From Candidatus Woesearchaeota archaeon B3_Woes (GTDB lineage Archaea > Nanobdellota > Nanobdellia > Woesearchaeales > B3-WOES): a stretch of 64,000 bases of DNA. Location of the stretch: positions 799,533 through 863,532 of the forward strand of contig NJBG01000001.1 in NCBI GenBank assembly GCA_005222965.1, given 5' to 3'. Shown here piece after piece: positions 1-64,000 of the stretch (positions are counted from its first letter, which is position 1; each line of letters starts with the position of its first letter). A program made the position numbers and the translations under genes. Under the pieces are notes generated by a model, which made no database searches, had not been told where the DNA came from, and worked only from the letters and a program-made list of their open reading frames with translations.

Positions 1-276
1 AATAATGGAGATATAATCAAAATTGGAGACCCTTTCCCTTTCGATAATGTACTAAAACACTGCTATCCTATTGTAAAAGTCATGCCAGGATGGAAAGATA
101 CGCCAATAGCAGCAGATAAAAGAAATCCAGACGACAAATTACCAAGAAATATACAAAACTTTATTGGAACAATAGAATCTTTAACAGGATTTAGTGTATT
201 AGGGATAGGCAATGGGCAAAACACCGATGATATGATATATATTAAAAGAAAAAACAATTCAGAAATAGTAATATAA
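1..276 (+). CDS. purA: Adenylosuccinate synthetase, C-terminal fragment
   Basis: The frame is open from base 1 and stops at 274-276, so this is the last 91 residues of a gene starting outside the window. PurA joins IMP and aspartate using GTP, the first committed step to AMP. The readable tail contains MPGWKDTPI, a leucine-proline segment (KLPRNIQNF), IESLTG and a final GIGNGQNTDDMI block, matching the C-terminal domain of the family. The GTP- and IMP-binding part is not visible. No break is seen within the fragment. Confidence 0.8.
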   Translation, partial: NNGDIIKIGDPFPFDNVLKHCYPIVKVMPGWKDTPIAADKRNPDDKLPRNIQNFIGTIESLTGFSVLGIGNGQNTDDMIYIKRKNNSEIVI

Positions 277-295
277 TCCATATATTATTCAGAAA

Positions 296-305
296 CTTTA
301 TAAAT
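296..305 (+). promoter_or_regulatory. TATA box of the aminotransferase gene
   Basis: CTTTATAAAT is centred about 28 bp upstream of the ATG at 329. This is the spacing expected for an archaeal TATA box driving a leaderless transcript. The same arrangement recurs before many genes here, for example gltX and the MiaB-like gene. Confidence 0.65.
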
Positions 306-328
306 AACAATCCAATTATTCTTATGGC

Positions 329-1621
329 ATGGTTGAAGCAAATCCACAATCTATTGAATTAAACAACACAATAAAGAATAATAGTTCTATCTACGATTTA
401 ATATCTAACAGAGGTAAATTAATATTCTTTCCTAGAAAAGAAGTTATGGCCCAATCAGCAGATGCAAAAGGTAAAAAAATAAACGCTACAATGGGCATAG
501 CTTTAGAAGAAGATCTATCTCTAATGCGTCTAAAATCAATAGCTAAATTAATAAAAAAGCTTGATCCAAAAGAAATTTTTACTTATACATCTAGTTTTGG
601 AAAACCAGAACTAAGAGAAAAATGGAAAGAAAAAATATATGAAAAAAATCCATCTTTAGAATTAGAAACAAGTCTGCCTATAACAACAAACGGTATAACT
701 CATGGATTAAGTCTTGCAGGATACCTTTTCATAAACCCCGGAGATAAAATAATCATCCCAGATAAACTTTGGGAAAACTATGAACTTATTTTTACTAATA
801 CATATGGTGCAGAACTAGACAAATTTAATACATTTAAAGATAAAAAATTTGATCTAGAAAGTTTCAAAAACAAATTAAATAAAGGAGAAATCGGAAAAAA
901 AATAATTCTCTTAAATTTTCCAAACAACCCAACAGGATATACTTTAACAGCAGGAGAAGCAGAAAAAATAGCTGAAATAGTAAAAGAATCAGCTGAAAAA
1001 GGAAATAAAATTCTTGTTATAACAGATGATGCTTATTTTGGTCTAGTCTATAGACAAGGAGTTTACAAAGAATCAATCTTTACAAAACTAGCAAACCTCC
1101 ATCAAAATATCTTGGCAGTTAAAATCGACGGTGCAACAAAAGAAGATTATGTATGGGGATTTAGGGTTGGATTCATCACCTTTGGAATAAAAGACGCTAA
1201 CAAAGACCTTTACAAAGCCTTAGAAAACAAAACAGCAGGTGCTGTTCGTTCAACAATATCAACCGCACCACATCTATCACAATCACTAGTATTAAAGGCA
1301 TTTAACTCTAAAAAATATCAAAAAGAAAAGCAAGAAAAATATGAATTATTGAAATCAAGATATCAAGAAGTTAAAAGAGTTTTACAAGACGAAAAATATT
1401 CTGAATTCTTTAAACCACTACCTTTTAATTCAGGATATTTCATGTGCATAGAATTAAACACAGATGCAGAAAAAGTAAGACAAACACTACTGGAAAAATA
1501 TTCAACAGGAGTAATTGCAATGGGAAATCTCTTAAGAATAGCTTTCTCAGCACTATCAAAAAATCAAATACAAGAATTATTTGATAATATTTATAAAGCT
1601 TGTAAAGAACAAGGAAATTAA
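329..1621 (+). CDS. PLP-dependent aminotransferase, class I/II
   Basis: A 430-residue fold-type I aminotransferase that would transfer an amino group to a 2-oxo acid via pyridoxal phosphate. Visible motifs are NFPNNPTGY near residue 195 (cofactor/substrate Asn region), DDAYFG for the PLP pyridine-nitrogen Asp and Tyr, and K271 in GATKEDYVWGFRVG as the Schiff-base lysine with the downstream phosphate/carboxylate arginine. The ATG at 329 lies about 28 bp after a TATA box, so the transcript is probably leaderless. The next gene begins 1 nt after its stop. Substrate cannot be told from sequence; aspartate or aromatic amino acids are possible. Confidence 0.85.
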   Translation: MVEANPQSIELNNTIKNNSSIYDLISNRGKLIFFPRKEVMAQSADAKGKKINATMGIALEEDLSLMRLKSIAKLIKKLDPKEIFTYTSSFGKPELREKWKEKIYEKNPSLELETSLPITTNGITHGLSLAGYLFINPGDKIIIPDKLWENYELIFTNTYGAELDKFNTFKDKKFDLESFKNKLNKGEIGKKIILLNFPNNPTGYTLTAGEAEKIAEIVKESAEKGNKILVITDDAYFGLVYRQGVYKESIFTKLANLHQNILAVKIDGATKEDYVWGFRVGFITFGIKDANKDLYKALENKTAGAVRSTISTAPHLSQSLVLKAFNSKKYQKEKQEKYELLKSRYQEVKRVLQDEKYSEFFKPLPFNSGYFMCIELNTDAEKVRQTLLEKYSTGVIAMGNLLRIAFSALSKNQIQELFDNIYKACKEQGN

Positions 1622-1622
1622 G

Positions 1623-3410
1623 ATGGAACCCAATAAAACAAACTTTTCTTTTTACAATAAACAAGTAATAATCAAAAGTAATGGCGAAATTTGTAAAAAT
1701 TCAAGGGATTTAACTAAAACAGAATTATTCAAAAATATAATTCATAGATTTCTAGAGGATCTTAGAGAAAGAGACTCCCCTTTTCTAAATGTGTTTCCAG
1801 AAAAAATGTCTAAAAGTGAACAAGAAAAAACCATGATAAATCTTTTACAAAAACTTTCAGAATCACCTAAGGAAAAAATAATTAAAACAGCACCAGAATT
1901 TACTGATTTTTTCAAAGATAATTACTTGCTTCACCAGTTTGTTGAAGAGCTATATGACTACTGGCGTAACTTTGAGAGGTTTTTTGTATGTTATTCAACA
2001 GACAATAATGAAGAATATACACACAAAAAGCCGTATAGGACATTTAATAAAACAATAGGAACTCTAAACCATCTCGTTCGTAAAGTTTACAGAGACATAT
2101 GCGAGAATATTACTAATGATCATCCAAGAGTATACCGTCAGATATCTGCAGGATGTCAGGTAGGCCTTATTGTAGCTAAAGAAGACTGGAAATGCCCTTC
2201 CTACCTTGATAATCAATTAAGAAATATCAATTTTATCAAACAGGTTCTTATAGAACCACCATTGATCATAGACTCTCCAATGAATAAAAGAACAGGCCAA
2301 TTTAAAAAAGTTGATACAAATCCACTGAAAAATATAGAGTTAAAATCTGAGGATTGGCTGTGTTATCCTGCAAAAGTTGGAGAACTAGTTATCCATCTTT
2401 TTTTCCATAATAATTTTATAGGATTAGGAACCGCTGTTGCAAATTTGTTTGAATTAGTAGATGACAAAGATCTTGAAAAAAAGCCAGATGCTATATTTGC
2501 ATACGGAGTTCCAAAAAATTCTCTTGATAAATTTGGAAAACTTCCAACAGTCTTTTTTGATGATGAAAAAAATAATATATTTGTAGCCGCAATCCAAAGA
2601 TCAGATGATTTTGGCTATTTTGGATACATCAAAAAGATGATGTTAACTCTTCATAACATCATAATGATGAAAAAAGGAAGACTGCCAATTCATGGTGCTA
2701 TGGTAAATATAGCTCTTAAGAATGGAAAATCATCTAATATTGTTATCTTAGGAGACACAGGAACTGGTAAATCAGAATCCTTAGAAGCATTTCGTGTTCT
2801 TGGAAAAAAATATATCAGAGACATGACTATAATATTTGATGATATGGGTTCATTAGAACTTAAAAACAATAAAATAAAAGCATATGGAACTGAAACAGGA
2901 GCATTTGTCAGATTAGATGATCTTCAGCCAGGATTTGCTTTTGGAAACATTGACAGATCAATAATAATAAGTCCTCAAAAAACTAATGCAAGAGCACTAC
3001 TGCCAGTCACAACACTTAAAGAAGTTCTCCACGGTTATCCAATTGACTTCTTACTATACGCAAACAATTATGAGGAAGTTGATAAAGAACATCCTTTATT
3101 TGATGAATTCGAGTCTGTTGATGACGCACTCGAGGTGTTTAATGAAGGAGCTAGGATGGCAAAAGGAACAACTACTGAAAAAGGCATTGTTCATACCTAT
3201 TTTGCAAATGTATTTGGACCTGTTCAATATAGGGATATTCATGAAAAATTAGCATTAAAATATTTTAAAGTATTATTTAAATCTGGAGTTAGAATAGCAC
3301 AGCTAAGAACAAGGCTTGGAATTCCTGGTTTTGAAACAAAAGGACCAGAAAGCGCTGCTGAAGAACTCTTTGAAATTATATCAAAAACTAAAAAAGGGTC
3401 TAAAAAATGA
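1623..3410 (+). CDS. PEP carboxykinase-like (HPr kinase/PEPCK-fold) P-loop protein
   Basis: A 595-residue protein. The C-terminal half has a PEPCK-type nucleotide site: HGAMV, then Walker A GDTGTGKS at residues 377-384, then IIFDDMG as the metal-binding aspartate strand. The first ~350 residues match no fold I recognise. ATP-type PEPCK makes PEP from oxaloacetate, but the loop differs from the usual GLSGTGKTTL, so this is either a divergent carboxykinase or a kinase of the same fold. The ATG at 1623, one base after the aminotransferase stop, is preferred over an upstream in-frame start inside that gene. It overlaps the next gene by ATGA. Family certain to fold level; reaction uncertain. Confidence 0.62.
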   Translation: MEPNKTNFSFYNKQVIIKSNGEICKNSRDLTKTELFKNIIHRFLEDLRERDSPFLNVFPEKMSKSEQEKTMINLLQKLSESPKEKIIKTAPEFTDFFKDNYLLHQFVEELYDYWRNFERFFVCYSTDNNEEYTHKKPYRTFNKTIGTLNHLVRKVYRDICENITNDHPRVYRQISAGCQVGLIVAKEDWKCPSYLDNQLRNINFIKQVLIEPPLIIDSPMNKRTGQFKKVDTNPLKNIELKSEDWLCYPAKVGELVIHLFFHNNFIGLGTAVANLFELVDDKDLEKKPDAIFAYGVPKNSLDKFGKLPTVFFDDEKNNIFVAAIQRSDDFGYFGYIKKMMLTLHNIIMMKKGRLPIHGAMVNIALKNGKSSNIVILGDTGTGKSESLEAFRVLGKKYIRDMTIIFDDMGSLELKNNKIKAYGTETGAFVRLDDLQPGFAFGNIDRSIIISPQKTNARALLPVTTLKEVLHGYPIDFLLYANNYEEVDKEHPLFDEFESVDDALEVFNEGARMAKGTTTEKGIVHTYFANVFGPVQYRDIHEKLALKYFKVLFKSGVRIAQLRTRLGIPGFETKGPESAAEELFEIISKTKKGSKK

Positions 3411-3742
3411 TAAAAGTATTTATTGCACCTTTAGTTGCATTGTTAATATCTCACTCTATAAAAGTATACTTAAGAATACACAAAAACAAAAAACTGAACA
3501 AACACCAACGCCATAAAGGAGGAGGGATGCCTTCTGGACACGCTTCTACTGTATCATCCCTGACACTATCATTATATCTCTACCAAGGTTTTGACACACT
3601 GTTTATAGTAACTTTCATATTCTCTTTAGTTATTTTAAGAAGTACAATGATAAGAAAAAAAGATACTAAACATACATTATTAGAATTATTAGTTGGTATT
3701 ATTATAGGAATGTTAACCAGTCTTGTAATATACCTTATATAA
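3407..3742 (+). CDS. Divergent PAP2 (DUF212/YuiD-like) membrane protein
   Basis: A 111-residue membrane protein with the DUF212 signature: an N-terminal membrane helix, a basic segment (KNKKLNKHQRHK), then GGGMPSGHAST, which resembles the PAP2 phosphatase motif PSGH. Two further hydrophobic segments follow, with RKKDTKHTLLE between them. PAP2 enzymes remove phosphate from lipid phosphates; DUF212 members have no firmly assigned activity. The start overlaps the previous stop as ATGA, so translation is probably coupled. Its 3' end overlaps the convergent gene by 8 nt. Confidence 0.75.
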   Translation: MIKVFIAPLVALLISHSIKVYLRIHKNKKLNKHQRHKGGGMPSGHASTVSSLTLSLYLYQGFDTLFIVTFIFSLVILRSTMIRKKDTKHTLLELLVGIIIGMLTSLVIYLI

Positions 3743-4190
3743 AAAACAGAACCAGACAAACAAAGAATAACAGATTATTCAATAAAATCCTAAAATAATT
3801 CTTTTTCTTAAAATTAATTTGTAAAGAACCTATGAAAAAACCATAAAACAAAATCAAACTAGAAACCACTAATAAAAAATTTACATTTTTTGATGAAATA
3901 TAAAACACAATTCCAAGGAGAAAATAAGTAATATAACTCTTTTTATACAGTTCATTAAAATAAAACAAAACAACAATCAAAACCAAAGGTAAAAAAAGAG
4001 CCAAATAAACATTTACCCTAAAAAATTCTAAAACAAAGAACAGTATAAAACCCAAAATAATATTATGCAAAAGAATAAAATATCTTTTTCCATCTTTTAA
4101 TTCTTCTTTTGCCATAAAAGAAAGTATAATTCCAATTAATAATCCTAAATAAACAACCAAACTTATTAAAAAATAATTTAAAAAATCCAT
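3735..4190 (-). CDS. Hypothetical multi-pass membrane protein
   Basis: A 151-residue very hydrophobic protein with about five predicted membrane segments and short charged loops (KEELKDGKR, KKK near the C-terminus). I do not recognise the family. It starts inside the 3' end of the truncated dph2 gene (13 nt overlap), so the two are probably cotranscribed. Its start ATGGATTTT lies where an intact Dph2 would continue, which raises the possibility that it took over a decayed gene's promoter. Function unknown. Confidence 0.6.
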   Translation of the reverse strand: MDFLNYFLISLVVYLGLLIGIILSFMAKEELKDGKRYFILLHNIILGFILFFVLEFFRVNVYLALFLPLVLIVVLFYFNELYKKSYITYFLLGIVFYISSKNVNFLLVVSSLILFYGFFIGSLQINFKKKNYFRILLNNLLFFVCLVLFFI

Positions 4191-4417
4191 TTACTATGCC
4201 CCCACTGTACTAATAAGTCTGCATCAACTTTAGGAGTATCACATGCACCAAAACAAGAATTAAGCCATATAAAACATTTAGCATCTGTCTCATGGTGAAT
4301 TGTATCAACTATTTCATTTGCTTTTGATTTTAAACCATCTGGCAGTTGAATTAAAACTGTTTTGGCCTTTTTCTCTTTTATTCCCTTTACAACCCTATTT
4401 AATTCTAAATCATACAT
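4178..4417 (-). pseudogene. dph2: Truncated diphthamide biosynthesis protein Dph2 (N-terminal fragment)
   Basis: A 79-residue reading frame matching only the start of archaeal Dph2, normally around 330 residues. Dph2 uses a 4Fe-4S cluster and SAM to modify the histidine of elongation factor 2. Visible: YDLELNRVVKGIKEKKAKTV, IQLPDGLK, the first cluster-cysteine motif NSCFGACD, and the beginning of the QWGHS motif, after which it stops. The two later cluster cysteines and two of three domains are missing. No Dph2-like continuation is evident in any frame downstream. It is most likely a remnant, although a small expressed domain protein cannot be excluded. A TATA-like CATTATAAAAAG precedes the opposite end of the intergenic region. 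Confidence 0.7.
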
Positions 4418-4463
4418 AAATCATTAAAAGAACAAGCATTATAAAAAGATTATGTTAATTTCT

Positions 4464-5204
4464 TTAGTTTTGTGCTAAAATATCTGGATTTGATTCTATA
4501 AAACATCTCACATTATCTTCAGATAATAAAGGAGCATCAAATAAAGGTTGTAAATACGAATCAGTCATACCAACTAAAACACCACAACCATAATAATTTG
4601 GTTGAGCACTATCCCTATTCGTTGAAGTATGGCCTATCATATATTCAGAAGCCACAATTGCCATAGCTTCTAATGAAGTACCAAAATCTTCTGGGGTCAT
4701 ATCAGGAAATCTATTATCTCTGTTTTTCAAATATGATAAATATCTTGCAACATACTCTATATTTGTTTCAGGATTAGTCAATCTTTCTTCATATAATTCA
4801 CGTTGTTCAGGTGTTAATTCACCAGTAATACCATCTAATGAAGCTGCAGTGCTTATTGTCATTTGTCCAGGACCTAATGAAACATCTAAGTTTAACAAAT
4901 CCCCTACACTATCTTGAAGATCATCACAACGCCTTCTCCCATAATTTTCACTTGCAATAATCGAAGCAAGATATGTATCAGGCACACCATATTTAACAGC
5001 ATTCCACCTTATTATTGATTGATATTTATTAAGAAAATTATATATATCAACCTCTTTTTTATCAATCCCCTTGCTTTGATCTGGAGCAGTTATAACAGGG
5101 TTTTCTACATGTTTTTCTAGATTATTAGAAGGATACATTAAATAGAAAGTACCTAATGTAACAGTTCCTAAAATAGCCCCAATTATCCCTTGTTTAAATA
5201 ACAT
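4464..5204 (-). CDS. Membrane-anchored lytic transglycosylase/lysozyme-fold protein
   Basis: A 246-residue protein with one N-terminal membrane anchor (LFKQGIIGAILGTVTLGTFYL) and an extracellular domain. The domain has WNAVKYGVPDTYLASIIASENYG, followed by SLGPGQM, the layout of SLT/lysozyme-like muramidases: a catalytic Glu in a helix, then a Gly-rich turn. E in SENYG is the candidate acid. Four cysteines could form disulfides. The ATG at 5204 is chosen over 5237 because AAAGGATG lies just upstream and 5237 would overlap the preceding small gene. In a peptidoglycan-free archaeon the substrate would be foreign, such as bacterial wall, or another glycan; this is inference. Confidence 0.6.
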   Translation of the reverse strand: MLFKQGIIGAILGTVTLGTFYLMYPSNNLEKHVENPVITAPDQSKGIDKKEVDIYNFLNKYQSIIRWNAVKYGVPDTYLASIIASENYGRRRCDDLQDSVGDLLNLDVSLGPGQMTISTAASLDGITGELTPEQRELYEERLTNPETNIEYVARYLSYLKNRDNRFPDMTPEDFGTSLEAMAIVASEYMIGHTSTNRDSAQPNYYGCGVLVGMTDSYLQPLFDAPLLSEDNVRCFIESNPDILAQN

Positions 5205-5227
5205 TATACATCCTTTATAAGATAGTA

Positions 5228-5356
5228 TTATTCCCATTCACAAAATAGTTCATCCATTTCGTGCTTTCCTAATTTTGACTTATTTAGAGCATCTAGTACT
5301 CTCTTCTTACCTTTTCCGCCGGTAACTTCATCATATACAAATTCTTCTTCTTCCAT
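5228..5356 (-). CDS. Small acidic protein, 42 aa
   Basis: A complete 43-codon frame starting MEEEEFVYDEVTGGKGKKR and ending DELFCEWE. It has an ATG about 45 bp downstream of a TATA-like CTTTATATA on the same strand. It ends 23 nt before the start of the muramidase-fold gene, suggesting a two-gene transcript. No family recognised. It may be an intracellular partner of its neighbour; that is only a positional argument. Confidence 0.5.
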   Translation of the reverse strand: MEEEEFVYDEVTGGKGKKRVLDALNKSKLGKHEMDELFCEWE

Positions 5357-5435
5357 TTTATCATAATTTTATGTTAAAAAATAACAGAAATAACTAGTAT
5401 ATAAAGCTTTCTATTTTATATCTACTGGACAGTAG

Positions 5436-5756
5436 TTAAATTATCTTTTTAATAGGAAACCTCATATATTTCTTACAATCTAAACAATAATACACTAATT
5501 TACCTTCTCTGGTTCTAATCCTCAAATTTTCACTAGGAACAAGATATGAATAACAATGCTTGCAAAACCTCTTTTTAATAGAACTATTAAGCCTTATATT
5601 ATGCTTCATAGCAAGCCGCCTAGCTTTACGCACGCATCTATTTGATTTAGCCTTATCATCTTTAAACGATTCTTTAGCTAACTTCATGAAATTAGAAATA
5701 TCAATTCTAGCCTGTTTCTTTAATTTCTCCTTTCTAACCTTGAATTTATTTAACAT
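5436..5756 (-). CDS. rnp4: Ribonuclease P protein component 4 (Rpp21)
   Basis: A 106-residue archaeal RNase P subunit that helps the catalytic RNA trim tRNA 5' ends. The family hallmark is intact: two N-terminal helices, CVRKARRLAMKHNIRL, then a zinc ribbon with Cys65-x2-Cys68 (FCKHC) and Cys91-x2-Cys94 (CLDC). The length is typical. It appears monocistronic, with an AT-rich upstream region shared divergently with the coiled-coil gene. Confidence 0.92.
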   Translation of the reverse strand: MLNKFKVRKEKLKKQARIDISNFMKLAKESFKDDKAKSNRCVRKARRLAMKHNIRLNSSIKKRFCKHCYSYLVPSENLRIRTREGKLVYYCLDCKKYMRFPIKKII

Positions 5757-5811
5757 ATATTATATTATAAAACCCAAATCTTTAATAACTTTATCAATTT
5801 CTTTGAATGTT

Positions 5812-7050
5812 ATGATTAACTTCATGAAAAAATTCTTAAAAAAAAGAGAAAAAATAGGTTTGCCGCTTGAAAAATTAGAAGAATGGTTCAGTAGAAAAAC
5901 AGAATCTTCTTATGAAAATGTTAACAACAAATTAGATGAAATCAAACAAAATATTCTAAAAGAAACCTCAAAAACAAGAGAAAATATACAAAATCTTGAA
6001 AATGCACAGCTAAAAAACGATAAGATAACTACAAGAGAAATGCAGTTTATGGAAGGCAATAGAGACTTTTATACTAAAAGAATCAACATTTTTATTGAAT
6101 CTATAAAAATACCAGAAGAAGATATCAATGAGTTTATAGAGCAAATTCATGAAGATATTAACAATCTGGGAAAAAATACACTAAAAGCATATCAAACTCT
6201 GCAACATTTTTTTAGTCATGAAACATATGCTATTGCTCAAAACATAAAAGCTATAGATAATCAATTTAAGAATTTAAAAGAAATATTATCAGATAGAAAA
6301 ATAAAAGACATAAAACAAGTAAAAGACAATATAAAATCATTAAAAGAGAATATTGAAAAAGAAAAGCAATTAAAAAACGAAAAAGAACAAACAAAAAACA
6401 AAGTTAATGAACTTGAAAAAGAGAAAAAAAATATTCTATCAGAAATATCAAACAAAGAGCAAAGCCAGGAATTTAAAGAATATCATAGATTAGAAGTAGA
6501 AAAATACAAGATAAATGAACAATTAACAGAATTAAAAGATGAAATACTCCACTACTTCTCTGTTTTAGAACATGCACTAAAAAAACACATGAAATTACAT
6601 CCAGAAGATGAAAAATTCTTAAAAGACTATATCGAAGATCCTATAAAAGCAATAGTAGATGATTATAAATTAGACATAAAAAATGTTTTAGAAAAACTAG
6701 AAGAAAATATACACACAAAAAAAATAGAATTAAAAGACAAGAAAAAAGAAAAAACACTGCAAGTTATAAATAAGATAAATAAAGCAAAACTCTCTTCTTT
6801 TTTAACAGAATATAATAATCTTATGGTAGAACTAAGAAATCTTACAGAAAGAAACAATAATCATACAGTAATTGATGAAATAGAAAATATAAAATTAAAA
6901 CTAAAAGACAAAAAACAGGATATTGAAGATATTAAAAACAAAGTTGAACAATTAAATGAAACATTATCTCAAATAGACATTAACCTAATGAAAAAACAAC
7001 TAAAAGAAAAAATAAATGAAATGTTAGATATTGATTTAGAGATTGATTAA
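5812..7050 (+). CDS. Large coiled-coil protein
   Basis: A protein of about 412 residues, almost entirely charged heptad-like sequence, with long coiled coils at roughly residues 25-80, 140-240 and 300-410. There is no signal peptide and no membrane segment. It resembles SMC/Rad50-type coils without any nucleotide-binding head. Starts at 5812 or 5824 are both reasonable; the upstream in-frame extension runs antisense through rnp4 and is rejected. The TATA-like CTTTAATAAC lies about 30 bp upstream. Function not recognised; a structural or scaffold role is only inferred. Confidence 0.7.
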   Translation: MINFMKKFLKKREKIGLPLEKLEEWFSRKTESSYENVNNKLDEIKQNILKETSKTRENIQNLENAQLKNDKITTREMQFMEGNRDFYTKRINIFIESIKIPEEDINEFIEQIHEDINNLGKNTLKAYQTLQHFFSHETYAIAQNIKAIDNQFKNLKEILSDRKIKDIKQVKDNIKSLKENIEKEKQLKNEKEQTKNKVNELEKEKKNILSEISNKEQSQEFKEYHRLEVEKYKINEQLTELKDEILHYFSVLEHALKKHMKLHPEDEKFLKDYIEDPIKAIVDDYKLDIKNVLEKLEENIHTKKIELKDKKKEKTLQVINKINKAKLSSFLTEYNNLMVELRNLTERNNNHTVIDEIENIKLKLKDKKQDIEDIKNKVEQLNETLSQIDINLMKKQLKEKINEMLDIDLEID

Positions 7051-8159
7051 AAACCCAATACTTTCAATCCAATAAGTTTTTTACCTTCTAAAAATTCCAG
7101 AGAAGCACCACCACCAGTACTAACATGTGTCATTTTGTTTTGTAAATTAAGTTTTCTAACAGAATCTGCTGTTTCTCCTCCACCAATAATAGTTTTGGCC
7201 TTGCTTCTTGCCAAATACTTAATTAATTCATTTGTTGATCTATCAAAAGGTTTCTTTTCAAAACACCCTAAAGGCCCATTCCATACAATTGTTTTAGCAT
7301 TCTTAAGAATATTTTTCCATTCCAATATTGTTCTAGACCCAACATCAAATATCTTTTTATTTTTAGGTATTGAATTAACATCAACAATCTTCTTATCTTC
7401 TAAAACATAATCAACAGGTAAAACAAGTTTATTAGAGAATTTTTTCATTAACTTCCTAGCTATTCTTCTCTCTCCTAAATCAATGTAATGAACATCAATA
7501 AAAGCCAAAGCCATTTTACCACCAATAAAAATTTTATCAGCCTTTTTACCAAATTTCCCTATAACTTTTATTTTGCTTTTAATCTTTGATCCACCAAAAA
7601 CAACATAAAAAGGGGGTTTTAAAATAGGATTTAACATCTTAACCTCTTTTTCCACCAATAAACCAGCACAACGATTCTTGAAATATCTAACAATTGCATT
7701 AACAGAAGCATGAGATCTGTGACAAGTCCCAAAAGCATCATTCACATAAACATCACCATGATATGAAAGTTTTTTTGCAAACTGCCTATCATTCTCTTTT
7801 TCCCCTTTATGAAATCTTAAATTTTCCAATAAAACTATTTTATCCAAAGGCAATTTAACATCAATACAATCATCAACTTTTACAACCTTTTCCCCAATCA
7901 ATCTACTTAATTTCTTGGCAGTCTTATCCATTTTTAATCTAGAATCTTTTTTACTAGCAGGATTATTCTTCCACGGATCAAGATGACTCATCAAAACAAC
8001 CTGCTTTGCTTTTTGTTTAATATATTTTATAGTTGGCAAAGAACATCTTATCTTAAAATCATCTGTAATATTTCCTTTTTTATCTAAAGGCACATTAAAA
8101 TCAACCCTAAGCAGAACTCTTTTATCTCTTAAATCTATATTTTTTAAGGTTTTTAACAT
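7047..8159 (-). CDS. pgk: Phosphoglycerate kinase
   Basis: A 370-residue enzyme interconverting 1,3-bisphosphoglycerate + ADP and 3-phosphoglycerate + ATP. Signatures: RVLLRVDFNVPL at the N-terminus, HRSHASVNA for substrate binding, KIFIGGKMA, the nucleotide site GGGETADS, and the C-terminal HVSTGGGASLEFLEGK. It is somewhat shorter than typical (around 390-410) but has all core motifs. It begins 1 nt after the gap stop, forming a gap-pgk operon for the energy-conserving half of glycolysis. Its 3' end overlaps the convergent coiled-coil gene by 4 nt. Confidence 0.96.
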   Translation of the reverse strand: MLKTLKNIDLRDKRVLLRVDFNVPLDKKGNITDDFKIRCSLPTIKYIKQKAKQVVLMSHLDPWKNNPASKKDSRLKMDKTAKKLSRLIGEKVVKVDDCIDVKLPLDKIVLLENLRFHKGEKENDRQFAKKLSYHGDVYVNDAFGTCHRSHASVNAIVRYFKNRCAGLLVEKEVKMLNPILKPPFYVVFGGSKIKSKIKVIGKFGKKADKIFIGGKMALAFIDVHYIDLGERRIARKLMKKFSNKLVLPVDYVLEDKKIVDVNSIPKNKKIFDVGSRTILEWKNILKNAKTIVWNGPLGCFEKKPFDRSTNELIKYLARSKAKTIIGGGETADSVRKLNLQNKMTHVSTGGGASLEFLEGKKLIGLKVLGF

Positions 8160-8160
8160 A

Positions 8161-9150
8161 TTACCTTGCCATCAACTTGACAACATCAATCATCCTTTTA
8201 CTAAAACCCCATTCATTATCATACCAAGCACCTAATTTAACAAGATTACCCTTAACTCTTGTTTGCTTACTATCAAATATACTCGAATGAGGATTCCCAA
8301 CAATATCTGAACTAACTAGTTCTTCCTCAGAATATTCCAGAATTCCTTTTAATTCTTTTTTTGCAGCTTCTTTCACCACATTATTTATCTTATTTTCACT
8401 CATTTCTTTTTTTAGAATTAGAGTAGCATCTGAATAACTTCCATCAGGAGTAGGAACCCTTATTGCCATTCCATCTATTTTTCCTTTTAAAGATGGAATA
8501 ACCATACCAACAGCTTTTGCTGCCCCAGTTGTTGTTGGAATTATATTAATAGCAGCAGCCCTGCCTCTTCTTAAATCTTTATGAGGTAAATCAAGTATAT
8601 TTTGGCTGCTTGTATAAGAATGAACAGTTGTAATAAAACCCCTTTCAATACCAAACTTTTCATCTATAACTTTAAGCAAAGGAGCTAAACTATTTGTTGT
8701 ACAAGAAGCATTTGAAACAAACTTTCTACCTTTTGCATCTTTATCATTTACACCCATAACAACAGTTGTTATATTCCCTTCTTTTGCTGGAGCAGATAAC
8801 AAAACCTTTTTAGCTCCTGCTTTAATATGATTTTGTAAATCATTCTCTGTTTTAAACCTGCCAGTACTCTCAAACACAACATCAACATTTAATTTCTTCC
8901 AAGGAAGTTTAGCAGGTTCTTTTTCAGAGAAAAATTTTATTTTTTTATTATTTATAACTAAAAAACCACCTTTAACATCAACCTTTCCTTTAAACTGATC
9001 ATGAACACTATCATACTTAAACAAATAAGCCATTGTTTTTAAATCGCTCAAATCATTTATTGCTACAAAATTAATATTCTTATCTTCTAAACCAGCCCTA
9101 AGAACTAATCTTCCTATCCTCCCAAACCCATTAATAGCCACATTTACCAT
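8161..9150 (-). CDS. gap: Glyceraldehyde-3-phosphate dehydrogenase, bacterial class I
   Basis: A 329-residue GapA-type enzyme oxidising glyceraldehyde-3-phosphate with NAD(P). Visible: Rossmann start INGFGRIGR, catalytic cysteine in SNASCTTNSLAP near residue 150, the HSYTSSQ histidine segment, RGRAAAINIIPTTTGAA, and the C-terminal WYDNEWG. This is the bacterial/eukaryotic class, not the typical archaeal class II enzyme, so the gene is likely of bacterial origin. The start is supported by AAAGGTGAT six bases upstream. It is translated just ahead of pgk. Confidence 0.96.
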   Translation of the reverse strand: MVNVAINGFGRIGRLVLRAGLEDKNINFVAINDLSDLKTMAYLFKYDSVHDQFKGKVDVKGGFLVINNKKIKFFSEKEPAKLPWKKLNVDVVFESTGRFKTENDLQNHIKAGAKKVLLSAPAKEGNITTVVMGVNDKDAKGRKFVSNASCTTNSLAPLLKVIDEKFGIERGFITTVHSYTSSQNILDLPHKDLRRGRAAAINIIPTTTGAAKAVGMVIPSLKGKIDGMAIRVPTPDGSYSDATLILKKEMSENKINNVVKEAAKKELKGILEYSEEELVSSDIVGNPHSSIFDSKQTRVKGNLVKLGAWYDNEWGFSKRMIDVVKLMAR

Positions 9151-9212
9151 AATATCACCTTTTTTAATATTTAAGCAAAACCTATTTATATAGTTTGTTA
9201 TTATAGTCTTTT

Positions 9213-9869
9213 ATGGACATAATAGAAGAATCATTCAAAAGACTATATCCTGAAAAAGAATTTAATTATGAAACTCAAATAAAGTATAGTGGAAAATTCC
9301 AGCCATTTAATGCTAATGTAAGATTTAGTTCTAACAAGATAACATTAAATCTAAGCAAACAATGGAAAACAGTTGACAGCGAAATAAAAATTGGATTAAT
9401 TCAGGAAATGTTAATAAAATTATTCAAATCAAGAAAACATACAAAAAACATGGATATGTACAACACATTCATAAAAAAATTACATAACTTTGTGCCTAAA
9501 ACACAATCAGAACCAATCTTAGAAGCAAGCTTTAACAGAGTTAACAACAAATATTTCTCAAATATGATAGAACAACCAAACCTTAAATTTGGCCAAGAAT
9601 CATTCACAAAAGTAGGGAGCTACAGTTATGCTTCAGACTTAATAACAATAAGCTCTGCACTAAAACACGATTATGAATTAATCGACTATGTAATGTATCA
9701 TGAATTATTGCATAAAAAACACCAATTCAAAAACAAAAACGGAAGAAACTACCACCATACAACTCTTTTTAGAAAAAAAGAAAAAGAATATGAAAATTCT
9801 GAATTAATGGAAGAAAGATTAAAAAGACTAAAAAAACAACAATCAAAAATCTTTACGTTTTTTAATTAG
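9213..9869 (+). CDS. SprT-like zinc metallopeptidase
   Basis: A 218-residue protein with a C-terminal SprT-type zinc site: MYHELLHKKHQ supplies the HExxH-type helix (HELLH), and NYHHTTLFRKKE gives the third ligand region of SprT/Spartan proteins. The N-terminal ~120 residues are unassigned. Eukaryotic relatives clear DNA-protein crosslinks, so a repair role is possible but not shown. A TATA box (TATTTATATA) sits about 25 bp before the ATG, so the transcript is probably leaderless, divergent from gap. Confidence 0.72.
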   Translation: MDIIEESFKRLYPEKEFNYETQIKYSGKFQPFNANVRFSSNKITLNLSKQWKTVDSEIKIGLIQEMLIKLFKSRKHTKNMDMYNTFIKKLHNFVPKTQSEPILEASFNRVNNKYFSNMIEQPNLKFGQESFTKVGSYSYASDLITISSALKHDYELIDYVMYHELLHKKHQFKNKNGRNYHHTTLFRKKEKEYENSELMEERLKRLKKQQSKIFTFFN

Positions 9870-9877
9870 AAAATAAT

Positions 9878-10192
9878 TTAAGCTCTAACATACGATCCAC
9901 TAGGATCTAAAGCCATATAACTCAATGCAGCATTAAGAGCTTTATCAGGATTATCTGCCATTTTTCTTGAATCCTGTAATCTACCTAAAATCATGTATAA
10001 TGGATCATTATAATTCTGAACATATCCTTCATAAGCAGACCCAACTTTCTTTTCATTTAGTAAAGGATCTTTAAGAAGATGTGGTGGTAATCCTCCTTTT
10101 TTATAAAGGTCTGGCATATTAGGAGGACTAACTAAAGCAGCAGGAGAAACACCTGGATTACTACCTCCCCTATTATATTTAAAATCTGTCAC
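9878..10192 (-). CDS. Hypothetical protein, 104 aa, Pro/Gly-rich
   Basis: A soluble 104-residue protein rich in proline, glycine and asparagine in the first half (NRGGSNPGVSPAALVSPPN) with a likely helical C-terminal part (ALNAALSYMALDPSG). It lacks a signal peptide and membrane segments. I know no family. It is the last frame after srp54 and the FKBP gene, 73 nt downstream, so it may belong to that transcript or have its own promoter in the AT-rich gap. Confidence 0.5.
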   Translation of the reverse strand: MTDFKYNRGGSNPGVSPAALVSPPNMPDLYKKGGLPPHLLKDPLLNEKKVGSAYEGYVQNYNDPLYMILGRLQDSRKMADNPDKALNAALSYMALDPSGSYVRA

Positions 10193-10265
10193 CTTATTAT
10201 ATTGTAATTTTACTAAATTTATAAATCTTTGGGTTTTGTTACTACTAAATAATTAAATTAAAAAA

Positions 10266-10694
10266 TCAAGAAACTATTTCTACAACCTTAATCTTAAAAT
10301 TAAGATTCTTTCCAGCAAGAGGATGATTTAGATCAATAGTTATCTCCTTATCATTAGCATCTGTTACTCTAACTGGAATCTGTTTTCCATCTGGTGTACC
10401 CATTCCTAAAACCATTCCAGGTTTTATCTCCTTATCTTTAGGCAGCTTGTCTCTAGGTACTTTCTTAATTAATTCAGGATTAACATCACCATAAGCTTCA
10501 GATGAACTAAGTTTTATCTCTTTCTCCTGCCCTTTTTCCATACCCACAACAGCCTCATCAAAGCCTTTTATTAATTGACCAGCCCCAACTTCAAACTCTA
10601 TTGGTTGTTTTCCTTCTGAAGTATCAAATACATTACCATCATCAAATGTTCCAGTATAATCAACTTTTATTTTATCTCCTTTCTTTATTGGCAT
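10266..10694 (-). CDS. FKBP-type peptidyl-prolyl isomerase, SlyD-like
   Basis: A 142-residue single-domain proline isomerase and chaperone. Motifs: VDYTGTFDDGNVFDTS, PIEFEVGAGQLIKGFDEAVVGM, the insert-in-flap segment (EAYGDVNPELIKKVPRDKLP) of SlyD/archaeal short FKBPs, and DLNHPLAGKNLNFKIKVVEI. No histidine-rich tail. It lies 20 nt downstream of srp54, suggesting co-expression of nascent-chain folding and targeting. A second, longer FKBP occurs at 21726. Confidence 0.93.
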   Translation of the reverse strand: MPIKKGDKIKVDYTGTFDDGNVFDTSEGKQPIEFEVGAGQLIKGFDEAVVGMEKGQEKEIKLSSSEAYGDVNPELIKKVPRDKLPKDKEIKPGMVLGMGTPDGKQIPVRVTDANDKEITIDLNHPLAGKNLNFKIKVVEIVS

Positions 10695-10714
10695 TTTATC
10701 AACTCCTATTTATA

Positions 10715-12088
10715 TTATTTAAATTTAACACCTTTGCCCATCATATTGGCCATGTTTCCCATTCCACCCATTTTTTTAACCATCTTATCCATATCTTTTC
10801 CGCCTTTCATCATCTTCATCATTTTTTTGCCTTGTTTATATTGTTTAATCAATTCCCTCACATCAGAAGGATTAACACCAGCTCCTTTTGCTATCCTATC
10901 AATTCTTGTTGAGCTAATCAAAGAAGGATCTTCTAATTCCTCTTTAGTCATAGAACCCATTGCATGTTTCCACTTTTCTAGTTTGCCTTCCTGAACCTGA
11001 AGCATTTCTTTTGGCATTTTAATTTGTGAAAAACCAGGGATCATCTCCATAACTTTGTTTAAAGGCCCCATTTTCTTCATAGCAACCATCTGTTCATACA
11101 AATCAATAAGCGTAAAATCACCCTTAAGAAGCCTAGCTCCTAAATCCTGAGCTTCATCCTCTGTAATAGCACCTTTTGCTTTTTCTAACAATGCTGCTAT
11201 ATCTCCCATACCCAATAACCTGCCAACAAAACCCTTTGGATTAAATGATTCTAAATCATTAATTTTTTCACCAACTCCAATAAACTTAATCGGAGCCCCC
11301 GAAACAGTACATGCAGATAAAGCACCACCTCCACGTGCAGTTGAATCCATCTTTGTAATAATAATTCCAGTTATATCACAACTTTTATTAAATTGCTCTG
11401 CTTGTGTCTGAGCAGCCTGTCCAATATCAGCAGAAATAATAAGCAATCTTTCCTGAGCCTTAATCAAATCATTAATAGACTCAATCTCTTTAATCAAATC
11501 ATCACTCAAGGCATCTCTTCCTGCAGTATCTATCAAAACAATATCATACTTTTTCTCATGTGCTTCAAAAGATTTCCATATTTTAGTAACATCTTTCTCT
11601 TTTTTATCTATATAAACAGGAACATTAGCCTGATGAGCAATCTGCTCAATCTGATCCATTGCAGCAGGCCTATGAACATCTAGACCAACTAAAGCAACCT
11701 TATAACCTCTTGTAGTGAAATATCTTGCCAATTTTCCACAATGAGTTGTTTTGCCAGAACCAAACAAACCAACCATCATTATTTTGAAAGGCTTAGAATC
11801 AACATTAATCTTAGAAACTTCACCACCCATAAAATTAACTAATTCATCATAAACAATATTAACTAATTGTTCTTTTTTAGTCAAACCAGAAGGAAGATCT
11901 TCTTTTAGAGCCCTCTCCTTAATCTTCTTGGTCAACTCAAAAACTAACTTAACATTAACATCAGCCTGTAGTAGTGCCTTTTGTATATCTTTAATTAATT
12001 CATTTATTAGTTTTTCATCTACAAAAACAGACTTAGCTATCTTGCTTAAGGTATTTTTCAAATTATTACCTAATTTCTCAAGTACCAT
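10715..12088 (-). CDS. srp54: Signal recognition particle 54 kDa protein
   Basis: A 457-residue GTPase that binds signal sequences and 7S RNA and docks with FtsY. Domain order: N-domain helices (1-90), G domain with GLFGSGKTTHCGKLA (P-loop), LDVHRPAAMDQ, DTAGRD, TKMDSTARGGGA (TKxD box), then an M domain from about residue 300 ending in a methionine-rich, lysine-rich tail (KMMKMMKGGK) with the RNA-binding SSTRIDRIAKGAG motif. Length and motifs are typical of archaea. It heads an operon with an FKBP gene. Confidence 0.97.
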   Translation of the reverse strand: MVLEKLGNNLKNTLSKIAKSVFVDEKLINELIKDIQKALLQADVNVKLVFELTKKIKERALKEDLPSGLTKKEQLVNIVYDELVNFMGGEVSKINVDSKPFKIMMVGLFGSGKTTHCGKLARYFTTRGYKVALVGLDVHRPAAMDQIEQIAHQANVPVYIDKKEKDVTKIWKSFEAHEKKYDIVLIDTAGRDALSDDLIKEIESINDLIKAQERLLIISADIGQAAQTQAEQFNKSCDITGIIITKMDSTARGGGALSACTVSGAPIKFIGVGEKINDLESFNPKGFVGRLLGMGDIAALLEKAKGAITEDEAQDLGARLLKGDFTLIDLYEQMVAMKKMGPLNKVMEMIPGFSQIKMPKEMLQVQEGKLEKWKHAMGSMTKEELEDPSLISSTRIDRIAKGAGVNPSDVRELIKQYKQGKKMMKMMKGGKDMDKMVKKMGGMGNMANMMGKGVKFK

Positions 12089-12193
12089 TCCAAAATAAAA
12101 TGAATAACCCTATATAAATATTAAGGTTTATTCCACAACATTTATAAATAAAAGATATTACCATAAAAATATAAAAAACAAGGGTGGTAATAT

Positions 12194-12967
12194 ATGAAAA
12201 AACATAGTTCTACTAAACACAAAACAACCAAAAAGAAATCTACAAAATTTAAAATAAAAAAATCAGACTTTTGGAAATACACAACATTTATCTGTGTTAT
12301 ATTATTAATCTACGTTCTTGCAGCTGGTACAGGATCAGTCAGTGAAAAAAATGCAGGAAACATTGCTATAAATTATATAAACACCAACCTTCTTCCAGAA
12401 GGCAATACAGCTGAACTCAATTCTATAACTGAAACAAACGGTGTTTATGCTGTAGATCTTTCAATTAATGGTCAATCATATACATCTTATGTAACTAAAG
12501 ATGGAAAAATGTTGTTTACACAAGAAGGAATTGATATGACAAAAGAAGTAGAAGCATCAGTAGAAACAACACCAACTCAACCTCAAGGACCAGAAGACTG
12601 GACTGTATTTGAAAATGAACTTTCTGCAGATATTAAATCAAAAATACTATCATTTGAAACAGGATCACCAGAAACATATGAAGGAAGAATATTAGAATTT
12701 AAAAGCTTTGAAGAAATTCCAAAAACTTTGATAGTATTTTATTCTCCAGGTTGTGGATGGTGTAAGAAATATTATCCTGTTCTTCTTGAAGCAAAAGAAA
12801 AATATCCACAACTTAAGATATATGCACTTGAATTAAATGATTATAGAAATGTTGCAAATAAATATGGAATTACAGGAACACCAGGAAATGTAATTAATGG
12901 AAAATATAAAGTTAGTGGATACATGCCAATAGGGGATTTGTCAGACATTTTGAATAAACTAAGTTAA
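12194..12967 (+). CDS. Membrane-anchored thioredoxin-fold protein
   Basis: A 257-residue protein: basic N-terminus (lots of Lys/His), one membrane helix (YTTFICVILLIYVLAAG), a linker/PepSY-like segment around residues 45-125, and a thioredoxin domain with active site CGWCKKYYP near residue 192 and the cis-Pro region GITGTPGN. It probably reduces or isomerises disulfides outside the membrane, in line with the many Cys-bearing secreted proteins here. A TATA box (CATTTATAAATA) and SD GGGTGGT precede the ATG. It is followed 1 nt later by tpiA. Confidence 0.78.
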   Translation: MKKHSSTKHKTTKKKSTKFKIKKSDFWKYTTFICVILLIYVLAAGTGSVSEKNAGNIAINYINTNLLPEGNTAELNSITETNGVYAVDLSINGQSYTSYVTKDGKMLFTQEGIDMTKEVEASVETTPTQPQGPEDWTVFENELSADIKSKILSFETGSPETYEGRILEFKSFEEIPKTLIVFYSPGCGWCKKYYPVLLEAKEKYPQLKIYALELNDYRNVANKYGITGTPGNVINGKYKVSGYMPIGDLSDILNKLS

Positions 12968-12968
12968 T

Positions 12969-13715
12969 ATGAGAAAACCTTTGATAGCAGCTAACTGGAA
13001 AATGAACTTAACAGTTAAAGAAGCTGTTAGGTTAGCCACTTCATTAAAACAAAAACTAAAAAAGGTAAAAAACAAAGAAATTCTATTATGCCCTTCTTTT
13101 ACAGCTTTACAAGAAGTAAATAAAGCTATAAAAAATTCTAACATAAAATTAGGAGCACAAGATGTTTGTTACAAAGATAAAGGAGCGTATACAGGAGAAA
13201 TCTCTCCTAAAATGCTTAAAGAATTTGGTTGTAAATATGTTATAGTGGGACATTCTGAAAGAAGGCATATCTTTAATGAAACAGATAATATAATAAATCT
13301 AAAATTGAAAAATGCCTTAAAAAATAAACTAAATCCAATACTCTGTGTTGGAGAAACTTTAACAGAAAGAAAATCAAACAAAACAAAAAAAGTTATCATA
13401 AACCAAATAAAAAAAGGATTAAAAGACGTTAGTAAAAAAGATATGAAAAATGTTGTTATTGCTTATGAACCAGTATGGGCAATTGGAACCGGAAAAACAA
13501 GTTCTCCTCAAGATGCTCAAAAATCCCATAACACCATAAGAAACCGAATCAATAAAATATATAGCAAAGGAATAAGCAAAAAAATAAGAATTCTTTATGG
13601 AGGAAGCGTCACTCCAGATAACTCAAAAGAATTAATAGCTCAACCAGATATAGATGGTTCTCTAGTTGGTACTAAATCATTAAAAGCACAAGATTTTTCT
13701 AGAATAATCAAATAA
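12969..13715 (+). CDS. tpiA: Triosephosphate isomerase, bacterial type
   Basis: A 248-residue TIM barrel interconverting dihydroxyacetone phosphate and glyceraldehyde-3-phosphate. Visible: AANWKMN with the active-site Asn/Lys, HSERR (catalytic His), AYEPVWAIGTGK with catalytic Glu and the flexible loop, and LYGGSVTPDN for phosphate binding. The length and WAIGTG loop match bacterial/eukaryotic TIM rather than the shorter (~225) archaeal form. With the bacterial-type gap this suggests acquired lower glycolysis genes. It overlaps the convergent pilin-like gene by 8 nt. Confidence 0.95.
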   Translation: MRKPLIAANWKMNLTVKEAVRLATSLKQKLKKVKNKEILLCPSFTALQEVNKAIKNSNIKLGAQDVCYKDKGAYTGEISPKMLKEFGCKYVIVGHSERRHIFNETDNIINLKLKNALKNKLNPILCVGETLTERKSNKTKKVIINQIKKGLKDVSKKDMKNVVIAYEPVWAIGTGKTSSPQDAQKSHNTIRNRINKIYSKGISKKIRILYGGSVTPDNSKELIAQPDIDGSLVGTKSLKAQDFSRIIK

Positions 13716-14232
13716 CTTTTACATAAACTATATTTGTACTAGAAGTTCCACCAGTTACACTAATTGTTACAGCATACTTTCCTACTTGTGCATCACCACT
13801 AACTCTAATAGGAATATCAAATATTTCTCTTTCATTACTCTCTATAGCTCTTGTTACACTTGTAACTTTTATATCATTAACAGTACAACCACTCATTACA
13901 GAACCATCATTATCATAACAAGACGTACCATCCCATGAAGGGGTTATTCCAAAACTAGTTGTATTATCATTTATATTTAATATTCCAATACCAACAATAT
14001 CACTCTTCCCTTGTCTTACTGTTAGTTGAGATGGATAAACAACAACCTGATCAGCAGAACTCATCATAATTTGTTGTATCTCTTTTTTTGTCTGATCATC
14101 AAGATTTTGTTTTATAACATCTGCTTCAACAAAAAACTTTCTAAATAAACTTAAACCCATCCCAAACACAACTAACGCTATTACTAACATTACAATAAAA
14201 TTAATAGTTAATTGAAGCCCTTTTTTATTCAT
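13708..14232 (-). CDS. Type IV pilin-like protein (class III signal peptide)
   Basis: A 174-residue protein beginning MNKKG followed by a long hydrophobic helix (LQLTINFIVMLVIALVVFG), the prepilin/archaellin-like start cleaved by a PibD-type peptidase after KKG. The rest is beta-rich with one pair of cysteines (SCYDNDGSVMSGC) likely disulfide-bonded. The final ~80 residues resemble an Ig-like sandwich. Its ATG overlaps the preceding stop (ATGA). Last gene of a five-gene operon of similar proteins. Confidence 0.65.
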   Translation of the reverse strand: MNKKGLQLTINFIVMLVIALVVFGMGLSLFRKFFVEADVIKQNLDDQTKKEIQQIMMSSADQVVVYPSQLTVRQGKSDIVGIGILNINDNTTSFGITPSWDGTSCYDNDGSVMSGCTVNDIKVTSVTRAIESNEREIFDIPIRVSGDAQVGKYAVTISVTGGTSSTNIVYVKVI

Positions 14233-14744
14233 TTTGTATCTGTAACATCTACAACTACTTCTAACATTTTTGTATTGTTATCAGAGTCTTTTGCCAATAA
14301 TTCAAATAAACAAGTTCCTTCATAAAGCTTTGGATCTGCTTCTATTACTAAAGGAGGAACCCTATTACTCCTTGGTAACACGGTTATACCTTCTTTATAA
14401 TCAAAAGAAATTTTACTACAATCTATATCTTTACTAATATTACTATATGTGTGGTTTATATTCCATGCAACAACCTTGCTATCTTCATTTTTCAAAAGCA
14501 TAAAAAATATTCTCCTTTCTCCAGGTTGAATACTAACTGTTTGAAATTCCAAATCAAATGTTTTTTCAGACATTTTTAACCTATCAATCCTTTGATTAGT
14601 TATAGTATCAAAAGCATCTTTTATATCTCCCCCCATTTTTGAATACATATAACGTCCAAAAGTCAAAAATATCCCTAAAAAAACAATAGCAATTATTATT
14701 AAAACGATTGTTTCTGTTGTAATATATACAGTAGCTTTTTTCAT
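14229..14744 (-). CDS. Type IV pilin-like protein
   Basis: A 171-residue protein starting MKKATVYITTETIVLIIIAI, a prepilin-like charged start plus hydrophobic helix with a glutamate in the helix, as in pilins. The ectodomain carries FDLEFQTVSIQPGERRIFFMLLKN, the same motif order (FDL...V.L..GE...F...KN) as the two paralogues upstream, and one Cys pair. This points to a minor subunit of the same assembly. It is translationally coupled to the next gene by ATGA overlap. Confidence 0.65.
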   Translation of the reverse strand: MKKATVYITTETIVLIIIAIVFLGIFLTFGRYMYSKMGGDIKDAFDTITNQRIDRLKMSEKTFDLEFQTVSIQPGERRIFFMLLKNEDSKVVAWNINHTYSNISKDIDCSKISFDYKEGITVLPRSNRVPPLVIEADPKLYEGTCLFELLAKDSDNNTKMLEVVVDVTDTK

Positions 14745-14768
14745 CTTAATAAAAAAGAAACTATTAAC

Positions 14769-14981
14769 TCATTTTATTATTTCATACTCTTTTACAATTA
14801 TTATAAGCAATAATATTAATACAATTGCTCCTATTGATATAACTGCAACACCATCAAGAGCCATACCTCTAAATATCAACCATAAACCAAAAACCATTAT
14901 AAATGTGCCAATCCACAAAAATTTGTCTAGAACAAGCTTCATTACCTCAAATTCTTGTTGGTCTGTTAATCTTTTTTTCAT
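14769..14981 (-). CDS. Small two-TM membrane protein in pilin-like operon
   Basis: A 70-residue protein with a charged N-terminal amphipathic stretch (KKRLTDQQEFEVMKLVLDK) and two membrane helices separated by RGMALDGVA. No family recognised. Spacing of 16 and 24 nt to its neighbours places it inside the pilin-like operon. A role as a small assembly or stability factor is inferred from position only. Confidence 0.6.
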   Translation of the reverse strand: MKKRLTDQQEFEVMKLVLDKFLWIGTFIMVFGLWLIFRGMALDGVAVISIGAIVLILLLIIIVKEYEIIK

Positions 14982-14997
14982 ATTAAAAAGAGCAAAT

Positions 14998-15651
14998 TTA
15001 ACTTACTACATCAACAGTCAATTCAACTATTTTATTATAATCAGGAGTACCTACACTATCTGCATCTGAATCCCCTTTTAATTCAAAAACACAACTACCT
15101 ACATTTGAACTAGATGTTGTTTTAATATTTATTGGCACTACTACAACAGAACCCTTTGCTACTTTTGTTTTAGTACCTTTAAACTCAAGATATACTTCTA
15201 CTACATCTGTTGGTTCTGTCCCACTATCTGTTCTTGCACCACATAAACCTGTTGTTGTCCCTTCCATTGAAATAACTCCTGCTGTAGTAACATTAAATAC
15301 ATTTGTCCTATTAGTAGAACCAGTTTCTCCCAATCTACTTGCCTCAACCTGCCTCAACTGAAAATTTTTCCCAACCGTAGCTTTATTTTTAAATCCAATA
15401 AAAATCTGAGTATCTTCTCCTGCTTTAAGCTCAACTTTAGGCCTGCTTAAATCAAAAACTTTATCACTCTCTTTCATCTGATCAATCATTTGTTTTTTAA
15501 CAGTCCCACCAACCTCTTCAAACTCCTTTGTAGCAGAACCAAATATATTTCTCATAAAAGACAAACCAAGCCCAAGCATGGTTATAGCAAGAATCAAAAC
15601 AACAATAGCATTAATACTGAGATTCAAACCACCTTTTTTATTACGCCTCAT
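14998..15651 (-). CDS. Type IV pilin-like protein, paralogue B
   Basis: A 217-residue protein. Start MRRNKKGG, then the hydrophobic helix LNLSINAIVVLILAITMLGL, then a conserved domain through FDLSRPKVELKAGEDTQIFIGFKN. The first ~90 residues are almost identical to the neighbour at 15666-16235, in DNA as well as protein; the C-terminal halves are unrelated or highly diverged. Two cysteines occur in the tail domain (LCGARTD, GSCVFELKG). Likely a surface filament subunit. Separated from paralogue A by 14 nt with an SD-like GAGGTGGAT. Confidence 0.7.
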   Translation of the reverse strand: MRRNKKGGLNLSINAIVVLILAITMLGLGLSFMRNIFGSATKEFEEVGGTVKKQMIDQMKESDKVFDLSRPKVELKAGEDTQIFIGFKNKATVGKNFQLRQVEASRLGETGSTNRTNVFNVTTAGVISMEGTTTGLCGARTDSGTEPTDVVEVYLEFKGTKTKVAKGSVVVVPINIKTTSSSNVGSCVFELKGDSDADSVGTPDYNKIVELTVDVVS

Positions 15652-15665
15652 TTATCCACCTCTAT

Positions 15666-16235
15666 TTAACTTACAATATCAACAGTCAACTCAATAGTTT
15701 CATTCTTATCTAGACTACCTGAAGTAGTACCATGTTCAACAACTATTTCATAAAAACAAGTATCTTGATCTACATCAGAACTGGTTTTAACATTTAAAGG
15801 CAAAACAACAACTTCTCCTTTTAATACTTCTGTTTCACCTGTTTTAAACTCTAAATAAATTATTTTATCTCCGGTATTATCTAATATATTACAAGTATCA
15901 GCATCACCTAATGTAGTTGATGACGAACCAGTAGTACTTACCTGAAAATATCTTTGAACATTGCCATCATTTTTAAATCCAATAAAAATTTGAGTTTCTT
16001 CCCCTGCCTTAAGCTCTACTTTAGGCCTGCTCAAATCAACAGTATTATCACTCTCTTTCATCTGATCAATCATCTGCTTTCTAACAGTTCCTCCAACTTC
16101 TTCAAACTCTTGTGTAGCAGAACCAAATATATTTCTCATAAAAGACAAACCAAGCCCAAGCATGGTTATAGCAAGAATCAAAACAACAATAGCATTAATA
16201 CTAAGATTTAGAGCAGCCCTCTTATTACGCCTCAT
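15666..16235 (-). CDS. Type IV pilin-like protein, paralogue A
   Basis: A 189-residue protein with the same start as paralogue B (MRRNKRAA then the identical helix) and the same stalk domain up to about residue 90. After that comes a shorter Thr/Ser-rich beta domain with a Cys pair (DADTCNIL, DQDTCFYEIVVEH). It is first in the operon. AGAGGTGTATG gives a clear ribosome site, and an AGCTTTATATA TATA box lies upstream. The operon runs A, B, small 2-TM, two further pilin-like genes. Confidence 0.7.
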   Translation of the reverse strand: MRRNKRAALNLSINAIVVLILAITMLGLGLSFMRNIFGSATQEFEEVGGTVRKQMIDQMKESDNTVDLSRPKVELKAGEETQIFIGFKNDGNVQRYFQVSTTGSSSTTLGDADTCNILDNTGDKIIYLEFKTGETEVLKGEVVVLPLNVKTSSDVDQDTCFYEIVVEHGTTSGSLDKNETIELTVDIVS

Positions 16236-16366
16236 TCATACACCTCTTTTTCTAAGATAAACATAATTATAAGATATTATTTTTTTCTTAATATATAAAG
16301 CTTTCTATAAATTAGTTTTGTTATTTTCACGAAAATCTTATAAACTTGGAATTTATATTAAGAAAT

Positions 16367-18031
16367 ATGAATAAAAAAGATATAAGGAATCTTGTTTTAC
16401 AAAACGCAGTAAAATTTAACGGAAAAGCTAATGTTTCTGCTGTTATCGGCCATCTAATCTCAAACAATCCTAAGGTAAAAGAAAACATAAAAGAGATATC
16501 CAAAGAAGTAAACAATATTGTAAAGGAAATTAATAAACTAAGCCTAGAAAAACAACAAAAAGAACTTAAAAAAAAAGCTCCTGGATTATTAAAAGAAAAA
16601 AAACAAGAAAAAAAACAAGGTTTAAAGGATCTACCTAATGCTGAAAAAGGAAAAGTTGTTATGCGGCTTGAACCAAGCCCTTCTGGCCCTTTGCATATTG
16701 GTCATGCCTATGTTGGAAGCCTGAATCATTCATATTGTGAAAAATATAATGGAAAATTTATAATTAGAATTGGAGATACAAACGCAAACAACATCTATGA
16801 ACCTGCTTATGAATTAATTAAACAAGATTCTAAATGGTTATGGGGAAATGATATTGAAATTACAACTCAATCAGATAATATCAAAGTTTATTATGAATAT
16901 GCTGAAAAACTATTTGAAAAAGAAGTATTATATGTTTGTGATTGTGATCCTGAAAAATTTAAAGAGTTAATTATTAGCAAAACAGCCTGTCCTTGTAGAC
17001 ATCTTTCTAAAGATAAACAAATCCAAAGATGGAAAAAAATGTTAGATAAAAAAGGCTACAAAGAAGGAGAAGCTGTTGTAAGATTCAAATCTTCTGTTGA
17101 TTATAAAAACCCAGCAATGAGAGATTTTCCTTTGTTAAGAATTAATAAAACAAAACACCAAAAAACAGGAAACAAATATAGAGTATGGCCTCTAATGAAT
17201 TTTTCAGTAGCTATTGATGACCTAACATCAGGAATAACCCATAATATAAGAGGAAAAGACCATGCTGATAATGAAAAACGCCAGAGAATGATTTTTGAAG
17301 CCTTGGAAAAACAACCTCCAACAGCCTTGTTTGTCGGAAGAATTAATTTTGAAGGATTTGAAGTAAGCTCTACAAAAACAAAAGAAAAGATTGATAAAAA
17401 AGTTTATACCGGGTGGGATGACATAAGAATTCCTTTTATTCCTTCTCTAAAAAGAAGAGGATATCAACCTCAAAGTTTTGTTAAATACGCAATTGATGTT
17501 GGTGTTAGTCTAACAGACAAAACAGTTCATATTGAGGATTTTTTTAAATCAATTAATCATTTTAATAAAGAAGATATAGACAAAACATCAAACAGATATT
17601 TTTTTGTAGAAAATCCTAAAAAAATAAAGATTCAACACAAAGAAAAAGAAGTTAAATTACTGATACACCCAGATTTTAAAGAAAGAGGGTATAGAATTCT
17701 AAAGGCAAAAGATGAATTCTATATACAGGATAAATTAGAAAAAGGAAAGAATTACAGGTTAATGCATTTACTTAATTTTAAAGATAATTCATTCATTTCA
17801 GAAGGAATTGATGAAAGCCTAAAAGCCAAGATGATACACTGGCTTCCTGTAACTGATGATTTAGTTGATGTTGAAATCCTAATGAACAATGGAAAAACAA
17901 TAAAAGGCCTAGCAGAACCAGACCTAAAAAACGAAAAAATTAATAATATAGTGCAATTTGAAAGATTTGGGTTTTGTAAATTAGACAAAATAGAAAATAA
18001 TAAATATAAATTTTGGTTTACACATAGATGA
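16367..18031 (+). CDS. gltX: Glutamyl-tRNA synthetase, archaeal type
   Basis: A class I synthetase of about 554 residues charging tRNA-Glu. An archaeal helical N-terminal extension (1-90) is followed by the catalytic core RLEPSPSGPLHIGHAYVG, with HIGH intact. The class-I second signature is divergent: SSTKTKEKI occupies the KMSKS position. The C-terminal beta-barrel anticodon domain is of the GlnRS-like archaeal type. A zinc-type cluster (CDCDPEKF...CPCRH) sits in the insertion. ATG at 16367 is chosen because TCTTATAAA lies about 25 bp upstream; the in-frame TTG at 16346 would sit against the TATA box. The class should be the non-discriminating enzyme if no GlnRS exists; not testable here. 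Confidence 0.93.
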   Translation: MNKKDIRNLVLQNAVKFNGKANVSAVIGHLISNNPKVKENIKEISKEVNNIVKEINKLSLEKQQKELKKKAPGLLKEKKQEKKQGLKDLPNAEKGKVVMRLEPSPSGPLHIGHAYVGSLNHSYCEKYNGKFIIRIGDTNANNIYEPAYELIKQDSKWLWGNDIEITTQSDNIKVYYEYAEKLFEKEVLYVCDCDPEKFKELIISKTACPCRHLSKDKQIQRWKKMLDKKGYKEGEAVVRFKSSVDYKNPAMRDFPLLRINKTKHQKTGNKYRVWPLMNFSVAIDDLTSGITHNIRGKDHADNEKRQRMIFEALEKQPPTALFVGRINFEGFEVSSTKTKEKIDKKVYTGWDDIRIPFIPSLKRRGYQPQSFVKYAIDVGVSLTDKTVHIEDFFKSINHFNKEDIDKTSNRYFFVENPKKIKIQHKEKEVKLLIHPDFKERGYRILKAKDEFYIQDKLEKGKNYRLMHLLNFKDNSFISEGIDESLKAKMIHWLPVTDDLVDVEILMNNGKTIKGLAEPDLKNEKINNIVQFERFGFCKLDKIENNKYKFWFTHR

Positions 18032-18042
18032 GGTGAAATAAA

Positions 18043-18222
18043 ATGTCAGAATTGGTTGTTAAAGCAAAAATAAAAGAACTAGCAAAAATAGATGAAAAAT
18101 CTCTTAACGTTTCAACAGATTTCTATGAAAAAATAAATAAAAAAGTAGAAAGAATAATTCTTGAAGCTTGCGAAAGAGCAAAAGCAAACGGAAGAAATAC
18201 AATTATGGGAAAAGATGTTTAA
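18043..18222 (+). CDS. DUF1931-type histone-fold protein, 59 aa
   Basis: A 59-residue frame 11 nt after gltX with SD GAGGTGAAAT before the ATG. Sequence features: VVKAKIKELAKI, NVSTDFYEKINKKVERIILEACERAKANGRNTIMGKDV. The last part is the histone-fold helix 2 plus RxT loop-strand seen in DUF1931 and TAF-like archaeal proteins. It is shorter than core histones (~66) but similar in layout, suggesting a DNA-binding dimer. Probably cotranscribed with gltX. Its stop overlaps the convergent gene's stop. Confidence 0.72.
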   Translation: MSELVVKAKIKELAKIDEKSLNVSTDFYEKINKKVERIILEACERAKANGRNTIMGKDV

Positions 18223-18773
18223 ATCTTTTCTTTTAACCTATTAATCTTATCTTCAATAACTTTTAATTTAGATTTAGGAATCCCCCTTGATTTTAATTTC
18301 TCATATTTTTCTTCTAAATCATACAATATATTCTTTAATTCAATATTTTTGGTATTAGTAACAGGATCTACAATGCCTTTTGCTTTATCTTCTTTCATCT
18401 TTGTCTTAATCTTTTTCTCTAACTCTTTTACCTTTTGCTGCCTTCCCTCAATCATCTTAGTATACTTTTCAAATTTTTCCTCTAATTCTATTATTCTATC
18501 CTTAACTTCCTGACTAATATCTTTTTCATCTCCTCTAGCCAATATTCCCCTCTCTAGACTAATAACTTCAAGAATTAGCTTTTCTAATCTCTTAAACTCC
18601 TGAGTAATTTTTTTCTTAGGTGTTTTTTTATTCAAAGATAATTCTTTTACTTTTTCAACATGTTTGTTTAATCTTTCCTTCGCCTTGTCAGTTTTTTCAT
18701 ATTTATGATAAGCATTAGCTAAACTTTTAAAAAATTCTTTAGAAATATCTTTATTATAAATTTGTTGATCCAT
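18219..18773 (-). CDS. Coiled-coil protein, 184 aa
   Basis: A highly charged helical protein with two coiled-coil stretches (about 35-80 and 90-140), and a terminal KLKSRGIPKSKLKVIEDKINRLKEKI. No signal peptide. Family not recognised. It begins 2 nt after the stop of the proline-rich gene upstream, so the two form an operon and may act together, for instance as a scaffold pair. Confidence 0.6.
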   Translation of the reverse strand: MDQQIYNKDISKEFFKSLANAYHKYEKTDKAKERLNKHVEKVKELSLNKKTPKKKITQEFKRLEKLILEVISLERGILARGDEKDISQEVKDRIIELEEKFEKYTKMIEGRQQKVKELEKKIKTKMKEDKAKGIVDPVTNTKNIELKNILYDLEEKYEKLKSRGIPKSKLKVIEDKINRLKEKI

Positions 18774-18775
18774 TC

Positions 18776-19315
18776 TTACTTTTTTCTAAATAAACCTTTT
18801 TTAACAGGTTTAGAAGGCCTAGGCATTCCTTTTGGAGGAGGGACCCGCATTGGATTCATACCAGGCATACCTGGTTTAGGAAAAGAAGGGATTCCTTGAA
18901 TTGGAGGTCCTTGAGGTGCTCTAGGCAGAGGTTGAGGACCAGGCATAGGGGGTCTTGGACCTAATCTTGGCATAGGTTGATTAGGAATTGGTCTTGGGGC
19001 CATCGGTCTTTGTTGAATTTCTGGTTTTCCTCCTTTTACCAAATCAGCAATAGATAAAAGCCCTTCTGCAATTTTTTGATTTTGATCAAGAAGATTATCT
19101 AATTTATCATGTATAGCTTCTAATTTTATCCCATCAGGTTTTTCATTTTTAAGACTTAAGCTAGCCTCTTTAAATAAATCTAACATTTGATTAAGTTTAC
19201 CCATAACATTATTTGCAGAACCAGAATTTTTCCCTTCTTTTAACTCTTTTATTTCTTGTTTTAATCTTGCAATATCTTTACGTGAAATAATCTCATAATC
19301 TACATCATCACTCAT
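18776..19315 (-). CDS. Coiled-coil protein with proline-rich tail
   Basis: A 179-residue protein. The N-terminal 95 residues are helical, with KDIARLKQEIKELKEGK and LEAIHDKLDNLLDQNQKIAEGLL. The C-terminal ~80 residues are rich in Pro, Met and Gly with repeated PxP and PGM units, ending in a basic tail (KPVKKGLFRKK). The design, helical plus long disordered proline-rich part, resembles the protein at 30009-30443, where the order is reversed. A TATA box (GTTTATAAAG) lies upstream. Function unknown; possible adaptor. Confidence 0.6.
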   Translation of the reverse strand: MSDDVDYEIISRKDIARLKQEIKELKEGKNSGSANNVMGKLNQMLDLFKEASLSLKNEKPDGIKLEAIHDKLDNLLDQNQKIAEGLLSIADLVKGGKPEIQQRPMAPRPIPNQPMPRLGPRPPMPGPQPLPRAPQGPPIQGIPSFPKPGMPGMNPMRVPPPKGMPRPSKPVKKGLFRKK

Positions 19316-19384
19316 AAAACACCTCTTTTTAAATAAAACTAGAGTTTATTCTTTATAAACATTTCTTTTTTAGAATTAAAAAAA

Positions 19385-21031
19385 TCACATCATTCCAGGC
19401 ATACCTGGAGGCATACCAGGTGGCATTCCCCCACCCATTTCTGGCCCAACCTTTCCACCTTCAATAACATCATCTATTCTTAAAATCATTACAGCAACTT
19501 CTGAAGCAGAAGCAATAGCTTGAGTTTTGATCTTTAAAGGCTCTATAACTCCTTCTTTCCAGGCATCCATCGTTTTTCCTGTAAATACATCAATACCTGC
19601 CCATTTGTTCTTTTTATCATGAGCAGCTTTTAACTCTGTTAATGAATCTATTGAATCAATTCCAGCATTCTCCGCTAAAGTTCTTGGAATTACTTCCATT
19701 GATTTTGCAAAAGCCTCTACAGCTAGTTGTTCTCTTCCTGATAAGGAGTTTGCATACTTCATTAACCCTTTTGATAATTCTAATTCAGGAGAACCAGCTC
19801 CAGCTACAACCTTTCCATTTTTTAAAGCAGCAGCAACATCACCTACAGCATCAGTAACAGCTCTTTTTACTTCATCAACAACATGCTCTGTTCCGCCTCT
19901 TATTAATAATGTAACAGATTTAGGATTTTTACATTCCTTAATATAAGTCATATTCTCATCTCCAACTTTTACATCTTCAACAAAGCCAGCCTTTCCTAAA
20001 TCATTTCCATTTAAATCTTCTAAATTAGTAACAATCTTTCCACCTGTTGCTTTTGACAAAGCCACCATATCAGATTGTTTGGATCTTCTAACAGCATAAA
20101 TTCCATGTTTTGCTAAGAAATGCTGTGCCAAATCATCAATCCCTTTTTGACAGATTAAAACATTTGCACCAGAATCAACAATCTTTTTTACTTTTTGTTT
20201 TAACATACCTTCTTCTTGATCTAAAAAAGCCTGCATTTGTGATGGATCAGTAATTTGTATTTTAGCATCCATCTCTGTTGATTTTATCTCAATTGCAGAA
20301 TCAACCAAAGCTATTTTTGCATTCTCTATTTTTTGAGGCATTCCTGAATGAACCCTTTCTTTATCCAATACAATCCCTTTTATTAATTCAGAATCTTCTA
20401 CACTTGATCCTACTTTTTTCTCTATCTTTATATTATCTTTATCTATAAGGATTTTATCACCATCTTGTTCTGAAATGGTTATAATTGATTTAACAGTTAT
20501 GTCTGCTAATTTTTCTTTTGCATTTTCAGCACCTTTACCAGTCATTGCAGTCATTGCAATTTTATTTAGTGTTTGAACATCTTTTATAGAAACATTTTCT
20601 GCCATCTCATTTAAGATTTTTTGAGATTTAGACTCAGCCAATCTATATCCTCTTGCTACAACAGTTGGATGAACATCTTGTTCAATTAATCCTTCTGCAT
20701 TTTTTAATAGTTCACCTGCAATAACAACAGCGGTTGTTGTGCCATCTCCAACTTCTTCTTCTTGAGTTTTAGCTATTTCCACAATCATCTTAGCAGCAGG
20801 ATGCTCTATCTGCATTTCTTCGAGAATTGTAACTCCATCATTTGTAACAGTTATATCACCCATTCCAGTAATCATCTTGTCCATTCCTTTAGGACCTAAT
20901 GTAGTTCTAACAGTTTCTGCTACTAATTTAGCAGCCATGATATTCATTCTTTGAGCTTGTCTACCTTGGCTTCTCTGAGTGCCTTCTGGCATTATGAATA
21001 CAGGTTGTATATTGCTATTATTATCTGCCAT
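19385..21031 (-). CDS. Thermosome subunit (group II chaperonin)
   Basis: A 548-residue CCT/thermosome subunit that folds proteins in an ATP-driven double ring. Signatures: [13 protein letters not shown], the ATPase [20 protein letters not shown]-like segment ([10 protein letters not shown]), [18 protein letters not shown], and the C-terminal GGM-rich tail ([13 protein letters not shown]). Complete length. Start supported by an AT-rich leaderless layout with ATAAATTAT-like TATA upstream. Only one subunit occurs in the window. Confidence 0.97.
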
Positions 21032-21138
21032 TTTTTATAATACCCCCTAAAATTAACAAGTACAAGGAATAAATAATCATTTATAAATTATATGTTTTTT
21101 AGAAACATAAATAAATGAGTTAATTCTTAACTATTAAT

Positions 21139-21672
21139 ATGATAATAACAATATCAGGAAAACCAGGCTCTGGAAAATCAACAGTATCTAAGATAATTTC
21201 TAAAAAACTAAACCTTAAACACTACTCTATGGGCGATTTCCAAAGGCAGATTGCAAAAGAAAAAGGCCTTTCAATAAACGAATTAGGAAAACTAGAAGAA
21301 CAAAGTGATGAAATCGATAAACTAGTAGAGCAAAAACAAATAGATTTAGGTAAAAAAGAAGATAATTTCATAATTGATTCACGACTAGGTTTCTACTGTA
21401 TTCCAAACTCAATAAAAATATTTCTTGATGTTAGTTTAGAAGAATCTGCAAAGAGAATTTTCAAAGACAAAAGAGCAGAAGAAAACTTTAAAGATGAAGA
21501 ATCATTAAAAAAACATCTAATAGATAGAGCAGAATCAGAAAAAAAGAGATATAAAGAATACTATGACATTGATTTTAATGATTTAGACAATTATAATTTG
21601 GTTGTAGATACAACAAATATAGACATAGGTGGCGTTGTTAATAAAATACTAAACTTTATAAATAACCAATAA
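21139..21672 (+). CDS. cmk: Cytidylate kinase, archaeal type
   Basis: A 177-residue P-loop kinase with IITISGKPGSGKSTVSKIISKKL at the start, the CMP-binding HYSMGDFQRQIAKEKGLSI segment, and the lid RAESEKKRYKEYYDID. It phosphorylates CMP/dCMP to the diphosphate using ATP. Archaeal Cmk is commonly about 180-190 residues, so this is full length. Short stand-alone gene; the FKBP gene follows after 53 nt. Confidence 0.88.
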   Translation: MIITISGKPGSGKSTVSKIISKKLNLKHYSMGDFQRQIAKEKGLSINELGKLEEQSDEIDKLVEQKQIDLGKKEDNFIIDSRLGFYCIPNSIKIFLDVSLEESAKRIFKDKRAEENFKDEESLKKHLIDRAESEKKRYKEYYDIDFNDLDNYNLVVDTTNIDIGGVVNKILNFINNQ

Positions 21673-21725
21673 TTCTTTTAATCTGTAATTTCTTCTCATT
21701 TTTAACATGAGATAAAAGGGGAAAA

Positions 21726-22379
21726 ATGACTAAAATAAAAAAACAAGACTTTGTAGAAATCGAATACACAGGAAAACTAAAAGATGAAGGATATGTGTTT
21801 GATACAACTGATGAAAAAATAGCAAAAGAAAACGGATTATTTAATGAAAAACACACATATGGTCCTGTAAAAATAATGGTTGGAAACGCTCAAGTATTGC
21901 CGGGTCTAGATAAGTTTATAGAAGGTAAAGAGCCAGGAACATTCAAAGTTGAACTAAAACCAGAACAAGGTTTTGGGAAAAAAAATGCTAAATTACTAAA
22001 ACTTTTACCTAAATCAATTTTCACAAAACAGGAAATCAATCCAATGCCGGGATTACCAGTTTCAATTGATGATATGGAAGGTATGATCAAAACAGTTTCA
22101 GGCGGAAGATGTATTGTTGATTTTAATCATCCTCTATCAGGCAAAGAACTTCAGTATGATCTGAAAATAAACAGAATAGTAACAGATGAAAAAGAAAAAG
22201 TTGAAGCAATGATTGAATTACAGCTTGATAAAAAAGATTTTGAAGTAAAATTAGAAGGTGAAAATGTCACTATAACTCTGAATACAGAAGTGAAAAAACC
22301 ACTGAAAGATTTGCTTGCTGACATGATTAAGAAATTCACTAAACTAAAACAAGTTGAATTCAAAGATAATAAAAAGTAA
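21726..22379 (+). CDS. FKBP-type peptidyl-prolyl isomerase, long archaeal form
   Basis: A 217-residue protein. N-terminal FKBP domain with the flap insert: IEYTGKLKDEGYVFDTTDEKIAKENG, NAQVLPGLDKFIEGKEPG, FNHPLSGKELQYDLKI. The last ~60 residues form an extra domain typical of archaeal long FKBPs (VEAMIELQLDKKDFEVKLEGE...). SD AAAAGGGGAAAA precedes the ATG. It lies between cmk and ftsZ and is probably a general folding factor. Confidence 0.92.
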   Translation: MTKIKKQDFVEIEYTGKLKDEGYVFDTTDEKIAKENGLFNEKHTYGPVKIMVGNAQVLPGLDKFIEGKEPGTFKVELKPEQGFGKKNAKLLKLLPKSIFTKQEINPMPGLPVSIDDMEGMIKTVSGGRCIVDFNHPLSGKELQYDLKINRIVTDEKEKVEAMIELQLDKKDFEVKLEGENVTITLNTEVKKPLKDLLADMIKKFTKLKQVEFKDNKK

Positions 22380-22435
22380 CAAAGTTTAAATATAAGTAGG
22401 GTTATGTAAAACCATAAGCTTAAAAAGGTGAGCAC

Positions 22436-23596
22436 GTGGAAGTGGAAAATCAGGAAGAACCCCAACATATTGATTCTAATGAAGATCAATCTCAACACGA
22501 TAAACTTAGTCAGACATCTGAATCATTAGTTGAAAAAAAACCAGTTGACAATATAGCAGATGCTCAACTAGCTGAAATTCTATCTCAACAAAACGCAAGT
22601 ATTCGTGTAGTTGGAAGTGGAGGCGGTGGAAACAATACTATTAACAGAATAAGTGAAGTAGGAATTGTTGGTGCTGAAACAATTGCAGTTAACACAGATG
22701 CTCAGGATTTACTATATACAAAATCTGATAAAAAAATATTAATCGGAAACGAAGTAACAAAAGGCCTTGGAGCAGGTTCAAATCCTCGTTTAGGGGAAGA
22801 AGCTGCCAGAGAATCAGAACACGAAATTAAAAAAGCTCTTCATGGAGCTGACATGGTCTTTATAACCTGTGGATTAGGAGGGGGAACAGGAACAGGTTCT
22901 GTACCTGTTATTGCAGAGGTTGGAAAAAAAATAGGTTGTCTAACAGTTGGAATAGTCACACTACCTTTTGCAATGGAAGGAAAAAGAAGATATGAAAACG
23001 CTACTCTAGGTTTGGAAAAACTTGAAGCAATGGTTGATACCTTGATTGTAATCCCTAATGATAAATTACTGGAATTAGCACCAGATTTACCATTACATAC
23101 TGCTTTTAAAGTTGCAGATGAAATATTGACTAACGCTGTAAAAGGAATTTCTGAATTAGTTACTAAAGCGGGTTTAGTTAATTTAGATTTTGCAGATGTA
23201 AGAACAGTTATGTCAGATGGTGGAGTTGCTTTAATCGGAGTAGGTGAATCAGATACAGACAACAGAGCAGTAGAAGCTGTTGAAAAAGCAATTAATAATC
23301 CTTTATTAGATGTTGATATCACAGGAGCTACAGGCGCATTAATAAATGTAAGCGGTGGCAAAGACATGACTCTTGAAGAAGCTCGAAGAGTTGTTGAAAC
23401 AATCTCAGATAAGATGGGAGAAGACGCAACTGTTATTTGGGGAGCACAAATATATGATGATTTGGAAAAAACAATCAGAGCAATGTTAATAGTTACAGGA
23501 GTACAATCATCTCAAATCTTCGGGCCTGGCAGAACAATAGGGTCAAAGAAAAGAAAAGAGATTGAAAACGAACTTGGCATAGATTTTTTAGAATAA
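22436..23596 (+). CDS. ftsZ: Cell division protein FtsZ
   Basis: A 386-residue tubulin-like GTPase that forms the division ring. GTP-binding loops: [11 protein letters not shown] (59-68), [10 protein letters not shown], and the tubulin signature [10 protein letters not shown] (146-155); the NTDxxxL and T7 loop ([11 protein letters not shown]) are present. The N-terminus has an unusually long acidic extension of ~50 residues ([16 protein letters not shown]). It ends soon after the globular core, [22 protein letters not shown], without an obvious long linker. GTG start, chosen because AAAAAGGTGAGCAC lies just upstream. Partner SepF is at 33251. Confidence 0.96.
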
Positions 23597-23674
23597 ACGA
23601 AACTTTTATAAATATGGTATTATCTTTAACAATTACTGCTTCTTAAAAATTAAAAAGAAGTAGTGAGAACTAAA

Positions 23675-23875
23675 ATGGAAGAAGGACAACAAAAACCAAC
23701 ATTAATATTCAAACTAAAAAGATTCTTTGTTGAATGCAAAAGAGTATTAAGAGTTACAAGAAAACCAGACTCAGTTGAATTTAAAACAATTGTAAAAGTA
23801 TCTGGTTTAGGAATGGCTATTGTTGGATTAATAGGATTTGTAATACAAATAATAAAACAAATGTTTTTTGGTTAA
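23675..23875 (+). CDS. secE: Preprotein translocase subunit SecE (Sec61-gamma)
   Basis: A 66-residue single-membrane-segment protein: amphipathic helix (LKRFFVECKRVLRVTRKPDSVEF), then TIVKVSGLGMAIVGLIGFVIQIIKQ. That is the SecE/Sec61-gamma pattern of a clamp subunit. The ATG at 23675 is preferred over an in-frame GTG at 23663. The gene for Spt5 begins 1 nt downstream, the conserved archaeal secE-spt5 order. A TATA (CTTTTATAAATA) lies about 65 bp upstream. Confidence 0.92.
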   Translation: MEEGQQKPTLIFKLKRFFVECKRVLRVTRKPDSVEFKTIVKVSGLGMAIVGLIGFVIQIIKQMFFG

Positions 23876-23876
23876 A

Positions 23877-24347
23877 ATGGCAGAAGAAAAAACAGAAAAA
23901 ATATTCGCTCTAAGAACAACTGCAAACAGAGAAGATCAAGTTATGGATTTTCTTATGAGTAATGTAGAAAAGAAAAAGCTTAATGTTTATACTATTGTAA
24001 GATCTCATGGGATGCGTGGTTATATTTTCTTAGGTGCTTCATCAAAAGCAGAAGCAGAACAAGCAGCATTTAATATTCCTTATGCTCGTGGTATTTTACC
24101 TAAAGAAGTTAACTTCGAAGAAATAGAACATATGCTCGAAAGGAAGAAAAAAGAAATTAACATGAAAAAAAATGATATTTGTGAAATAATATCCGGTCCT
24201 TTCAAAAGAGAAAAAGCAAAAATAACAAGGATAGATCCACAAAAAGAAGAAGTAGTTGTTGAATTATTAGAAGCAGCTGTTCCAATTCCAATCACAACAA
24301 AAATAGATTCAGTAAAAGTTATAAGAAGGGAAGAAGAAGAGGATTAA
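23877..24347 (+). CDS. spt5: Transcription elongation factor Spt5 (NusG-like)
   Basis: About 156 residues: NGN domain (IFALRTTANREDQVMDFLMSN...SHGMRGYIFLGASSKAEAEQAA), then a KOW domain (NDICEIISGPFKREKAKITRID). It clamps RNA polymerase together with Spt4 and couples to the ribosome in many archaea. ATG at 23877 follows the secE stop by 1 nt; a TTG four codons earlier is unlikely. The final residues are acidic (REEEED). Confidence 0.95.
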   Translation: MAEEKTEKIFALRTTANREDQVMDFLMSNVEKKKLNVYTIVRSHGMRGYIFLGASSKAEAEQAAFNIPYARGILPKEVNFEEIEHMLERKKKEINMKKNDICEIISGPFKREKAKITRIDPQKEEVVVELLEAAVPIPITTKIDSVKVIRREEEED

Positions 24348-24351
24348 ATTT

Positions 24352-24681
24352 ATGGTACCTTTAATAATAATGTTTGTTGTTATGCTACTTTTTACCATAT
24401 ATCTTATTTTTATTTTAATTCCTGATTTTGTAGCTTTAATTGTAAACATTCCAATTCTATGGGTTGTTTTAGTAAGAGCCTATTTTGAAATAAGTAAGCA
24501 AAAAAAGATATATAACTATTTAGCAGCACTTGTTATAACTACAATAATATTTATCTTTTTATTCGACAAAATACAAACGCCATTTATGTTCTGGCAGGTT
24601 TGGTTTTTAACAGTCCTCTTTATAATTGCAGAGGTTATTAATTTATTATTAATATGCAAAAAAAGACTGGAAACAGCTTGA
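24352..24681 (+). CDS. Small multi-pass membrane protein
   Basis: A 109-residue protein with four likely membrane segments (MFVVMLLFTIYLIFILI, FVALIVNIPILWVVLV, YLAALVITTIIFIFLF, VWFLTVLFIIAEVINLLLI). No family recognised. It starts 4 nt after spt5 (stop TAA, then TT before the ATG at 24352), so it may read through from secE-spt5. A role in membrane protein insertion is possible from context but unproven. Confidence 0.6.
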   Translation: MVPLIIMFVVMLLFTIYLIFILIPDFVALIVNIPILWVVLVRAYFEISKQKKIYNYLAALVITTIIFIFLFDKIQTPFMFWQVWFLTVLFIIAEVINLLLICKKRLETA

Positions 24682-24787
24682 TTCTTCTATAAAATAATAC
24701 CTTAGTATACTTTTTACACTACCAATAAGCAAAAGATTTATAAAGAGAAATCATCAAAAATATACTAATTCCTGGGGGTGGTTTACA

Positions 24788-24925
24788 ATTTACTTAAACA
24801 ATCAGTTAGAGAATTCTTTAAAGATAGATGTGTTAAGCTCACAAGGCAAATTCGAGATACACAAGCAAGTAGAGAGAAGAGATGGTCTAACTTTTATGCG
24901 AATTAAAAAAAGAAAAGTGTTATGA
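24788..24925 (+). CDS. Candidate small gene with ATT start, 45 aa
   Basis: An open frame with no ATG, GTG or TTG before its conserved-looking body; the only plausible start is ATT. Upstream is a TATA box (AGATTTATAAAG at 24735-24746), then GGGGGTGGT with the start 7 nt after GGTG. The same SD and spacing precede the thioredoxin gene at 12194. The product (from NNQLENSLKIDVL to GLTFMRIKKRKVL) reads like a soluble beta-rich basic protein. Its TGA overlaps the ATG of the next gene as ATGA, the coupling pattern of real operons. The competing frame from GTG 24778 lacks this coupling. Confidence 0.45.
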   Translation: MYLNNQLENSLKIDVLSSQGKFEIHKQVERRDGLTFMRIKKRKVL

Positions 24926-25284
24926 AAACAACCAAAACGCAAAATTTCATGTTGTTTAGTTTAGGCAAACTCTATGAAATAGCTAACAAAAAGGTGAAAA
25001 ACAAACCTTTAGAAGTTTTTATTTCTAAAAAAAGCTTTATAGAAATTCTAATGAAATCAGGCATTGCAAAAAAGCAGGAAAGAGCCATCTACAAAAATTT
25101 AGAAGTTCTAGAAAAGAAAAAATTAATTCGTTACAAAACAAAAGAGCTTATGCTAACTTCTAAAGGCAAGAAATTATTTAGTACTCTGAAAAAAGAGTAC
25201 GACCCTTATGTTTTTCTTTGCGAAATACTAAAATCAAAAGGATTAACAAGCTATACAAAAAAAATACAGACAGTTCTTAAGTAA
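24922..25284 (+). CDS. Winged-helix-like DNA-binding protein, 120 aa
   Basis: A basic protein with a likely winged helix: FSLGKLYEIANKK, SKKSFIEILMKSGIAKKQERAIYKNLEVLEKKKLIRYKTKELMLTSKGKKLFSTL. The pattern (recognition helix followed by a KKLIRYK wing and LTSKGKKLF) is like PadR/ArsR-type regulators. No effector domain. It is translated by ATGA coupling from the ATT-start small gene. It may regulate the downstream membrane genes. Confidence 0.65.
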   Translation: MKTTKTQNFMLFSLGKLYEIANKKVKNKPLEVFISKKSFIEILMKSGIAKKQERAIYKNLEVLEKKKLIRYKTKELMLTSKGKKLFSTLKKEYDPYVFLCEILKSKGLTSYTKKIQTVLK

Positions 25285-25324
25285 TCAAAAGATATAAATA
25301 TACAAATATTCTTTTAACCATATT

Positions 25325-26029
25325 ATGGAAGAAAAAGAGGACATATTTAGAGATGGATTAAAAGGAGGCCATCATCCACCACCACCTGCTAAGGAAATCC
25401 ACGCAGATAAAATAATAAAAAAGTACTACAAACCTTTCTTAGTTCTAATTATTATATTTGGTCTTTTCTTTGGAGGCTATTACACAAGAGAGGTTCCTGT
25501 TTGTGAAATATGTGAAGAACCATCTCCTTGTCCAGAATTAGACTATTCTAAATGTCCAAAAGAGATTGAAAAAATAACTACAATAAGATACGCCTGTTCA
25601 AACGGTCTAATTGTAGACAATTTAGATGAATGTAATCCTCTTAATTATGTAACAATCACATCTCCTTACAAAGAAACAAGCAATACTGTTACACTTTCTA
25701 TTGATAAAGTAGAATATGAAACAGTAGGGAGCTATAACAAAATAACAGAGATAGATTATACCATTCTGAATATGGGAGAACACGAAATAAAACCAATCAT
25801 ACTAGTAAATATATATTCAATAACAGACGAAAGATCAGAACAGGGATATGTGCATGAGGTTTTTGATGATGAAGAATACATTGATTCAAACGCATGGGCA
25901 ATAAAAAAGAAAAAAACAAACATAGGTTTTAAAAGTACAGATATTGTAGTTAGATTAGTATTAAAGGATACATTACCTGATCCAGATAAAGAATTAGTTC
26001 GTGTTAGTAGACCTTTAAATGTAATATGA
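25325..26029 (+). CDS. Single-TM protein with Cys-rich stalk
   Basis: A 234-residue protein. N-terminal cytosolic part has GGHHPPPPAKEIHADK, then one membrane helix (FLVLIIIFGLFFGGYYT), then VCEICEEPSPCPELDYSKCP and a CSNGLIVDNLDEC stretch, then a beta-rich extracellular domain similar in type to the protein at 50294. TM-plus-CPE motif is shared between the two, which suggests paralogy. It starts near a TATA-like ATATAAATATAC and its stop overlaps the next ATG by 4 nt. Unknown function, possibly an envelope protein. Confidence 0.65.
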   Translation: MEEKEDIFRDGLKGGHHPPPPAKEIHADKIIKKYYKPFLVLIIIFGLFFGGYYTREVPVCEICEEPSPCPELDYSKCPKEIEKITTIRYACSNGLIVDNLDECNPLNYVTITSPYKETSNTVTLSIDKVEYETVGSYNKITEIDYTILNMGEHEIKPIILVNIYSITDERSEQGYVHEVFDDEEYIDSNAWAIKKKKTNIGFKSTDIVVRLVLKDTLPDPDKELVRVSRPLNVI

Positions 26030-26613
26030 AAAAATTAAATTTTTTCCAAAAAATTGAACTAATTATATCAAATCCTCATAAATTTTTTGATAAAATACAA
26101 GACAACAAAAACATTTTTGATGTTTTCAAATTCTATTTTACATTTATTTTTGTAAGTATTGTTATTAATACTTTATTTCGCTTGCCAGAACTAACAAAAA
26201 GCAATCTTAATATTACAATATCAAAATATTTCCTTTTTATTCTTATTTTAGTCGCTTTTATTTTGATTCTTTCACTCTTAACAGCTGTTTTTTCTTTTGT
26301 ATTGTATTGGTTTTGTCATATCCTTATTAAAATCTTTAAAGGCAAGGAAAAATATTCAGAAACCTACAAGTTGTTGTATGCAGCAACGCCTTTATTAATA
26401 GTTTCACTAATACCATATCATGGTGTGTTTAAGGTTTTGTTTTATCCTTTGTTTATTATAGCTGTTTTAGACACTTTCTATCTTGAATTTATTGGTCTGA
26501 AAAAACTACAAAAATTAAACAAGGAAAACGCAATTACAGTAATTGTAATAGGCACAATTATTGCAATATTATTAGTAATGTACTTTGTAAAGATTGGTTT
26601 AATAATACCCTAA
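26026..26613 (+). CDS. Yip1-domain-like membrane protein
   Basis: A 195-residue protein with a short amphipathic start (FFQKIELIISNPHKFFDKI) and five to six membrane segments, including YWFCHILIKIFKGKEKYSETYKLLYAATPLLIVSLIPY. This is the Yip1 arrangement seen in archaeal and bacterial membrane proteins of unknown function. Coupled to the upstream gene through ATGA overlap. Followed by a tiny TM gene with an ATT start. Confidence 0.72.
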   Translation: MKKLNFFQKIELIISNPHKFFDKIQDNKNIFDVFKFYFTFIFVSIVINTLFRLPELTKSNLNITISKYFLFILILVAFILILSLLTAVFSFVLYWFCHILIKIFKGKEKYSETYKLLYAATPLLIVSLIPYHGVFKVLFYPLFIIAVLDTFYLEFIGLKKLQKLNKENAITVIVIGTIIAILLVMYFVKIGLIIP

Positions 26614-26622
26614 GAGGAAAAA

Positions 26623-26751
26623 ATTAGCATTAAAAACAAAATAGGATGGATAATATTTATAATTGCATTATTCATTCTTATAATGATGTATAGAAACAAT
26701 ATGAACTTCGAATTGGTTGTTCAGAAAATTCTTGGCTTTTTTGGAAAATAA
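26623..26751 (+). CDS. Candidate small TM protein with ATT start, 42 aa
   Basis: A frame of 43 codons beginning ATT AGC ATT after GAGGAAAAA, 9 nt after the Yip1-like stop. The product has SIKNKIG, one membrane helix (WIIFIIALFILIMMY), and a short cytosolic or external tail (NFELVVQKILGFFGK). There is no ATG/GTG/TTG upstream in the frame; the first internal ATG would delete most of the helix. It is the second small frame here to start at ATT with a good ribosome site. Probably the last gene of this operon. Confidence 0.45.
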   Translation: MSIKNKIGWIIFIIALFILIMMYRNNMNFELVVQKILGFFGK

Positions 26752-26757
26752 AAACAT

Positions 26758-28485
26758 TCAATCTTTTTTAATATATTCTCCTACAATTGGAAAAGGTTTT
26801 CCATGATCGTGAAGCCATTGAGTGTTAACTGATAAAATTATATTGTCATTATTCCCCTGAAGTGATTTAGTATTTACCCAATCTCCTAATATTCCTTTTG
26901 CTTTTTCACCAACAAATATAGGTACAGTTCTAAAATATTGATATGCTCTCTCGCTTGCTGAACCTTTAAAATCAAATGTTTCCCCAGCAATCATATAATG
27001 ATAACCATCTTCAACTTTTCTTCTTCTTAATGTTGTACTACCTAATAAATTCCAAACATCAGCAGAATTACCTAACTCCCCTGCATCATTTACCTTAGTC
27101 CCCCCTCTTATGTCATCCATATACTCCCATCCATCATCTGCATGATATTCTGGATTGGTGCTGGGAGTCCATTCTCTTCCTTTTGTTTGTATAATCAAAC
27201 CACCCCATTCCTCATCAGAAAGATCAACCTCCATTGGTTTTCCAGAACCATAAAGATAACGTGCCAATGCCTTAAGCCCCCTTCCATAATCACCAGTCAT
27301 TTTATTTAAAAGAGAAGTAGGAGTAGAAACAATAGAATAATATAATGGTGTAGATATTCCTCTTGGGTTTTCAGATTTTGAATCATCAAATGAATGAATT
27401 ATATTTGTTTCAAACCCAATAATACTTCCCTTTTCTAACTGCTTCCCTTCTTTAAAATAAAAAACACCATTATTAGACTCCTCTTTTTTTAAAACCAATT
27501 TTATTTCACTATCATCCTTTTGATATACTACAAACACATCATAATCACCATCATCAGTTTCTATTTCAATCTTGTCATTACCTATAGCATTCACATAAAA
27601 TTCATAAATAAGAGATTTACCCTTAAATCTAGAACTATATATTATTGTGCTTATTTCTTCAGAAGGAATATCATCATAATTAGTTCCAACCAACATATCA
27701 GAAGAAACTTTTATTTTAGTTCCTTTAGGATTTTCAAATTCTGTTGGATTTTCTTCAGATGCTATTAATAAAATACTATCACCATACACAACTTTAGCAA
27801 ACCCTTTTACAGATCCTTTTATTTCATTTATTGAATCATCATGTGTTTCTTCTATAATAACCCATTCACCTTGTGTATCAATTATTTGTGAAGATAAATC
27901 ATAATAAATCATTTCTCCTGATTTTGGTTTATAAACAAAATCATCAATCCCAAGATCTTTTTTACTAATCATTATGCCAGTTGTACTATCATAACTAACA
28001 TCCTCACCCTTAATAATCCCACCATCTATCTCATTCCAAATAAGATTAACATTATTTAATTGAACAACACCATCAACAACAATAACAGTCCCACCTTTTC
28101 TTAATTTAAAAATTCCATTTGTTCCAGTAATTTCTCCACCAGATTCAATCGTTATTGTCCCACTATACTCTTTAACATCTGCAGACCCCCCATCTAAATA
28201 AACAAGAATACCAGTATTAGAAGTTAATACAGCTTCACCACTATTAATAAAAGCAAAACCTAAGATTGGGTCAATGGAAATATCATCTGGAGTAACAATA
28301 GATCCAAAAAATTTTTCAATAAATTCATCAAAATCCATGCCATAGTTTTCCCTTACAAAATCTCCTTTTACTTGTATATCATCTGATTTTTTTGGTATTA
28401 ATACAATTTCAAGTGGAGCAACAACAAAAAAAGAAAACACAACTAAAAAAACAATACTAATAACTAAAACATTTACCTTATTCAT
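26758..28485 (-). CDS. Large secreted beta-solenoid-like protein (paralogue of 44333)
   Basis: A 575-residue protein with an uncleaved or Sec signal (NVLVISIVFLVVFSFFVV). Residues 60-180 carry repeats of about 20 residues of the type TPDDISIDPILG, SGTITIESGGEITG, GGTVIVVDGVVQLNNV, suggesting a beta-helix. That part is similar to the protein at 44333. The C-terminal ~150 residues are unrelated to it, with HADDGWEYMDDIRGG and GYHYMIAGETFDF. Cysteine-free. Extracellular; role unknown. Shared N-module with different tail is discussed as a finding. Confidence 0.7.
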   Translation of the reverse strand: MNKVNVLVISIVFLVVFSFFVVAPLEIVLIPKKSDDIQVKGDFVRENYGMDFDEFIEKFFGSIVTPDDISIDPILGFAFINSGEAVLTSNTGILVYLDGGSADVKEYSGTITIESGGEITGTNGIFKLRKGGTVIVVDGVVQLNNVNLIWNEIDGGIIKGEDVSYDSTTGIMISKKDLGIDDFVYKPKSGEMIYYDLSSQIIDTQGEWVIIEETHDDSINEIKGSVKGFAKVVYGDSILLIASEENPTEFENPKGTKIKVSSDMLVGTNYDDIPSEEISTIIYSSRFKGKSLIYEFYVNAIGNDKIEIETDDGDYDVFVVYQKDDSEIKLVLKKEESNNGVFYFKEGKQLEKGSIIGFETNIIHSFDDSKSENPRGISTPLYYSIVSTPTSLLNKMTGDYGRGLKALARYLYGSGKPMEVDLSDEEWGGLIIQTKGREWTPSTNPEYHADDGWEYMDDIRGGTKVNDAGELGNSADVWNLLGSTTLRRRKVEDGYHYMIAGETFDFKGSASERAYQYFRTVPIFVGEKAKGILGDWVNTKSLQGNNDNIILSVNTQWLHDHGKPFPIVGEYIKKD

Positions 28486-28581
28486 TGTTTATCTTTAAAA
28501 TAAGCTTATGATTATATAAAATTATCTTAAAGAAGAAAATAAACAAACATTTTTAAACTAATTCTTATTATTTTTAGCTTA

Positions 28582-28926
28582 ATGAGTCAGAAAAAAGAAG
28601 AAAAAGCAAAACAAGAAGCATTTCAACAGGAAATAAGAAGAACAAAACTTCCTCGCGGTAATCAAAGTTTTGGAATTCTTGAACAGCGTTTAGGAGCATC
28701 TCGCTTAAGAGTTAAATGCCTTGATGGAAAAAGCAGGGTTTGCAGAATTCCTGGAAAACTAAAAAGAAGATTATGGGTAAGAGAAGGAGATATTGTAATT
28801 GTTGAACCCTGGGAATTTGGCGGCGATGAAAAAGGAAATGTTATTTTCAAATATTCTAAATCACAGGTTCAGTTCCTAAAAAACAAAGGTTATCTTAAGA
28901 AAATCGAAGAAGTTGATGAATTCTGA
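28582..28926 (+). CDS. eif1A: Translation initiation factor aIF1A
   Basis: A 114-residue OB-fold factor helping mRNA and initiator tRNA binding on the small subunit. Visible: RTKLPRGNQSFGILEQRLGASRLRVKCLDGKSRVCRIPGKLKRRLWVREGDIVIVEPWEF, the complete S1-type barrel, and a C-terminal helix region. Typical length. Leaderless-type start: the ATG follows a TATA-like CATTTTTAAACT at about 25-30 bp. Confidence 0.95.
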   Translation: MSQKKEEKAKQEAFQQEIRRTKLPRGNQSFGILEQRLGASRLRVKCLDGKSRVCRIPGKLKRRLWVREGDIVIVEPWEFGGDEKGNVIFKYSKSQVQFLKNKGYLKKIEEVDEF

Positions 28927-28980
28927 TTTTACCACTCTAGAATAGAAATCTTTATATATTAGGTTCTTTCTTTTGTTTAT

Positions 28981-29616
28981 ATGAATTGGGGGAGATATTT
29001 TGCATTACTTATTGTGTTATTTCTAAATCTGTTTACAATACTGGTGCTTGGTTTAAGAATTAATTTCTTAGGCGAGTTATTTGTATTCTTATTATTTTTA
29101 TTATTCTCTCTCATAATGTTAGTTTCAGTCTATAATAATAAACATAGTGAGCCTTTTATTTCATTATTCTTTTTAGTTTCTTTAATCAACTTATGGTATA
29201 TCAAAACATCTTTTGTATCTAATCCTCATGTTAATGTAGGTTTAAGAGGTTGGTTCTTGTTTGGTTTGACATTACTCTTAAACGCTATTGGCTTTTTGTT
29301 GTTTGCATCTTTGATTACAAAAAAACAACATGAAAGAGAAGAAGTAATTGAAAGGGTTGTTGAACCTTTTGAAGAACCAGAAGAAATTCCACCTGTAGAA
29401 GAGTATGGAGAACCTAAAAAAACAGTTTCTAAAAAAACATCTGTTAAGAAAACATTTAAGCCTGGAAAATTCATTGCAAGCAGCAATAGTACTTATTATC
29501 ATGCTGCTAAATGCGACTGGGCCAAAAAGATTTCTAAAACAAATAGGGTATGGTTTAAATCAAAAGAAGACGCTCGTAAAAAAGGCTTTAAACAACACTC
29601 TTGTTTAAAGAAATAA
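28981..29616 (+). CDS. Membrane protein with Ada-type metal-binding domain
   Basis: A 211-residue protein with four N-terminal membrane helices, an acidic linker (EPFEEPEEIPPVEE), a Lys-rich linker, and a C-terminal module FIASSNSTYYHAAKCDWAKKISKTNRVWF...KGFKQHSCLK. That module is the stand-alone Ada metal-binding-like domain (Y-H-x3-C...C), which often binds metal or nucleic acid. It probably faces the cytosol. TATA CTTTATATATT lies 30 bp upstream of the ATG. Family role not known. Confidence 0.7.
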   Translation: MNWGRYFALLIVLFLNLFTILVLGLRINFLGELFVFLLFLLFSLIMLVSVYNNKHSEPFISLFFLVSLINLWYIKTSFVSNPHVNVGLRGWFLFGLTLLLNAIGFLLFASLITKKQHEREEVIERVVEPFEEPEEIPPVEEYGEPKKTVSKKTSVKKTFKPGKFIASSNSTYYHAAKCDWAKKISKTNRVWFKSKEDARKKGFKQHSCLKK

Positions 29617-30015
29617 TTATTCTTTTATAAAATAAATTATTAATAAGATAATTCCAACACTTAAAGCAGAATCTGCAATATTAAAAGAAGGCCAAATTCT
29701 TAAATTAATAAAATCAATAACACCTTGGTATAAAATCCTGTCAATTAGATTTCCAATAGCTCCACCAACAACTAAACCAGAGCCTAGCTTTAATTTCCAA
29801 TCACCTTTTTGAATTTTATCATAATTAAATAAGAATAATCCTATAATTACAATTGATAACCAGGCTAATATTGAACTAGCTCCTTTGAATAAGCCAAACA
29901 AAGACCCAGAATTTGTTATATAACTAATATTTAGAACCTTTACTAAATATTTTGTTAATTGATCAACTACAACTATAATAAAAGCACTTAAAAGAAATAT
30001 ATTTTTCTTTACCAT
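29617..30015 (-). CDS. lspA: Lipoprotein signal peptidase LspA
   Basis: A 132-residue, four-TM aspartic peptidase that cleaves before the lipidated cysteine of prolipoproteins. Bacterial LspA motifs are all present: VDQLTKYLV at the start, GGAIGNLIDRIL with the first catalytic Asp, then VIDFINLR...WPSFNIADSAL with the second catalytic Asp. Slightly shorter than bacterial forms (~160). LspA is rare in archaea. Two lipobox proteins occur at 31564 and 32145, its likely substrates. The start overlaps the preceding gene by 7 nt. Confidence 0.92.
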   Translation of the reverse strand: MVKKNIFLLSAFIIVVVDQLTKYLVKVLNISYITNSGSLFGLFKGASSILAWLSIVIIGLFLFNYDKIQKGDWKLKLGSGLVVGGAIGNLIDRILYQGVIDFINLRIWPSFNIADSALSVGIILLIIYFIKE

Positions 30016-30443
30016 CCTCTTTGCTGCTGTTGTGGGGGCTCTTGTTCACCCTCTGCAATTTGTTCAATTTTTTCAATCTTATGGCTTAGATTGTCTAAAA
30101 CAGCTTTGATAGTATCAACCTTTGATGAAATTATTTGCACATTTTGTGATAAAGAATTAATATCATTACCTTGAACAGGTTGTTGTTGATTCATTTGTTG
30201 AATAGCTCCTGGTTGTTCAGGTGGTGTTTCTTCAACAGGCTCTAGATTTTGAGCAGGATTTACAGCTGCTGCAGATTCTGAAGGTAAGTTCCCACCTGGT
30301 TGTTGTCCCATATCTCTTTCCAAACCAGTTGGTGTGTTTAATCCAAGTCTATCTCCTATTGGCTCTCCATGAACACTCGCATTACTCTCAGAACCAGGAC
30401 CAGGAACATCTTTTTCCTTCTTAAACATACCCAAAATACCCAT
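30009..30443 (-). CDS. Disordered Pro/Gln-rich protein with C-terminal coiled coil
   Basis: A 144-residue protein. MGILGMFKKEKD, then a long low-complexity part rich in Pro, Gln, Asn and Gly, then LSQNVQIISSKVDTIKAVLDNLSHKIEKIEQ as a coiled coil, and a QQQQRGW end. The start has SD AGAGGTGAAAT. Its 3' end overlaps lspA. No family recognised; layout is like the protein at 18776. Cytosolic. Confidence 0.55.
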   Translation of the reverse strand: MGILGMFKKEKDVPGPGSESNASVHGEPIGDRLGLNTPTGLERDMGQQPGGNLPSESAAAVNPAQNLEPVEETPPEQPGAIQQMNQQQPVQGNDINSLSQNVQIISSKVDTIKAVLDNLSHKIEKIEQIAEGEQEPPQQQQRGW

Positions 30444-30510
30444 TATTTCACCTCTTTTAAGTTATATTAAGAATTAGACTATATAAAGATTATTGTTTAT
30501 TCAAGAATTA

Positions 30511-31035
30511 CTACAATTTACTCTTTTTAGCTTTATCAGAAACAATTGCAGAGTTTCCAGAAGGATCTTCAATAATTATTTTTAATTTATCCTTCCCCCA
30601 CATAGCCTTTGTTATTTTTTTGAGCATGTTTTTAGCTTTTTTCTTTAGAGCTGGGTCTTCTTCATTATCTCTTGTTGATTCTAATTGCTTTTTAACCCTG
30701 TTTAATAAGCCTTCAATGTTTGATATATAACCTTCTGCATTTGTTCCAGGCTCAATTGTCATTATATGTGGAATTTTAACAGTCGCTTCACTGCTTTTAA
30801 CAATTCTTATTTTCATATCCTTTTCAGAGTCAACATCAATTGTGAATTTAGTTGGTTCGTGCTGTTCTTCTGCTTCAATATCTGCTTTATGGAATTTACA
30901 ACTGCTGCAGCTCATTGAGAACAAATAAACCTTTCCAAAGTATGGAATTTCCATCCCCTCTTCTATTAATGTTAAGGTTTTCTTTAGGCACATTGGACAT
31001 TGTTGGCCTTTCACTGTTTGTGGTACTTTTTCCAT
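30511..31035 (-). CDS. ZPR1-type zinc-finger protein
   Basis: A 174-residue archaeal ZPR1-domain protein. N-terminal zinc finger CPMCLKKTLTLIEEGMEIPYFGKVYLFSMSCSSCKFHKADI with C-x2-C (CPMC) and C-x2-C (CSSC), followed by the beta/alpha part through EGYISNIEGLLNRV. Eukaryotic ZPR1 binds elongation factor EF1A; the archaeal role is thought to be related but is not established. The lysine-rich C-terminus (KKKAKNMLKKITKAMWGKD) is family-typical. Confidence 0.88.
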   Translation of the reverse strand: MEKVPQTVKGQQCPMCLKKTLTLIEEGMEIPYFGKVYLFSMSCSSCKFHKADIEAEEQHEPTKFTIDVDSEKDMKIRIVKSSEATVKIPHIMTIEPGTNAEGYISNIEGLLNRVKKQLESTRDNEEDPALKKKAKNMLKKITKAMWGKDKLKIIIEDPSGNSAIVSDKAKKSKL

Positions 31036-31216
31036 GCCTAAATAATGAGGGGCCGAATTTAAAAACTTATTGGTATTAGAATCTATATGTTATTTGGGTT
31101 GGGTTTTATCCATTTTCTCACTCCCTTTAATAAAAAACAACAATCTAAAATTATCTTTTTATTTTGAGTATATTTAAATACTAGTTTGTCTATTCTTAAC
31201 TTAAAGAGGTGATATA

Positions 31217-31549
31217 ATGGCTAAAGGAAATGTAGGTAAAGTACAGGATGATAAGCTTTGGGGATTCCTAGCTATATTTTTAGGAATAATTGGTTTTCTT
31301 ATTGTTTTATTAACCAAAAGAGACAGTGAATATGCAATGTACTATGCAAAACAATCACTTGTGCTATTTATTGCTTGTATATGTGTTGGATTTGTTGCAT
31401 GGATACCATTTATTGGATGGTTTCTTCTAGGACCCATCTTGTATATAGTGATATTGGTGCTTTGGGTAATAGGGTGGGTGCGTGCATTATCTGGAGAAAT
31501 GAAACCAATTCCTATAATAGGTAAACTTGCTGAAAAAATAAAATTATAA
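31217..31549 (+). CDS. DUF4870/Tic20-like membrane protein
   Basis: A 110-residue protein with three membrane helices: WGFLAIFLGIIGFLIVLLT, LFIACICVGFVAWIPFIGWFLLG, YIVILVLWVIGWVRALSG. The intervening YAMYYAKQSLVLF and terminal PIPIIGKLAEKIKL are characteristic of DUF4870/Tic20-like proteins. SD AAAGAGGTGATATA precedes ATG. It leads into a lipoprotein gene 15 nt downstream. Function unknown. Confidence 0.75.
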   Translation: MAKGNVGKVQDDKLWGFLAIFLGIIGFLIVLLTKRDSEYAMYYAKQSLVLFIACICVGFVAWIPFIGWFLLGPILYIVILVLWVIGWVRALSGEMKPIPIIGKLAEKIKL

Positions 31550-31563
31550 AGGAGGTAATGTGA

Positions 31564-32046
31564 ATGAAAGCACACTATCTATTGGTAGTATTGTTACTAA
31601 TAGGAATTTTAATGATAGGTGGATGCGTCAAAACGCCAATAAAGCAACTTGTAAGTGAAGAACTAACTAAGCAGTCAACAGGTGAAGAGCCATCAACAAG
31701 CAAAGCAGGAGTACCAACAACAGATGTTTCTGGAAAAGATATTGCAAATGTGCCAAGATATCCAGGCTCAATAAGAAACTATGCTGGAACAGTTATGGGT
31801 GGAGATATGATTGCATATCAGACATCGGCAAGCGTTGATACAGTTGCAGTTTTCTATGAAGAACAGCTGCCAACAAAAGGATGGATGATAATAGCTTCTA
31901 CCATAGACCCAGATTTAAGAGGAATTACAGCAACAACAGACTCAGGAGAGATGGCAATTATTGCAATTGCACCTAGTGAAGAATACTCTGGGTACACCTC
32001 TATAAGCATAGTATCTAGAAATGTTTTACCAACTGGTTTAAGGTAG
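31564..32046 (+). CDS. Lipobox-bearing exported protein, 160 aa
   Basis: The signal MKAHYLLVVLLLIGILMIGG is followed by Cys21 (lipobox IGGC), giving a lipid-anchored protein after LspA-type cleavage. The mature part has a Ser/Thr-rich linker then DIANVPRYPGSIRNYAGT and a beta-alpha domain (SVDTVAVFYEEQLPTKGWMIIASTIDPD). The N-terminus is nearly identical to the gene at 32145, but the mature domains are unrelated. SD AAAGGAGGTAATGTGA. Function unknown. Confidence 0.72.
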   Translation: MKAHYLLVVLLLIGILMIGGCVKTPIKQLVSEELTKQSTGEEPSTSKAGVPTTDVSGKDIANVPRYPGSIRNYAGTVMGGDMIAYQTSASVDTVAVFYEEQLPTKGWMIIASTIDPDLRGITATTDSGEMAIIAIAPSEEYSGYTSISIVSRNVLPTGLR

Positions 32047-32144
32047 TATCAGTAAATTAGTATATAATCAGATGAGTTAATTATTGGATAACTAGATATG
32101 TAAAAAAGAGTTAGTAGTTTAAATTAAGAAAAAGGAGGTAATAA

Positions 32145-33110
32145 ATGAAAGCACACTATTTATTGATAGTTTTATTCTTAATTGTGGTTTTAGTAATTAG
32201 TGGATGCGTAAAAACGCCACAAACACCAAGTGTTGAAAACATTCTAGAGAATCCTGACGAGGCAATAACCACCTGTGAAAAGATGTCTGAATCTGATAAG
32301 GAGAACTGTTATGATAATGTTAGTTCTGCCTTGTCTGAAGCTGGGCTATTTGATAAGATGATGGAAGTATGTGGCAAAACAGAGTCAGACGATTGCTATT
32401 CTGAACTTGCAATTAGTGCACAACTTGTCGATGCCTGCAAAAAGATTTCTAGCAGCACCACGAAAAGGGACTGCTTATTCAGCCTGGCTAGCCAAAATAA
32501 TACAGCAGCTTGCAAAGAAATGACCAATCAATTTGACAGAAACAGATGTCTTTTTGACATCGCCATGCAGACTGAATCACTGGAAACCTGTGGTGAAATA
32601 AATGATGTTTCTATAGAAGAAGACTGCTATATGGCATTGTCCAACCTTTTTAGGAGCACAGACCCTGACAAGGCATTTGAAGCTTGCGAAAAAATGTCAG
32701 AAAAGGATGACTGCTATTGGGATATCATACAAAATCTTAAGAAAACAGATCCAAATGTTGCGCTCACTGCATGCTCTAAACTGTCATTTGACATAGATAA
32801 TTGTTATTTTGATATGGCAAGAGTTCTGCTTCTAACTGACATTGACAAAGCAGTATACGTCTGCGGGAAAATGGAATACACTTTTAATAAAAATGACTGC
32901 TACATGATGATTGTCAATACACCAAAAGTTACATTAGCAAACCCTGACAAGGCAATAGATGTTTGCGGAAAGGTGACTATGGATATGACTATGTGCTACG
33001 AAAGCATAGCAAAAATCATTACAGAGACTGACAAGGACAAAGCAAAGGAAGTTTGCGGCTACATTACTGAGGATGACTTCCAAATGCACTGTGAACAAAT
33101 TTACGGCTGA
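32145..33110 (+). CDS. Cys-repeat lipoprotein, 321 aa
   Basis: Signal MKAHYLLIVLFLIVVLVISG then Cys (lipobox ISGC). The mature chain has seven or eight units of about 35 residues, each with two cysteines and helical content, for example ACKKISSSTTKRDCLFSLA, TACKEMTNQFDRNRCLFDIA, TCGEINDVSIEEDCYMALS, KAFEACEKMSEKDDCYWDI, KAVYVCGKMEY...NDCYMMI. It would be a helical repeat rod with one disulfide per repeat. Local G+C is higher than the surroundings. Family name not recognised. SD AAAGGAGGTAATAA. Confidence 0.75.
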   Translation: MKAHYLLIVLFLIVVLVISGCVKTPQTPSVENILENPDEAITTCEKMSESDKENCYDNVSSALSEAGLFDKMMEVCGKTESDDCYSELAISAQLVDACKKISSSTTKRDCLFSLASQNNTAACKEMTNQFDRNRCLFDIAMQTESLETCGEINDVSIEEDCYMALSNLFRSTDPDKAFEACEKMSEKDDCYWDIIQNLKKTDPNVALTACSKLSFDIDNCYFDMARVLLLTDIDKAVYVCGKMEYTFNKNDCYMMIVNTPKVTLANPDKAIDVCGKVTMDMTMCYESIAKIITETDKDKAKEVCGYITEDDFQMHCEQIYG

Positions 33111-33250
33111 TTCTTTTTTTATTTTCTTTACAATACAAAAATTTATCATATTCTAAGAAATAATACATATTAAACAAAAAATTAACAAATAAATATTTTG
33201 AGAATTATTTAAATCTTTGCAGTAGTTATAGTTTTTAACCTCTAAGAAAT

Positions 33251-33661
33251 CTACTCCTGAAAGCCTTCTGCTGGGGATTCTTTCACTTCAGTTGTTTCTT
33301 TTGTTCTATAAATCTGAGCAAAAGAGGGTGTTACAACAACATAATCTTCACCAAAGCCAGCAATCTCACCTTCAATAGCATCAGTTGTTTTCTTAAGTTT
33401 ATTTATAGCCCTTTTCAACTCAATCAAATCCTTATCTTTCAAAGGTCTTATATTAACCAAGGCAATTGTCTTACCATCCCTTAAACTATCTAAAATAGGT
33501 TTTATGCTTTCAAAATCTTTCATAACAAAAGGACGAACAATAATTTTTGAACGAACATCGCTTGGAGAATCAGTATCAAGTTCAACATAACCTTCTTCAA
33601 CATCTGCTTCTACTTTCTCATGATCTTCTTTATTTGATTTTAAAAAGTTTAAAAAACCCAC
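33251..33661 (-). CDS. sepF: Cell division protein SepF
   Basis: A 136-residue protein that tethers FtsZ to the membrane. N-terminal MGFLNFLKSNKED is an amphipathic membrane helix, followed by an acidic linker and the SepF fold (KIIVRPFVMKDFESIKPILDSLRDGKTIALVNIRPLKDKDLIELKRAINKLKKTTDAIEGEIAGFGEDYVVVTPSF). GTG start confirmed by GAGGTGTCAAA upstream. Partner of FtsZ at 22436. Archaeal-type SepF. Confidence 0.92.
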   Translation of the reverse strand: MGFLNFLKSNKEDHEKVEADVEEGYVELDTDSPSDVRSKIIVRPFVMKDFESIKPILDSLRDGKTIALVNIRPLKDKDLIELKRAINKLKKTTDAIEGEIAGFGEDYVVVTPSFAQIYRTKETTEVKESPAEGFQE

Positions 33662-33728
33662 TTTGACACCTCGAATGATATTATTAACTTGTTAATAATT
33701 AATTTGCAATACATATATTTAAAGGTTT

Positions 33729-34823
33729 CTATTCTTTTTCCTTACTAGTACTAAATCTTTTTATTAATAAAAATCCTTTTTCAGCTTCTATACAATACTC
33801 TTCTTTATCATCAAACTTAGTCATTCCAGTCACAGCAGAAGGAAGAAGTATTCTATTACCACGAAAATCAAGATTAGTTATAATCTCTTTTAATTTATCA
33901 CCACCTTTTATACCCATATCAACCATTATCTTAGAAGCATCTTTTACTTTTCCTTCTTCTTTAAGCTTTTTAGCATTTTTATGCAGTAATTTAGCAATCT
34001 CTTCAGCAACATCAATCTTAGTAGCTTTAGTTATTCCTTGTAATCCTGGTGATAGATTTATTTCAATTATAACAGGACCTTTTGCACTTTCTAATATATC
34101 AACAGCACATATATCAGCACCAAGAACCTTTGCAGCTTCTACAGCTATCTTTTTTGTATAGCCATCTAATTCACACGCCTTTCCTTCTCCACCTATATGT
34201 ATATTTGCTCTCATCTCTTCTCCTTGGGATTCACGATTCATAGAAGCAACAACCCTATCACCAACAACAATAGCTCTTGTATCTATTCCTCCAGTTTCAA
34301 CAAACTCCTGAATCAAAAAAGGCTGTCTTAAAGCTGATAAAGCATCCATCATAGATGATGCAGAGCCAAAAGAATCCGCAAACATAACTCCTTTTCCCTG
34401 AGTTCCAGATGGGAATTTCATAACAATTGGATAATTAACTTTTTCCAAAACCTTTTTAGCAGCATCAACAGAACTAGCTAAGTAAGTTTTAGGCATAGGT
34501 ATCTTGTTTTTCTGAAGCTCTAATTGAGTCAAAACCTTATCATGACCAATTGTAAATGCCTCAGGAGAAATAGAAACATATGTTTTATGAAAAAGAGCAG
34601 TTGAGATAGCTCTCATAATAGGTTGATACCTAAAAGAACCCATGATATGAACACAATCATACTTATCAATCTCCTTTCCTTTATATAAAACCTCTAATTC
34701 TCCAACAGTATTTACTTCTATTTCTTTTAAATTAAGATGATCAACTTTAGTAAAATATTTCTCCATAGCTGTAACTATCCATTTTGAGCTTACACTTCCC
34801 AAACTTATCAAAGCGCCTTTCAT
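33729..34823 (-). CDS. RimK-family ATP-grasp ligase
   Basis: A 364-residue ATP-grasp enzyme. N-terminal preATP-grasp domain (1-95), ATP-grasp with MKFPSGTQGKGVMFADS, LIQEFVETGGIDTRAIVVGDRVVASMNR, and metal motif DILESAKGPVIIEINLSPGLQGI. The C-terminal ~70 residues (GGDKLKEIITNLDFRGNRILLPSAVTGMTKF) form a separate module. RimK relatives add amino acids to a C-terminus or side chain; substrate unknown here. The upstream gene encodes a RimB-like aspartic protease, as in known RimK-type modules. Confidence 0.85.
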   Translation of the reverse strand: MKGALISLGSVSSKWIVTAMEKYFTKVDHLNLKEIEVNTVGELEVLYKGKEIDKYDCVHIMGSFRYQPIMRAISTALFHKTYVSISPEAFTIGHDKVLTQLELQKNKIPMPKTYLASSVDAAKKVLEKVNYPIVMKFPSGTQGKGVMFADSFGSASSMMDALSALRQPFLIQEFVETGGIDTRAIVVGDRVVASMNRESQGEEMRANIHIGGEGKACELDGYTKKIAVEAAKVLGADICAVDILESAKGPVIIEINLSPGLQGITKATKIDVAEEIAKLLHKNAKKLKEEGKVKDASKIMVDMGIKGGDKLKEIITNLDFRGNRILLPSAVTGMTKFDDKEEYCIEAEKGFLLIKRFSTSKEKE

Positions 34824-34835
34824 TTTTTCAACGTG

Positions 34836-34856
34836 TCAGAAATCAAAGATTTCTGA
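34836..34856. repeat. Perfect inverted repeat between the RimB-like and RimK-like genes
   Basis: TCAGAAATC-AAA-GATTTCTGA is a 9-bp perfect stem with a 3-nt loop; three more pairs can form after a one-base bulge. It lies in the 39-nt gap between the two minus-strand genes, so it could be a stem in the shared transcript that alters their ratio. No U-tract follows, so a simple terminator is unlikely. Confidence 0.5.
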
Positions 34857-34862
34857 GCACAT

Positions 34863-35225
34863 TCAAACACCTTTGGTTTTTGATGGATCAATTAAAAATC
34901 CTTCTTTTAGTACATTCTGACCAATTAAAACCTTAAATTTCATATGACTTCTATCAGCAATTGTAAATTCAGCCTTTAGTTTTTTACTTCTTATCTTTAC
35001 TTCTGCTTCCATAACAGGTCTCAGTGTTCTGCCATGAGTTGAAACAACTAATTTTCTTCTTATGATTGGACCTAAATGTAATTCAGCTGCTAATTTTGCA
35101 TCTATCGCACTCTTAACAGCACCAGTATCAATACGAGCTTTTACTTTCTTCTTCTTAGTAGAGTTTCCAAACAAAGTTACGTCTTCTACAAACCCCACAA
35201 CTGTACGCTTTTTGTACTTATCCAT
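34863..35225 (-). CDS. RimB-like aspartic protease (ATP-dependent zinc protease family)
   Basis: A 120-residue protein of the RimB/'putative ATP-dependent zinc protease' family: ARIDTGAVKSAIDA is the retropepsin-like D-T/S-G-A active strand, VVSTHGRTLRPVMEAEV the middle region, and FTIADRSHMKFKVLIGQNVL the second half. In bacteria RimB processes substrates of RimK. Here it lies immediately upstream of an ATP-grasp ligase. Start from ATG with TATA CTTTATAAAC in the divergent promoter region. Confidence 0.85.
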   Translation of the reverse strand: MDKYKKRTVVGFVEDVTLFGNSTKKKKVKARIDTGAVKSAIDAKLAAELHLGPIIRRKLVVSTHGRTLRPVMEAEVKIRSKKLKAEFTIADRSHMKFKVLIGQNVLKEGFLIDPSKTKGV

Positions 35226-35406
35226 CTGATTAGTACTCTTTATTTTCTTTATAAACTTTACTAAATTAGAGAATATTATAAGAAAATAAATATTACAAGT
35301 ATACTTAATTACTAAATAGTAGTTACAAAATAGAAAGATTTATATACTAATATTATCAACACCATACAACACAAATAATCAATAAAATATAATAGGAGGA
35401 AATAAA

Positions 35407-35763
35407 ATGAAAATGTATAAACCACTTGTGATAGGAGCACTAGCTGTTTTTACTGCTGCTAATGTATATGCAGCTGATCTATCTAATAAATTGATCAAAA
35501 AATACAGTTTAAGTCCTAAACAAGTACAAGAGTTTAAACCATTTGAATTTTATAGCAATAAAACACTTGAGAAAGCATTGAGAAACTATACAATCCAGAA
35601 AAAAGATGATATGGCTTTTGGAGAGAAACACCAAACAATCAAAGAGTTTCTAGAAGAAGTTGATGCTGCTGATGGTGAAACAGATGGCTATATAACTGAT
35701 GATGGAGTTGAAAGACAAAAAGAAAGCGATGCTTTTGAAGGCATGGATTCTATGTTTGATTAA
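35407..35763 (+). CDS. Small secreted acidic protein
   Basis: A 118-residue protein with a cleavable signal peptide (YKPLVIGALAVFTAANVYA, then AD). The mature 95 residues are helical and very acidic at the end (EEVDAADGETDGYITDDGVERQKESDAFEGMDSMFD). SD ATAGGAGGAAATAAA and TATA GATTTATATACT are clear. No family recognised. Confidence 0.7.
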   Translation: MKMYKPLVIGALAVFTAANVYAADLSNKLIKKYSLSPKQVQEFKPFEFYSNKTLEKALRNYTIQKKDDMAFGEKHQTIKEFLEEVDAADGETDGYITDDGVERQKESDAFEGMDSMFD

Positions 35764-35815
35764 ATAATATTTTTTTTCTTTTTCTATAATTTTTTCCTTC
35801 TAATCTATTACTTTA

Positions 35816-36073
35816 TTATTCAACAAATGTTGCATCAGAACGAGATGGAATATAAAGATTATCCAAAGGCATATGTAAAGAATCAGTTTTTAATTCCAGT
35901 TGACTAGGAGCAACTACTTCTTGTTGAACAGGAACATCTTCAAAATCACTATTATAACACTGAACTCCAAGAATACCAAGATAAACAACAGATATAACAA
36001 TCTGCGTTATTGTACTTATTCTAGAATACATCTTAGTTCGTGGTGTTATCTCAGGTTCATACTCTTGATTCAT
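35816..36073 (-). CDS. Hypothetical single-TM protein, 85 aa
   Basis: An 85-residue protein: charged N-terminus (QEYEPEITPRTKMYSR), one membrane helix (TQIVISVVYLGILGVQ), then CYNSDFEDVPVQQEV and a beta/loop tail. Monocistronic; convergent with the upstream secreted protein. Unknown family. Confidence 0.5.
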   Translation of the reverse strand: MNQEYEPEITPRTKMYSRISTITQIVISVVYLGILGVQCYNSDFEDVPVQQEVVAPSQLELKTDSLHMPLDNLYIPSRSDATFVE

Positions 36074-36180
36074 ACAAATCAGAACTAATAATCAGCTTAT
36101 AAACTTTTTGTAAAACCACCACTACAGAATCCTAAACATCTTTCGAAAGCCTTAAATAAACACCAAAATCCTAAGAAAAC

Positions 36181-37362
36181 ATGAAAACAAGAAGAAAAAA
36201 ACTAGAAGCAAACATATGGAAATTCTATTTATACAGAATATTTGCCAGCATCTTCTTCGCAATGCCAATCTTTGTTCTATACTACCAGGATAATGGATTA
36301 AGCATGACACAAGTCATGATTCTACAATCAATTTACACAGCAATAAGCATGGTAACAGTAATATTATTTGGAATCATAGCAGATTATATTGGAAGAAAAA
36401 AAGTTTTAGTAGCAAGCACAATCATCTACATACTTACATGGGTCTTGTTTGCAATGAGCCATAATTTCAAACAATTTTTACTGGCAGAAATAGCAGCAGC
36501 CTTATCCGCTTCAATGTGGGTAGCAAGTGGAACAGCTTTTTTCTATGATAATCTAAGGGAATTAAAAAGAGAAAAAAAATTCAAAAAACTTTATGGAAAT
36601 GTAATTAGCATAAACTATCTAATGTGGGGAATTTCAGCTCTAATCGGAGGATATATGGCTGTCAAAAGCCTAAGGTTTCCTTATTGGGCAACCACAATTA
36701 CAGCATTTATAGCTTTACTGGTTTCATTTACACTAACAGAAACAAAAAAATACAAACACGCAGACACACATTACTTAACACATTTAAAACAAGCTGCACA
36801 ATTTGCAATAAAACACCCAAAAGTAAGATTATTCATACTCTACTCCTCAATAATTTTCTCAATGGGTTTTATCTGCTACATGTTTTACCAGCCCTATTTC
36901 AATCAAATAAAAATAAATCTAGTATATTTTGGATGGATATATCTCTTAATGAATCTGGCAGCAGCATTTGGCTCTAAATCAGCTCATAAAATAGAAAAAT
37001 ACTTAGGAGAAAAAAAGATACTATTAATCATACTTTTAATCATGATTATCTCCTTTTTTGGAATATCAAAAGAATTAATAATCCTGGGAGCAATATTCCC
37101 AATACTATTATCTTTTAATTCAGGAATATTTGAACCAGTTATATCAGACTATATGAATAAACACATCGATTCTCATCACAGATCTACTGTTTTATCACTA
37201 GGGTTTGTTGTAACCCAGATGATGTCAACAGTCCTGGCACCTTTTTTTGGCTGGATAGTCGATTTCTGGAGTCTAGAAACAGCTTTCCTAACAGCAACAA
37301 TAATACTAATCATAAACTTAGTAATTCTAATAGGATTATTCATAATTAGCAAAAAGAAATAA
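36181..37362 (+). CDS. Major facilitator superfamily transporter
   Basis: A 393-residue integral membrane protein with about 12 helices. Loop 2-3 motif A is present as GIIADYIGRKKVLV; the two six-helix halves are separated by a basic central loop (TETKKYKHADTHYLTHLKQAAQFA). It is similar to sugar/drug efflux MFS carriers; substrate not deducible. Leaderless start likely, with TATA CTTAAATAAAC about 26 bp upstream. Confidence 0.85.
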   Translation: MKTRRKKLEANIWKFYLYRIFASIFFAMPIFVLYYQDNGLSMTQVMILQSIYTAISMVTVILFGIIADYIGRKKVLVASTIIYILTWVLFAMSHNFKQFLLAEIAAALSASMWVASGTAFFYDNLRELKREKKFKKLYGNVISINYLMWGISALIGGYMAVKSLRFPYWATTITAFIALLVSFTLTETKKYKHADTHYLTHLKQAAQFAIKHPKVRLFILYSSIIFSMGFICYMFYQPYFNQIKINLVYFGWIYLLMNLAAAFGSKSAHKIEKYLGEKKILLIILLIMIISFFGISKELIILGAIFPILLSFNSGIFEPVISDYMNKHIDSHHRSTVLSLGFVVTQMMSTVLAPFFGWIVDFWSLETAFLTATIILIINLVILIGLFIISKKK

Positions 37363-38679
37363 TTACTTTCTTATAATTTTAAGAACTTCTTTTGTCTTCT
37401 TCTTCATCAATCTTTTTGTTTTAGCCTCTAAATTAAGCCTTAACAAAGGTTCTGTATTTGACGGTCTAACATTAAACCACCAATCATCAAACTCAACCAT
37501 CACACCATCTAACTTAGATATCTTGCCATCTCTATACTTTTTCTCAAGCTCTTCCATTTTTGCCTTTTTATCACTAACCTCTGAATTTATTTCACCGCTC
37601 TGAAAATACCTTTGCAATGGCTTAACTAATTCAGACAAAGGCATATGTTCTCTTTCAATTAACTGTGCAATCTTAACCAGAGTAAAAATAGTGCTTTCAG
37701 TAAAAAAATGATCTCTGTAATAATAATGACCAGACAATTCACCACCAAAAGCAATATTATCCTGTCTCATACTCCCTTTGATAAAAGAATGACCAACTCT
37801 ATGTATGACAGGCTTATTCCTGTTCTCAGCAATAGCCTCTTTAACAGCCCATGTTGATCTTAAATCATAAAGAATACTCTCATGATTAAATGTTTTTGAT
37901 ATCAAAGCAGTTATTATATCACCACCAATCACATGACCTTTTGCATCAACAAAACCAATTCTATCACCATCACCATCAAACATAGCACCAAAATCTGCCT
38001 TATTCTTTTTAACAGCTTTTACAAGTTGTTTATACATCTCGTGCTTTAAAGGATTTGCTTCATGATTTGGAAAATTCCCATCTAATTCTTTATTAACATA
38101 AACAATATCTACATCTAAATTCTCAAAAACCTTTGGAACAGTTAATCCACCCATTCCATTGCTTGTATCCACAACAATTTTTAGTTTAGGCATTTCTTGC
38201 ACTACATTTAATATAAAATGAATATACTCTTTCATAATATCTCTCTCAATTATCTCGCCAAAACGCAGTGGATTTTCAAACTCATTAGAAATTACAGCCA
38301 TCTCAATCTGACCAATTCCTTCATTATATGTTAATGGAATAGCTTTCTCTTTAGTAAACTTAAATCCATTATACTCACTAGGATTATGAGAAGCAGTTAC
38401 CATGACTCCGCCATCTGCCTTAAGAAAATTCACAGCAAAATAAAACATTGGTGTAGAACATAAACCAATATCAATAACATCTCCGCCCTGCTCATTAATT
38501 CCTTTAGCAACCGAATCAAATAAAGGATTAGAACTCGAACGCATATCTCTTCCAACAACAATCTTGGGCTTTCCAATAAACTCAACCAACCCTCTGCCTA
38601 TCTTATAAGCAACATCCTCTGTAAGATCCTTGCCATAGACACCTCTTATGTCATATGCCTTAAAAATATCCTTTAACAT
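37363..38679 (-). CDS. Phosphomannomutase/phosphoglucomutase
   Basis: A 438-residue alpha-D-phosphohexomutase. Active-site phosphoserine loop TASHNPSEYNGFK (Ser), metal loop DGDGDRIG, sugar-binding GGELSGHYYY, and phosphate-binding RPSNTEP. It interconverts hexose-1-P and hexose-6-P for sugar-nucleotide synthesis. It is 9 nt downstream of a nucleotidyltransferase, together making an activated-sugar operon (Man-1-P/Glc-1-P to NDP-sugar). Substrate specificity (Man vs Glc) unclear. Confidence 0.92.
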   Translation of the reverse strand: MLKDIFKAYDIRGVYGKDLTEDVAYKIGRGLVEFIGKPKIVVGRDMRSSSNPLFDSVAKGINEQGGDVIDIGLCSTPMFYFAVNFLKADGGVMVTASHNPSEYNGFKFTKEKAIPLTYNEGIGQIEMAVISNEFENPLRFGEIIERDIMKEYIHFILNVVQEMPKLKIVVDTSNGMGGLTVPKVFENLDVDIVYVNKELDGNFPNHEANPLKHEMYKQLVKAVKKNKADFGAMFDGDGDRIGFVDAKGHVIGGDIITALISKTFNHESILYDLRSTWAVKEAIAENRNKPVIHRVGHSFIKGSMRQDNIAFGGELSGHYYYRDHFFTESTIFTLVKIAQLIEREHMPLSELVKPLQRYFQSGEINSEVSDKKAKMEELEKKYRDGKISKLDGVMVEFDDWWFNVRPSNTEPLLRLNLEAKTKRLMKKKTKEVLKIIRK

Positions 38680-38688
38680 CCTCTTTTA

Positions 38689-39378
38689 TTAAAGTTCTTT
38701 TTCAGCTTTTTTATATTTTTCTATATCATCTGTTGGAAACCAATATCCTTGATGTGAAAAAGCATAAACACTGCCGTACTTTCCGCAAAATTTCTCAAAA
38801 CAATCACGCTCAATAGAAGATTTTCCAGAAGGCAAAATTTCTAATGATTCTGGCTCCATTACATAACCACCGGCATTATTAAGATTAGAAGGCGCTTCTT
38901 CCTTAGTTGGTTTTTCTATGAAATTTATTATCCTGCTATCATCAAGCTCTGCAATCCCATACCTGGTAACATCTTCAACAGGATACAAGGTCATAGTTAT
39001 TCTTGCCTCTTTCTTCTTATGAGCTTTCAGAATAGCTGTCCAGTCAAAATCAGCAATATTATCACCATTAATAGCAATAAATGTCTTCTTAATATTTTTA
39101 GAGGCCTTTTTTATAGCACCGCCAGTACCTAAAGGATCATCTTCTACACAATAAGATATCTTTACCCCAAACTTGCTTCCATCACCAAAATACTCTTTTA
39201 TCTTATCAGCTCTATAACCAACAGACAAAACAATATTCTTTATTCCGTGCTTTTTGAAATTTTCAATAGCATGCTGAACAATTGGTTTTCCTTTTACTGA
39301 AAGCAAAGGCTTCGGAATATTATCTGTTAAAGGTCTTAATCTTTCTCCTAATCCCCCTGCTAATATTATTGCCTTCAT
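38689..39378 (-). CDS. Sugar-1-phosphate nucleotidyltransferase
   Basis: A 229-residue NTP-transferase: start MKAIILAGGLGERLRPLTDNIPKPLL (nucleotide binding), GTGGAIKKA, NGDNIADFD (metal Asp), IEKPTKEEAP. It couples sugar-1-phosphate with NTP to give NDP-sugar; likely a mannose-1-phosphate guanylyltransferase or Glc-1-P transferase. Short single-domain version without the left-handed beta-helix. Operon with the mutase. Confidence 0.9.
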   Translation of the reverse strand: MKAIILAGGLGERLRPLTDNIPKPLLSVKGKPIVQHAIENFKKHGIKNIVLSVGYRADKIKEYFGDGSKFGVKISYCVEDDPLGTGGAIKKASKNIKKTFIAINGDNIADFDWTAILKAHKKKEARITMTLYPVEDVTRYGIAELDDSRIINFIEKPTKEEAPSNLNNAGGYVMEPESLEILPSGKSSIERDCFEKFCGKYGSVYAFSHQGYWFPTDDIEKYKKAEKEL

Positions 39379-39423
39379 ATATACCCTTCACTCACACCAC
39401 CCTTTTTAAAGTTTGTGAAATAA

Positions 39424-40698
39424 TCAATCCAATACTTCACCAACCAAATAGTGCTTTGTAATATCAATAATTTGAACCCTGACTTTATTACCTAATTTAA
39501 ATTCACCTTCTATAACAATCGGTTTATATGCAAAATTTCTTCCCATAAAAGTACCTTTCTTGCCCTTTTCATCAATCAACACACTACCCCCCCATTTTGA
39601 CCATTTCTTATTTACACTAAAACCAACCCAGTCAAACACACTTGTCAATAATCTGCTTCTGTTTTTAATATCTTCTCCAGATAATTGCTCCATTTTAGCA
39701 GCATCTGTTCCAGGCCGAGGATTGAATCTTGAAATATTAATAACATCCGGCTTTATCTCTTCAACCAAATTCAAAGAATCCTGAAACTGCTCTTTTGTCT
39801 CTGTAGGAAAACCAACAATAATATCAGTTGAGATAGTAATATGCTCAAAACTCTCCCTAAATCTGTTAACAATTTTCTTGAAATCCCCAACAAAATACTT
39901 TCTTTTCATTAACTGCAGAATCTCATTATTCCCAGACTGAACAGGGATATGAATAAACTTGAATATTTTTGGATTTTTATAAACCTCAATAAGATCATCT
40001 AACATCCTAATAACATGATCAGGATTCATCATTCCAACACGAATCATAAAACCCCTATCAATCTTAACAATCTCTTTTAATAATTCAACCAAACTTGAAT
40101 TAATATCCTTTCCATAAGCTCCTGTATCCTGAGATGTTAACCAAATCTCTTTGCATCCGTCATTTAAAGCAGTATTAATCTCTTTGATTATCATCTCAAT
40201 TGGATAAGACTTCAAATCACCTTTGATTAATTTAACAGAACAATAAGAACAATACCCCAAACAACCAGAAGATATAGGAATTATCCCAACAATCTTATTC
40301 TTCCTAACTCTAGGAAGATTTATTTTATTATCAGATGATTTTCCCAAAATCTCTACAACATTATCATTTATTGTCTCTTCTATAACAGAAACAATCTCCT
40401 TGATATTATGAGTAGAAATCAGACTAGCTTCTGGAACTATCTCTCTTATCTCAGGAATAATACTTTTAGTTATACACCCAGCAACAATAAATTTCTTATT
40501 TTTTAATTCACTCAATTTCCTTATTTTCTTTAAAGCATTAGTATTATTTTTTACAGTGCATATGTTGATAATAATAACAAAAGCATCTTCAGGACTATTA
40601 ACTATCTCAAACTCGTGTTCAGCCAATAAACCCTTCATTATCTCTGATTCTGAAAAGTTTATTGAACATCCTGACGTATCAAAATATACTTTTACCAC
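39424..40698 (-). CDS. tRNA methylthiotransferase, archaeal MtaB/CDKAL1-like
   Basis: About 424 residues. N-terminal UPF0004 domain with SGCSINFSESE, INICTVKNN and VAGCITKS supplying three cysteines for the auxiliary cluster; radical SAM motif SSGCLGYCSYCSVK (C-x3-C-x2-C); C-terminal TRAM domain from about residue 360. It adds methylthio groups at t6A37 in tRNAs that decode ANN codons. GTG at 40698 is preferred to the longer in-frame start at 40752 because a TTTTTAAAT TATA box lies between. Confidence 0.9.
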   Translation of the reverse strand: MVKVYFDTSGCSINFSESEIMKGLLAEHEFEIVNSPEDAFVIIINICTVKNNTNALKKIRKLSELKNKKFIVAGCITKSIIPEIREIVPEASLISTHNIKEIVSVIEETINDNVVEILGKSSDNKINLPRVRKNKIVGIIPISSGCLGYCSYCSVKLIKGDLKSYPIEMIIKEINTALNDGCKEIWLTSQDTGAYGKDINSSLVELLKEIVKIDRGFMIRVGMMNPDHVIRMLDDLIEVYKNPKIFKFIHIPVQSGNNEILQLMKRKYFVGDFKKIVNRFRESFEHITISTDIIVGFPTETKEQFQDSLNLVEEIKPDVINISRFNPRPGTDAAKMEQLSGEDIKNRSRLLTSVFDWVGFSVNKKWSKWGGSVLIDEKGKKGTFMGRNFAYKPIVIEGEFKLGNKVRVQIIDITKHYLVGEVLD

Positions 40699-40776
40699 AT
40701 TAATAAAAAACAAACACCCATTTAAAAAGGTATTCGTTAAATTTATAAGCAATTCTTTGTTTTTCTCAAATTAGAA

Positions 40777-41241
40777 ATGACAATTTTGTATATTTTATTA
40801 CACAAACCTCAAACAATTGATGAATTTGTCCAGGAAGTACAAAGAAAAGGATACACATCAGTAGATATAGTCATAGCACAAAACGGAAAAAACAATTTAA
40901 AGAGTATACACGGAGATTTCTTTGAAGCACATTATACAGTCAGGCTTGAATCAGGCAAAATAAGATTAAAACTAGCTACATATGATGCAACATCAAATAC
41001 ATTTAATGGTGAGAAAAATGTTGAGGCCATCCACGAAATTAAAGAAAAAGAAGCATTAATAGCATCCCTGATGTATTCTGAAAGTGTTGCATATAGATTA
41101 CAACAAAAAGATTTAGAAACAACAATTAATGGAAAACCAATAGAAAATGCCAGAAATAGATCTAATCAATGTAGACAACAAATAGAAAAACTAGACAAAC
41201 TAATAATAAGAAACAAGTATCAAGGAGACCTATTCAAATAA
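40777..41241 (+). CDS. Hypothetical protein, 154 aa
   Basis: A soluble 154-residue protein of mixed alpha/beta type: HKPQTIDEFVQEVQRKGYTSVDIV, a middle strand pair (YTVRLESGKIRLKLATY), then helix-rich C-terminal part (NQCRQQIEKLDKLI). No family recognised. Leaderless with AAATTTATAAGC about 27 bp before the ATG, divergent from the MiaB-like gene. Confidence 0.6.
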   Translation: MTILYILLHKPQTIDEFVQEVQRKGYTSVDIVIAQNGKNNLKSIHGDFFEAHYTVRLESGKIRLKLATYDATSNTFNGEKNVEAIHEIKEKEALIASLMYSESVAYRLQQKDLETTINGKPIENARNRSNQCRQQIEKLDKLIIRNKYQGDLFK

Positions 41242-41281
41242 ATCAATAATCTTTTAAATAAAAGAAACTATTTCTTCAATT

Positions 41282-42025
41282 ATGTCGCGCTTCGGATGGG
41301 TTGTTCACAAAGTTATTGAAAAATCAGATATAGTTCTGGAAGTATTAGATGCAAGATTCATAGACGAAACAAGAAACAAAGAACTTGAATATAAGATTAA
41401 GAATAGGAATAAGAAACTGATTCATGTAATAAACAAATGCGATTTTGTAAATAAAAAACACCTCGATAAAATAAAAAAAGACCTAGAAAACTGTGTTTTT
41501 ATTTCTGCGACAAAACATCTAGGAACTACATTATTAAAACAAAAAATAACACTGCTGGCCAAACAAAAAAAAATAAAAGAACCAATAATCGGTGTAATTG
41601 GTTATCCTAATGTTGGAAAAAGTTCTCTAATAAACGCATTAAAAGGAAAACATTCAGCAAGAACATCATCAGAAGCAGGATACACAAAAGGAAAGCAGCT
41701 TCTAAGAATAAGTAAAGACATGATGATGATTGATACACCTGGAGTTATTCCAAGAGACAAAAACAAAGACCTAGATTTAGTACTAGTTGGAGCAAAAAAC
41801 CCAACAACAATAAAAGATCCTGATTTAGCAGTTATAAAACTAATAATAAAAAATCCAAAACTCATAGAATCATACTATGATGTAGTACCAGAAAGAAACA
41901 TAGAAAAAACAATAGAAAAACTAGCATTAAAACTGAATTTTAAGATAAAAGGAAATCTGCCTGATGTAGAAAGAACCTCAAGGAAAATATTAAGAGACTG
42001 GCAGTCAGGCAAAATAAAGAAATGA
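41282..42025 (+). CDS. Circularly permuted GTPase, YlqF/RbgA-like
   Basis: A 247-residue GTPase with permuted motif order G4 (NKCDFV), then G1 (GYPNVGKSSL near 107-116), G2/G3 (DTPGVIP). C-terminal helices (DVERTSRKILRDWQSGKI) as in YlqF proteins acting in large-subunit assembly. The start matches a TATA about 25 bp upstream. Its stop overlaps the next gene's ATG by 4 nt. Confidence 0.9.
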   Translation: MSRFGWVVHKVIEKSDIVLEVLDARFIDETRNKELEYKIKNRNKKLIHVINKCDFVNKKHLDKIKKDLENCVFISATKHLGTTLLKQKITLLAKQKKIKEPIIGVIGYPNVGKSSLINALKGKHSARTSSEAGYTKGKQLLRISKDMMMIDTPGVIPRDKNKDLDLVLVGAKNPTTIKDPDLAVIKLIIKNPKLIESYYDVVPERNIEKTIEKLALKLNFKIKGNLPDVERTSRKILRDWQSGKIKK

Positions 42026-42711
42026 TTCTAAAAATATACAATACATTATTAGAAGAATACAGCTATCAGGGTTGGTGGCCAGTAACTCCTTCAGGAAGTT
42101 GCCAAGGTAAACTAGAGCCTATCTATGGATTAAGAGCAAGAACAGACAAACAAAAACTAGAGATTATTTTTGGAGCAATTCTAACTCAAAACACCTCTTG
42201 GAAAAACGTAGAAAAAGCAATTATTAATCTAAATGAAAAAAACTTAATTAACATAGATAAGATTCTAGAGATTGAACACGAAAAACTAGCAAAAACAATT
42301 AAATCAGCAGGATACTTTAATCAAAAAGCAAAAAAACTAAAGAATGTCTCAAAATTTCTAAAAAAATATCCAATTTCTAAGTTAGAAAAAACAGATTTAG
42401 ACAACGCAAGACAACTTCTCCTTAATGTTAATGGAATCGGACCTGAAACAGCAGATTCAATCTTATTATATGCTCTAAACAAACCAATTTTTGTTGTAGA
42501 CGCCTACACAAAAAGAATTTTTACAAATTTAGGCTTAGTAAAATCAGAAGATACTTATGAAGATATCCAAAAACTATTCATGGATCATCTGCCAAGTGAT
42601 GCAAAACTCTTTAATGAGTATCATGCCCTAATTGTTCAACACGCAAAAAAAGCTTGTAATAAAAAACCAAAATGTGATTTATGCTCTCTAAAGAAAATCT
42701 GTAAAAACTAA
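42022..42711 (+). CDS. Endonuclease III-family (HhH-GPD) protein with Fe-S cluster
   Basis: A 229-residue helix-hairpin-helix glycosylase-like protein. LILTQNTSWKNVEKAI, the HhH VNGIGPETADSILLYA, the catalytic Asp in VVDAYTKRIF, and a C-terminal 4Fe-4S loop CNKKPKCDLCSLKKIC (C-x6-C-x2-C-x5-C). The Lys of bifunctional lyases is replaced in the HhH region (VNGIGPETAD lacks K), so a monofunctional glycosylase is likely. Coupled to the GTPase by ATGA; stop overlaps the convergent lysS stop. Confidence 0.87.
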   Translation: MILKIYNTLLEEYSYQGWWPVTPSGSCQGKLEPIYGLRARTDKQKLEIIFGAILTQNTSWKNVEKAIINLNEKNLINIDKILEIEHEKLAKTIKSAGYFNQKAKKLKNVSKFLKKYPISKLEKTDLDNARQLLLNVNGIGPETADSILLYALNKPIFVVDAYTKRIFTNLGLVKSEDTYEDIQKLFMDHLPSDAKLFNEYHALIVQHAKKACNKKPKCDLCSLKKICKN

Positions 42712-44282
42712 ACCTCTTCTAACAACTTAATAACTCTTTTAACACCTAGCAGCATAATAAATCCAGCTAATTTAGGACCTTTTTCTTTATTTAACAAAAC
42801 TCTATATGCTCCTCTAAAAAATTCTAAAGGTTTTGTTCCAGCTTCATTACATATGTTCATAAAATCTTCATAAAGTGAATTTTCATCATACTTTTTACTA
42901 CTAAGCCTATCTTTTAAAATCCCTAAAGCCTTTTTCTGTTCAGAACTTAGAGATTTTTTAACTTCAGAAGAAACTTCTTCTTGTACTTCAAACTTCATAT
43001 CATCAGGAGCGTGCTTTTCTAACCAATTACCAACGCATTTAGTTCTTAACTTAAGCCTTTCCTCATCCTCTTTGTTCTTTAAATCATAATACTCTTTTAT
43101 TTTATCAAAATTTCCTTGATAAAGCTGATACATTGTTGTTAGATGCCTGAATAAAGGTTGGAAAGGCATTTTCTTAGAAAGTTCTACAGCACTTAACTCA
43201 TAAATCCTTTTCTGCTTTTCAAATTCCCTCTTATCTTTAGCTTCCTCTTTTTTATAATAGATTCTCTCGCATCTATCAAAATCTTCATAATACTTTAAAA
43301 CATCTAAATCAAATGATATTGCAAATTCTGATAAAGGCCTGGAACCAGCAAAAAACCACCTAACCATTGACGGCTCATAAACATCTAAAACATCTTTTAA
43401 AGTAACAACCACTCCCCCTGAACTTGAAAATTGGCCTCCTCCTTTAATGCTTATCCAGCCAAAACCATAACCTAATGCTGGCTTAATACCATAAACCTCT
43501 TTTGCAAGCTTTGGTGCAATATCAAAAACACCTCCAGAAGCATAATGGTCTTTACCAGCACTCTCAAAATCAACACCCTTATACTGCCAAAAAGCAGGAA
43601 CCTGAATACGATACTTTAGTTTTATAAAACCCTTTTTTCTAAAATCAAATTTCTGCCAATTTCCATCATTATCTTTATATTCAATCTCATATCCACCAGG
43701 ATACCTTGTTTCTGTAGCCTCAAAATGAGTCTTTTCATCATAAACAGAAATAGGTAGCCATTCTTCTGCTAAATCTTCTTTTCTATATTCATTAAGAAAT
43801 TCTTTTATCTTATCTGTCTTCTCCAAAGCTGTTTTTATTTGGTCAGCTAAAACGCACTTCTGATATTGCTCGCTGTTTCTAATAATTTCAGGACTTAACC
43901 CAACAATTGGCAAATAATGTTCAAAATCTTCCTCAAAATGAGTTGTATAATTCTTATGTTTTCCGTCAATAACATCAGGAACATCTACTAAAGGTTTTCT
44001 TAAACACTTTTTTAAAACACCCTGTTTTGGCATATTTACAGGAACCTTTCTAAAAACATCATAATCATCCCAATAATGGCAGTGAATAGCCTTTTTCCCT
44101 TTATGTCTCAGAGCTTTTGCAATAAAATCTCCCATAATAAACTCTCTAAAATTACCGACATGTAGAATACCGCTTGGAGTTGCACCAGTAGCAACAACAT
44201 ACTCTTTTTTATTCCCCCTTTTCTCAATAATAGAATCTGCTGTCTGATCAGCCCAATGAGTTCCTTCTGATTCTTCAGTCAT
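42708..44282 (-). CDS. lysK: Lysyl-tRNA synthetase, class I
   Basis: A 524-residue class I LysRS, the archaeal type unrelated to the class II enzyme. Motifs: ATGATPSGILHVGNFRE (HIGH-equivalent), HYWDDYDVF, ESAGKDHYASGG, and IKGGGQFSSSGG at the KMSKS position. The C-terminal helical anticodon-binding cage is present (residues ~330-524). Matches the class I LysRS described in methanogens. The 3' end overlaps the convergent endonuclease gene at the stop codons. Confidence 0.95.
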   Translation of the reverse strand: MTEESEGTHWADQTADSIIEKRGNKKEYVVATGATPSGILHVGNFREFIMGDFIAKALRHKGKKAIHCHYWDDYDVFRKVPVNMPKQGVLKKCLRKPLVDVPDVIDGKHKNYTTHFEEDFEHYLPIVGLSPEIIRNSEQYQKCVLADQIKTALEKTDKIKEFLNEYRKEDLAEEWLPISVYDEKTHFEATETRYPGGYEIEYKDNDGNWQKFDFRKKGFIKLKYRIQVPAFWQYKGVDFESAGKDHYASGGVFDIAPKLAKEVYGIKPALGYGFGWISIKGGGQFSSSGGVVVTLKDVLDVYEPSMVRWFFAGSRPLSEFAISFDLDVLKYYEDFDRCERIYYKKEEAKDKREFEKQKRIYELSAVELSKKMPFQPLFRHLTTMYQLYQGNFDKIKEYYDLKNKEDEERLKLRTKCVGNWLEKHAPDDMKFEVQEEVSSEVKKSLSSEQKKALGILKDRLSSKKYDENSLYEDFMNICNEAGTKPLEFFRGAYRVLLNKEKGPKLAGFIMLLGVKRVIKLLEEV

Positions 44283-44332
44283 TCTAAAAACAAAAGAAAG
44301 GAGTTATATAAAGATTTCCCTATCTTGAATCA

Positions 44333-46228
44333 TTAAGGTGTAGGATTTCTAATTATAGTTGTTCCCATATTCATGTCTTTTAATTCTTCTTGAGTTAAAG
44401 GTCTAGTTAAGTCAGGATTTGCTAATAGTCCTAATATTCTTTCTTTTATGATATTTGGTGTATCCATTGTTGATGATGCTTTTGGAAATGTACTAATTCC
44501 TGTTCTACCATCTTGATTAACTAACACATCATATTCTGTACTATAACTAAATCCCTCATCTACTGAAACAAACTCATTTCTATATAGTGCACCACCACCA
44601 TTTGGATCACCCATTATATAATCAGCATGTATATCCATTTTTTCTCCTTGATCGTATTGTCCATTACCATTACTATCAGTAAAAGATCCTTTAATTACTC
44701 CTCTTGGCATACCTATTTCTTCTCCATTTACTTCAACACCAAAATGATGCACTTCTTCTCCAAAATGATTACTTACAACACCCATTTCTAAAGCATTACT
44801 AGCAAATTCTTTAACAACTTCTGAAACATCAACATCCCCAACAATGTCTTGGAATTCAGGAGGGGGAGGCATCAAATCTAAATAATCACTCAACCTACCA
44901 TTAAAATCATAAAAATCACCAGCTACGTCCCTAGCTGTTGCCCCAACTTCATCTCCTGTCAACTCTTTTCCATTATAAATCATCCATGGAACACCCTCTC
45001 CTTCCCACCTTCCATCAACATACATAATATTTGTTCTCATCCCACTTAAATCACTTTGTGAAATTACACTATCTTCACTAAAAACAAACCTTACTACACT
45101 AGAAGCAGGAGATTCTGTTCTTCCATCAGCTAAACGCTCAAATGTAACAACTTCCATATCCACTCTAGAACCCCCTTCAATTTCATTTACAAAAATATTA
45201 TTAATATCATCTGGCCCAGGTCCAACATTCCAAAACTCTATATCAATTTTATTATCCTCTTTTTCATCATTTGCAGTATCAATAAATAAATCAGAAGTAA
45301 AAGGATAAGGATAAGTTCTAGTTTCTGATTCCATTAGTATTATACTATTTCCATCATTTACACAACCTGGTGCTGCAGCTGCTACACCAATACAAGTATC
45401 CTTAGATACACCGATAGTTACCTGACTACTTTCATCTCTTTCTTCTTCCTCATTTTTAATAACCATAGTCAAAACAGAACCGCCATCTAGAGTAAGACTA
45501 TTAAGATAATAATTATCACCAAAACTAACAGCCCCATCTAACAATATCATTTCTTTATTAACAATTTCATTATCTACAATACTTCTATGCATTATACTAA
45601 CCCATCCATTGTCAACAACAGTTACTTTATTAGTTGCAATATCATAAACAAAAGGTAGATTATCAAACTCAGAATTAATCTCAATATCAAATATCTTAAG
45701 ATTTTTACTAGTTATTTGTCCAGTTTCACTATCATAGCTAATCCTTTCACCATGAATCATAACATGTCCATGTTCAATAGTTGGATGATTGAATTCAGTA
45801 CCTTCTTTAAGATCAACATTTTGAAACTGAATAACCCCATTAACAACATCAACACTACCACCTTTACCAAAATTAAACCTACCATTTGCTCCCCAAATCG
45901 TTCCACCATCTTGAATCTCTATTGTTCCAGTATAAGGCTCTTGATCAGAAGAAGAAACAAATACAGTACCTCCGTTCAACACAACAGGAAAACCAATATC
46001 AGTTAATACAGCATAACCTGTATTAATAAAAACCGTACCTGTGTATGGATCAATAGAAACATCATCTGGAGTAACTGTTGTTCCTTCTCCAAACAGTTCT
46101 ATTAAAAATTCTTCTTGTTCACCTCTACTCATTTCATTATAAGGTTTTTGTTCATCATCAGAAATAACAACAAAAGAAAACATAACTAAAAAAACAACAC
46201 TAATTACTAAGATTTTTGATTTATTCAT
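44333..46228 (-). CDS. Large secreted beta-solenoid-like protein (paralogue of 26758)
   Basis: About 631 residues with a signal (KILVISVVFLVMFSFVV). Residues 45-185 match the N-terminal beta-solenoid module of 26758-28485 (TPDDVSIDPYTGTVFINTGYAVL, PYTGTIEIQDGGTIWGANG). The distal part differs and has a calcium-loop-like DSNGNGQYDQGEKMD near residue 535. Two cysteines only. The ATG at 46228 is 5 nt after the upstream gene's stop, so the two are cotranslated, unlike the longer in-frame start. Extracellular, possibly attached to the filament-like partner. Function unknown. Confidence 0.68.
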   Translation of the reverse strand: MNKSKILVISVVFLVMFSFVVISDDEQKPYNEMSRGEQEEFLIELFGEGTTVTPDDVSIDPYTGTVFINTGYAVLTDIGFPVVLNGGTVFVSSSDQEPYTGTIEIQDGGTIWGANGRFNFGKGGSVDVVNGVIQFQNVDLKEGTEFNHPTIEHGHVMIHGERISYDSETGQITSKNLKIFDIEINSEFDNLPFVYDIATNKVTVVDNGWVSIMHRSIVDNEIVNKEMILLDGAVSFGDNYYLNSLTLDGGSVLTMVIKNEEEERDESSQVTIGVSKDTCIGVAAAAPGCVNDGNSIILMESETRTYPYPFTSDLFIDTANDEKEDNKIDIEFWNVGPGPDDINNIFVNEIEGGSRVDMEVVTFERLADGRTESPASSVVRFVFSEDSVISQSDLSGMRTNIMYVDGRWEGEGVPWMIYNGKELTGDEVGATARDVAGDFYDFNGRLSDYLDLMPPPPEFQDIVGDVDVSEVVKEFASNALEMGVVSNHFGEEVHHFGVEVNGEEIGMPRGVIKGSFTDSNGNGQYDQGEKMDIHADYIMGDPNGGGALYRNEFVSVDEGFSYSTEYDVLVNQDGRTGISTFPKASSTMDTPNIIKERILGLLANPDLTRPLTQEELKDMNMGTTIIRNPTP

Positions 46229-46233
46229 CTTAC

Positions 46234-47583
46234 CTATGGTCTTTCCCATTTTTCAACTTCTACGATAAATGAATCACTATCAGATTCTGTATTTACATCA
46301 AATACTAAGACAGTTACAGTATATCTTCCTTCTTGACCAGGTTCTGGTGCAAAACTCATATCACCAGTTGAAGGATTAATATTAAAATTAGGCAAAGAAG
46401 TTTCTACAGCAAACCAAATAGCATCTCCATCAGGATCTGTTGCATGTACAGGTGCTCTAACCAAAGCTGAAGAAACGTCATCCCCAACATAAAAATGAAG
46501 ATCTTGAAGATCTTCAATTACAGGTGGATTATTTTCAGTAACAACCTCTAACTCAAACACAACACTACCTTCATTTCCATTATCATCCTCTGCTTTAATC
46601 ATAACAGAATGTGTTCCTCTATCTTCTATATTTGGAGTAAATCTAATTACACCAGTATTTTCATCAATATCAAACAAACCAGAAAAATCACTAAATTTAA
46701 GATTAGTAGCATTTAATGAAACGACCTGATAAACAAATTCATAATCAGGGAAAGCCTGTTGAGGTGGTATTGATTTTAGTTGAATATCTTCAGCCACTGC
46801 TTGTAATTCATACCAACCATATTGGGCTGCAAAATTAAATAATAAAGTTTTCTCATCATCTAATAAATCATTAAAAATCAAAGAATAAACAACAGAATTA
46901 TTATCACCATAAATTAAATCATAAGTAAAGCCATTATTATAAGCAGCTAATGATAAATGACCAATAGGAACAAAATCAGGATTTTTTTGGTGTTCTACAG
47001 CAAAATCTGAAAGAATATTATACAATTTATCAAAATTAAAATTATAATCCAAATAAAAACTCTTTATATCTGTTTTTGATTCCTGTTTTTTAACAGAAAT
47101 AGGATACTTAACCTTCATATTAAGCATTTTACCCAAAGAAGTATCAACAGAAATACTGCCTGCATTAATCTCATATCCAATTTCCCTAAAAGATTCAAAA
47201 TCATTAATACATTCTGGCAATTTATCTTCCATATACTTAGAAAATTCTCTTTCAATTACACTCTTCGAAGGAAACTTTGATTCTCCTAAATAAAAATAAA
47301 AAGGAATTTCAATAAATTCATAATCATAACCATCAACTACATTATAATAACCACCTTGTAAACTCAGCCATATAACTTCATCTTCAACAATATCCTTGAT
47401 ACAGTTATCAACATAATTTTTTATTGGAATAACATCAGCAGGTATTTTTGAAGTTTCTTCTATCCAAACATCCCCTCTCATTGTTAAGTCTGTTTGCATA
47501 GAAAAAAAGATTAAAGATGCGATAATAATAATCCCAATTATTATAAAAATAGTTACTTGGCCTCTTTTATTAAGCATAATCAT
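46234..47583 (-). CDS. Pilin-like N-terminus with two cadherin-like domains
   Basis: About 449 residues. Start MIMLNKRGQVTIFIIIGIIIIASLIFF is a class III type signal (KRG then QVTIF). After a 240-residue region with a Cys pair come two cadherin-like domains: residues ~275-350 (FDIDENTGVIRFTPNIEDRGTHSVMIKAEDDNGNEGS) and 355-449 (VHATDPDGDAIWFAV...NINPSTGDMSFAPEPGQEGRYTVTV). Two TATA/leaderless-type features near 47605 suggest ATG at 47583 or 47577. Coupled to the secreted solenoid protein. Confidence 0.7.
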   Translation of the reverse strand: MIMLNKRGQVTIFIIIGIIIIASLIFFSMQTDLTMRGDVWIEETSKIPADVIPIKNYVDNCIKDIVEDEVIWLSLQGGYYNVVDGYDYEFIEIPFYFYLGESKFPSKSVIEREFSKYMEDKLPECINDFESFREIGYEINAGSISVDTSLGKMLNMKVKYPISVKKQESKTDIKSFYLDYNFNFDKLYNILSDFAVEHQKNPDFVPIGHLSLAAYNNGFTYDLIYGDNNSVVYSLIFNDLLDDEKTLLFNFAAQYGWYELQAVAEDIQLKSIPPQQAFPDYEFVYQVVSLNATNLKFSDFSGLFDIDENTGVIRFTPNIEDRGTHSVMIKAEDDNGNEGSVVFELEVVTENNPPVIEDLQDLHFYVGDDVSSALVRAPVHATDPDGDAIWFAVETSLPNFNINPSTGDMSFAPEPGQEGRYTVTVLVFDVNTESDSDSFIVEVEKWERP

Positions 47584-47622
47584 ATAATTTACTCTTTCAT
47601 ATATAAACTTTACTTTTTGAAA

Positions 47623-47710
47623 TGGGCCCAAGGGGATTCGAACCCCCGACCTATCGCTTTCTTTTCTAGATTAAGAGGCGATCGCTCTAACCAGGCTGAG
47701 CTATGAGCCC
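47623..47710 (-). tRNA. tRNA-Lys(CUU) with 13-nt intron
   Basis: Cloverleaf on the minus strand: acceptor GGGCTCA/TGGGCCC with A73, D stem GCTC/GAGC, T arm with GTTCGAATC. The anticodon stem is ATCGC/GCGAT and between the arms lie 20 nt, so 13 extra. Anticodon CTT results when the intron is at the canonical 37/38 position; TCTT can pair with AAGA as the central helix of a relaxed bulge-helix-bulge. CCA is not encoded. Confidence 0.88.
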
Positions 47711-47768
47711 GTAATCTAAAGAAAAAGAGATAGATTATTTATAAAACTAACTAAATTATTTTTTACCT

Positions 47769-47897
47769 CTAACTTGATTTAGCAACATTACGTTTGCATT
47801 TACTGCATCTCCATATCAAATATTCAGTACCAACTACTCTTTTTTTATCTACCTGTTCCATTTCAGAATTACATAAAGTGCATTTTGGATTTGTCAT
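47769..47897 (-). CDS. Zinc-ribbon mini-protein, 42 aa
   Basis: A complete frame MTNPKCTLCNSEMEQVDKKR... to ...WRCSKCKRNVAKSS with two CxxC knuckles (CTLC, CSKC), as in small archaeal zinc ribbons that bind nucleic acid or protein. It follows the next zinc-ribbon gene by 10 nt. Too short for standard ORF filters but convincing by cysteine spacing. Confidence 0.7.
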   Translation of the reverse strand: MTNPKCTLCNSEMEQVDKKRVVGTEYLIWRCSKCKRNVAKSS

Positions 47898-47907
47898 AAT
47901 TCAGTTG

Positions 47908-48042
47908 TTATTGCTTTTCTTTTGATCTTGTTTCATAACATTCTTTGCAAAATGTATGTATTGTGTCTCCGTCATGTGAAGTTAATTTGCAATCGCTCGC
48001 GCCTTTTATCCATTTCCCACACGCTTCGCATTTATCATACAT
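47908..48042 (-). CDS. Zinc-ribbon mini-protein, 44 aa
   Basis: Frame MYDKCEACGKWIKGASDCKLTS...HTFCKECYETRSKEKQ with CxxC (CEAC) and CxxC (CKEC) plus one extra Cys. TATA GATTTATATATT lies about 30 bp upstream. First gene of a two-gene transcript of zinc ribbons between tRNA-Lys and a phosphoesterase gene. Confidence 0.7.
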   Translation of the reverse strand: MYDKCEACGKWIKGASDCKLTSHDGDTIHTFCKECYETRSKEKQ

Positions 48043-48075
48043 ATTATTAACACAACATATAGAAATATATAAATC

Positions 48076-48789
48076 TTATGATAACTTTTTCAACTTCCCA
48101 AAATTATAAACTTTATCACCTATAACATAAACCTCAAAATTATCTAGCTTTTGTTTCAAAAAAGGAGAAAACTTTTTTACAGATGTTACATCCAAACCAT
48201 AAACAAGCAAGTTAAAAGAAGGCATAACAATTAAATTCCTTCTCAAATACCTTCCTTTTAAAAAACACTTATACTTTTCAGCTCTTGCAGCATCTCTGAT
48301 AGTTACAGCAGGATGCTCATGACCAATTATTATTGTTTTAACACTTTTTAATAATTCCTTTTTTACTAAAACATCACCATGAATAAGCAAAATATCATTT
48401 ACTTTAACATAATTTGTTACCTTTACTTTTCTTTTATTTGCAATCGGACCTAAAATAGTGTCATGATTTCCTTTTACTAAGATAACCTCTTTACAATGAT
48501 TGGATAAAAAATCCAACAACCTTAAAGTATGCCTCCACTCTGTTTCAGAAATCTTACCAAACTCATGCTTTATATCACCATTAACAATTATTCTATCTAA
48601 TTTACCTGTTTTGCTTAATATTTTCTCTAATTTCAACACAACTTCTTTAAAACTTATTCTTGGAACAAACACTCCTTGTTTGTTAAGAGCCTCTTCATAA
48701 CCAATATGAGTGTCTGATATTACCAAAATCTTCTCTTTTTTTAGATATAAAGCCAAATCTATTATTTCAGTATCTTTTAAAATTTCCAT
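48076..48789 (-). CDS. Calcineurin-like metallophosphoesterase
   Basis: A 237-residue phosphoesterase with the full motif series: ISDTHIGYEEA (DxH), GDIKHEFG (GD), KGNHDT (GNHD/E), and IIGHEHPAV (GHxH). The archaeal UPF0073/ICC-type. Metal-dependent hydrolysis of phosphodiesters; substrate unknown. Confidence 0.9.
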   Translation of the reverse strand: MEILKDTEIIDLALYLKKEKILVISDTHIGYEEALNKQGVFVPRISFKEVVLKLEKILSKTGKLDRIIVNGDIKHEFGKISETEWRHTLRLLDFLSNHCKEVILVKGNHDTILGPIANKRKVKVTNYVKVNDILLIHGDVLVKKELLKSVKTIIIGHEHPAVTIRDAARAEKYKCFLKGRYLRRNLIVMPSFNLLVYGLDVTSVKKFSPFLKQKLDNFEVYVIGDKVYNFGKLKKLS

Positions 48790-48823
48790 AGAACAAGTAT
48801 TAAACAGGACTTTTTAAAACTAA

Positions 48824-49012
48824 TTATTTTATAAATCCAATTACACTGTATATTTTTTTTGCAACATCCCAATCCATCCTCTCAATATCACACTCTTCAT
48901 AATCAAAAGAACTACCTTCTAACTTTAAGGTAAACAATTGAACAACAGGTTTACCATCCTTATTAGTATCAACAACCTTTGCTAAATAATTCCGATGATC
49001 TTTTTCTTTCAT
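48824..49012 (-). CDS. Hypothetical small protein, 62 aa
   Basis: A 62-residue soluble protein (RNYLAKVVDTNKDGKPVVQLFTLKLEGSSFDYEECDIERMDWDVAKKIYSVIGFIK), one Cys, alpha/beta. ATG preceded by an AT-rich TATA-like sequence at about 25-30 bp. Length and composition look real, but no family is known to me. Confidence 0.5.
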   Translation of the reverse strand: MKEKDHRNYLAKVVDTNKDGKPVVQLFTLKLEGSSFDYEECDIERMDWDVAKKIYSVIGFIK

Positions 49013-49094
49013 ATATACCTATTCCAACAGTACTATAAAAACCTTACTCTTTCAAAACGATAAGTTTATGTATTTCTTCAGATACTCTCAAAAC

Positions 49095-49625
49095 ATGGAA
49101 ACAGAGTTTGAAGTCAAAATCCTAGATATAGATGTTGAACAAATAAAAAACAAGCTAGAAGAAGTAGGAGCTAAAAAACATCTAGAAAGAAGTATGAAAA
49201 GATATGTCTATGATGTAGTTTCCACTCATAAACATACATGGATTAGATTAAGGGATCAAGGAGATAAAGTAACACTAACTCTAAAACAAATACAACATGA
49301 TGGTATTGATGGTACAAAAGAAACAGAAATAGAAGTCAACAACTTTGAAAAAACCAACCTTTTACTTAATAAATTAGGATTTCTTCCTAAAGCGTATCAG
49401 GAAAACAAGAGAATCAGTTACAAATTAGGTAATGTAGAAATTGAAATTGATTTCTGGCCTAAAATTCCATCATATCTAGAGATTGAAGCTAAATCTACTG
49501 AAGAAATAGAAAAAACAGTAAAATTACTGGGTTTTGACATGAACCAGACTACTTCTATAGGAGTTCAAAAAGTCTATGAAAAATATGGAATAAATATTGA
49601 TGATTTCAAAGAACTAAAATTTTAG
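49095..49625 (+). CDS. CYTH-domain protein (class IV adenylate cyclase-like)
   Basis: About 176 residues, the whole triphosphate tunnel: ETEFEVKILDID (ExExK), KRYVYDV, TWIRLRDQGDKVTLTLKQ, KETEIEV, ENKRISYKLGNVEIEIDFWPKIPSYLEIEA. Such enzymes bind triphosphorylated substrates (cyclase, thiamine triphosphatase, polyphosphate). Specificity is not determined. ATG at 49095 preferred over 49068. Confidence 0.88.
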   Translation: METEFEVKILDIDVEQIKNKLEEVGAKKHLERSMKRYVYDVVSTHKHTWIRLRDQGDKVTLTLKQIQHDGIDGTKETEIEVNNFEKTNLLLNKLGFLPKAYQENKRISYKLGNVEIEIDFWPKIPSYLEIEAKSTEEIEKTVKLLGFDMNQTTSIGVQKVYEKYGINIDDFKELKF

Positions 49626-49628
49626 TTT

Positions 49629-50063
49629 TTATTTAGAATTCATTCTTTGCAAATATGTTATTAAGTTTTCCCTACTTGAGGAAGTCAAAGAATCTTTATC
49701 AATACTTTCTATATCAACCCATTTAATATCACTACATTTGCCTGGTTCCAATATTTTTGGAGTTCCAGATTTATATTTTGCAATAAAGGCAGGTGATACC
49801 CAATGTTGACCTTCTTCTTGTATTATATGATCCACAACTTCTAATAATTCTAAAATATCTATATCAAAACCAAACTCTTCTTTTATTTCTCTTTTGATGG
49901 CTTCTTCACATTTTTCACCAAAATCTACAGAACCACCCGGGAAGTCCCATTTTCCTGCTTCATTTCTCGATTTTGGACCGCGTTTAGCTAAGAATACTTT
50001 TCCATCTTCATTAAATATTAGTGCTCCTGTACCAACCCCAATATAATCAATTCCTTTTCTCAT
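49629..50063 (-). CDS. NUDIX hydrolase
   Basis: A 144-residue protein with the Nudix box GGSVDFGEKCEEAIKREIKEEFG (key Glu residues in REIKEE preserved) and the beta strands around it. Hydrolyses a nucleoside diphosphate linked to X, substrate unknown; sanitation of oxidised NTPs or ADP-ribose are possibilities. Convergent with the CYTH gene with 3 nt between. Confidence 0.9.
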   Translation of the reverse strand: MRKGIDYIGVGTGALIFNEDGKVFLAKRGPKSRNEAGKWDFPGGSVDFGEKCEEAIKREIKEEFGFDIDILELLEVVDHIIQEEGQHWVSPAFIAKYKSGTPKILEPGKCSDIKWVDIESIDKDSLTSSSRENLITYLQRMNSK

Positions 50064-50155
50064 TAAAATTTAAGAAATCACATTTATATATAAAATTTAC
50101 GTTAAGAGTGCCATCAAATCACCTAGAGAATTTAAAACACATTAAATTATAATAA

Positions 50156-50241
50156 TGTGAGGGAGGGGATTCGAACCCCCGAAGGCACTAAGCCACAGGA
50201 TCTTAAGTCCTGCACATTTGACCAGACTTTGTTACCCTCAC
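50156..50241 (-). tRNA. tRNA-Leu(UAA)
   Basis: Minus-strand cloverleaf of class II tRNA: acceptor GTGAGGG/CCCTCAC with A73, anticodon arm CAGGA-CTTAAGA-TCCTG giving anticodon TAA, long variable arm (TGGCTTAGTGCCTTC), T loop TTCGAAT. No intron. CCA not encoded. Located downstream of the NUDIX promoter region. Confidence 0.92.
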
Positions 50242-50293
50242 ATATATTCATAAATTATCCTCATTTATTTATAAATTTAACTAAAGAAAAAGT

Positions 50294-50944
50294 TTAACAT
50301 TCAACAGTTGCTTCTAAATCATCAGGAAATGTTATTTCCTTAATCTCTGTATTTGTACCAGCATCTATAAGAACAGCTTTAACCTTTTTAGAATTATCAA
50401 TTCCAACAAAACGACCTTTGTTTGAGAACCTGCCACTATCAACAGTAAATGTAGTACTCAAAGGAGCACCAGACAGAATCTTTATATTATCAATAAATGC
50501 TGACTTATCTTCAATCTCATCTAAAATTCTCCCTTCCCAAAGATAAAATTGTATTTCTCCTTCAAACGTTCTTTTATAACCATTTTTTATATATATACTC
50601 ACACTATCAAACATTCCTTGATCATTATCCTCATCTTCTACACATAACTTAACGTCTGTTAGTAAAAATTCAACCTCTCCAGAAAGAGATGGAGTTGTAT
50701 CATCATCAGTAGTTGTTGTAGTAACAGTAGTAGTTGCAGTTGTATCATCAGGAGGAGTAACCTCTTCAGTTGGAGTTGTATCAACAGCACCACATTCTTC
50801 TACTTCAGGACACTCTCCTACTTTTAATTTAACAACAGAAAATATAACCAACCCTATTATTATTAAAATATAAATAAGCCTTTCAAGATTTCTAGGAGTT
50901 ATCTTAATTACAATTTCCCCTTCATGATGACTTCCTTCTTCCAT
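50294..50944 (-). CDS. Single-TM protein with Thr-rich stalk
   Basis: A 216-residue protein: MEEGSHHEGEIVIKIT, membrane helix (LIYILIIIGLVIFSVVKL), KVGECPEVEECG with two cysteines, a Thr/Asp stalk (TTPTEEVTPPDDTTATTTVTT), then a beta-sandwich-like domain ending ATVEC. Similar TM-CPE layout to 25325. Probably surface-exposed; TATA GATTTATATATT precedes the gene. Unknown function. Confidence 0.65.
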   Translation of the reverse strand: MEEGSHHEGEIVIKITPRNLERLIYILIIIGLVIFSVVKLKVGECPEVEECGAVDTTPTEEVTPPDDTTATTTVTTTTTDDDTTPSLSGEVEFLLTDVKLCVEDEDNDQGMFDSVSIYIKNGYKRTFEGEIQFYLWEGRILDEIEDKSAFIDNIKILSGAPLSTTFTVDSGRFSNKGRFVGIDNSKKVKAVLIDAGTNTEIKEITFPDDLEATVEC

Positions 50945-51031
50945 CTAAAAAACATTTCAAAAGAAATATATAAATCTTTCTGTATCAAAAACAACAAATT
51001 TTAAATATGTAACAAAAACACAAGAAACTAC

Positions 51032-51116
51032 GCCCTCGTAGCATAGTAGCTATTGCGCCACCTTGGTATAAACTACAAAAAGGTGGAGGTCGCGAGTGCA
51101 GATCTCGCCGAGGGCT
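51032..51116 (+). tRNA. tRNA-Thr(GGU) with 12-nt intron
   Basis: Plus-strand cloverleaf: acceptor GCCCTCG/CGAGGGC, discriminator T73 (U), as usual for archaeal tRNA-Thr. Anticodon stem CCACC/GGTGG encloses 19 nt, 12 more than a normal loop; with the canonical site 37/38 the anticodon is GGT. The bulge-helix-bulge is not clear by eye. T arm GCGAG-TGCAGAT-CTCGC. CCA not encoded; a T-tract follows. Confidence 0.82.
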
Positions 51117-51165
51117 TTTCTTTTAGCAACTTTTTTATATATCTTAACATTACTAAAATATTCAG

Positions 51166-51238
51166 GGGCCCATGGTCTAGCGGCTATGACACCACCTCGA
51201 CATGGTGGGGATCGTGAGTTCAATTCTCACTGGGCCCA
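51166..51238 (+). tRNA. tRNA-Val(GAC) with C33
   Basis: Plus-strand cloverleaf: acceptor GGGCCCA/TGGGCCC with A73, D arm GTCT..GGCTATGAC, anticodon stem CCACC/GGTGG around TCGACAT, giving anticodon GAC; T arm GTGAG-TTCAATT-CTCAC. The D-arm/anticodon framework is that of archaeal tRNA-Val, but residue 33 is C instead of the near-universal U. TATA TTTTTTATATAT about 25-30 bp upstream. CCA not encoded. Confidence 0.85.
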
Positions 51239-51267
51239 TTCATATTCTAAAGATAAGTTGAAGGGAC

Positions 51268-51325
51268 TTCAAAGCGTTAGCTTTGAATGTCGCTTATTGC
51301 ATATCAAATGGGCGTAACCATTTGA
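51268..51325. repeat. Two consecutive hairpins after tRNA-Val
   Basis: TTCAAAGC-GTTA-GCTTTGAA (51268-51287) and TCAAATGG-GCGTAA-CCATTTGA (51304-51325) are perfect 8-bp inverted repeats. They lie between tRNA-Val and the convergent endonuclease IV-like gene, so they may be bidirectional transcription ends or processing signals, or a small structured RNA. Confidence 0.5.
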
Positions 51326-51332
51326 AAGAATT

Positions 51333-52100
51333 CTAAAGCAGCTTTTTCATCTTAACAGCATCACCAAAAGGGTCAGGGCTTTCATTAATTATTGTTACAT
51401 CTATTTTATACTTTTTCAAATAATTAAACAGATCTTTCATATCTTTTACTTCTGTTAACAAATGCCTTCTTTCACCTTTGTCAGTCCACTCAATACCAGA
51501 AAAGTGCGCATGAATATGACCTAATGGTTTTAGCTTTTTCATAACTTCATCATAATCTATTTTTCCTTTATTCCTAGCTCTTAAATGAGCAAAATCAACA
51601 CACAAATTACAACCTGTTTCTTTCTTTAATCTGATTAATTCATCTAAACTACCAAACTGAGAGGCTTTTCCAGTTGTTTCAGGAGCCAGAACAACCTTCC
51701 ACTTTTTCTCTTTTATAACTTCCATCATATCCAGAATCTCTTTTTTAATAGTATGATAAATTATTTCAGGGTCTTTCTTTTGATAAAAACCAGCATGAAA
51801 CACAATATACTTGGCTCCTAAATAATGACCTATTTCACAACTCTTTAAGATTCTTGATTTAGAAGCATGAACTTTTGGCCTTTCAAACGAAGCTAAATTA
51901 ACAAAATAAGGAGCATGAATACTAAACCTTAATTTTAATTCCTTGTTTAATTTATTAAGTTTTACAGCATCTTCTTTTTTCATCCAAATATTATAAGTAA
52001 ATTCTACTTCAACTGCATCTAATCCTAATTCTTTAATTCTTCTAAATCCTTCTTCAGAACTCCCGCCTGTCCCAGCAGGCCCAATTAATATCTTCCCCAT
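51333..52100 (-). CDS. Endonuclease IV-like TIM-barrel protein (AP endonuclease family 2)
   Basis: A 255-residue protein with the endonuclease IV/xylose isomerase-like barrel: SIHAPYFVNLAS, YIVFHAGFYQK, LAPETTGKASQFGSLDELI (metal Glu), NLCVDFAHLRARNKG, GHIHAHFSGIEWTDKGERRHLL, and INESPDPFGDAVKMKKLL. The metal-ligand His/Glu/Asp set matches Nfo. Probably cuts DNA at abasic sites. Minus-strand, single gene. Confidence 0.87.
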   Translation of the reverse strand: MGKILIGPAGTGGSSEEGFRRIKELGLDAVEVEFTYNIWMKKEDAVKLNKLNKELKLRFSIHAPYFVNLASFERPKVHASKSRILKSCEIGHYLGAKYIVFHAGFYQKKDPEIIYHTIKKEILDMMEVIKEKKWKVVLAPETTGKASQFGSLDELIRLKKETGCNLCVDFAHLRARNKGKIDYDEVMKKLKPLGHIHAHFSGIEWTDKGERRHLLTEVKDMKDLFNYLKKYKIDVTIINESPDPFGDAVKMKKLL

Positions 52101-52338
52101 CTTAAAATCTCTGTATTATTTTATATATTAAGCTTTCTATTGGATTATGGTAAAAGGAAAAGATTTTTAAAGATAAACTTCTTAATAAACTATGTAGCTA
52201 TAACATTAGTAAATGGGCGAAAATAAATGAAAAAAAAGAGTGGCACACCTAATTCTAAAATTAAAACAATAAACCTTATAAAGAATAATTCATTCTTTTT
52301 ATTAGAAAGAAATTTATTACTATTTAAAAGGAGTTAAA

Positions 52339-52677
52339 ATGACAGAACCAGAAGAAAAACAATCAGAAGAAGTTCCTAAAGAAGAACCGAAAGAAGAAGT
52401 AGAAGAAAAAAATGAAGAGGCTGAAGTAGTTCAACCCTGTTCTGTGAAAGAAAGCCCAACAGAAATTGAAGTAATCAAAAAGATAGCAGAAACCTATATG
52501 GAAGATGTGCAAAGTATAAATGAGATAAGAATAATTTACACAAAAAGAATAAATGGTCATTGGAAAGTTCTAGTTAAATATTCAACTACTCAAGACCCAG
52601 AAATAGTATCTATGCTAATGATAAATTGGGAAACTAAGAAAGTTGATGCCTTCAAAGAAGGAGTTGTAATGTTTTAA
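52339..52677 (+). CDS. Hypothetical protein with acidic N-terminal tail
   Basis: A 112-residue protein. The first 45 residues are low-complexity Glu/Lys (EEKQSEEVPKEEPKEEVEEK); the rest is a compact alpha/beta domain (EIEVIKKIAETYMEDVQSINEIRIIYTKRINGHWKVLVKYST). SD TAAAAGGAGTTAAA. The retropepsin-like gene starts 3 nt after it. Function unknown. Confidence 0.6.
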   Translation: MTEPEEKQSEEVPKEEPKEEVEEKNEEAEVVQPCSVKESPTEIEVIKKIAETYMEDVQSINEIRIIYTKRINGHWKVLVKYSTTQDPEIVSMLMINWETKKVDAFKEGVVMF

Positions 52678-52679
52678 AC

Positions 52680-53048
52680 ATGGGGCAAATAAAAAAAGAC
52701 ATAGTTGTGCTTGGTTCTAATAATAAAGGCAAGAAATTAAGGGCACTTTTTGATACTGGTGCAACACGTAATTATATAAATGAAAATTTTATTGAGACTA
52801 ATGGAACGATTTATGATATAGGTATTAACGAATATCATAAAAAATGTGATGTAATATTTGTTGATGGAACTGAAAGGCAAGGTCAGATTATTAAATTAGA
52901 ATTATTAAATATTGAAGGATTTCAAATAAAAAAACCGAAATTCTGTTTATTCAATATGACTTCATGTGATGTTATCATAGGTGCTAAATTAATGCAACAA
53001 CTAAAGATAGTTCTTAATCCTTCTATTAAAAAAATAAGTTTTGGTTAG
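52680..53048 (+). CDS. Retropepsin-like aspartic protease domain protein
   Basis: A 122-residue single-domain protein with the clan AA signature: RALFDTGATRNYINENF (DTGA active site) near residue 24 and CDVIIGAKLMQQLKIVLNP (the ILG-type second motif) at the C-terminus. One active-site Asp per chain means a homodimer would be needed for catalysis. Coupled to the gene at 52339 with 2 nt between. Archaeal role unknown. Confidence 0.72.
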   Translation: MGQIKKDIVVLGSNNKGKKLRALFDTGATRNYINENFIETNGTIYDIGINEYHKKCDVIFVDGTERQGQIIKLELLNIEGFQIKKPKFCLFNMTSCDVIIGAKLMQQLKIVLNPSIKKISFG

Positions 53049-53091
53049 TTTCTATTTCAAACTCTTTCTTAATTATTACACAAAGCCTTCT

Positions 53092-53120
53092 ATTAGGCAC
53101 TACAAAATACACTCTTTTTA
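53092..53120 (+). repeat. Intergenic repeat, copy 1 (ATTAGGCACYACAAA family)
   Basis: ATTAGGCACTACAAAATAC then ACTCTTTTT, similar to ATTAGGCACCACAAATAGC followed by ACCCTTTT at 57647-57673 (three or so differences). Both are followed by AAGGCC and TTTCAGC elements. The copy lies between convergent genes (52680 and 53184). Meaning unknown. Confidence 0.4.
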
Positions 53121-53183
53121 ACATGGTAATAAGCTCTCTAAGGCCCTAAAACAAGCATTTCAGCTAATATACAGAAAACTATA

Positions 53184-53744
53184 CTATTCTTCAAATATCT
53201 GAGCCTGGAACTTATATACCTTAGTATTAGCATCTTTCCAAGCATCAGAGCTTAAATTAGCCTTTTGACAAGTCATTTCCAAAGCCTTAATAACATCACA
53301 ATTATATTCTGCAAATACCTGAGGCAATAATAAACCAGAACCAAACTCAGATCTAATAATCAAACCATCTTCACCAATCTTAATCTTATCTAAATACTCT
53401 TTAGAATCCTTAACATCAATCAACTCAGGAACACTTAAAACAGACATCTCAATCTTAACATCTTTAAACTCATCTTTATTCAAAGGATTAAATCTCGGAT
53501 CTCCAAAAGCAGCTGATTGTGCAGCTTCACTAACAGCCTTATACAAAGGCAAAGTAGGCTCTGGAAAACCAATACAACCTCTTAATTGTTTATTCAAATT
53601 CAGAGTCACAAAAACACCCTGTTTAGTCAAAAATCTCTTCTTAATATCTTCACTAATCTTTAAATCTGAATCAGAAAAATAAGAATTAATACTCTGCCTA
53701 GCCAACTTAATAAGTTCTTTTCCTTCTCCTTGGTTTAGTACCAT
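53184..53744 (-). CDS. AMMECR1-domain protein
   Basis: A 186-residue protein with the AMMECR1 signature: VTLNLNKQLRGCIGFPEPTLPLYKAVSEAAQSAAFGDPRFNPLNKDE and IIRSEFGSGLLLPQV. Human AMMECR1 and archaeal homologues have no proven activity; the RGCIG stretch is the conserved pocket. It follows rpo11 by 4 nt on the minus strand, the usual archaeal neighbourhood of transcription/translation genes. Confidence 0.92.
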   Translation of the reverse strand: MVLNQGEGKELIKLARQSINSYFSDSDLKISEDIKKRFLTKQGVFVTLNLNKQLRGCIGFPEPTLPLYKAVSEAAQSAAFGDPRFNPLNKDEFKDVKIEMSVLSVPELIDVKDSKEYLDKIKIGEDGLIIRSEFGSGLLLPQVFAEYNCDVIKALEMTCQKANLSSDAWKDANTKVYKFQAQIFEE

Positions 53745-53748
53745 AGAA

Positions 53749-54024
53749 TTATTTTAATTCCTTTGATAAATCTTTACGTGTTTTATCTGCAAAGGTCTTT
53801 AGCTTTTTTACTGCACTAAGCACAGCATTTCTAGGATTTGCACCATCAGTCTCAACCAAAAACTTAGGAATATTAATAAGAGGATGTTCTACCTTATATG
53901 TAGCTGTTTTTACATGGCTGTCCTCTAATAACCTCTCTTTAAGCATATTGCAAAAGCCATGAGAAACATCGTCAATCTCAAAAACAAATTTGTTTTTCCC
54001 CTCTTCAATTTTTTTGATTTCCAT
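53749..54024 (-). CDS. rpo11: RNA polymerase subunit Rpo11 (RpoL)
   Basis: A 91-residue subunit of the archaeal RNA polymerase that pairs with Rpo3 for assembly. Characteristic VFEIDDVSHGFCNMLKERLLED, TATYKVEHPLINIPKFLVET and an ending helix (NAVLSAVKKLKTFADKTRKDL). Complete length, upstream of the AMMECR1-domain gene. Confidence 0.93.
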   Translation of the reverse strand: MEIKKIEEGKNKFVFEIDDVSHGFCNMLKERLLEDSHVKTATYKVEHPLINIPKFLVETDGANPRNAVLSAVKKLKTFADKTRKDLSKELK

Positions 54025-54061
54025 AATAATACAGAGAAAATGAGCTTATTTAAAAAGGTTT

Positions 54062-54691
54062 CTAAATCTTCTCAAACACAAAACAACTGACGTTTATCCT
54101 CTTTATTCTCCGACGATGAAACCCCATTGTCTGCTTCAGAGGCCATGAAAAATCAATAGTTTCCTTCAAACTAAAGCCATTATCCTTTGAAAAAGATGAA
54201 ATAAACCCCTTACTCTCACTTTTATGAAAAGAGTATATTGTTTTAGCTATCTGAACAGCCTTTTCAAGAAAGGTTTTATCAGCATGTCTCACTTTTACCC
54301 CAAAAGGAGGGTTCATAATGACTGTATCCACCTTTTTATCAAAATCCACTACATCTTGGCATACAAATATAGCCTTTCCCCTTATTAACGAACTCTCACT
54401 TTTTATGTGTAAATAGTTGGATTTTGCTATATCTAAACTGCTTTTATCGTTATCTACAAAATATACCTTTTTTGCCCCCAATAATAAAGCCCCAATACCT
54501 AATATACCTGTACCACATCCCAAATCAGCCATATTACAACCACTTACTCTTTGCGCATAAAGAGCATGCCAAAGAACATCACTAGCTATTTCAGAATCTA
54601 CTATATATTGTTCAGCCATCACTTTGGGATCTTCAAATCCTTTTAATTTGCTTAAAATAATCCCCAACCTTGATTTTGATATTTCAACCAT
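54062..54691 (-). CDS. METTL5-like SAM-dependent N6-adenine methyltransferase
   Basis: A 209-residue Rossmann methyltransferase with SAM motif ADLGCGTGILGIGALLLGAKKVYFVDND and catalytic NPPFG, typical of adenine-N6 methylases. N-terminal helical extension (LRGIILSKLKGFEDPKVMAEQY-type) is as in METTL5/archaeal homologues acting on small-subunit rRNA. C-terminal arginine-rich GFHRRRIKRINV probably contacts RNA. Divergent from the repeat array region. Confidence 0.87.
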   Translation of the reverse strand: MVEISKSRLGIILSKLKGFEDPKVMAEQYIVDSEIASDVLWHALYAQRVSGCNMADLGCGTGILGIGALLLGAKKVYFVDNDKSSLDIAKSNYLHIKSESSLIRGKAIFVCQDVVDFDKKVDTVIMNPPFGVKVRHADKTFLEKAVQIAKTIYSFHKSESKGFISSFSKDNGFSLKETIDFSWPLKQTMGFHRRRIKRINVSCFVFEKI

Positions 54692-55083
54692 TTTATTTTT
54701 TAATCTTTATTTTTATTTAAATCTTTTGCCAATCTTTAAATTAATTTTTTTAAAATAAAATTTTTAATCATTTTTTAAAACAAAAATAAATTCAAAACCT
54801 ATATTTTTAACAAAAAATAAAACAAAAAAGTCATTCCCATTTCATTCCCAACATAGTCCCATTTTAATTCATAACAAAAAAAGTTCTCTGTCGATATTCT
54901 TTTCTATTCATTCCCAAGTCATTCCCAGATAGTCCTAAGACATTCCCAAGATAGTCCTGGGAATGACTCTTCTACCGTGTTAAAGTCATTCCCAAAATAG
55001 TCCTAGGACCATCCTGGGAACATCCCATATAGTCCCATTAAATAGAAATCTTTATATATGATAATACATACTTTACACTTAAC
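54692..55083. promoter_or_regulatory. Intergenic region of 392 bp with repeat array and promoter
   Basis: No gene was seen. The left third is very AT-rich (54692-54825) and contains the METTL5-like promoter. From 54832 to 55036 a dense array of short repeats occurs, described separately. A TATA box (AATCTTTATATATG, 55046-55059) then lies about 30 bp before the ATG at 55084, and the array directly abuts it upstream. Confidence 0.75.
54832..55036 (+). repeat. Array of CATTCCCA and ATAGTCC motifs (operator- or iteron-like)
   Basis: CATTCCCA occurs at 54832, 54843, 54909, 54920, 54941 and 54987, and inverted (TGGGAATG) at 54958. ATAGTCC occurs at 54854, 54929, 54951, 54997 and 55029, often 1-3 nt after a CATTCCCA. 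Degenerate forms (CATCCCAT, CATCCTGGGAA) lie at the right end. The positions are not evenly spaced and no CRISPR-like spacer exists. G+C rises well above the surroundings. Likely binding sites for one or two of the downstream winged-helix proteins. Confidence 0.75.
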
Positions 55084-55839
55084 ATGAAGCTTTTTTCAAC
55101 AAAAAAAAGAGATGAAAATCTTCATTATACTTTACAAACTTCTTTCCAAGGAGTTAAAGGAGACATCTCCAAAATATTTGAATGGCTTAACTACCTTTAC
55201 AACAAAACAATCCAACAGGAAAAAGTTATCCATCATCTTCAAAAACAAATCATGTATGTTCCAAAATCAAGTGAGGAGTTAAGACAGTTAATGGATTCCT
55301 ACTACTCCATCACACCTTTAGAAAATAAAGTTGATAGACTAAACTCAAAAGTTGATTCTCTCTACCAATCTCAACGTACAGTTCTCTCATTAAAATACCA
55401 AATAGAGCATATTCAAGCGAGAATTGAAACACTATCAAAATCATCTTCTGTAAACCATCTAATACCTCAAATAGAGAGGATAAATACTAAAATTGAAGAG
55501 TTAAATGAGGAACAAAAAACCATTAAAAACAGCATAGAACAACAACAACTAGAAAAGCCAGATCCTAATGTTCCACCTATCCACTTAAAAGAAAAACTCA
55601 TTAGAAAAATCGCAAGATCGAGTAAAGAACACATAAAAACCATCATTAGAACATTGATAATGAAATACGGAAAAATCTCAGCTCTACAACTAAGAGACAT
55701 CCTTGTAGAAGAACAAGCACTCTGCTCAAAAAGCACATTCTACAGGCTTTTAGAAGAACTAGAACAAGATCATGATATATCAGTTATTCACGAGAAAAAA
55801 GAGAAAAAATACGTTTATGATACGCTTAAAGTAAAGTAA
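55084..55839 (+). CDS. Coiled-coil plus winged-helix protein
   Basis: A 251-residue protein: N-terminal part with short helices, central coiled coil (about 55-160, MDSYYSITPLENKVDRLNSKVDSL, ERINTKIEELNEEQKTIKNSIEQQQ) and a C-terminal winged helix (residues 178-250: HIKTIIRTLIMKYGKISALQLRDILVEEQALCSKSTFYRLLEELEQDHDISVIHEKKEKKYVY). No nuclease or catalytic motif. It sits right beside the repeat array, whose sites it may bind for autoregulation, segregation or replication-like initiation. Leaderless, TATA at 55046. Confidence 0.72.
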   Translation: MKLFSTKKRDENLHYTLQTSFQGVKGDISKIFEWLNYLYNKTIQQEKVIHHLQKQIMYVPKSSEELRQLMDSYYSITPLENKVDRLNSKVDSLYQSQRTVLSLKYQIEHIQARIETLSKSSSVNHLIPQIERINTKIEELNEEQKTIKNSIEQQQLEKPDPNVPPIHLKEKLIRKIARSSKEHIKTIIRTLIMKYGKISALQLRDILVEEQALCSKSTFYRLLEELEQDHDISVIHEKKEKKYVYDTLKVK

Positions 55840-55893
55840 AAAATATCTATTGTAAAATATAAATATATTTAAAGAATCAATTTCCTAAAAAGC

Positions 55894-56472
55894 TTGGGTG
55901 CAAAAAAGGTGTTGTCAAATTTTAACTTGAAAAAGATTTCTTCTTCGGTAAGGTCCCTTTTTAATTCCAACAAAAAACTAAAAAAAGAGATAGAAATCCT
56001 AAAAGAGCAAGTTGAAGATCACCTAAGTTCAATCAACCAAAACACAAACGAGATACAATCAAACTACGAATATTCTCTCAAAGTTGACCCAAGAATAAAC
56101 AAACTATCAGAAAGAATCGACGAAATGTCAATGGTAATAGGTCTGAATAAACACAAAAAAAACCCTGAAATGCCAAAGCTAACCACAATCGAAAAAGAGA
56201 TCTTTTTAGCTCTTTATACTCAATGTGAAGAAAGAGAGTACACAACCTACAAAAACATCTCAACAAAAGTTAGGCTATCAGAAACACTTGTAATGAACTA
56301 TCTAACAATCTTAATTGAAAAAGGAATTCCAATCATAAAGAGCTATTCCGACGACACAACAAAGATCAAATTAAGCTCATATTTCAAAACACTACAAACA
56401 AAGAAAAACGTATTGAAAATCAACGCAGATTTCTCTAAACAAAGTGCCCTAGCACATTTCATAGAAGGATAG
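55894..56472 (+). CDS. Second coiled-coil plus winged-helix protein
   Basis: A 192-residue protein from TTG at 55894 (GTG 55909 or TTG 55912 are alternatives). The N-terminal coiled coil (NKKLKKEIEILKEQVEDHLSSINQNTNEIQ) and the C-terminal winged-helix (LTTIEKEIFLALYTQCEEREYTTYKNISTKVRLSETLVMNYLTILIEKGIP) mirror the previous gene at smaller scale, with little residue-level identity. Promoter ATATTTAAAGAAT lies about 28 bp before the TTG. Probably a partner of the upstream protein. Confidence 0.62.
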   Translation: MGAKKVLSNFNLKKISSSVRSLFNSNKKLKKEIEILKEQVEDHLSSINQNTNEIQSNYEYSLKVDPRINKLSERIDEMSMVIGLNKHKKNPEMPKLTTIEKEIFLALYTQCEEREYTTYKNISTKVRLSETLVMNYLTILIEKGIPIIKSYSDDTTKIKLSSYFKTLQTKKNVLKINADFSKQSALAHFIEG

Positions 56473-56574
56473 GATTTTAAAGGCCTTTTTTGCTTAAATT
56501 TCTTTCAAAACATAGAAATCATTAATCCAACCACATTTCAAGGCCTAAAATCAAAAATAAAGGCAATTTTATTG

Positions 56575-56660
56575 AAAATGCAACACTTCTCAGTATTCTG
56601 TTTCATTTTTAAGGCATTTTTTGGCCAAAACACAACATTTAAATACAAGTGTTGCATTTT
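56575..56660. repeat. 14-bp perfect inverted repeat, 58-bp spacer
   Basis: AAAATGCAACACTT (56575-56588) and AAGTGTTGCATTTT (56647-56660) are exact complements. The spacer contains a TATA-like CATTTAAATAC at its right side (about 56636-56646), so the right arm overlaps the likely transcription start of the recombinase leader. This fits an operator pair or DNA loop site for the recombinase gene. Confidence 0.6.
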
Positions 56661-56669
56661 TTAGTGAAA

Positions 56670-56733
56670 TTAAAGCTTTGAAAAAGGTTTATGGCTTTTT
56701 AATTTAAAGCTTTGAAAAAGGTTTATGGCTTTT
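56670..56733 (+). repeat. Two tandem 30-bp direct repeats in the recombinase leader
   Basis: TTAAAGCTTTGAAAAAGGTT plus TATGGCTTTT is present at 56670-56699 and again, identical, at 56704-56733 (period 34). Each unit has partial dyad symmetry (TTAAAGC near one end, GCTTTT near the other) and is 5-6 bp from the integrase ATG. Each also contains ATGGCTTTT, giving a tiny frame. They may be a crossover site, a leader-peptide regulator, or a duplication; function unknown. Confidence 0.65.
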
Positions 56734-56737
56734 CAAA

Positions 56738-57391
56738 ATGGCAAAAAAATTTAACGAATACTATCTTGGATGGGATGAAATAAACAGCATCATAGCTGCA
56801 GCTAAAAATCTAAAAGAAAGCCTAGTTCTAAAGCTGTTAGCAAGAACAGGAATGAGGCGCTTTGAACTAGCTAACCTAAAAGCAAAAGATGTTGATTTTG
56901 AGAGGAAAAGACTATTTATTGCTAAGGGAAAAGGAGCAAATGAAAAAGATCCAAAATCAAGATCAGTTCCAATTGACGATGATACCATTCAAGTAATAAA
57001 ATTCTATTTAGAAGGCCGAAAAACAGGCTTTTTAATCCAAAGCAATAAAAAAACCTCTGATGGCATCTCATTAAGCCAAATAAACCGTATTGTGGCTAAC
57101 GCAGCCAAAAGAGCGCATGTTAATAACCCAAATCCAAATCTAAAGAACCTAAATCCTCATATCTTTCGTCATAGCTTTTCTCGACTGAGTTTAGCAGCTG
57201 GAATACCCTTTAACATGGTCCAAAGAATTGCTGGCCATGCAGACGCTAGGACTACTTTACAAATGTACGGAATTCCTTCAATAACAGACACTCAAGAGCT
57301 CTATGAAGAAAAGCTAATAGAGAAATTTAAGCAAAAACCAAAGTCAAAAAACAATACAAAATTGACAAAATTCACAGAAAAATCAAAGTAA
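56738..57391 (+). CDS. Tyrosine recombinase, catalytic domain only
   Basis: A 217-residue tyrosine recombinase. Catalytic residues are recognisable: R40 (TGMRRFE), beta-hairpin Lys near 63-65, H141-x2-R144 (HIFRHSFSRL), H167 (GHADA), and the nucleophile Y177 (TTLQMYG). The N-terminal core-binding/SAM-like domain of Xer and phage integrases is missing, giving a short enzyme. The C-terminal tail is Lys-rich. The gene is preceded by tandem repeats that could be its sites. Likely belongs to a mobile element or resolves dimers. Confidence 0.85.
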   Translation: MAKKFNEYYLGWDEINSIIAAAKNLKESLVLKLLARTGMRRFELANLKAKDVDFERKRLFIAKGKGANEKDPKSRSVPIDDDTIQVIKFYLEGRKTGFLIQSNKKTSDGISLSQINRIVANAAKRAHVNNPNPNLKNLNPHIFRHSFSRLSLAAGIPFNMVQRIAGHADARTTLQMYGIPSITDTQELYEEKLIEKFKQKPKSKNNTKLTKFTEKSK

Positions 57392-57833
57392 TCATATAAA
57401 TAATTTGTGGTTGATTGTCGTCTATTAAATTAACCATTTATATGAATTATTGTCTTTTAAAACAAATATTATAATCTATTTGTTCTATTAAAACTATTAC
57501 AAAATAAATATTAAATAATATTGTTCTTCATTATAAATATTCTAAAATATATTTTAAAAGATATAATTAAAATTTTTAATCAAAAAGTGAGCGAAAAATA
57601 CAGTGAGCACTCACTTTTGCTACGGCAAAAGCCTAAAAAAGAGTTCATTAGGCACCACAAATAGCACCCTTTTAGAGCTTTATAGGCCTTATAAGGCTTG
57701 ATTTCAGACGTTTCAGCCATTTTAGAGACTTCACTAAAACCAATACTCAATATAGATTATAATTAGAACCTTTAGTAAGAAATCAAAAAGTGAGTTTAAT
57801 TAGGTGACTACAACATAATAAAAATGTAGACAC
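57392..57833. other. Intergenic region, 442 bp, AT-rich with palindromes
   Basis: No gene was seen. 57400-57580 is extremely AT-rich. A 14-bp direct repeat AATCAAAAAGTGAG occurs at 57578 and 57781. AAAAGTGAG (57583) pairs with CTCACTTTT (57610), AGTGAGCACTCACT (57602-57615) is palindromic, and TTTTGCTACGGCAAAA (57615-57630) is a perfect 6-bp hairpin, probably a terminator of the recombinase gene. A second copy of the ATTAGGCAC family follows at 57647. Confidence 0.6.
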
Positions 57834-57836
57834 CTA
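57801..57836. repeat. Inverted pair at 3' end of Fic gene
   Basis: TAGGTGACTACA (57801-57812) and TGTAGACACCTA (57825-57836) are complementary with one mismatch and a 12-bp loop. The Fic stop codon lies in the last three bases. The same sequence as the promoter pair at 58740-58781. It can form a terminator-like stem, or bind the same factor. Confidence 0.6.
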
Positions 57837-58727
57837 TTTGTATTGTTTTCTATACTCTAATATAAAAAACCTTAATGTGGGTTTTATATCATTATCTTTA
57901 TCAAATTCCTGAAGAACCCTATAATACTTTTCCCTATCTTTTAATCTAATATTTAATGGAGGATAATCAAATTGAAGCAAAATATAATTTAATAGTAATC
58001 TTCCAACTCTTCCATTCCCATCTTGGAATGGATGAATATTCTCAAATTGATTATGGACAAGAGCAGCAAGCAATAAAGGAGGGTACTTCTTTTTATGTTC
58101 ATTAAACCATCTAACTAAATTCTTTAAAAGTTTCTCAACATCTTTTACAGGTGCGCCTTGGTGAATTACTTTACCTATTTTATCTCTAATAATAACTTCA
58201 ACATCTCTTAGTTCTCCTGCAAAAGATTTGGTTTTATCAAAACATAGCTCATGAAGTTTTCTAATAAAACCAATAGAAAAATCATCCTTAGTTGTTTTTA
58301 TATATTCAACAGCCTTTGCCACATTAATTGTTTCAATCTCATCATTATTTTTTGGTTCATCTTTTTTTCCAAGAAGATCTTTAACCTCAGAATAATCTAC
58401 CATTGACCCCTCAATAGCATTTGTATTAAAAACAAATTCTTGTGTGAATCTTTTCCAATTTACTTGAAAATGGTTTATTTCTAATTTATTTTCATATTTT
58501 TTATAATATCCAATTTCTTCTTTGCTTAACTCAAATTCAAACAAACTTTTTTCTTTAATCTGTTCAAAAATTATTTTTTCGGATATTTTTTTTAATTTTT
58601 CAAGCGTTTTTTTATCTAAATCAGAACCAAGATATCTTGAAATTCTATTAACTTTATCTCCTAACCTATAAGAATGAATTAAATAATATTTTTTCTTTTT
58701 ACCTTGCTTTCTAATTTCAATAAACAT
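57834..58727 (-). CDS. Fic-domain protein with inhibitory N-terminal motif
   Basis: About 297 residues. Fic motif HPFQDGNGRVGR (232-243) is complete, so it can AMPylate (or otherwise modify) protein hydroxyls. The inhibitory motif (S/T)xxxE(G/N) occurs at 102-107 (TNAIEG), the class II arrangement. Residues 1-90 are an additional coil/wing-like region with KQGKKKKYYLIHSY. A minus-strand TATA (AGTTTTATAAAT) lies 25-30 bp upstream of the ATG at 58727; the alternative ATG 58736 is also in frame. Flanked by inverted repeats. Confidence 0.85.
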   Translation of the reverse strand: MFIEIRKQGKKKKYYLIHSYRLGDKVNRISRYLGSDLDKKTLEKLKKISEKIIFEQIKEKSLFEFELSKEEIGYYKKYENKLEINHFQVNWKRFTQEFVFNTNAIEGSMVDYSEVKDLLGKKDEPKNNDEIETINVAKAVEYIKTTKDDFSIGFIRKLHELCFDKTKSFAGELRDVEVIIRDKIGKVIHQGAPVKDVEKLLKNLVRWFNEHKKKYPPLLLAALVHNQFENIHPFQDGNGRVGRLLLNYILLQFDYPPLNIRLKDREKYYRVLQEFDKDNDIKPTLRFFILEYRKQYK

Positions 58728-58739
58728 TATTAACATATA

Positions 58740-58781
58740 AGGTGTCTACATTTATAAAACTTTGCTTTTTTGTAGACACCT
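58740..58781. promoter_or_regulatory. Inverted-repeat operator around the Fic TATA box
   Basis: AGGTGTCTACA (58740-58750) and TGTAGACACCT (58771-58781) are perfect 11-bp complements with a 20-bp spacer that contains the minus-strand TATA box (58750-58761). Binding at either half would cover the promoter, which fits autorepression. Two more copies occur at the 3' end of the gene. Confidence 0.65.
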
Positions 58782-58855
58782 ATTCTTTATTAAAAAACAA
58801 TCAAATCAAAAGTTATTGCAAAATTTTATAAAAACAATACTAATTACATCTAATT

Positions 58856-59533
58856 ATGATTGAGGCTGTTTTATTCGATAATGATGGTACTTTAGTAGAT
58901 TCAGAACCAATGTATTTTCAAGCAGCTAAACAAATCTTTAACCCCCTTTTACCTGATGGTGTCGAGATAAGCAAAGCAGAATACATACAAAGATGGATGC
59001 TTGATCAAACAGGGAGTAGAAAATTAATAAAGGATTATAACCTTGATGTTAATGTGGAAGATGTTCTAAGAGCAAAAACAGCATTATGCATCCGACTAAT
59101 CCAAGAAAGATTACAAATAATGCCTGGTGCTCAACAATTAATAGAAAGGTTTTATGGTGACTATCCTCTTGCATTAGTATCTTCTTCTCAACGAGAAGAA
59201 GTAATAGCCAAAATTAGTAAATTCGATCTCTTAAAATATTTTGAAATAGTATTAGGGGAAGAAGACGTCGAAAGAAAAAAACCATATCCAGATCTTTGGT
59301 TAAAAGCCTGTGAAGAAATTGGTGTAGATCCACAAAACACAATAGCTATAGAAGATAACCCCTCTGGAGCAATATCTGCTGTTAGAGCAGGTATTGGAAA
59401 AGTATTTGTTCATCCAAGTGGATTCATTGAAGAAAAAATGGAATTTCCGAAGAATGCGTTATTGTTGATAGTCTTGATGAAATTACCCCTTAGCTTTGAA
59501 AAACAACCAATTCTTTTCTTTAAAATGAACTAG
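58856..59533 (+). CDS. HAD-family phosphatase, frameshifted near the C-terminus
   Basis: A beta-phosphoglucomutase-like HAD protein. Motif I DNDGTLVDSE, motif II VSSSQ, motif III Lys/Asp KKPYPDLW, motif IV AIEDNPSGAIS. After residue 200 the end reads NALLLIVLMKLPLSFEKQ, while the +1 frame gives VIVDSLDEITP and a stop at 59491-59493, the usual tail for these enzymes. One base is therefore probably missing around 59456-59459. Core motifs intact, so activity may be retained. Confidence 0.75.
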   Translation: MIEAVLFDNDGTLVDSEPMYFQAAKQIFNPLLPDGVEISKAEYIQRWMLDQTGSRKLIKDYNLDVNVEDVLRAKTALCIRLIQERLQIMPGAQQLIERFYGDYPLALVSSSQREEVIAKISKFDLLKYFEIVLGEEDVERKKPYPDLWLKACEEIGVDPQNTIAIEDNPSGAISAVRAGIGKVFVHPSGFIEEKMEFPKNALLLIVLMKLPLSFEKQPILFFKMN

Positions 59534-59851
59534 AGTAAATCTTCCTTTTAGTTTTTTACCGTGAATAATAGCAACAATCTTATTCTCCTTAACACTCTCA
59601 GGCTCCCAAAAACCTTTATCCCATATCTTAACAGAACCCTTACCATAACCTTCTGTAATTTTACCTTCAAAATCCATATACTCAACAGAATGATCTTCAA
59701 CTAGAATTGCTAATCTTTTAACACCTTCTTTTGAAGAAGGCTCTTTAGGAATGGCCCAAGATCTAGCAACATTATCTATTTCTAGACGTAAATCATAATG
59801 TAAATGAGAAGCATCATGTTTTTGTATAACATATTTTAGTTTTTTTACCAT
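59483..59851 (-). CDS. Stand-alone LigD-type 3'-phosphoesterase
   Basis: About 122 residues, a single DNA ligase D phosphoesterase (PE) domain: YVIQKHDASHLHYDLRLEIDNVARSWAIPKEPS, LAILVEDHSVEYMDFEGKITEGYGKGSVKIWDKG. His and Asp residues of the Mn site (HxxxHxD: HLHYD) are retained. It trims 3' ribonucleotides or phosphates during end repair. No ligase or Ku was seen nearby. ATG at 59851 is 1 nt after the regulator stop, hence coexpression. Confidence 0.87.
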   Translation of the reverse strand: MVKKLKYVIQKHDASHLHYDLRLEIDNVARSWAIPKEPSSKEGVKRLAILVEDHSVEYMDFEGKITEGYGKGSVKIWDKGFWEPESVKENKIVAIIHGKKLKGRFTLVHFKEKNWLFFKAKG

Positions 59852-59852
59852 C

Positions 59853-61427
59853 TTAAAATTTATCCTTTTTCCACAACAATTCAAATTGTTGTTTATACAT
59901 ATTATATAAATTTTTATTATCTATAATTATCACAATTGGTTCTTTTTCCATCCAATTAGTAATCACAACTCTATTACCATAAATCCAGAACACACTTAAT
60001 TGACTAAACTCTTTTGGTAAAGTATATTTTGTCTTAACAAAAGGAAATGTAGTGATTCTATGGCCCCTAACTTCAGGATCAACAATATTCCTCATCTTAA
60101 AACCTTTTTTAATAGCTCTTTTTTCCCATTCATCAATAAATTTAGGTCTTTCATCAACAAAATAACCTCTAGCCCCAATAAAATCTACTTCACCATACTT
60201 TAACATCTCTTCAAATATATCCTGTACTGCATCAATTCCTTTCAAAACCCGAGCTTCCTGATTCCATAATGCTTCAAAGTTTTTATTAAAAGACTTTGAA
60301 ACTTCTTTATTATTAATAGTTATAATGATGGGTTCTTTCTTTTGAATCACTAATAAAGTTCTATTTTTAGATGAGAATGTTGCGACAGGAGAATCAGTTT
60401 TGTATGGAAGGAATTTGTATTCTGTATTTTCTCCCTCTATGTATTGCCTATAGGGTGTGTATTTTTTAATGAATTCTTTTGACTCTTGTTGAAACAACAT
60501 TTTACCCTTAATTCCTTCTTCTAATCTTCTTTTATGAATCTTCCTGAAGAAGTCAGCATATTTTTTATCTTCTCCTTTTTCCCCAAAAGTGGCCCCAAAC
60601 ACCCGATAATCTTCTCCAGGTTCCAATCCACTAATAAAATTATTTACAGCATCACTTAAAGCACCCATACTTTTACTTACTACTGTATCTTGGTTCCACC
60701 TCATCTCAAACTGATTTCTAAAAGAATCTGCTACTTCTTTACTTTCAATCATAAAAACAGTAATCTCTTCAGCCATTACATTAATCAAAGTTATATTACC
60801 AGCAACATTGACAATTGAAGGGGTTTGTAGTTCATCAGGAACATATTTCACTTTAGTATGAGAAAGTTTTTCTCTAACTTTCCCATCATTTTTATCCTTT
60901 TCATTAAATATCATCCTTGATTTTAACCCTTTCTTAGCTCTCCATTCATGAATTTTAGTTAACAAATCAAAATATCTTCTGTTGTTAAAAGATATGACAA
61001 AACCTACCCATTCATCATCTTTAGTCATAGAATTGACTAAATATCTAAACGCTGTTTCTCCTCCTTTTAATCCTTTAAAAATTGTTGCTTCTGATTTGTA
61101 TTTTGAAAGTTTTTGTTTAAGTTTAAGTTCAGGAATAATCTTGTTAATTTCTTTTTTCTGTTGATTGAATTTTTCCTCTTTTTCCATCATGTAATCCATA
61201 ATCCTTTCAGGAGGAGCAGCTTCAAAGTATTTAACTCCAGACTTAATAATAAAACTAACAAGGCCTTTTTGCATCAATTTATCAAGAATTTCATAAATCT
61301 TAGATGAAGAAGCACCAGATTTATCTACTATTTTTCCTGTAGAAGAGCTTCCTAGCTCTAATAATGCCAAATAAACATTGATTTCTGACTTTGTTAAACC
61401 AATCTCTTCCAACAGTTCTTTATTCAT
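59853..61427 (-). CDS. TrmB-like transcriptional regulator with triplicated sensor
   Basis: A 524-residue protein. N-terminal winged helix of TrmB type: NKELLEEIGLTKSEINVYLALLELGSSSTGKIVDKSGASSSKIYEILDKLMQKGLV, with a coil at 80-110. Then three related domains: ~110-250, ~255-385, ~390-524. Each ends with a similar F..QFE..WNQ element (NQFEMRWNQ, NFEALWNQ, QFELLWKK) and has an F.....IH.RR.K.G.K.R region. Most TrmB proteins have one such domain. TATA on minus at about 61455. Palindrome 61471-61482 is nearby. Confidence 0.8.
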   Translation of the reverse strand: MNKELLEEIGLTKSEINVYLALLELGSSSTGKIVDKSGASSSKIYEILDKLMQKGLVSFIIKSGVKYFEAAPPERIMDYMMEKEEKFNQQKKEINKIIPELKLKQKLSKYKSEATIFKGLKGGETAFRYLVNSMTKDDEWVGFVISFNNRRYFDLLTKIHEWRAKKGLKSRMIFNEKDKNDGKVREKLSHTKVKYVPDELQTPSIVNVAGNITLINVMAEEITVFMIESKEVADSFRNQFEMRWNQDTVVSKSMGALSDAVNNFISGLEPGEDYRVFGATFGEKGEDKKYADFFRKIHKRRLEEGIKGKMLFQQESKEFIKKYTPYRQYIEGENTEYKFLPYKTDSPVATFSSKNRTLLVIQKKEPIIITINNKEVSKSFNKNFEALWNQEARVLKGIDAVQDIFEEMLKYGEVDFIGARGYFVDERPKFIDEWEKRAIKKGFKMRNIVDPEVRGHRITTFPFVKTKYTLPKEFSQLSVFWIYGNRVVITNWMEKEPIVIIIDNKNLYNMYKQQFELLWKKDKF

Positions 61428-61470
61428 ACATTTACTGAGTTATTATAATATATAAATATATCTATTTCTC

Positions 61471-61482
61471 CCCCTTTAGGGG
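61471..61482. promoter_or_regulatory. Palindrome between divergent promoters
   Basis: CCCCTTTAGGGG, 4+4 bp dyad, sits between the minus-strand TATA of the TrmB-like gene and the plus-strand TATA (GTATTTATATAC) of the secreted gene, just upstream of both. An outer CTCCC...GGGAG dyad surrounds it. A position typical for a regulator binding site, candidate TrmB operator. Confidence 0.55.
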
Positions 61483-61555
61483 TAGGGAGTATTTATATAC
61501 AATCTACATTACCACTATTAAGTAATAATCAAAATATCTTGGAGGTAAAACAAGA

Positions 61556-62185
61556 ATGAAAGAACCAAACAAAGCAGTAATAACTTTCTTAACTGCAGCT
61601 TCAATAGCAAGTGCAGCTAATAAACCAACTGCAAATATTGATTTAACAGAAATAGTCTCAAACGAACAAAAACCAATATCTAGAATAGATGCATTAGTAC
61701 CTAATCTTACTAATAATTTAAGTCTCATTATGTTTATGCAACATTCAGGAGATGAAGAAGGAGATAAAGACTTCTATAGAGCAATAATTCAATATCTACC
61801 TATTAATGGAAAGTATAAGGGTATAGAATATAACTTAGGATTATCAGCACAACATTTTGATGGAACAAGAGTTGATGCTCATCAAGAAGCAGGTTTAGTT
61901 TTATCATTAAGTGGAAAACCCACAGAAAATACATTTATGAAAGGCATAGCGAGATATTATCCATCAAAAAACAACATACATTCCTTCATAGTTGCAAGTA
62001 TAAATGGTGTAAAAGCAGATGTATTATCCTCATTAAGTGTAGGTGGAGAAGGAGATTTTGTTAGATACGCTCTAAACATACCTTTGAAAAGGAATATTGC
62101 ATTTCGTTTAGAAGGACAACACAATAGAATAAATGGCAATCTAAAAAGCTCTTATGGTGGATTTGGAGTACAAGCTAAGTTTTAG
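61556..62185 (+). CDS. Exported beta-barrel-like protein
   Basis: A 209-residue protein with an N-terminal signal (KAVITFLTAASIASA then ANKPTA). The mature part has alternating hydrophobic beta strands about every 12 residues (LSLIMFMQHSG, YRAIIQYLP, IEYNLGLSAQHF, EAGLVLSLSG, FMKGIARYYP, SFIVASINGV, DVLSSLSVG, VRYALNIPL, IAFRLEGQHN, GGFGVQAKF), and ends in Phe, as do outer membrane barrels. Unexpected in an archaeon. Signal start uncertain; SD TTGGAGGTAAAA. Confidence 0.6.
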   Translation: MKEPNKAVITFLTAASIASAANKPTANIDLTEIVSNEQKPISRIDALVPNLTNNLSLIMFMQHSGDEEGDKDFYRAIIQYLPINGKYKGIEYNLGLSAQHFDGTRVDAHQEAGLVLSLSGKPTENTFMKGIARYYPSKNNIHSFIVASINGVKADVLSSLSVGGEGDFVRYALNIPLKRNIAFRLEGQHNRINGNLKSSYGGFGVQAKF

Positions 62186-62187
62186 AG

Positions 62188-63504
62188 ATGAAAATCCAAT
62201 TAATACACCCGCCTATAGATGAAGAATACAAAGGCCACGCAATCAAAGATTGGTTAATGGGCCCCCCAACAGGATTAGAATTAATAGCAAAAGCAACAGA
62301 ATTGTTTGTTGAAGAAACAAACATAGAAGTGATTGATGGTAATAGACATTCCCTAGATACAATATTAAAAACAATAAGTGCAGACTTTGTTGGTATGAGC
62401 TCTCAATATTCTAATTATCATAATGCTCTAAATATCTTAAGACAAGCAAAACTAAAAGGAGCAACTACTGTTATTGGTGGCCCTAACATAAATCATATTG
62501 CAAAAAGAACACTTAGAAATAATCCTTTTATTGATTACGCTGTTGTAGGAGATGGAGAAGACTCTTTTAGTATGTTAGTTAAAGGAATTCCTTTTTCAGA
62601 TATTCCTAATTTAGTATATAGAGAAAATAATAATATAAAAGAAAATCAAAAGATAAGCATTAGATTAGGTATGTTATTTGATTTAGAACATTTAGATTGG
62701 AAAGTTTATGATAAAAATGATCAAGTTCCAATCTCCTCAATAAGAGGGTGTATTAAAGCACAGACAGATGGAAGATGTACTTTTTGTTCAATAGACAGTT
62801 TATTAAGAGTCATGGCTCCTGAAAAAGTTTGGCAACAAATAGACATACTAAATAGAAAGTATGGTTTTAATTATTTCTTTGAAACAGGAGATTCTTTTGT
62901 TGTAGGCAATTTCCCACAAAAACTACTTGAATCAAGACCAAATCATTTAAGTGAAATAAAATTCAGAATATATACTTCTCCAGATCAAATAACACCAGAA
63001 ATTGTAGAAGTGTTTAGAGAACTTAATGTTAAAAACCTACTTTTAGGAATAGAATCAGCTAATGATACTATTCTAGAGAAATCTGGAAAAGCTTATTCTA
63101 GACAAGATATTGATAATGCCTTAAATTTACTTTATGGAGCAGATATGGACCTTATTTTACCATTTATTTATGGATTACCAGGGGAATCTGAAAAAACACT
63201 AGAAAATAACTATCAATACGCAAAAGAAGTTGTAAAAAGACATCCTGGTATGTTTGTTTTAGCTAGCAAAGCAATACCTATGGTAGGATCAGAATTATTC
63301 ACAAATTTAATGAATAATACAACAATAAAATCTCAATATCAAGGGGATTTATTGAGAGACGATATCTTGGATTACCAACAACTAATCAAACTACAAACAA
63401 AGCATTTTACATCTGTGACTTATGAAAAAGTCTCAGAATACACTGAAAAAACAAGGAATCTTGTTGGAGAAACAAGAACACCATCATTTGGAGAATGGAA
63501 ATAA
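62188..63504 (+). CDS. B12-binding radical SAM protein
   Basis: A 438-residue enzyme. N-terminal cobalamin-binding-like domain (IQLIHPPIDEE, ADFVGMSSQYSNYHNAL, VIGGPNINH, YAVVGDGEDSF). Radical SAM cysteines at C188, C197 and C200 give C-x8-C-x2-C rather than C-x3-C-x2-C. Barrel motif LGIESANDTILEKSGK. Length typical for BchE-like proteins. Begins 2 nt after the beta-barrel gene stop. Substrate unknown. Confidence 0.82.
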   Translation: MKIQLIHPPIDEEYKGHAIKDWLMGPPTGLELIAKATELFVEETNIEVIDGNRHSLDTILKTISADFVGMSSQYSNYHNALNILRQAKLKGATTVIGGPNINHIAKRTLRNNPFIDYAVVGDGEDSFSMLVKGIPFSDIPNLVYRENNNIKENQKISIRLGMLFDLEHLDWKVYDKNDQVPISSIRGCIKAQTDGRCTFCSIDSLLRVMAPEKVWQQIDILNRKYGFNYFFETGDSFVVGNFPQKLLESRPNHLSEIKFRIYTSPDQITPEIVEVFRELNVKNLLLGIESANDTILEKSGKAYSRQDIDNALNLLYGADMDLILPFIYGLPGESEKTLENNYQYAKEVVKRHPGMFVLASKAIPMVGSELFTNLMNNTTIKSQYQGDLLRDDILDYQQLIKLQTKHFTSVTYEKVSEYTEKTRNLVGETRTPSFGEWK

Positions 63505-63508
63505 TCCA

Positions 63509-64000
63509 TTAACCAACATAACTCAACTTCTTGGCATCAGCCATACCTTTTGCTTCTTCACCTTTCTTTAGAAGTCCTTTTAATTTCTCCTCGAATTTAG
63601 CTGCCTGTTCAAGTAAAGGATCTGGATTAACCTTTAATCCTAAATACTGGTCTAATACTTTTATAACCCTTGCAGCAGCTTTGCTATCTGGTAAATCAGT
63701 ATGTGTCTCTGCAAATATACAGCTTAGAGCAGGTTTCTCAACATTTAACAACAAAGCACCTGTAACACCCATTATAATTCCCTCTTTTAATGGATTTAAA
63801 CCGATTTTACTTAATTTCTTCTTAGCATTTACATTTTTAGAAAAATAAAATACTCTCTCAGCATCTGGTTTTGTTGCAGGACTTCCTACTCCTTCTAAAC
63901 TAATAATCTCTTTAGCTCCTAAATCTCTAGCTAATTTTTGGATTATATCTGATAACTTCCACTCTATTCCAGTAGAAGCAGTTACAGCATGAATAATAAC
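63509..64000 (-). CDS. PAC2-family (proteasome assembly chaperone) protein, partial
   Basis: The frame is open through the right edge, with at least 163 residues (HAVTASTGIEWKLSDIIQKLARDLGAKEIISLEGVGSPATKPDAERVFYF...GIIMGVTGALLLNVEKPALSCIFAETHTDLPDSKAAARVIKVLDQYLG). It has the family core of archaeal PAC2/PbaB-type chaperones, whose role in proteasome assembly is suggested but not certain. The C-terminus is complete at 63509; the start lies outside the window. Confidence 0.85.
   Translation of the reverse strand, partial: VIIHAVTASTGIEWKLSDIIQKLARDLGAKEIISLEGVGSPATKPDAERVFYFSKNVNAKKKLSKIGLNPLKEGIIMGVTGALLLNVEKPALSCIFAETHTDLPDSKAAARVIKVLDQYLGLKVNPDPLLEQAAKFEEKLKGLLKKGEEAKGMADAKKLSYVG

What the first reader, a model, noticed from the sequence alone, without database searches (positions are those of the whole stretch)
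54832..55036. Array of two alternating short motifs before a coiled-coil winged-helix gene
Six direct and one inverted CATTCCCA and five ATAGTCC copies are packed in 205 bp next to the TATA box of a protein with a C-terminal winged helix. The irregular spacing excludes CRISPR. It resembles an operator array or replication/partition iterons. The protein has no known name, and neither does this motif pair.
Basis: partly seen in the sequence, partly recalled or inferred. Interest (0 to 1): 0.75.

Follow-up and report, generated by a model that had tools for sequence, protein, structure and literature searches.

The report
Archaeal repeat array at a chromosomal hub
In front of an unnamed gene pair, many small-genome archaea (Woesearchaeota and relatives) keep a tight row of short DNA docking sites, in a chromosome region that often also holds a recombinase gene; it is probably a place where a chain of the neighbouring gene's protein assembles on the chromosome, and nothing like it turned up in the papers and databases searched.

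Summary
In detail: six direct and one inverted CATTCCCA and five ATAGTCC lie at 54832-55035, and the pair occurs nowhere else in the 1.02 Mb genome. The "two motifs" are one degenerate site (YAKTCCCA) repeated at 11-bp pitch, one DNA turn, ending 18-20 bp before the TATA box in 32 loci, or one or two turns further upstream. Of 70 loci (window plus 69 homologous, Woesearchaeota-type), 64 carry their own array before the orthologue of the 55084 gene (A: coiled coil plus winged helix). Lineages whose A has another winged helix have other array motifs, so A is very probably the array-binding protein. An A paralogue in the same genome sits on a similar array mixed with origin boxes (ORBs); A loci have no ORBs. 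Best reading: a cooperative, autoregulatory, centromere-like nucleoprotein site for chromosome maintenance. Binding, autoregulation and maintenance are inferred, not shown. It is not CRISPR, and no origin or terminus signal was seen there.

The parts
54831..55037 (+). Array of 11-bp-phased sites (consensus YAKTCCCA / ATAGTCCYA), with some inverted copies near 54956-54965 and 55003-55020
55051..55059 (+). TATA box of gene A; the last array site starts 19 bp upstream
   Evidence: sequence; register across loci
55084..55839 (+). Gene A, 251 aa: N-terminal long helices (coiled coil), C-terminal winged helix; proposed array-binding protein
55894..56472 (+). Gene B, 192 aa: coiled coil plus winged helix, directly downstream of A in most loci, present in 308 of 371 genomes of the phylum
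56738..57391 (+). Tyrosine recombinase, 217 aa, XerA-like but below the XerA family cut-off (a representative of other loci is a full-length XerA)
54062..54691 (-). Methyltransferase gene, conserved left neighbour; carries CTCACTTT sites inside its coding sequence
54215..54402 (+). Left CTCACTTT cluster (54215, 54288, 54395), all forward
   Evidence: left-flank totals 286 forward and 0 reverse over 70 loci
57584..57794 (-). Right CTCACTTT cluster (57584 reverse, 57610 forward, 57787 reverse) in and beside an AT-rich intergenic tract
53093..53104 (+). Left boundary element TTAGGCACTACA
57648..57659 (+). Right boundary element TTAGGCACCACA, same orientation as the left one
54889..54898 (+). Degenerate copy of the palindrome TTTATCGTCGATAAA that often separates sub-arrays in other loci; weak in this window
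   Evidence: not convincing in the window by itself

Best explanation
The array is the binding platform of protein A, encoded right behind it. A, through its C-terminal winged helix, binds YAKTCCCA sites one helical turn apart on one face of the DNA; its coiled coil lets neighbouring molecules interlock, so a continuous protein-DNA filament forms. The filament ends in register with the TATA box and so also controls transcription of the A-B operon. Together with the flanking CTCACTTT clusters and TTAGGCAC boundary sites, with B and in most lineages a XerA-type recombinase nearby, this makes a single large nucleoprotein complex per chromosome. Its likely job is chromosome maintenance (segregation or dimer resolution), working like an iteron centromere. 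Shown: the array, its phasing, its promoter register, its uniqueness and its conserved company. Inferred: A binding, filament, autoregulation, maintenance role.
For: 64 of 70 loci have at least 5 core sites in the 600 bp before A against about 1.1 expected. CATTCCCA 114 copies in 45 loci against 1.4 expected, TAGTCCCA 102 in 43 against 0.5. Adjacent spacing is 11 bp in 229 cases, 22 in 51. The last site lies 18-20 bp from TATA in 32 loci and 29-31 or 41-43 in many of the others, i.e. plus one or two turns. The array motif changes with the winged helix of A: GGTGTTTAA-type repeats before class-level A genes with another winged helix, CAGGTTC in L217, GTCTCA before A' paralogues that have no B beside them. 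In 16 genomes, 11-bp TCCCA pairs concentrate at the A locus. B is near universal. A tyrosine recombinase is nearby in 44 of 70 loci and in 9 of 16 class-level loci, two of them directly adjacent to A; the representative tested passes the XerA family cut-off. The A' paralogue sits at candidate origins with ORBs. AlphaFold models A as long helices plus a winged helix.
Against: No binding data. No ParA/SegA-type ATPase is among the conserved neighbours, and the own genome has only a sub-threshold hit. The locus is not at a conserved distance from the candidate origin (about 475 kb of 1.02 Mb in G000, 327 kb of 1.30 Mb in G011). A promoter-register array is also what a plain autoregulator would have. 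G011 (L113) and L101 keep A and B without the TCCCA array. In many B-bearing genomes A is not detected.
Confidence: 0.45

Rival explanations
1. Only an autoregulatory operator: A (with or without B) binds the array to set its own expression level, with no role in chromosome maintenance.
For: Array in helical register with the TATA box; array essentially confined to its own promoter in 16 genomes.
Against: Up to 20 sites over several hundred bp is excessive for an operator; the co-conserved CTCACTTT clusters and TTAGGCAC boundary sites, the nearby recombinase, and the A' paralogue at ORB-containing loci are not explained.
Confidence: 0.27
2. Accessory sequences of a Xer recombination (dif-like) site: A, B and the phased sites build a topological filter that lets XerA resolve dimers, as ArgR/PepA do at plasmid cer sites (the cer comparison is from general knowledge).
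For: A recombinase gene lies within about 4.5 kb in 44 of 70 loci, and in the class-level loci two are immediately upstream of A; the two TTAGGCAC sites are direct repeats bracketing the locus; PMC2958812 leaves open whether XerA has protein partners in vivo.
Against: No 28-bp dif-like palindrome was identified. The direct boundary sites enclose the RNA polymerase subunit gene in most loci, so recombination between them would delete essential genes. Published archaeal dif sites lie in termination regions and, in Thermococcales, away from xerA (PMC2958812).
Confidence: 0.13
3. A second replication origin: the array and CTCACTTT boxes are initiator sites flanking an AT-rich unwinding tract.
For: Inverted flanking clusters and the AT-rich tract at 57400-57600 resemble origin layout; the A' paralogue sits with ORBs.
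Against: 0 ORB-like boxes in 1126 kb of A loci against 12 in 104 kb of paralogue loci. Strand-corrected skew does not change sign around the locus in its own genome (-0.39, -0.37, -0.23). In G011 a skew change, cdc6 and two ORB-like boxes are at about 764 kb, not at the A locus at 437 kb.
Confidence: 0.07
4. Remnant or active mobile element: direct boundary repeats plus a tyrosine recombinase and variable cargo.
For: Direct TTAGGCAC repeats, variable genes between B and the right cluster, recombinase similar to integrases.
Against: Fixed chromosomal context (RNA polymerase subunit, methyltransferase, PAC2-like gene) over very distant lineages; B is a near-universal core gene; no relative of A in 2.9 million viral contigs.
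Confidence: 0.05

Closest known systems
TubRC and ParRC plasmid centromeres (types III and II partition)
   Same: Short direct repeats beside the promoter, bound by the product of an adjacent gene that also represses the operon; TubR is a winged-helix protein that forms a filament on the repeats (PMC5016525).
   Different: No TubZ or ParM motor gene recognised in the neighbourhood; chromosomal and clade-wide; the protein has a long coiled coil; extra flanking elements and a Xer recombinase.
Archaeal AspA-ParB-ParA (pNOB8) and SegAB
   Same: Archaeal; AspA is a winged-helix protein that nucleates upstream of its own gene and spreads as a helix; SegB binds upstream of segAB (PMC5120986). B's structural hits include AspA and Sso10a-2.
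   Different: No ParA/SegA-type ATPase gene among the conserved neighbours; many direct 11-bp-phased sites instead of a palindrome; no sequence relation found.
Archaeal Orc1/Cdc6-ORB origins
   Same: The A' paralogue sits on an array interleaved with ORBs that match the Ori-Finder 2 common motif TCCA[CG]T[TG]GAAA[TC][GA]AAGGGGT (PMC4164010).
   Different: A loci themselves have no ORBs and no cdc6 gene among the conserved neighbours.
Archaeal XerA/dif
   Same: XerA-type recombinase genes near the array locus in many lineages.
   Different: No dif site identified here; published XerA needs no partner in vitro (PMC2958812).

Membership tests
CRISPR array | Long identical repeats with unique spacers of constant length | tested here: not met
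   8-9-bp degenerate sites at 11-bp pitch
Partition system (ParABS, SegAB, TubRC, ParRC) | Repeats at the promoter of the gene whose product binds them | tested here: inconclusive
   Geometry met in 64 of 70 loci and co-variation with the winged helix; binding itself not testable here
Partition system (ParABS, SegAB, TubRC, ParRC) | Cognate motor NTPase, normally in the same operon | tested here: not met
   No conserved neighbour cluster recognised as a motor NTPase; ParA-type hit in the own genome only below cut-off. Tubulin- and actin-type motors were not searched genome-wide
Archaeal oriC | ORB boxes near the unwinding region | tested here: not met
   0 hits in 1126 kb of A loci
Archaeal oriC | Skew sign change at the locus | tested here: not met
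   from sampled stretches; the overall skew of the own genome is not clean
XerA/dif | XerA-type tyrosine recombinase | tested here: inconclusive
   XerA family cut-off passed by the one relative tested, L046 (270.5 against 220), not by the window's short copy (118.7)
XerA/dif | 28-bp dif palindrome near the terminus | tested here: inconclusive
   Conserved intergenic 11-mers gave TTAGGCAC and TCGTCGA elements, no dif-like palindrome; no dedicated dif model was run
Autoregulated transcription factor | Sites overlapping or in register with own promoter | tested here: met
Autoregulated transcription factor | Protein binds these sites and changes its own transcription | not testable with these tools
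   needs EMSA and in vitro transcription
Mobile element | Variable chromosomal location | tested here: not met
   Same neighbours in distant lineages

The most novel reading that the evidence does not exclude
These archaea mark two chromosomal sites with paralogous coiled-coil winged-helix proteins, each on its own phased array: A' at the ORB-containing origin and A (with B and a Xer recombinase) at a second, CTCACTTT-flanked site. Together they would form a chromosome segregation and resolution system without a known motor, unlike ParABS, SegAB or FtsK-Xer.
Probability: 0.25. Interest if true: 0.93.

Novelty: new variant of a known kind. Interest (0 to 1): 0.75.

Why it matters
How DPANN archaea keep and sort their chromosomes is open, and several of the genomes checked here show no clear ParA/SegA-type ATPase. 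This locus offers a testable candidate: a conserved single-copy DNA site, two unnamed DNA-binding proteins, a Xer recombinase and an origin-linked paralogue. It also gives a natural series in which protein and DNA motif have changed together, useful for decoding winged-helix recognition.

Tried and rejected
CRISPR: rejected on site size and spacing. Structured RNA: no Rfam match in 52500-58800 at E up to 1. Two separate motifs for two proteins: rejected, since both merge into one consensus and both occur in one array in many genomes. B as the owner of CTCACTTT: not supported, since B loci without A mostly lack it and A''-type loci have it; its binder is unknown. First skew reading that put the origin of the own genome at cdc6: withdrawn after a strand-balanced refit gave no clean two-replichore pattern. 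TTATCGWCGATAA in the window: 28 near-matches against 17 expected, none in the array. Solved structures by sequence: A hits only coiled coils, B mostly generic helix-turn-helix and coiled coils; Foldseek hits for A are weak and generic. L064 and L085 carry titles outside Woesearchaeota (Patescibacteria, Aenigmatarchaeota), perhaps misbinned; loci share ancestry, so counts are not independent trials.

Full report
Observation. The array is real and at the stated place. Six direct and one inverted CATTCCCA and five ATAGTCC are packed in about 205 bp. The combined pattern occurs only here in the 1.02 Mb genome. TCCCA pairs at 11-bp pitch are found three times against 0.07 expected.

One motif, phased. 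Aligning sites from all loci gives one consensus, roughly YAKTCCCA (K = G or T, with some C-to-T changes in the CCC). Adjacent sites are 11 bp apart in 229 cases, 22 in 51 and 33 in 19, so they lie on one face of the helix. The last site starts 18-20 bp before the TATA box in 32 loci and 29-31 or 41-43 bp in many of the others, that is one or two turns further. The window has 19 bp.

Conservation. A homologue search gave 28 of 60 relatives and 69 further loci from a genome collection, nearly all titled Woesearchaeota or Nanoarchaeota. Upstream of A, 64 of 70 loci have at least five core matches in 600 bp against about 1.1 expected. The exceptions are L046 and L054 (3 and 4 sites), L095 (contig end), L102 (start misassigned), and L101 and L113, where A and B are divergent. 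The arrays are not simple copies of one another; each species has its own, which points to selection on function. CATTCCCA has 114 copies in 45 loci against 1.4 expected.

Co-change with the protein. In class-level relatives, A keeps the N-terminal helices but has another winged helix, and many of these genes are preceded by GGTGTTTAA-type repeats; L217 has a CAGGTTC array. A' paralogues have GTCTCA arrays although B is not beside them. This is the main reason to assign the array to A. It is comparative inference, not binding data.

The rest of the locus. B follows A directly in nearly all of the 70 loci and is present in 308 of 371 genomes of the phylum. CTCACTTT occurs 286 times forward and never reverse in the left flank, and 105 reverse against 34 forward in the right flank; site spacing follows the helix, resultant 0.354 against a null maximum of 0.153, though related loci inflate this. 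In the 64-kb window CTCACTTT is found only at this locus; the genome has 15 other scattered copies. TTAGGCAC boundary sites come as two direct copies bracketing the locus in several genomes with few others elsewhere; the window has both, at 53093 and 57648. A palindrome TTTATCGTCGATAAA is enriched across many loci.

Recombinase. A tyrosine recombinase lies within about 4.5 kb in 44 of 70 loci and in 9 of 16 class-level loci. In two of the latter, L202 and L203, it is immediately next to A. One representative (L046) passes the archaeal XerA cut-off; the window's 217-aa copy does not.

Origin question. ORB-like boxes, modelled on the published common motif (PMC4164010), number 12 in 104 kb of loci of A' and other divergent A relatives, 0 in 1126 kb of A loci and 0 in 590 kb of other stretches of two genomes. 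A' of the own genome has two, at about 379.6 kb. CGRT-type A'' loci have CTCACTTT and no ORB; CSKA-type A' loci have GTCTCA and no CTCACTTT. So the family appears to mark two kinds of site. The array locus shows no skew change. The A to A' distance in the own genome is 475 kb of about 1.02 Mb; one case is not a test.

Known systems. Motor NTPases expected of partition systems are not among the conserved neighbours, and ParA-type hits are sub-threshold in four of six genomes, the own one included. Family libraries give no name for A or B. No relative of A was found in viral contigs. Text searches for the group together with origins, or with winged-helix, coiled-coil or XerA terms, gave no description of this locus; the library is open-access only.

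Verdict. A conserved, phased, promoter-linked protein-binding array at a single chromosomal hub. By geometry it works like an autoregulated iteron centromere; membership in any known partition family is not established, because the motor criterion fails and binding is untested.

Noticed in passing
G000 C1:379600-380100 (L134:4600-5109): A' paralogue (125 aa) with a GTCTCA array and two ORB-like boxes just upstream, followed by a DUF192-like gene; candidate replication origin of this genome.
   Followed up: partly
left-flank methyltransferase genes, e.g. window 54062-54691 and L074: CTCACTTT sites lie inside the methyltransferase coding sequence, where they can read as Lys-Val-Ser in relatives, as if the DNA motif constrained the protein.
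   Followed up: no
window 57391-57834: AT-rich intergenic tract followed by AAAAAGTGAGC...GTGAGCACTCACTTTTG, a compact inverted arrangement of the CTCACTTT motif.
   Followed up: partly
window 52680-53048: Small ORF that looks like a retropepsin-type aspartic protease (DTGAT motif); by eye only.
   Followed up: no
window 57834-58736: Fic-domain protein gene just right of the locus.
   Followed up: no
L145 (G011 C1:260001-280000): A 20-kb stretch with a G+C fraction of only 0.135, against about 0.35 in the rest of that complete genome.
   Followed up: no
cluster 2 gene, e.g. L077:7615-8130: Unnamed conserved gene whose start lies just beside the left TTAGGCAC element in 39 of 44 loci.
   Followed up: no

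Follow-up and report, generated by a model that had tools for sequence, protein, structure and literature searches.

A minimal tyrosine recombinase of Woesearchaeales and the paired dyads in its leader: a candidate Xer/dif-like resolution module

The window, i.e., the whole stretch of 64,000 nucleotides (64 kb) analyzed here, corresponds to G000:C1:799533-863532 of a 1.02-Mb Woesearchaeales genome. It contains a gene for a small tyrosine recombinase with a repeat-bearing leader, located between two winged-helix-like genes and a PAC2-like gene. The features relevant to the following analysis are:

55084-55839, + strand: wHTH2, neighboring gene for a second coiled-coil/winged-helix-like protein of 251 aa
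55894-56472, + strand: wHTH1, conserved neighboring gene for a coiled-coil and winged-helix-like protein of 192 aa (weak DnaD_N match, 0.0019, below cut-off)
56575-56588, + strand: left arm of a 14-bp inverted repeat, the outer arm of site A
56578-56606, + strand: site A, 29-bp dyad (11-7-11), ATGCAACACTTCTCAGTATTCTGTTTCAT, conserved in orthologues as ACGCAACATTTCTACTACTTTTGTTGCGT
56630-56657, + strand: site B, 28-bp dyad (11-6-11), ACACAACATTTAAATACAAGTGTTGCAT, beginning 52 bp after the start of site A
56638-56645, + strand: TATA-like box TTTAAATA at the center of site B, read from the sequence; most orthologues retain it in their B sites
56647-56660, + strand: right arm of the 14-bp inverted repeat, the outer arm of site B
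56670-56699, + strand: copy 1 of a perfect tandem 30-bp repeat, private to this genome and without counterpart in orthologous leaders
56704-56733, + strand: copy 2 of the tandem repeat, a perfect match to copy 1 with a period of 34
56738-57391, + strand: minimal tyrosine recombinase of 217 aa, catalytic domain only (PF00589, 2.1e-26, residues 13-177)
63512-64000, − strand: PAC2-like gene, continuing past the window end (G000:C1:863044-863754), the synteny anchor on the far side

Gene names at the locus are partly our assumption. This applies to PAC2, a name not derived from a Pfam match, and to the genes beyond wHTH1 and wHTH2, which we take to be RpoL, AMMECR1, and methyltransferase genes. 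The interval between the recombinase and PAC2 differs in gene content between genomes; in the window, it harbors a Fic-family gene (57834-58736; PF02661, 1.3e-21) with a weak match to 'mobile mystery protein B'. A defense system was considered and rejected, the recombinase having no PADLOC match, while the Fic neighbor has one and wHTH2 has weak coiled-coil matches only.

An earlier note on this DNA had described the recombinase as a truncated protein retaining the catalytic part only. The latter was borne out, as PF00589 was the sole Pfam domain found and there was no N-terminal SAM-like core-binding domain. Truncation, in contrast, does not agree with the relatives: the open frames of orthologues (58-85% identity) measure 211-283 aa, and residues R40, K65, H141, R144, H167, and Y177, which we take to be the catalytic R-K-H-R-H-Y set of tyrosine recombinases, are invariant in 11 of 11 homologues of two types. 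An AlphaFold2 model (pLDDT 77.5) gave XerA (5hxy) as the best PDB match (E 1.7e-12). As the relatives are equally short, the catalytic residues invariant, and the model XerA-like, the 217-aa protein is, judged by sequence and model, an intact minimal enzyme with predicted catalytic activity and not a fragment. The archaeal XerA profile NF040815 scored 118.7 bits, below its curated cut-off of 220, and aligned over positions 94-257 of 263 only, which does not support membership in that family. Elsewhere (G000:C1:103217-103678), the same genome encodes another XerA-like recombinase, this one full-length with a frame of 284 aa.

Both repeats reported in the leader were confirmed. The two perfect 30-bp copies are the only direct repeat of at least 20 bp within 200 bp in the 64-kb window (0 perfect pairs expected from shuffles), and the perfect 14-bp inverted repeat is the only one with arms of at least 13 bp within 150 bp. 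For the inverted repeat, the proposal of operators or target sites next to the recombinase is supported, as the repeat outlines two dyads that are conserved across families, the second of which surrounds the TATA box; it is not supported for the tandem repeat, which occurs in no orthologous leader and was for this reason rejected as an att site or operator. A third copy of the 30-bp unit was sought in the genome and only partial matches were obtained (best 87% over 30 bp), i.e., the copies exist here only, an outcome that the note itself had listed as part of what would refute its interpretation. One partial match (L005) is a promoter-like AAAAAAGGTTTAT before an ATG, and the remaining ones were AT-rich look-alikes upon inspection. 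By eye, the unit has weak partial dyad symmetry (AAAGC...GCTTT), sites A and B being the stronger dyads. It looks like a private local duplication, which perhaps adds a promoter-like AAAAAGGTTTAT to the leader. A further perfect inverted repeat of 17 bp (56487-56503 and 57321-57337, with 817 bp between) encloses the leader together with the greater part of the recombinase gene; no counterpart was seen in orthologues, and an invertible segment based on this repeat was rejected, as the repeat is not conserved.

Sites A and B form a conserved pair. By their arms, leaders fall into a GCAACA type (A = ACGCAACATTTCTACTACTTTTGTTGCGT, B = ACGCAACATTTAAATACAAGTGTTGCGT) and a GTAACA type (A = ACGTAACACTTTATACAGAATGTTACGT-like, B = ACGTAACATTTAAATAATCTGTTACGT), the respective recombinases being 33-41% identical. 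The pair was present in all 29 loci scanned, compared to 0 of 300 Markov controls, and in 27 of these loci A and B start precisely 52 bp apart, close to five helical turns; the exceptions, L027 (53 bp) and L029 (51 bp), both match A/B poorly. Two loci with 36% identity and no visible A/B (L031 and L022) were left out of site and tree work. G284, a doubtful member with 42% identity, a leader without A/B, and neither PAC2 nor wHTH1 nearby, is outside these 29 loci but counted among the 30 genomes with the tyrosine recombinase. By its sequence and location, TTTAAATA inside site B is likely the TATA box of the recombinase promoter. With 11-bp arms, centers within 6-8 bp, and a single locus per chromosome in 10 genomes, A and B have the properties of dif-like sites; as their centers differ, the two cannot be identical crossover sites. 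Exact matches to CAACA-N12/13-TGTTG numbered 1-8 per genome in these 10 genomes, as did those to a reversed control, and matches outside the leaders lacked the conserved inside; in the window's genome, the CAAC...GTTG core of site B with the conserved inside occurs once. Dispersed A/B sites in the flanks were rejected, none being found above chance, and in nine GCAACA-type and three GTAACA-type loci neither A nor B had an inverted counterpart downstream of the gene. Two further leader observations were made. Many f63 leaders of the GTAACA type (e.g., L043, L046, and L055) have a further motif resembling CCCTTCGACGC some 10-20 bp ahead of site A; similar letters also precede some serine recombinases (L145 and L146). 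In L036, site B is separated from the start codon by an insertion of about 200 bp (roughly positions −225 to −19 relative to the recombinase start) that contains nested inverted repeats (GTAACTGCTAACA...TGTTAGCAGTTAC) and may be a small mobile element or a structured RNA.

Equally short orthologues, also from other families, were identified in 11 of 118 genomes (E ≤ 1e-20) and in 30 of 352 genomes of the order (E ≤ 1e-25); six orthologous loci came from another contig collection, all titled Woesearchaeota or Nanoarchaeota/Nanoarchaeia. Wherever contigs permitted judgement (26 of 29 loci; flanks were too short for an orientation call in L056, L070, and L071), the gene lies between wHTH1 and PAC2, in '+' orientation relative to both flanks in 15 loci and '−' in 11. 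Mapped onto the recombinase tree, orientation requires seven changes, of which well-supported branches force only two. The recombinase is 67-85% identical between genomes in which neighboring core genes are 40-66% identical, and the similarities are discordant: the window and L023 share 85% identity in the recombinase and 44% in wHTH1, compared to 73% and 77% for L023 and L038. Higher conservation than that of the neighbors, together with this discordance, points to horizontal spread of the recombinase.

The same slot is used by serine recombinases. In family f63, a PAC2-like gene was found in 42 of 49 genomes (E ≤ 1e-20), and among 17 f63 loci read that lack the tyrosine recombinase, nine have, next to and convergent with PAC2, the gene for a serine recombinase that contains PF00239 and PF07508 and is about 245-265 aa long. 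Across the order, this serine recombinase occurs in 31 of 352 genomes (E ≤ 1e-30), with PAC2 or wHTH1 adjoining 16 of the 30 loci read with 1.5-kb flanks. No genome has both enzymes. The expected overlap of the 30 tyrosine and 31 serine genomes is 2.6 of 352 (P(0) = 0.055), which is weak evidence of exclusivity by itself, and that within f63 (16 of 49 genomes each) is 5.2 (P(0) = 3.5e-4); as the genomes are related, the significance of these values, like that of the XerA depletion described below, is overstated. Different types occur among close relatives, one genus including G241 (tyrosine) along with G242 and G243 (serine), and genus g143 having both tyrosine types plus a serine type. Serine leaders contain GGG-NN-CCC in 25 of 30 cases, with the centers AA (9), CT (6), AG (5), and TT (5), none of which is self-complementary. 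Such an asymmetric 2-bp center is as expected for the crossover site of a serine recombinase with a 2-bp overlap.

Presence of either module coincides with absence of the canonical XerA. Using a query from L138 and a threshold fixed beforehand (E ≤ 1e-65), we found canonical XerA in 111 of 352 genomes, comprising only one of the 61 genomes with a tyrosine or serine module, but 110 of the 291 without (Fisher p = 4.6e-10); the single exception is the doubtful member G284. As a looser control, any XerA-family match was scored, on the basis of a hand-copied match table, and was obtained in 44 of 61 module genomes versus 206 of 291 others; when the threshold of this analysis was varied after the table had been seen, p was 0.003 at 1e-65 and reached 1.9e-8 at 1e-73. 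As genomes with and without a module do not differ in the looser signal, it is the canonical gene that is depleted. By this measure, the modules take the place of canonical XerA in their carriers, while a different XerA paralogue remains in most of these. The canonical gene is itself linked to the slot, lying within about 5 kb of PAC2 in five (G011, G226, G227, G229, and G247) of the six genomes in which a single contig carries the two genes and 33 kb away in the sixth (G222); in G040, a further XerA-family gene is located 3.4 kb from PAC2. Many canonical xerA leaders have a GTTCGYATAA arm, and in three of them (L194, L200, and L204) dif-like 11-6-11 sites could be recognized by eye. About half of the 352 genomes have none of the tyrosine type, the serine type, and canonical XerA.

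We also compared the position of the slot with that of orc1 and with nucleotide skew. In the near-complete G240 (serine type, contig of 1.47 Mb), AT skew switches at two places, namely the recombinase (−0.061 to +0.138) and orc1 (+0.039 to −0.099), which lie antipodal to each other with arcs of 717 and 754 kb; in G055, the skew sign also changes across the serine locus. The change is weak in G233, and there is no clear switch in G263, G265, and G347. In the window's genome, the locus lies 361/660 kb from the best orc1 match (127 degrees) and is not antipodal to it; the skew is noisy without a switch at the locus, and GC skew gives no terminus there. Where recombinase-less genomes have PAC2 and orc1 on the same contig, the arc between the two genes spans approximately (the underlying sizes being rounded) 10% (G141), 13% (G111), 22% (G310), 26% (G011), 36% (G177), and 47% (G040) of the genome, and an antipodal position as a general rule was rejected on these grounds. 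Taken together, skew and arcs support a location at the terminus in two genomes, but not in general.

The conserved spacing, the single locus, the intact catalytic residues, the replacement by serine recombinases, the linkage of xerA to the slot, and the absence of canonical XerA favor a module in the Xer role. We thus lean, by a modest degree, towards regarding leader and gene as a self-contained, autoregulated Xer/dif-like resolution module standing in for XerA. The recombinase would bind dyads A and B as dimers, which the 52-bp spacing of five turns would hold on one face of the helix, and, since the TATA box lies inside B, binding there would also silence its own promoter. Both dyads would make up the recombination site, with B (11-6-11) as the likelier crossover core and A as an accessory element. 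Following replication, two site copies, on sister chromosomes or within a dimer, would be recombined to yield monomers, a step modeled on XerS at its adjacent difSL. In relatives, this slot, the presumed Xer position of the chromosome, is occupied by the GTAACA-arm tyrosine type, by XerA, or by two minimal serine types that have core sites of their own. Whereas the repeats, their conservation and spacing, the single and shared locus, the intact catalytic residues, and the mutual exclusivity are observed, DNA binding, repression of the recombinase promoter, recombination, and a role in resolving chromosomes are inferred. Several observations run counter to it: the XerA-family paralogue kept by 44 of 61 carriers could be the resolvase, about half of the 352 genomes lack both recombinase types and canonical XerA, the centers of A and B differ, and the positional data are unfavorable in the window's genome (neither antipodal to orc1 nor at a skew switch), weak in G233, unclear in G263, G347, and G265, and often far from antipodal for PAC2 in genomes without the recombinase.

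Some of the same data could be explained by a solitary selfish element, in which gene and site spread among Woesearchaeales into a preferred intergenic spot and exclusivity merely reflects occupied space. The patchy distribution (30 of 352 genomes), the excess and discordance of recombinase similarity relative to core genes, the co-occurrence of both tyrosine types and a serine type in genus g143, and the seven orientation changes would fit. A second A or B was not found at the other end of the gene or, by core pattern in 10 genomes, elsewhere, though, and the cargo or duplicated att sites at both ends that mark a mobile-element integrase were not found, the neighbors being conserved chromosomal genes. 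Viral carriers were likewise rejected, a peptide-pattern scan of 2.9 million viral contigs having revealed none. Occupied space also leaves the depletion of canonical XerA unexplained, XerA often not being seen at this spot, and we consider this explanation unlikely. The two readings are not mutually exclusive, as a horizontally spread resolution module would look alike. A purely regulatory role, with A and B as operators and the recombinase turned repressor of its own or neighboring genes in the manner of MrpR, is less probable still. The TATA box inside B and a five-turn spacing suited to cooperative operators agree with it, and MrpR, a recombinase-fold regulator, appeared in the fold search at rank 50; but the full catalytic set is invariant between types that are 34-41% identical, and an operator would have no need for the asymmetric 2-bp center in the leader site of the serine recombinases that take the same place. 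Least probable, and in our view improbable outright, is a phase-variation switch, with the recombinase inverting either the gene that encodes it or the promoter of this gene. Both orientations relative to the flanks (15 and 11 of 26 loci), the 17-bp inverted repeat of the window, and FimE-type invertases among short catalytic-only recombinases (weak profile matches) speak for it. However, flanking inverted repeats of the kind that accompany FimB/FimE-type invertases were limited to this one 17-bp pair and seen in no other orthologue, inversion through it would cut off the C-terminus of the protein, A and B lack a downstream inverted partner in the 12 loci mentioned above, and orientation is uniform in genus g155 (three of three flipped).

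With respect to known systems, the favored resolution module resembles XerS/difSL of streptococci and lactococci, where a single tyrosine recombinase gene adjoins its resolution site (PMC5357621), a precedent for gene and site as one unit. XerS has 356 aa and acts on a 31-bp difSL with an 11-bp center (PMC5357621), whereas the archaeal enzyme described here has 217 aa without an N-terminal domain, is preceded by a pair of dyads spaced by 52 bp that includes a TATA box, and has serine recombinases as alternates. Archaeal XerA is the closest family by sequence and fold, and the dif site of Pyrococcus is a 28-bp 11-6-11 dyad (PMC2958812); differences are the profile coverage from position 94 only, the site in the gene's own promoter, and the arm ACGCAACA, which is unrelated to the GTTCGYATAA arm before canonical xerA in these genomes. 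XerL of Legionellales is a precedent for a lineage-specific single-recombinase system with a site near the terminus according to skew (PMC9765430). Its nucleophile is numbered Y387, so XerL is much longer, and the accessible text of PMC9765430 does not describe its site as part of the gene's promoter, unlike A/B here. Archaeal tyrosine recombinases with PF00589 only are documented in available sections of a review, in which DPANN are absent (HSTV2-like, fam30-07, fam30-17, and fam30-28; PMC8371274); the likeness is one of domain content alone. Archaea lack FtsK, and timing and direction of their chromosome resolution are described as an open question (PMC2958812, PMC8371274). The literature searched on Woesearchaeota tyrosine recombinases, DPANN XerA, and archaeal dimer resolution by serine recombinases yielded no account of such modules.

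The occupants of the slot, compared by sequence, suggest interchangeable systems for separating copied chromosomes. More broadly, we give a little under even chances to the view that Woesearchaeales repeatedly swapped Xer at one slot for non-homologous, self-contained modules, i.e., two catalytic-domain-only tyrosine and two minimal serine recombinases, each with a site in its own promoter. If true, chromosomes would be resolved by a serine recombinase as well as by the smallest tyrosine recombinases, with chemistries freely exchanged; the function and not the enzyme would be conserved, and small recombinase-plus-site cassettes would be open to testing. The resolvase of Tn3/gamma-delta, a transposon-borne serine enzyme, has its promoter within its own multi-dyad res site, which serves both resolution and autoregulation. 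For the tyrosine module, this is an analogy only, and the serine alleles resemble it more. As a last observation on serine leaders (L128 and others), AG and CT centers, like AA and TT centers, correspond to a single core that faces either way with respect to the gene.
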